Of a DNA stretch of 12,866 bases, positions 1 through 12,866 are shown one piece after another. This DNA comes from an uncultured Collinsella sp. (GTDB taxonomy: Bacteria > Actinomycetota > Coriobacteriia > Coriobacteriales > Coriobacteriaceae): contig CAMQPJ010000015.1 of assembly GCA_947003675.1 (NCBI GenBank), positions 1 to 12,866 of the forward strand, written 5' to 3'. Each line of letters opens with the position of its first letter. Within the stretch, counting starts at the first letter, position 1. Under the pieces are notes generated by a model. It searched no databases and was not told where the DNA came from. It saw nothing but the letters and a program-made list of their open reading frames with translations. Position numbers and translations under genes: made by a program.

Positions 1-51
1 AAACCCCCCCGGTGTCTCCCCCCGGGTGGCCATTCGGGGGGGTTTTTTTTT
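1..51 (+). terminator. Intrinsic terminator-like hairpin at the window edge
   Basis: AAACCCCCCCG at 1-11 pairs perfectly with CGGGGGGGTTT at 35-45, and a run of nine T follows at 43-51. This is a textbook rho-independent terminator for a plus-strand gene that ends before the window. Read on the minus strand it would also follow pta, but only three T are visible before the window ends, so a bidirectional role cannot be judged. The hairpin lies about 55 nt past the pta stop codon. Confidence 0.7.
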
Positions 52-105
52 GGTGGTGGTGTTTTTGTGGGGTTAGCCCGTGCGGCCTTCGGGCGAGTGC
101 GTCCG

Positions 106-1086
106 CTACTCAGCCATCTGAGCCTGGACGGCGGTGATGGCCACGACACCCACGATGTCGTCGGCAGAGCAGCCGCGCGACAGGTCGTTGACCGGCTTGG
201 CGATGCCCTGCAGGATGGGGCCGTAGGCGTCAGCGCCAGCGAAGCGCTGGACCAGCTTGTAGCCGATGTTGCCAGCCTCGAGGTCGGGGAACACGAGCAC
301 GTTGGCCTTACCGGCGACGGAGGAGCCGGGAGCCTTGAGCTGGGCGACGGTGGGGACGATGGCGGCGTCGAGCTGCAGGTCGCCGTCGATGGCGAGCTCG
401 GGAGCCTTCTCCTTGCAGAACTTCACGGCCTCCTGGACCTTCTTGGCGACCTCGCCACCGGCGGAGCCCATGGTGGAGTAGGAGAGCATGGCCACGTGCG
501 GCTCCACATTGCCCATGAAGGTGGACCAAGAGTGAGCGGAGGCGATGGCGATCTCGGAGAGCTCATCGGAGGACGGGTTGATGTTGAGGCCACAGTCGGC
601 AAAAATCAGCGTGCCGTCAGTACCGAACTGCGGAGTGTCGGTGCACATCACGAAGAAGGCCGAGACCAGCTTGGTGCCCGGGGCGGTCTTGAGGATCTGC
701 AACGCGGGGCGCAGGGTGTCGGCGGTGGAGTGGCAGGCGCCGGAGACCAGGCCGTCGGCATCGCCCATCTTGACCATCATGGTGCCAAAGTAGGTGGCGT
801 CCATCACCTGGGCGCGAGCCTGCTCGATGGTAACGCCCTTCTTGGCGCGGAGCTCGGCAAACTTCTGCGCGTACTCCTCGTGCTTCTCGGCGTTGCGCGG
901 GTCGATGACGGTAGCGCCGGGAACGTCGATCTCGTCGGGGTTGCCCAGGATGACGATCTTTGCCAGGCCCTCCTCGATGATCTTGGTGGCGGCGACGATG
1001 GTACGCGGGTCCTCGCCCTCGGGCAGGACGATGGTCTTAAGGTCGGCCTTGGCGGCAGACTTCATACGGTTAAGGAAATCGCTCAT
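106..1086 (-). CDS. pta: Phosphate acetyltransferase
   Basis: This 326-residue protein matches the short, single-domain form of phosphotransacetylase (about 330 residues), which exchanges acetyl-CoA and phosphate for acetyl phosphate and CoA in the cytoplasm. With acetate kinase it gives ATP and acetate during fermentation. Family motifs seen are the N-terminal IVLPEGEDPRT (19-29), the block DADGLVSGACHSTADTLRPA (109-128), TDGTLIFADCGLNINP (156-171) and the late LSYSTMGSA (201-209). The ATG is preceded on the minus strand by AAGGAG about 5 nt upstream, and no earlier start is needed. The usual partner ackA is not inside the window; it could lie beyond the left edge, but a terminator-like hairpin stands there. 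The gene is divergent from glf and has a roughly 120-nt leader with stem-loops. The family is clear; nothing odd is seen in the coding sequence. Confidence 0.95.
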   Translation of the reverse strand: MSDFLNRMKSAAKADLKTIVLPEGEDPRTIVAATKIIEEGLAKIVILGNPDEIDVPGATVIDPRNAEKHEEYAQKFAELRAKKGVTIEQARAQVMDATYFGTMMVKMGDADGLVSGACHSTADTLRPALQILKTAPGTKLVSAFFVMCTDTPQFGTDGTLIFADCGLNINPSSDELSEIAIASAHSWSTFMGNVEPHVAMLSYSTMGSAGGEVAKKVQEAVKFCKEKAPELAIDGDLQLDAAIVPTVAQLKAPGSSVAGKANVLVFPDLEAGNIGYKLVQRFAGADAYGPILQGIAKPVNDLSRGCSADDIVGVVAITAVQAQMAE

Positions 1087-1139
1087 GTTACTCCTTACAA
1101 GCGTTTCGCTAAGCTCCAGGCGCCCGGCTGTTCACGAAT

Positions 1140-1160
1140 AAACCCGCTGCTAGCGGGTTT
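1140..1160 (-). promoter_or_regulatory. Stem-loop in the pta leader
   Basis: AAACCCGCT (1140-1148) and AGCGGGTTT (1152-1160) form a perfect 9-bp stem with a 3-nt loop, 53 nt upstream of the pta start and inside its probable untranslated leader. Only three T follow on either strand, so it is a weak terminator at best. It could be a leader structure, an attenuator or a DNA-binding palindrome. The pairing is seen; the role is not known. Confidence 0.4.
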
Positions 1161-1213
1161 ACCTTTCAATTATGTACGCCGCGATGCTTGAGCTTTCCTT
1201 GTGTGGCAAGCTC

Positions 1214-1219
1214 ATTATA
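1214..1219 (-). promoter_or_regulatory. Candidate -10 element for pta
   Basis: The minus strand reads TATAAT here, a perfect -10 box, about 130 nt upstream of the pta start. No good -35 box is found 16-18 bp upstream. The predicted transcript would begin near 1207, inside a further inverted repeat, GAGCTT (1190-1195) and AAGCTC (1208-1213). Support rests on the hexamer and its place between divergent genes. Confidence 0.4.
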
Positions 1220-1233
1220 GGACGCATTAGCGC

Positions 1234-1239
1234 TATAAT
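1234..1239 (+). promoter_or_regulatory. Candidate -10 element for the glf operon
   Basis: The plus strand reads TATAAT here, about 80 nt upstream of glf, and would start transcripts near 1246. No convincing -35 is seen. It lies only 14 bp from the minus-strand TATAAT at 1214-1219, so two polymerases could not occupy both at once if both are used. This would link pta and glf expression, which is inference. Confidence 0.4.
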
Positions 1240-1255
1240 CGCTCTGATAAATATG

Positions 1256-1303
1256 TCTCGAAGAATGTTCGAGAAAAGCCCAGCTAACGAGCCCGTGGCT
1301 TTT
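1256..1303 (+). promoter_or_regulatory. Two stem-loops in the glf leader
   Basis: TCTCGAA (1256-1262) pairs with TTCGAGA (1268-1274) over a 5-nt loop, at the predicted 5' end of the glf transcript. Directly after it, AAAAGCC (1274-1280) pairs with GGCTTTT (1297-1303), with a small inner ACG/CGT pair. The second hairpin ends in TTTT just before the AAGGAG ribosome site (1307-1312), so it resembles a weak attenuator. The pairings are seen; regulation is inferred. Confidence 0.3.
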
Positions 1304-1317
1304 GACAAGGAGTATCG

Positions 1318-2520
1318 ATGCAGATTACCTCAGGCCTGCCTGAAGGCTTTAACGCCGGCGCGTACGACATGATCGTTGTCGGCGCCGGTTATGCCGGTGC
1401 CGTTTGCGCCCGCCGTCTTGCCGAAACCATCGGCTATCGTGTTGCCGTTTTGGAGCGCCGTAGCCACATTGCGGGCAATGCCTTCGACTGCACTGACGAG
1501 GCCGGGATCCTGGTCCACGAGTATGGTCCGCATATCTACCATACCTTTAACGAGCGCGTGCATAACTTCCTGTCGCGCTTTACCAAGTGGACGGACTACC
1601 AGCACAAGGTGCTCGCCAACATCAACGGTACCCTTATGCCCGTGCCCTTTAACCATGCGAGCCTTAAGCTTGCCTTTGGCGATGAGCGCGGCGAGGAGCT
1701 GTACCAAAAGCTCGTGGAGACCTTTGGCAAGGACGTCAAGGTGCCCATCATGGAGCTGCGCAAGAAGAACGACCCGGATCTTGCCGAGGTCGCCGATTAC
1801 GTCTACGAGAACGTCTTTTTGCATTACACCATGAAGCAGTGGGGCCAGACGCCCGATCAGATCGACCCCTCGATCACCGGCCGCGTCCCCGTCTTTGTGG
1901 GCGATGACGATCGCTACTTCCCGCAGGCTCCTTTCCAGGGCATGCCGCAGGACGGCTATACCGCGCTGTTCGAGCATATGCTCGATCATGATCTGATTGA
2001 TGTGTTCTGCGACGTGGACGCCCGTGACCTCTTTGAAATCGACGAGACCACCGTCAAGATTGACGGCAAGGTCTATGGTGGTGAGATCGTCTACACCGGT
2101 CCACTCGACGAGCTGTTCAACCTCGACCTGGGCGCGCTGCCGTACCGCACGCTCGATATGAAGTTCGAGACGCTCGATATGGATCAGTTCCAGCCCGTGG
2201 GCACCGTCAACTACACCACGAGCGAGGACTACACGCGTATCACCGAGTTCAAGAACATGACCGGTCAGGTCCTGCCCGGCAAGACCACCATCATGAAGGA
2301 GTACTCCAAAGCCTATACGCCCGGCTCGGGTGAGACGCCGTACTACGCCATTCTTGAGCCCGAGAACCGTGAGCTCTACGAGCGCTATCTTGAGCGTGTC
2401 CAGAACCTGACGAACTTCCACCCGGTGGGTCGTCTGGCCGAGTATCGTTACTACGATATGGACGCCGTGACCAATTCCGCCCTCGATCTTTCGGATGAGA
2501 TTATCGCCTGCCATGCATAA
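1318..2520 (+). CDS. glf: UDP-galactopyranose mutase
   Basis: This 400-residue flavoprotein interconverts UDP-galactopyranose and UDP-galactofuranose in the cytoplasm, supplying the donor for galactofuranose in surface glycans. The FAD-binding GAGYAG motif is at 22-27. Other family blocks are VHEYGPHIYHTFN (66-78), YTGPLDELF (259-267), LPYRTL (274-279), KEYSKAY (327-333), PYYAI (341-345) and GRLAEYRYYDMD (371-382). These match the FAD and substrate-binding regions of known Glf enzymes. The ATG has AAGGAG 5 nt upstream. This start leaves about 16 residues before the Rossmann strand, more than in E. coli Glf; an internal Met at 18 has no ribosome site. The gene overlaps the next by 8 nt, so the two are very probably co-transcribed. 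The assignment is secure. Confidence 0.96.
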   Translation: MQITSGLPEGFNAGAYDMIVVGAGYAGAVCARRLAETIGYRVAVLERRSHIAGNAFDCTDEAGILVHEYGPHIYHTFNERVHNFLSRFTKWTDYQHKVLANINGTLMPVPFNHASLKLAFGDERGEELYQKLVETFGKDVKVPIMELRKKNDPDLAEVADYVYENVFLHYTMKQWGQTPDQIDPSITGRVPVFVGDDDRYFPQAPFQGMPQDGYTALFEHMLDHDLIDVFCDVDARDLFEIDETTVKIDGKVYGGEIVYTGPLDELFNLDLGALPYRTLDMKFETLDMDQFQPVGTVNYTTSEDYTRITEFKNMTGQVLPGKTTIMKEYSKAYTPGSGETPYYAILEPENRELYERYLERVQNLTNFHPVGRLAEYRYYDMDAVTNSALDLSDEIIACHA

Positions 2521-3544
2521 AGTCATAACATTCGGTATTCCCTCGTATAACGCCGCCAAGGACATGGACCATTGCATCACCTCCATCTTGGAGGGGAGCA
2601 ATTACGCTACCGATATCGAGATTATCGTGGTGGACGACGGATCCAAGGACGAGACGGCCGCCAAGGCCGACGAGTGGGAGGCCCGTTATCCTGGAATCAT
2701 CCGCGCGGTGCACCAGGAGAATGGCGGCCACGGCATCGCCGTTCTTTCGGGCCTGCGCGAGGCGCAGGGCACCTACTACAAGGTTGTCGACTCGGACGAC
2801 TGGCTCGACGGTGCGGCGCTTTCGACCATGCTGTCGATTTTGCGTGGCTTTGAGGAGCGCGACCAGCGCGTCGACCTGTTTATCTCGAACTACGTGTACG
2901 AGAAGGTTTACGAGGGCACGCATACCGCTATTGGCTACAAGTTTGCCCTGCCGCGCAAAAAGATTTTCTCTTGGGACCAGATCGGACACTTCCGTCCCGA
3001 TCAAAATCTGCTCATGCACAGCCTGTGCTATCGCACCGATGTACTGCGCGAGTCCAATCTGCCTATGCCGGCACACACGTTCTACGTGGATAATATCTAC
3101 GCATACGTGCCGCTGCCGCGCTGCAAGACCATGTACTACGCCGACATCGACCTCTATCGCTACTTTATCGGTCGCGAGGGCCAGAGCGTCAATGAGGCTA
3201 CGATGGTCAAGCGTCTGGGTCAGCAGTTCCGCGTAACGCGCATCATGATGGAATCGTTCCACCTGTACCAGGACGTCGAGTCCTCGCGTCTGCGTTCGTA
3301 CATGATGGGCTACTTCACCATGATGATGGCGATTTGCTCGGTGCTCACCAAGCTTTCCGAGGAAGATTGTGCCGATGAGCGCCTGAAGACGCTGTGGAAG
3401 GATCTGAAGGCTTACGACGAGCGCATGTATCGTCACGCGCGCTACGGCGTGGTCGGGATCTTCACCAATCTGCGTGGACGGGCCGGAGACAAAACTACAC
3501 TCGGCCTATACCATCTGGCTTCAAAGATCTTCAAATTCAACTAG
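2513..3544 (+). CDS. Family 2 (GT-A fold) glycosyltransferase
   Basis: This cytoplasmic enzyme of 343 residues has the hallmarks of glycosyltransferase family 2: an N-terminal strand ITFGIPSYN (5-13), the nucleotide-binding IIVVDDGS (37-44), and the metal-binding DSDD (93-96) followed by WLDG. No clear multi-span membrane region is present; only a moderately hydrophobic YMMGYFTMMMAI segment occurs late. I placed the start at the ATG at 2513, inside the glf stop region (8-nt overlap), because GT2 proteins begin just before the first strand. An in-frame ATG at 2495 would add six residues. Neither has a strong ribosome site, so translation is probably coupled to glf. Being next to glf, it may transfer galactofuranose or build the same glycan, but donor and acceptor cannot be read from the sequence. 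Its last codons are part of a large palindrome. Confidence 0.9.
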   Translation: MHKVITFGIPSYNAAKDMDHCITSILEGSNYATDIEIIVVDDGSKDETAAKADEWEARYPGIIRAVHQENGGHGIAVLSGLREAQGTYYKVVDSDDWLDGAALSTMLSILRGFEERDQRVDLFISNYVYEKVYEGTHTAIGYKFALPRKKIFSWDQIGHFRPDQNLLMHSLCYRTDVLRESNLPMPAHTFYVDNIYAYVPLPRCKTMYYADIDLYRYFIGREGQSVNEATMVKRLGQQFRVTRIMMESFHLYQDVESSRLRSYMMGYFTMMMAICSVLTKLSEEDCADERLKTLWKDLKAYDERMYRHARYGVVGIFTNLRGRAGDKTTLGLYHLASKIFKFN

Positions 3545-3721
3545 TGCAGAAACGCTCGGGTAACGGGGACCCCTGGTCCTTAACTTGCTACTTCGAACAG
3601 TCCTGCGCAAGACGGAGGCGCCACTGGCGCCTCCTTTGCGTGCGGAACTCGTATCAAGTTAAGGACCAGGGGTCCTCTGCTATGTCTCGCTTTGTGTCAG
3701 CAAACTGAATTTGAAGATCTT
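3524..3721. repeat. Concentric palindrome (element A) after the glycosyltransferase
   Basis: Three inverted repeats share almost the same centre, near 3622. The outer pair is 3524-3539 (within the last glycosyltransferase codons) and 3706-3721, 16 bp and perfect. The middle pair is 3567-3587 and 3655-3675, 21 bp and perfect, beginning GGACCCCTGG. The inner pair is 3614-3622 (GGAGGCGCC) and 3626-3634. Between the middle and inner arms lie ACAGTCCTG (3597-3605) and CGTGCGGAACTCG (3639-3651), both found again in element B. The transcript would fold into one long bulged hairpin in the 3' untranslated region. Confidence 0.85.
3614..3637 (+). terminator. Probable terminator of the glf operon
   Basis: GGAGGCGCC (3614-3622) and GGCGCCTCC (3626-3634) form a perfect 9-bp GC-rich stem with an ACT loop, followed by TTT. 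The T run is short. Termination may instead, or also, depend on the much longer enclosing hairpin of element A. It lies 70 nt after the glycosyltransferase stop. Confidence 0.5.
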
Positions 3722-3770
3722 GGACGCGCGGTACACAGGGGCCTGGGCTGAAGGGGATCTTGTTGAGTAG

Positions 3771-3893
3771 GTTGCCCGGTGGAGCTTGGTTATGTTTGTC
3801 GCGAGTTCCGCACGAGCCGAAGAGCACTTAATGTGCTCTTCGTGCGAGCCAGGACTGTAGAGCAGCAAACATAACCAAGACCCACCGGGCAAC
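3771..3893. repeat. Concentric palindrome (element B) after the S58 peptidase
   Basis: Arms of 28 nt at 3771-3798 and 3866-3893 are complementary at 26 positions: 12 bp, a 2-nt mismatch, then 14 bp. Inside, CGAAGAGCAC (3818-3827) pairs perfectly with GTGCTCTTCG (3833-3842) over TTAAT, centred with the arms. Between arms and inner stem are CGAGTTCCGCACG (3802-3814) and CAGGACTGT (3850-3858), the reverse complements of the two core strands of element A. The element begins 13 nt past the stop of the minus-strand peptidase gene and probably serves as its 3' untranslated structure and terminator. Confidence 0.85.
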
Positions 3894-3906
3894 CGGTCGA
3901 GTAAGG

Positions 3907-4908
3907 TTACTTCGCGGCACCCGGGATTCCGTGGGAGGTTTTGGCAGTTTTGGCTCCGTTTACGATGGCGGTCTGTAGGGCCCTTACGGCGAGCATGCCC
4001 AGCAGGTCTAGGGGTACGGCGGCGCTTGCCTGAGCACCCAGTTTGCCGCTGGCGAGGGTGTAGATGGTGTCGCCGTCGTTGGTGGTGTGCGTGGGGCGGA
4101 TGGCGTGCGCATAGGCGTCTGCTGCCATCTGGGAGACCTTGGTGGCCTGCGCCTTAGTGAGCTTCACGTTGGTGACGATGCAGCTGATGGTGGTGTTGGT
4201 GCGGTCGAGCGGCATCTGCATAGATCCGGCGGCGGCAAAGGCTGCGAGCTCCATGTCGACGATCTGGTCGCTATCTGCTGCAGCGCGCATGCCAGCGATC
4301 CATTCACCGGTGAAGGGGTCGACGACATTGCCACAGGCGTTGACCGAGACCACGGCGCCCACCTTAACAGGGCCGAGTGCCACGGCGGCGGCTCCAAGGC
4401 CGGCCTTCATGCAGGTGGCGGGACCCATGAGCTTGCCCACGGTGGCGCCGGTGCCGGCGCCCACATTGCCCTGCTCGAGCGTGGTGGGGGTGTTGTCGAG
4501 CGCCTCGCGCACGGCGGAGATGCCAGCCTCAATGTCGGGGCGTACGGTGGGGTCGCCAAAGGCGAGGTCGAAGATGCAGCTAGAGCACACGATGGGCACC
4601 TGCGTGGGGCCGACGGGAAGGCCGATGCCGCGGCTCTCGAGCTCGCGGGCGACGCCGCTTGCGGCCTCCAGACCAAAGGCCGATCCACCCGAAAGGCAGA
4701 CGGCGTGGACCTTGTCCACGGTGTTCTCGGGACGCAGCAAATCGGTCTCGCGCGATGCCGGGGCGCCGCCGCGAACGTCAACGCCGCCCGTTGCGCCTTC
4801 GGTTGCCACAATTACGGTGCAACCGGTGCCGGCCTCCTCGTCCGTATAGTTGCCAAAGCAAAAGCCATCGACATCGCAAACGTCAATGGCCTCAAGCAGT
4901 GTATCCAT
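3907..4908 (-). CDS. P1 family (S58, DmpA-like) peptidase
   Basis: This 333-residue protein matches the P1/S58 family of self-processing N-terminal-nucleophile hydrolases related to DmpA aminopeptidase and beta-peptidyl aminopeptidases. Conserved blocks seen are GATGGVDVRGGAPASRETDL (38-57), AVCLSGGSAFGLEAASGV (69-86), VPIV (104-107) before the FDLAFGD strand, and the glycine-rich GNVGAGTGATVGK (147-159) that surrounds the expected autocleavage and nucleophile region. I did not assign the nucleophile residue. No signal peptide is present, so it is cytoplasmic. Members hydrolyse short or unusual peptides; the substrate here is unknown. The ATG is preceded by AGGAG 7 nt upstream. It follows maf by 101 nt containing a terminator-like hairpin and its own leader hairpin, so it may be transcribed separately. 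Family call is strong, function weak. Confidence 0.9.
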   Translation of the reverse strand: MDTLLEAIDVCDVDGFCFGNYTDEEAGTGCTVIVATEGATGGVDVRGGAPASRETDLLRPENTVDKVHAVCLSGGSAFGLEAASGVARELESRGIGLPVGPTQVPIVCSSCIFDLAFGDPTVRPDIEAGISAVREALDNTPTTLEQGNVGAGTGATVGKLMGPATCMKAGLGAAAVALGPVKVGAVVSVNACGNVVDPFTGEWIAGMRAAADSDQIVDMELAAFAAAGSMQMPLDRTNTTISCIVTNVKLTKAQATKVSQMAADAYAHAIRPTHTTNDGDTIYTLASGKLGAQASAAVPLDLLGMLAVRALQTAIVNGAKTAKTSHGIPGAAK

Positions 4909-4931
4909 GTTTTACTCCTATCGGTTTTCCG

Positions 4932-4948
4932 CCGGGCCTTATGCCCGG
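4932..4948 (-). promoter_or_regulatory. Stem-loop in the peptidase leader
   Basis: CCGGGC (4932-4937) and GCCCGG (4943-4948) form a 6-bp stem with a CTTAT loop, 24 nt upstream of the peptidase start and just before its AGGAG ribosome site. It could affect translation. No regulator can be named. Confidence 0.25.
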
Positions 4949-4978
4949 TCGGGATCCGTACGGTACGCCGAAATTGTA

Positions 4979-5001
4979 GGCGCTGGGGGATACCCAGCGC
5001 C
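4979..5001 (-). terminator. Hairpin downstream of maf
   Basis: GGCGCTGGG (4979-4987) and CCCAGCGCC (4993-5001) form a perfect 9-bp stem with a 5-nt loop, 8 nt past the maf stop. On the minus strand it is followed by TACAATTTC, a weak T tract, so it is a partial or leaky terminator between maf and the peptidase gene. The same TACAAT could serve as a -10 for the peptidase, but no -35 is seen. Confidence 0.5.
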
Positions 5002-5009
5002 AGATGCAA

Positions 5010-5591
5010 TTACGATAGTTTTTGAATCGCGCGCGCGACGCGAGCGATGGGCAGGCCCACCACGTTGTAGAAGTCGCCCGAAATATCATGCACGAGCATG
5101 CGTCCGCCTGTGCCCTGAATGCCGTAGGCGCCTGCCTTGTCCATGGGCTCGCCCGAGGCGACGTAGCGCTCAATCTGCTCGTCGGTGAGCTCATAGAACG
5201 TCACGTCGGTCACATCGACAAACGACAGGCTCTCGGCAGCGTGTGGGGCGGTGGTGTCTCCGGCTCTAACGATGCAGACGCCGGTTGCGACCTGGTGCGT
5301 GCGCCCCGAGAGCTCGTGGAGCATGGTGCGGGCTTCGTCCTCGTTTGCCGGCTTGCCCAAAAGCTTGCCATCGAAGGTGACGATGGTGTCGGCCGCGATG
5401 GTCAACTCATTGGGCTCGGCGTGCTCGGCGGCAACGGCGGCAGCCTTAGCGCGAGCTAAGCGCTCGACAAGCGTAAGCGGGGTTTCGTCATCAAAAGGAG
5501 TCTCGTCGATGTCAGCGGGAATGACGCGGATGTCGTAGCCCGCTTCGCGCATCAACTCGATGCGGCGCGGTGATTGCGAAGCCAAAATCAT
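5010..5591 (-). CDS. maf: Maf-family nucleoside triphosphate pyrophosphatase
   Basis: This 193-residue protein is a Maf/HAM1-fold house-cleaning enzyme that hydrolyses nucleoside triphosphates to monophosphates and pyrophosphate; the family acts on dTTP, UTP or modified nucleotides and is linked to septum inhibition. Diagnostic residues are the N-terminal LASQSPRR (3-10), AADTIV with the metal-binding Asp68, the Lys of LLGKP (80) and the C-terminal DKAGAYGIQG block. The length is normal. Its ATG overlaps the stop of the upstream DJ-1 gene as ATGA, which indicates translational coupling; no separate ribosome site is needed. The exact nucleotide preference (dTTP/UTP against other subclasses) was not resolved. 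The family call is secure. Confidence 0.94.
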   Translation of the reverse strand: MILASQSPRRIELMREAGYDIRVIPADIDETPFDDETPLTLVERLARAKAAAVAAEHAEPNELTIAADTIVTFDGKLLGKPANEDEARTMLHELSGRTHQVATGVCIVRAGDTTAPHAAESLSFVDVTDVTFYELTDEQIERYVASGEPMDKAGAYGIQGTGGRMLVHDISGDFYNVVGLPIARVARAIQKLS

Positions 5592-6130
5592 AGCTGAATG
5601 CCCTCGGCAACCTTCTCGACAGCCTTGTCGCCGGCGAGCGTACGCAGCAGCTCAAGCGCAAAGGGGAGCGACTGGGCCATGCCGCTGGCGGTGATGATGT
5701 TGCCGTCGTGCGTGACCTTGTCGCCGGTATAGGCGCCCTCGGGAAAACTCTTCTCAAAGCCGGGGAAGCACGTGGCGTGGCGTCCCTCGAGCAGGTCAAG
5801 CTCACCCAGGATAAACGGGGCGGCGCAGATGGCGGCGACGTGCTTGGTCGCGGCGAAATCGCAGACTAAGTCGCAGACGCGCTGGTCGGCGCGCAGGTTG
5901 GTGGCACCGGGCAGGCCGCCGGGCAGCACGACGCAGTCGTACTCGTCAAAGTTAATCTCGTCAAAGAGTGCGTCGCAAGTTACGGGAATCTGCAGCGAGC
6001 TTACGACCTCGCGCGTGGGCATGATCGAGACGAGCGTGGCGCGCACACCGCCGCGACGCATGACATCGACCATGGTCAGGCATTCAATCGTTTCAAAGCC
6101 ATCGGCGGCAAGAACGGCAACGCTGGGCAT
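5588..6130 (-). CDS. DJ-1/PfpI family protein
   Basis: This 180-residue protein has the flavodoxin-like DJ-1/ThiJ/PfpI fold. It begins PSVAVLAADGFETIE (2-16) with the conserved acidic residue Glu13, has VVLPGGLPGA (67-76), and carries the nucleophile-elbow Cys102 in AAICAAPFIL, the residue used by DJ-1-type enzymes. The closest style is the YajL/DJ-1 branch, whose proteins are thought to handle oxidised or glycated substrates; the exact activity is disputed. I chose the ATG at 6130 because AAAGGAA lies about 6 nt upstream and the strand starts at once. A longer reading back to 6196 adds 22 non-conserved residues. The gene heads the operon with maf, overlapping it by 4 nt, and has a candidate promoter at 6168-6196. 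Confidence 0.92.
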   Translation of the reverse strand: MPSVAVLAADGFETIECLTMVDVMRRGGVRATLVSIMPTREVVSSLQIPVTCDALFDEINFDEYDCVVLPGGLPGATNLRADQRVCDLVCDFAATKHVAAICAAPFILGELDLLEGRHATCFPGFEKSFPEGAYTGDKVTHDGNIITASGMAQSLPFALELLRTLAGDKAVEKVAEGIQL

Positions 6131-6167
6131 AAGGGTTCCTTTCAAAAAGCGGCATACAATTAGCCGT

Positions 6168-6196
6168 CTTATACCCCGAAGACATACGCTTGCCAC
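6168..6196 (-). promoter_or_regulatory. Promoter candidate for the DJ-1-maf operon
   Basis: On the minus strand GTGGCA (6196-6191) and TATAAG (6173-6168) are separated by 17 bp, matching four of six -35 and five of six -10 positions. The -10 lies 37 nt upstream of the DJ-1 start codon, leaving a short leader with the ribosome site. Confidence 0.45.
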
Positions 6197-6312
6197 GCCC
6201 CAATCTCAAAAAGACCGGTCGTGCCTGGGTGTTGCGCACTAGGAGGGGCTTGCGGTGCGGCGATAAAATCTCGGCATCCGTCATCTTTCGCAACATGAGG
6301 AGCTGATTTGCG

Positions 6313-6612
6313 ATGATAGGCCTTAGGGTATTCGATCTTCTCGTTTTGCTAGTTGTATTTGGTGGTGTCGCGGCTGTTGCCTTTGCCGTTATCTTGAACA
6401 AGGAATCGTCGAATAAGCCTCAGCCTCCGCAGTCCAATTCGTACCAGCAAATGCCTCCTGTGCAACAGGTCCCGCCGACGCAGCAGGTGCCGACGGCAAT
6501 CGATGATGCTCAGCCAGTTGAGTCCGCTCATTTTTGCCCACAGTGTGGCTCAATGTTGGAGGCAAACGCATCCTTCTGCCAAAACTGCGGCGCTCCCGTC
6601 AACCACCAGTGA
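6313..6612 (+). CDS. Small membrane-anchored zinc-ribbon protein
   Basis: I do not recognise a named family. The 99-residue protein has one N-terminal membrane segment (about 7-28, rich in V, L, F and A), then a flexible Pro/Gln linker (35-68), then a C-terminal zinc ribbon HFCPQCG...FCQNCG with Cys75, Cys78, Cys89 and Cys92. The N-terminus is not a cleavable signal peptide by eye, lacking a cleavage motif. Positive and polar residues after the span suggest the ribbon is cytoplasmic. GAGGAG lies at 6297-6302, 10 nt before the ATG, a rather long spacing. The ribbon closely resembles the one ending the next gene, so the two may act in one process or share ancestry. It could bind zinc as a structural or protein-interaction module. 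Function is unknown. Confidence 0.75.
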   Translation: MIGLRVFDLLVLLVVFGGVAAVAFAVILNKESSNKPQPPQSNSYQQMPPVQQVPPTQQVPTAIDDAQPVESAHFCPQCGSMLEANASFCQNCGAPVNHQ

Positions 6613-6619
6613 TTTTTCT

Positions 6620-6673
6620 GGGACGGGGATTAGATAATCATTCGGTACACAATGATTATCTAATCCCCGTCCC
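6620..6673. repeat. Perfect 23-bp inverted repeat (element C)
   Basis: Arms at 6620-6642 and 6651-6673 are perfectly complementary, with an 8-nt loop CGGTACAC. It starts 8 nt after the small zinc-ribbon gene stop and is followed by ATTTTCATC, so it can act as a terminator for that gene. The inner 18 nt of the right arm (AATGATTATCTAATCCCC, 6651-6668) recur exactly at 8599-8616. Unlike elements A and B it has no internal core. Confidence 0.85.
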
Positions 6674-6714
6674 ATTTTCATCAGGCGTTACCGACTTTTT
6701 TGCGCGCTGGGAAT

Positions 6715-6726
6715 TGTTGCGCAACA
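6715..6726. promoter_or_regulatory. 12-bp palindrome upstream of the large zinc-ribbon gene
   Basis: TGTTGCGCAACA is a perfect 12-bp palindrome, 67 bp before the ATG at 6793, in the gap that should hold this gene's promoter. Its symmetry suits a dimeric regulator. No clear -35/-10 pair is seen around it, so the role is a guess. Confidence 0.25.
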
Positions 6727-6792
6727 CATTTTGATTTTTCGGGCTTAGCGTAGTCTCAGGTCATATTCACCTCTCGACTGAAAGGGGCAACC

Positions 6793-6925
6793 ATGCCAAG
6801 AACAAGAAAAATGAAATGGGGGGCTTCTAATAGCCGGCCTGGCGCTGGCCGCTAGCCTTATTGTCGCGCCGCTGGGCGCCTATGCTGACGACGTCCCCAC
6901 GCCGGAATTCAAAGAAACATATACG
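6793..6925 (+). other. Detached signal-peptide start of the large zinc-ribbon gene (frameshift)
   Basis: An ATG at 6793 has AAAGGGG (6781-6787) 5 nt upstream, but its frame stops at 6853-6855. Dropping one G from the G6 run at 6818-6823 joins it to the open frame that continues from 6815 to 8434. The joined N-terminus has basic residues, then LLIAGLALAASLIVAPLGAY, then an AYA cleavage site before DD. This is a classic Sec signal peptide, so the joined form is almost certainly ancestral. As written, the body has no good start: GTG at 6926 is the first candidate and has no ribosome site. Confidence 0.75.
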
Positions 6926-8434
6926 GTGGAAAGCGCTGAGCGTGCTGTGTGCCGATCTTTATCTGGGAAGTACATCGTCTTTAACGAGGATAATAATGGT
7001 GACCCCGGCGATTATGGAACGGTTTTAAACGTTGAAGACGGAACGCAGAAGCGTGTCAAAATGTCCCTCGAGAACAGCTGGGATGGTTACTGCTGCTTCT
7101 CTTCTAATGAAAAGACGTTATATGCGTACGACGAGGATAGCCTGTCAGTTACCGCCTACGATTTGAACTCAAATAAATCAAAGACTTATAAGCTTGGAAA
7201 TTCCGTTATTTCAGATGGCCGTGCAGCGAGATTTCAGCTGTCTGAAGACGGAAAATCATTCCTATTTATTTCGGGTTCTCGATCGATTCAGTTTTGTAAG
7301 TACAATTTCGAAAAAGATGAGATTGAGGAGCAATTTGCTATAGATGATGATACTCTTGGCGTTGAGCCCTCTTCTGAGGTAATACGAGACGACTACTGGC
7401 TGTCTTCGGATGGTATGTACGGATACATAGTGTTCGATGGGTCTGAAGATGGCAAAAGTTGCAATAAAATAGTTACCTATGACTTGGACACAGCTTCGAT
7501 TGCCAATATCGTTAGCGTTGAACTGGATACGGAAAACAGTTATGGAGCCGTCTATCCTTTGGGCCTTTGTTTTTCCGGCATTCCAATTACTTCGGACAAA
7601 GGCACCGTCCTTAACAACGGCGCTCTGTTGTCGAAGAATGGCGAAATGACAAATGATGCTGTTTGCGGTCTTTCAGAGCCTGACTACCCGAATGAAGATG
7701 ATGGCATCTGCTCGGTTAATTCGAGCGGTTCATTGGCTTTAATTGCGCAGGGTAATGATACTTCTTCTGACGAAGTCGCGGTATATGATTGCGCTTCGGG
7801 CAAGCAGCGGGAGAAAGTAAAGCCGTCTAGTCCGGTTGGCGCTTATGGTTCATTGTCCAATGATGGTCGATATGTGCTCGGAATTAAAACTAATTCTGAT
7901 AATAATGACAAGATGGTATTGCTTGATATAAATAAGAACGTTGCTTCTAAGACGCCTTTAAAGAGCGGAAGGAGTGTGGACGAGCTCTGGTTTGCTGATG
8001 ACGATACGCTGGTTTGTTGTATGGGTTCTGCCAAAAAGGGCATCCGGGTTGAAGTGTACAAGTCGAACATTGCACGAAGTCCTCTAAAAACAGCGTTATC
8101 TGAAAAGGCAGAAGAGTCTTTCTTGCACAGTCCTGTTATTATCGGCGCAATTGCCGTTGCATTGGCTGTTGTCGTTATCGTCGTCGTATTTGTCGTCCGA
8201 AGGAAGATGGCGTCTTGCGTAGCCACTGATTCTCAGGCGGTCCCTCCGAGATCCGCTTCCGACTCGCATCTTAGCCCTTTGCGCCAGCAGGGCTCGCCTC
8301 GGTTTAATGGCGCGCAGCAATTCCAGCAGGCTGCAACCCCTATGGATGGGCCGCACTTCTGTGCTTCATGTGGCACTCCGCTTGTTCCCGATGCAAAGTT
8401 CTGTCCTCATTGCGGCACCCCGATAAAACGTTAA
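6926..8434 (+). CDS. Propeller-like extracellular domain, one membrane span and cytoplasmic zinc ribbon (frameshifted 5' end)
   Basis: I do not recognise a named family. The open frame gives 502 residues from GTG; joined to the start at 6793 it would be 546. The first 400 residues are polar and Asp/Ser-rich, with repeated short strands and turns such as LSGKYIVFNED, LSEDGKSFLFISG, LSSDGMYGYIVFDG and LSNDGRYVLGIKT. These resemble blades of a TolB/WD40-like beta-propeller, which is inference from pattern. A single membrane span lies at about 403-424, followed by RRK, giving an outside-to-inside topology. The cytoplasmic tail has a Pro/Gln-rich linker and a zinc ribbon with Cys479, Cys482, Cys493 and Cys496. 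The architecture suggests a surface sensor or scaffold. Codon use is AT-richer than in the neighbours, hinting at transfer. In its present form it would be unexported unless the frameshift is bypassed. Confidence 0.75.
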   Translation: MESAERAVCRSLSGKYIVFNEDNNGDPGDYGTVLNVEDGTQKRVKMSLENSWDGYCCFSSNEKTLYAYDEDSLSVTAYDLNSNKSKTYKLGNSVISDGRAARFQLSEDGKSFLFISGSRSIQFCKYNFEKDEIEEQFAIDDDTLGVEPSSEVIRDDYWLSSDGMYGYIVFDGSEDGKSCNKIVTYDLDTASIANIVSVELDTENSYGAVYPLGLCFSGIPITSDKGTVLNNGALLSKNGEMTNDAVCGLSEPDYPNEDDGICSVNSSGSLALIAQGNDTSSDEVAVYDCASGKQREKVKPSSPVGAYGSLSNDGRYVLGIKTNSDNNDKMVLLDINKNVASKTPLKSGRSVDELWFADDDTLVCCMGSAKKGIRVEVYKSNIARSPLKTALSEKAEESFLHSPVIIGAIAVALAVVVIVVVFVVRRKMASCVATDSQAVPPRSASDSHLSPLRQQGSPRFNGAQQFQQAATPMDGPHFCASCGTPLVPDAKFCPHCGTPIKR

Positions 8435-8472
8435 CTGCGATACCGTGCCAACGCGCATAGTTAAACAAAAAG

Positions 8473-8509
8473 CCCAGCTGACTGCATTATGAAAATGTAA
8501 TCAGCTGGG
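8473..8509. terminator. Bidirectional terminator between convergent genes
   Basis: CCCAGCTGA (8473-8481) pairs perfectly with TCAGCTGGG (8501-8509), and the stem continues with TGCATT/AATGTA (one G-U) around an ATGAA loop. On the minus strand it is followed by CTTTTTGTTT, a good T tract for rlmD transcripts. On the plus strand, TCATTGTTT follows, weaker, for the zinc-ribbon gene ending at 8434. Confidence 0.7.
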
Positions 8510-8598
8510 TCATTGTTTGGTGGCTTGTACCGCTTTCCAGTCTCGTCGGTTTCGACTTGCACGACAAAAAGGAGGCGGGGTTAAACCATCGAGCATCG

Positions 8599-8616
8599 AA
8601 TGATTATCTAATCCCC
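8599..8616. repeat. Second copy of the element C arm
   Basis: AATGATTATCTAATCCCC is identical to 6651-6668 and in the same orientation, and similarity continues loosely past it (ATTT...CAT). The partner arm is degenerate: only GGGGTTA near 8577-8583 resembles it. The two copies flank the low-GC zinc-ribbon gene at a distance of 1948 bp. Confidence 0.75.
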
Positions 8617-8637
8617 ATTTCTCATAAAATCATGCGG

Positions 8638-9951
8638 TTAGTTGCGCTTGAGGTGGACGACGGTTTCGCAGTGGAAGGTTTGCGGGAATAGGTCGACCGG
8701 CGTGATCTTGACGGGGGAGAAGGTGTCCTCCTCGACAAAGCGCGTGAGGTCGCGGGCCAGAGTTGCCGGATCACAGCTCACATAGGCGACATCGCGCGCA
8801 CTCGTGCTCGCGATGAGGTCGATCGCCTCAGGGGCGAGGCCCGCACGCGGCGGGTCGACCACCAAGACGTCGGCGTCCTGATCGGGGAACTCGCGCACCG
8901 CGTCGCCGCCGATGACGTCGACGTTATCGAGCTTGTTGATCTCCAGGTTGCGACGCAGGTCGCGCACGGCCGGGCCGTAGGCCTCGACGGCGGCGACAAA
9001 ATCACAGCGGCGGGCGAGCGGCAGGGTAAAGGTGCCGGCACCGCAGTACAGGTCCACGGCCAGTTCGTCTTCCTGCGGGTCGAGGGCGTCCATAACGAGC
9101 TCAATCAAAATCTCCGCGCCCTTGGTATTGACTTGGAAAAACGACGGAGCAGACAAGCGCATCTGGCCCTCGGCGATATTCTCGGTCCAGGAGCCCTCAC
9201 CGGCGAGCATCTCCACCTTAGAGACGCAGCGGGCCTTCTTCTCGCCCTTGCTCATGACGCGCACTACGCTCGTGGGGTGTGCGGCGTCTGCCAGAACGCG
9301 CGAGACCTGTGAGCGCGGAAAGGAACCCGTGGGCGTCCAGAGCGCGACCTCGAGCGCTTTGGTGCGGCGCGATGCGCGAATGCCCACGCGCTCGAGGCCC
9401 AGGTCGTGGCTGCCGCTCAGATAGTTGAGCGCGCCGACGACGGATTTGAGTGCCTTAGGGAATCGTTTGTCGAACAGCGGGCACGCATCGACGGTTACGA
9501 TCTTGCTGGGATCGACGCCGTGCATGCCAAGGCGAACACGGCCGTTAACGAGGGTGGGCTCCAGCTCAATCTTATTGCGGTAGCCCCAGTCGTCCTTGGT
9601 GTGGCGGATGGGCTGCACCAGTTCATCGATCTGTTCGGGGCTGAACTTGCCGATGCGCTCGAGCGTGGAGCGCAGGTTTTGCTCCTTGGCGGCGAGCTGT
9701 GCCGTGCGTGAGAGATTGCCCCACGAGCAGCCGCCGCAGATGCCCACGAAGGGGCAGGGGGGCTGAATGCGATTGGGGCTCGGCTCCAGAATCTCGGTGG
9801 TGCGGGCGCGCATGAACGACTTGCCGTCCTGTACGACCTCGGCCTCGACGGTGTCGCCTGCCACGGCGCCCTGCACAAAGACGGCCTTGCCGTTGTCGGC
9901 GTGCGCCAGCCCGTCGGCGCCGTAGGTCATCGATTCAATAGTGAGCTTCAT
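8638..9951 (-). CDS. rlmD: 23S rRNA (uracil-C5)-methyltransferase, TrmA/RlmD family
   Basis: This 437-residue enzyme methylates a uracil at C5 in RNA using S-adenosylmethionine; members of this branch act on 23S rRNA. Domains in order are an N-terminal TRAM RNA-binding domain (about 1-55), an iron-sulfur cluster site with Cys66, Cys72, Cys75 and Cys157, and a Rossmann methyltransferase domain with the AdoMet motif VDLYCGAGTFTLPLA (299-313), VVDPPRAGL (364-372) and nucleophile Cys393 in YVSCDPATLARD. I chose the ATG at 9951 because AGGCAGGG lies just upstream and the TRAM strand starts at once; the ATG at 9987 adds 12 unconserved residues and has no ribosome site. Whether it targets U1939, U747 or both (RlmD, RlmC or RlmCD) cannot be read from sequence. 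It lies downstream of ppk across a terminator. Confidence 0.92.
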   Translation of the reverse strand: MKLTIESMTYGADGLAHADNGKAVFVQGAVAGDTVEAEVVQDGKSFMRARTTEILEPSPNRIQPPCPFVGICGGCSWGNLSRTAQLAAKEQNLRSTLERIGKFSPEQIDELVQPIRHTKDDWGYRNKIELEPTLVNGRVRLGMHGVDPSKIVTVDACPLFDKRFPKALKSVVGALNYLSGSHDLGLERVGIRASRRTKALEVALWTPTGSFPRSQVSRVLADAAHPTSVVRVMSKGEKKARCVSKVEMLAGEGSWTENIAEGQMRLSAPSFFQVNTKGAEILIELVMDALDPQEDELAVDLYCGAGTFTLPLARRCDFVAAVEAYGPAVRDLRRNLEINKLDNVDVIGGDAVREFPDQDADVLVVDPPRAGLAPEAIDLIASTSARDVAYVSCDPATLARDLTRFVEEDTFSPVKITPVDLFPQTFHCETVVHLKRN

Positions 9952-9999
9952 ATCCCTGCCTGTCATTCGCGTTGTTGTTCGCACCATGGTAGCAGGGAA

Positions 10000-10041
10000 A
10001 AGCGCCCCGCATCCGAGGCTTTCCTCAAATGCGGGGCGCTT
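10000..10041 (-). terminator. Intrinsic terminator of ppk
   Basis: AAGCGCCCCGCAT (10000-10012) and ATGCGGGGCGCTT (10029-10041) form a perfect 13-bp stem; within the loop GAGG and CCTC pair again. On the minus strand CTTTTCCC follows, 23 nt past the ppk stop. The stem is strong and the T tract moderate. It separates ppk from the methyltransferase gene, whose start is 49 nt further on. Confidence 0.8.
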
Positions 10042-10064
10042 CTACAAACTGCTTCTACAAACGA

Positions 10065-12455
10065 CTATTTCGTCTTGCCGGTAATGAGCGTCTTAAGACC
10101 CAGGCCGATCAGGCCCAAGCCCATGCGCATGCGACCGGGGCGATGGCGCTCGATGGCCTTGGTCTTGCCAGCGGGCTTATCGCGACGGGCGCTCGTCTCG
10201 GGTGCGGGCTTGGTGACCTGCGGCTCGGGCTGAGGTGCAGGTGCAGGCTCGGGCTCAATGACGGTCGCCTGGACCTTCTGAACCTCGGGTGCGGTCGGCT
10301 GCGGCTCAGGAGCAAGGGCGGGCTTTGCTTCGGCGGCGGCCTCGGCGTTGCGATAGGCACGCTCCAGCAGGGCTTCCTGCGAGTTGAAGGGTTTCTCACC
10401 CTCTGCACGCTCCACGGGGACCCAGGTGCCGTCGCTCGTGAGGCTGCGGGCCTTCACGTTGTCGCGCAGCTGCATGCCCATGTACTCGTGCACCAGGGCG
10501 CGACAGGTGGGGTCGAGCACGGGGAAGGCGATCTCCACGCGGTGCTCGGTGTTGCGCGTCATCATGTCGGCCGAGCTCAGATAGATCATGTCCGAGTCCA
10601 CGCCAAAGGCGTAAACGCGCGCATGCTCCAAAAAGCGTCCGACGATAGAACGGACATGCACGTTCTCGGTCTTGCCCGGAACGCCCGGCTTGAGGCACGA
10701 GATGCCGCGGATGATCATGTCCACGCGGACTCCTGCGCACGATGCCTCAGCGATCTTGTCGATGACCTCGCGGTCGGTGAGCGAGTTGAGCTTAAAGAAC
10801 ACACGGGCGGGCTCGCCAACGAGGGCGCGCTGGATCTCGCGATCCAGGCCGCGCATGATGAGCGGCTTCAGGCCGACCGGCGCCACGCCCAGGAAGCGGT
10901 AGTCGCCGCGCAGGTTGCCCAGCGACAGGTTGCGGAAGAACAAGTTGGCGTCCTCGCCGATGCCGGGATGGGCGGTCATGAGCATAAAGTCGCTGTAGAG
11001 CTTGGCCGTCTTCTCGTTAAAGTTGCCGGTGCCCAGCAGCGTCAGGCGTGTAAGCGCCATGCCCTCGCGATAGGTGAGCTGGCAGATCTTGGAGTGGCAC
11101 TTAAAGCCCTCGGAGCCGTAGATGACGGTGCAGCCTGCCTCTTCCAGACGCTCGGCCCACTCGATGTTGTTCTGCTCGTCGAAGCGGGCGCGGAGCTCCA
11201 TGAGCACCGTGACCTCTTTGCCGTTCTCGGCGGCATCGATCAGCGACTCGCACAGGCGGCTCTGCTTGGCCACGCGGTAGAGCGTGATGCGCAGTGAGAT
11301 GCACTCGGGGTCGTAGGCGGCCTCGTGCACCAGGTCCAGGAAGGGGTTCATGGCCTCATAGGGATAAAAGAGCAGCTTGTCGTGCTGAAGTACCTGCTCG
11401 CGGATGGAGCGGGTCATATCGATGGTGGGGTTGGGCTGCGGCTTAAACGGCGTAAAGAGCAGCTCGTTGCGCAGGTGCTCGGGAATCTTGCCCTCAATGC
11501 CAAAGACATAGCCCAGGTTGAGCGGGATATCGCAGGTAAAGACCGAGCGACGCGAGAGCTCGAGCGCCTTGCGGATAGTCTTGAGCGTTGCTTTTTCGAG
11601 TGAGCCCGAGACGGCGAGCGCTACCGGCTGCAGGCGCAGGCGCTTCTTGAGGATGCGCTTCATATGCTGGCGGTAGTCCTCTTCCTCCTCGACGCCCTCG
11701 CCGTCCGGATCGATGTCGGCGTTGCGGGTGACGCGGATCAGCGCACGGTCGAGCGGCTTATAGGAGCCAAAGCAGCTGTCCAGGCAGGCGAGGATGACGT
11801 CCTCGAGCAGAATGTAGGAGTAGGTGCCGGTGGGCGAGGGGATCTCGACCACGCGGTTCATCGAGGCGGGAATCTCGATCAGGCCCAGCAGACTTTCCTC
11901 GTCGGTGACGCCGTCCAGGCCGCATGCCAGGTAGAGTGCGCCGTTGCGCAGGTTGGGGAAGGGGTGGCGCGGGTCGATCACCAGCGGTGAGATGACCGGC
12001 GACACGTAGGCCTGGAAGTAGCGGGTGACAAAGGTACGCTCCTCGGGCGTAAGCGAATCGACACGTGCGCGGTGAACGCCCAGGGTGTCGAGCTTGCCCT
12101 CGATGTTCTTAAAGATGGACTCCCAACGGGTGAGGAGCCCGGGCATTTCGGCCATGACGGCATCGACCTGTTCGGAGGCGGTCATATTGCTCTTATTGTC
12201 GACAGGCTGTTTTTTGAGCTCGGCAAGGTCGGACAGGCCACCCACGCGCACCATGAGGAACTCATCGAGGTTTGACTCGAAGATCGAGACGAATTTAAGG
12301 CGCTCGAACAGTGGCACGGACTCATCAAAAGCCTCGTCAAGCACACGGTTGTCAAAGCGTAGCCAGCTGAGCTCTCGGTTCTGCGTGTACGAGAAGTCGC
12401 GCGGCGGTTTGCGCAGCTTTGCGGCGGCTTGCTTTTTTTCGATTTTGCTCGGCAT
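10065..12455 (-). CDS. ppk1: Polyphosphate kinase 1 with an extended C-terminal tail
   Basis: This enzyme reversibly polymerises the gamma-phosphate of ATP into polyphosphate. It shows the full Ppk1 set: the N-terminal NRELSWLRFDNRVLDEA (26-42), the phospholipase D-like catalytic domains with a histidine in FKCHSKI (His454, matching the autophosphorylated histidine of E. coli Ppk) and a second in LEHARVY (His611), plus TGNFNEKTA (476-484) and LSSADMMTRN (626-635). It is 796 residues, about 110 longer than typical. The surplus is a tail of Pro/Ala/Glu-rich sequence ending in a basic, glycine-rich patch (RMRMGLGLIGLGLK). I chose the ATG at 12455 since GGACAG lies 6-14 nt upstream; ATG at 12461 is equally possible, and GTG at 12500 would translate through a leader hairpin. 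It is a lone gene; no ppx is seen. Confidence 0.95.
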   Translation of the reverse strand: MPSKIEKKQAAAKLRKPPRDFSYTQNRELSWLRFDNRVLDEAFDESVPLFERLKFVSIFESNLDEFLMVRVGGLSDLAELKKQPVDNKSNMTASEQVDAVMAEMPGLLTRWESIFKNIEGKLDTLGVHRARVDSLTPEERTFVTRYFQAYVSPVISPLVIDPRHPFPNLRNGALYLACGLDGVTDEESLLGLIEIPASMNRVVEIPSPTGTYSYILLEDVILACLDSCFGSYKPLDRALIRVTRNADIDPDGEGVEEEEDYRQHMKRILKKRLRLQPVALAVSGSLEKATLKTIRKALELSRRSVFTCDIPLNLGYVFGIEGKIPEHLRNELLFTPFKPQPNPTIDMTRSIREQVLQHDKLLFYPYEAMNPFLDLVHEAAYDPECISLRITLYRVAKQSRLCESLIDAAENGKEVTVLMELRARFDEQNNIEWAERLEEAGCTVIYGSEGFKCHSKICQLTYREGMALTRLTLLGTGNFNEKTAKLYSDFMLMTAHPGIGEDANLFFRNLSLGNLRGDYRFLGVAPVGLKPLIMRGLDREIQRALVGEPARVFFKLNSLTDREVIDKIAEASCAGVRVDMIIRGISCLKPGVPGKTENVHVRSIVGRFLEHARVYAFGVDSDMIYLSSADMMTRNTEHRVEIAFPVLDPTCRALVHEYMGMQLRDNVKARSLTSDGTWVPVERAEGEKPFNSQEALLERAYRNAEAAAEAKPALAPEPQPTAPEVQKVQATVIEPEPAPAPQPEPQVTKPAPETSARRDKPAGKTKAIERHRPGRMRMGLGLIGLGLKTLITGKTK

Positions 12456-12472
12456 ATGCATCTGTCCGTTCA

Positions 12473-12487
12473 GTCCCCGCAGGGGAC
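12473..12487 (-). promoter_or_regulatory. Stem-loop in the ppk leader
   Basis: GTCCCC (12473-12478) and GGGGAC (12482-12487) form a tight 6-bp GC stem with a 3-nt loop, about 18 nt upstream of the chosen ppk start. It probably lies in the untranslated leader and could tune ribosome access. Its presence argues against the GTG start at 12500. Confidence 0.35.
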
Positions 12488-12554
12488 GATAGCCTAACAC
12501 TATTCACTATTGTCTCAATTTAGTCGACTTGTGGCACGGACGTATTGTGCGAAC

Positions 12555-12584
12555 GGTATCTTTACCTACTTCTTACGCTGTCAA
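12555..12584 (-). promoter_or_regulatory. Weak promoter candidate for ppk
   Basis: The minus strand has a perfect -35 hexamer TTGACA (12584-12579), followed after 18 bp by GATACC (12560-12555), a poor -10 box matching three of six positions. It would start transcripts near 12548, about 90 nt upstream of ppk. I saw no PhoB-type repeat. Confidence 0.25.
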
Positions 12585-12651
12585 CGCATGCAACTAACTG
12601 CCCGACTCGTTTTGAAAACAATCTATATCCATACTCAACTGGTGAGGATGT

Positions 12652-12753
12652 ATGAATAAGAATGATTGCGAGCTGAATATAATCGAATCCAAATTGAATC
12701 ATGGACAAACAACATATATATGCAGAAAACAGTTTGAACTATGCAATTCTTAA
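12652..12753 (+). CDS. Possible 33-residue peptide in the AT-rich edge
   Basis: A small ORF begins with ATG at 12652, 4 nt after GGTGAGG (12641-12647), and ends with TAA at 12751-12753. The peptide has three cysteines and matches nothing I know. The ribosome site is the main support. It overlaps, in another frame, a second small ORF at 12701-12826, so at most one is likely real. Confidence 0.2.
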   Translation: MNKNDCELNIIESKLNHGQTTYICRKQFELCNS

Positions 12754-12826
12754 ACATGAAAATATTTGTGCAATCTGGCTTAATTCCTTAGAAAAAAGAA
12801 CATTTACCTTTGAAAACCTGCTTTAG
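12701..12826 (+). CDS. Possible 41-residue ORF or gene relic
   Basis: ATG at 12701 opens a 41-residue frame ending in TAG at 12824. It contains NYAILKHENICAIWLN, which reminds me of the N-terminus of HipA-like kinases from Firmicutes and Actinobacteria that start near Y-x-L-x-H-x-x-I. This is recollection of a pattern, not an alignment. There is no ribosome site. It may be a truncated remnant or chance. Confidence 0.2.
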   Translation: MDKQHIYAENSLNYAILKHENICAIWLNSLEKRTFTFENLL

Positions 12827-12855
12827 AGAACCGAAGTGCATCATGGGGGAATCAT

Positions 12856-12866
12856 ATGAGATATAC
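12856..12866 (+). CDS. Probable start of a gene leaving the window
   Basis: ATG at 12856 has GGGGGA (12845-12850) 5 nt upstream, a good ribosome site, and the frame runs open to the window end. An alternative ATG at 12843 also stays open for eight codons but lacks a ribosome site. Only three codons are visible, so the product cannot be named. Confidence 0.3.

Follow-up and report, generated by a model that had tools for sequence, protein, structure and literature searches.

Rickettsia palindromic elements (RPEs) and their Wolbachia counterparts are palindromes of about 100-150 bp that form several families, some of them lying in frame within pre-existing genes, and the accessible parts of the sources place the peptides inserted by RPEs in solvent-exposed areas (PMC10969869, PMC3767692). 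The window analysed here, a whole stretch of 12,866 nt from an uncultured Collinsella sp., carries two palindromes, A and B, which we read, with a probability of roughly 0.7, as copies of a non-autonomous palindromic mobile DNA element of Coriobacteriales. The first-pass annotation had offered a link to a mobile element as an alternative. The present reading draws its support from copies that are dispersed, from others lying in frame within genes, from empty alleles that lack both arms, from loci at which sister genomes carry the element inverted or doubled, and from concerted change of the arms. The palindrome of the Coriobacteriales element, with a median length of 119 nt over 104 distinct-arm copies, falls within the ~100-150 bp of the RPEs, and it is likewise found both between genes and in frame in pre-existing genes; it belongs, however, to another phylum, and the likeness is one of description, drawn without sequence comparison. 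As far as the available parts describe RPEs, the Coriobacteriales element differs from them in being constant in its centre, with arms that are mostly unrelated, and in commonly standing in opposite orientation at one and the same site. By analogy it appears to work like an RPE, its nearly fixed centre with site-specific arms and its frequent inversion being new with respect to those RPE descriptions. We know of no mover for the RPEs. The element provides a second, independent-looking case of in-frame protein-coding palindromes after Rickettsia and Wolbachia, here in common gut bacteria.

QMITE2, a MITE of 3'-UTR type, sits mainly behind open reading frames, and SPRITE is terminator-like by its name, according to the part of the source that is accessible (PMC10969869). 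The Coriobacteriales element is similar to these and to MITEs in being small, non-autonomous and dispersed. A MITE is defined by its parent transposon and by terminal inverted repeats common to its copies, whereas the ends of the present element differ among copies (arms of different loci share no 14-mers within the Adlercreutzia genomes G252 and G294, save for a single tandem pair) and 1.9 Mb of loci contained no parent. REPs are tagged palindromes (GTAG, CGTC) of 20-40 bp, and a term search of the accessible text of the REP paper found no mention of Coriobacteriia or actinobacteria (PMC3733652). Like the REP/RAYT system, the Coriobacteriales element is palindromic, and its facing pairs ~260-285 nt apart recur, but several of the Coriobacteriia genomes that carry it have no Y1 match. 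Template switching, in the accessible part of its description, homogenises the arms of inverted repeats and inverts the spacer, yeast coding DNA included (PMC8604942). Homogenised arms and an inverted spacer, also in coding DNA, are features shared with the present case, but template switching is a mutational process to which any inverted repeat is subject, whereas the present case is an element whose centre is conserved. In the attC sites of integrons structure counts for more than the sequence of the arms, a hairpin formed by one strand is what is recognised, and the outer boxes are kept while the inside varies; the Coriobacteriales element also places structure over arm sequence, with the constant and variable zones reversed, since here the centre is constant. 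Literature searches, mostly outside subscription papers and preprints, returned nothing on these elements.

At the studied locus, the positions, strands and spacing of A and B are as the first-pass annotation had given them, with a gap between ACAGTCCTG and CGTGCGGAACTCG of 33 nt in A and 35 nt in B, and with A in sense behind a GT2 glycosyltransferase gene and B in sense behind a peptidase S58 gene (Table 1). When folded as single-stranded DNA, the hairpins of A and B reach z-scores of -8.9 to -11.2, and none of 200 shuffles folded equally well. The exact pair ACAGTCCTG / CGTGCGGAACTCG occurs in nine copies in the source genome and the reversed pattern, used as a control, in none, which together with the fold z-scores argues that the core pair is not due to chance. 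Two copies facing each other across about 200-285 nt of the same intergenic region are a recurrent arrangement in Collinsella, as at 52547 and 52816 of contig C6 in genome G007 and at 3597 and 3858 of the window. A second long hairpin of the window (6614-6680), with a stem of ~23 bp followed by TTTTC, lies just behind a zinc-ribbon ORF (6313-6612); the core strands are absent from it, weak Rfam miRNA matches map there, and it is probably a terminator.

Table 1. Parts of elements A and B and the two neighbouring genes, in coordinates of the window.
Feature	Position	Strand	Remark
Element A left arm	3567..3591	+	25 nt, 96% complementary to right arm; orthologous arms co-vary
Element A core strand 1 ACAGTCCTG	3597..3605	+	divergence 0.042, 21 orthologous rows
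Element A inner stem-loop	3606..3638	+	varies among copies, pairs well
Element A core strand 2 CGTGCGGAACTCG	3639..3651	+	divergence 0.026, 21 rows; last base is the start of the right arm
Element A right arm	3651..3675	+	
Element B 3' arm	3770..3798	-	29 nt, 93% complementary; L172 allele with unrelated arms
Element B core strand 2 CGTGCGGAACTCG	3802..3814	-	divergence 0.043, 21 rows
Element B inner stem-loop	3815..3849	-	
Element B core strand 1 ACAGTCCTG	3850..3858	-	divergence 0.062, 21 rows
Element B 5' arm	3866..3894	-	
GT2 glycosyltransferase gene	2495..3544	+	stop 52 nt ahead of element A core
Peptidase S58 gene	3907..4908	-	stop 48 nt ahead of element B core

The search of related genomes that had been proposed yielded hundreds of copies, not just two. 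The exact core pair was present in 28 of the 58 genomes searched, the source genome counted, with a maximum of 18 copies per genome, and a covariance model built from 67 copies (R1) had matches in 52 of 110 genera and, counted by genome, in 141 of the 246 Coriobacteriia examined; because the R1 search scored no more than 15 candidates in each genome, its copy counts saturate. Exact cores lie almost wholly within two families, f1 and f2, taken as Coriobacteriaceae and Eggerthellaceae; among the matches listed are Collinsella, Adlercreutzia, Slackia, Parvibacter, Gordonibacter, Rubneribacter, Enterorhabdus and uncultured members of Coriobacteriaceae and Eggerthellaceae. Across the phylum, a slightly relaxed core matched 15 of 396 genomes, 14 of them in these two families, and the remaining match (G486) looks like an unrelated chance hit. 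Beyond the two families there is a single exact core in G050 (family f10, on a 3.9 kb contig) and a single one in G243 (family f5), and either could be contamination; apart from that core, f5 has matches to the R1 model, with no exact core in its genome G117. The copy in G243, together with its near flanks, is much like a Collinsella locus (L208 and L144), a resemblance due to either contamination or recent transfer. Weak candidate R1 matches, one to four per genome (E ~1e-4 to 1e-14), were seen in families f12, f13, f16, f17 and others of the class. Among viral contigs there were no exact-core matches, which speaks against a phage origin.

The copies are constant in the middle and vary towards ends that remain complementary, as the first-pass annotation had described from two of them: the arms are site-specific and their pairing is kept, and the element is neither limited to those two copies nor constant in its arms. 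Most of our counts use copies picked by exact core strings, so alignments of them overstate the fixity of the core, a bias of which the divergence figures for the window locus are free. The nearly fixed centre consists of an inner hairpin flanked by the two conserved core strands, which are largely unpaired, and a long arm lies on either side of it. Among 67 non-redundant copies, chosen by both core strings, the two sides were most constant at GCTC..ACAGTCCTG and at CGTGCGGAACTCG, respectively, and 24 of the 28 consensus pairs varied on both sides in some copy; pairs of the inner stem were G-C in some copies and A-T in others, G-T intermediates being few. An arm pairs with its own partner over a median of 28 positions, against 9 when partners are swapped (129 copies, 400 swaps). 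In Adlercreutzia the unit shared by copies has the edges GAGCTCA...TGAGCAC and ends abruptly, and unique arms follow (16 copies in G252, 13 in G294); arms of different loci within either genome have no 14-mer in common, one tandem pair excepted. The arms of loci L343 and L344 are alike (90% over 31 nt). When 11 arms were searched together in seven genomes, the matches listed comprised the arms themselves, usually also the partner arm and, for L343, the L344 arm, the rest being short or weak; no strong outside source from which arms could have been copied was among them. It is unusual for constraint to fix a centre and leave the arms free as long as they are complementary. In one copy, L070 (minus strand, 1022-1241), about 150 nt are inserted in the head of the element, between the core strands.

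Orthologous Collinsella loci show how the arms evolve: they have been replaced with pairing retained, and chimeric alleles are present. At the window locus, seven of 20 orthologs have a B whose core is of a different type, with arms that are also unrelated where aligned (L172), and among the alleles of A one has collapsed (L171) and one has its head deleted (L175). Over 1504 paired positions in 51 non-overlapping ortholog pairs, we counted 58 mirrored and 54 single arm changes, whereas the single rate alone would give an estimated ~0.2 mirrored ones. The mirrored changes are confined to 19 of the 51 pairs and often come in blocks, several pairs derive from one locus, and very different or identical arm pairs were left out, so part of them could instead be due to recombination exchanging entire elements. 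The single changes yield G.T in 17 cases and A.C in 26. The same inequality is found on the plus strand among standing arm mismatches, with 51 G.T and 111 A.C at 99 loci (one copy each) and 64 and 105 in 110 distinct-arm copies. By class, A.C outnumbers G.T by 48 to 19 in sense copies, by 25 to 10 in antisense tandem copies and by 30 to 13 in copies inside genes, and two small classes, divergent (6 v 5) and edge (2 v 4), have no pattern of A.C bias. Because pairing in a plus-strand RNA should favour G.U, and G.T is not in excess, pairing is more likely restored on DNA; with mirrored changes about as frequent as single ones, homogenisation by template switching on DNA fits better than a plus-strand RNA stem.

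Once the element is inserted, its DNA hairpin would promote template switching of the polymerase, by which one arm is copied onto the other and the centre would at times be inverted. Copying of this kind implies that arm sequence drifts fast while complementarity is restored, and it would make the element loci natural records of template switching. The centre would be kept through recognition by a trans-acting factor. The excess of A.C over G.T on the plus strand hints that the minus strand is the one folded and recognised. A more specific proposal, speculative and in our judgement rather unlikely, is a transposon whose enzyme would identify it by the shape that one of its DNA strands adopts, binding the minus-strand hairpin at the conserved inner strands and needing only paired arms, which would leave arm sequence free to change. 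The plus-strand A.C excess, which corresponds to wobble pairs on the minus strand, would then be the footprint of such a transposon.

Evidence on how the mobile element enters a site comes from the comparison of filled and empty alleles. Empty alleles without either arm were found on comparing L022 with L132, the HisH gene of G233 with that of G203, and the CooC-like and DUF512-like genes of G294 with those of G252, where flanks are 97-98% identical. In two near-isogenic cases the filled allele exceeds the empty one by more than the length of the palindrome, and it is possible that the empty alleles are deletions from a filled ancestor. GGGCCC flanks the element on both sides in G203, and other possible target-site duplications are ambiguous. 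Orientation is opposite at five of the 12 loci that can be read in both G252 and G294, and no transposition event was observed among the genomes compared. At one site (L352 in G294, L342 in G252), G294 has two tandem copies 154 nt apart and G252 a single one with unrelated arms and in opposite orientation. We infer insertion of the whole palindrome. It is unlikely that the centre alone inserts and that the arms are then made from the target by fold-back copying of one flank: the abrupt end of the shared Adlercreutzia unit where unique arms begin is compatible with this, as is the right side of L171, a perfect copy of the left, but the empty alleles carry neither arm, and the likeness of the L343 and L344 arms implies that arms can travel with the element. 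Target-templated arms, tested at empty sites, were unsupported.

The first-pass annotation had also observed that A and B have the same order and strand relative to the gene each follows, and had suggested as one possibility a protein-bound or processed 3'-UTR RNA under selection in its core. With genes called by a codon scorer at 99 loci (one copy each), the upstream gene was sense at 43 and antisense at 35, 17 copies were inside called genes and four at contig edges, so a sense position is not the rule; the Collinsella copies in this set were all called intergenic or edge. Some copies adjoin start codons. These mixed orientations, together with the in-frame copies, argue against an RNA 3'-UTR element, as do the lack of a T-run (behind the arms in two of 104 copies, against a background of 6%) and of a plus-strand G.U preference in every well-filled orientation class. 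Terminator-like sites numbered zero in the window between 3400 and 4050, and no Rfam covariance model matched close to its gathering score.

The core is indeed more constant than its surroundings in place. In 21 rows of window-locus orthologs, found by their flanks and not by the core and with none omitted, the core strands diverge by 0.026-0.062 against 0.137 for the spacer, 0.23 and 0.19 for the inner stems and 0.242 for a 13-nt flank, which could reflect function in place or gene conversion. By a relaxed pattern, A is retained at 18 and B at 19 of the 20 full-length orthologous loci, the B of L156 having a changed core. The Collinsella copies occupy orthologous loci of long standing and vary rather little in their core; this may point to a function where they stand and counts against the mobile reading. 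The element was found behind the GT2 gene in none of eight more distant Collinsella loci, seven of which have an ordinary hairpin there by eye, with a T-run in two (L177, L180). These data bear on a further possibility, that of a selected 3'-end element in which a hairpin behind stops protects or ends transcripts, the core is bound by protein and mobility is rare and incidental. Sense copies do lie near the stop (stop-to-core medians 54 and 58 nt, n=43), and a core 2-5 times more constant than the spacer at the window locus agrees with this possibility, as do the ordinary hairpins read in the distant loci; we nevertheless regard it as improbable, given the antisense upstream gene at 35 of 99 loci, the 17 copies in called genes, the scarcity of T-runs, the lack of terminator-like sites around the elements and the absence of a G.U preference in sense and antisense copies alike.

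A helper enzyme for the mobile element was not found by Y1 tests, among neighbour genes or in 1.9 Mb of loci. Nine of 28 tested genomes with R1 matches, high-copy ones included, had no match to a Y1 transposase, and three of 12 genomes without the element by R1 did, so the presence of a Y1/RAYT helper does not track the element. No recurrent transposase stood next to the element among the 25 of 138 neighbour families listed, and the 1.9 Mb of loci examined held neither a longer element with an ORF nor an autonomous parent with the same ends. MITE and REP families share ends or arms. That A and B are an ordinary MITE or REP-type repeat moved by a known transposase is very unlikely: the element is small, palindromic and dispersed, and intergenic or at an edge in Collinsella, but its arms are mostly unrelated and its middle is what the copies have in common, a RAYT-type Y1 match is missing from G252, G294, G267, G124, G128, G180, G005, G032 and G094, and Rfam gave no match near a gathering score.

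Copies inside genes are best seen in two Adlercreutzia genomes, where 12 of 29 lie in frame within nameable genes. In genus g70 of Adlercreutzia, called genes with coding signal to either side of the element enclosed 13 of the 29 copies, against one of 29 in g75; the thirteenth call of g70, L344, is probably a spurious ORF, doubtful because its ortholog L345 was called intergenic. The twelve named hosts are Mfd (two), HisH (two), TrmD, TsaB-RimI-TsaD (two), a dehydratase activator (two), an ABC-F protein, a CooC-like and a DUF512-like protein; NCBIfam confirms Mfd, HisH and TrmD, the remaining names being our reading of the sequence, and the CooC-like protein has no NCBIfam match. Another locus set contained ten loci with the element within a predicted, open gene. 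Only in-frame copies in a tolerant loop would survive in genes. Copies of the Eggerthellaceae type have 3.8 of six frames open, against 2.7 in mononucleotide shuffles (n=55), and those of the Collinsella type 2.3 against 1.8 (n=180), a smaller excess.

Two host genes illustrate this, and with many close genomes and filled and empty sites in HisH and TrmD both the mode of spread and the effects on proteins can be tested. The HisH linkers examined, from 30 of 53 matching genomes, are all multiples of three, with 18-57 nt in 20, 93 nt in one and 123-252 nt in nine. The nine long ones span eight genera, and the element was recognised by the relaxed core pattern in six and by peptide or fold in the other three; their arms are mostly unrelated, with L428 and L429 alike, and L431 and L432 alike by eye. 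The HisH insert (residues 147-185) is the sole segment with pLDDT below 50 in an otherwise confident predicted fold, so that for this one protein it is predicted to be disordered, as befits an exposed loop. Linkers in TrmD, taken from 30 loci and from L062, which duplicates the record L216, measure 12-318 nt. As delimited, 30 of 31 are a multiple of three, and exact cores were present in five genomes, in both orientations. Related yet different in-frame peptides (ASSAANAISPVGCRAERGLSERLS; ASSAATETVQW..) were seen in the TrmD linkers L218-L225, and the peptide ..PACPRTG..PRHA.GP in L216, L224 and L242; this variety suggests further repeat families in the same linker. In a histidine kinase-like protein, L369, the element and repeated CHPERSAEQPTP peptides share one linker.
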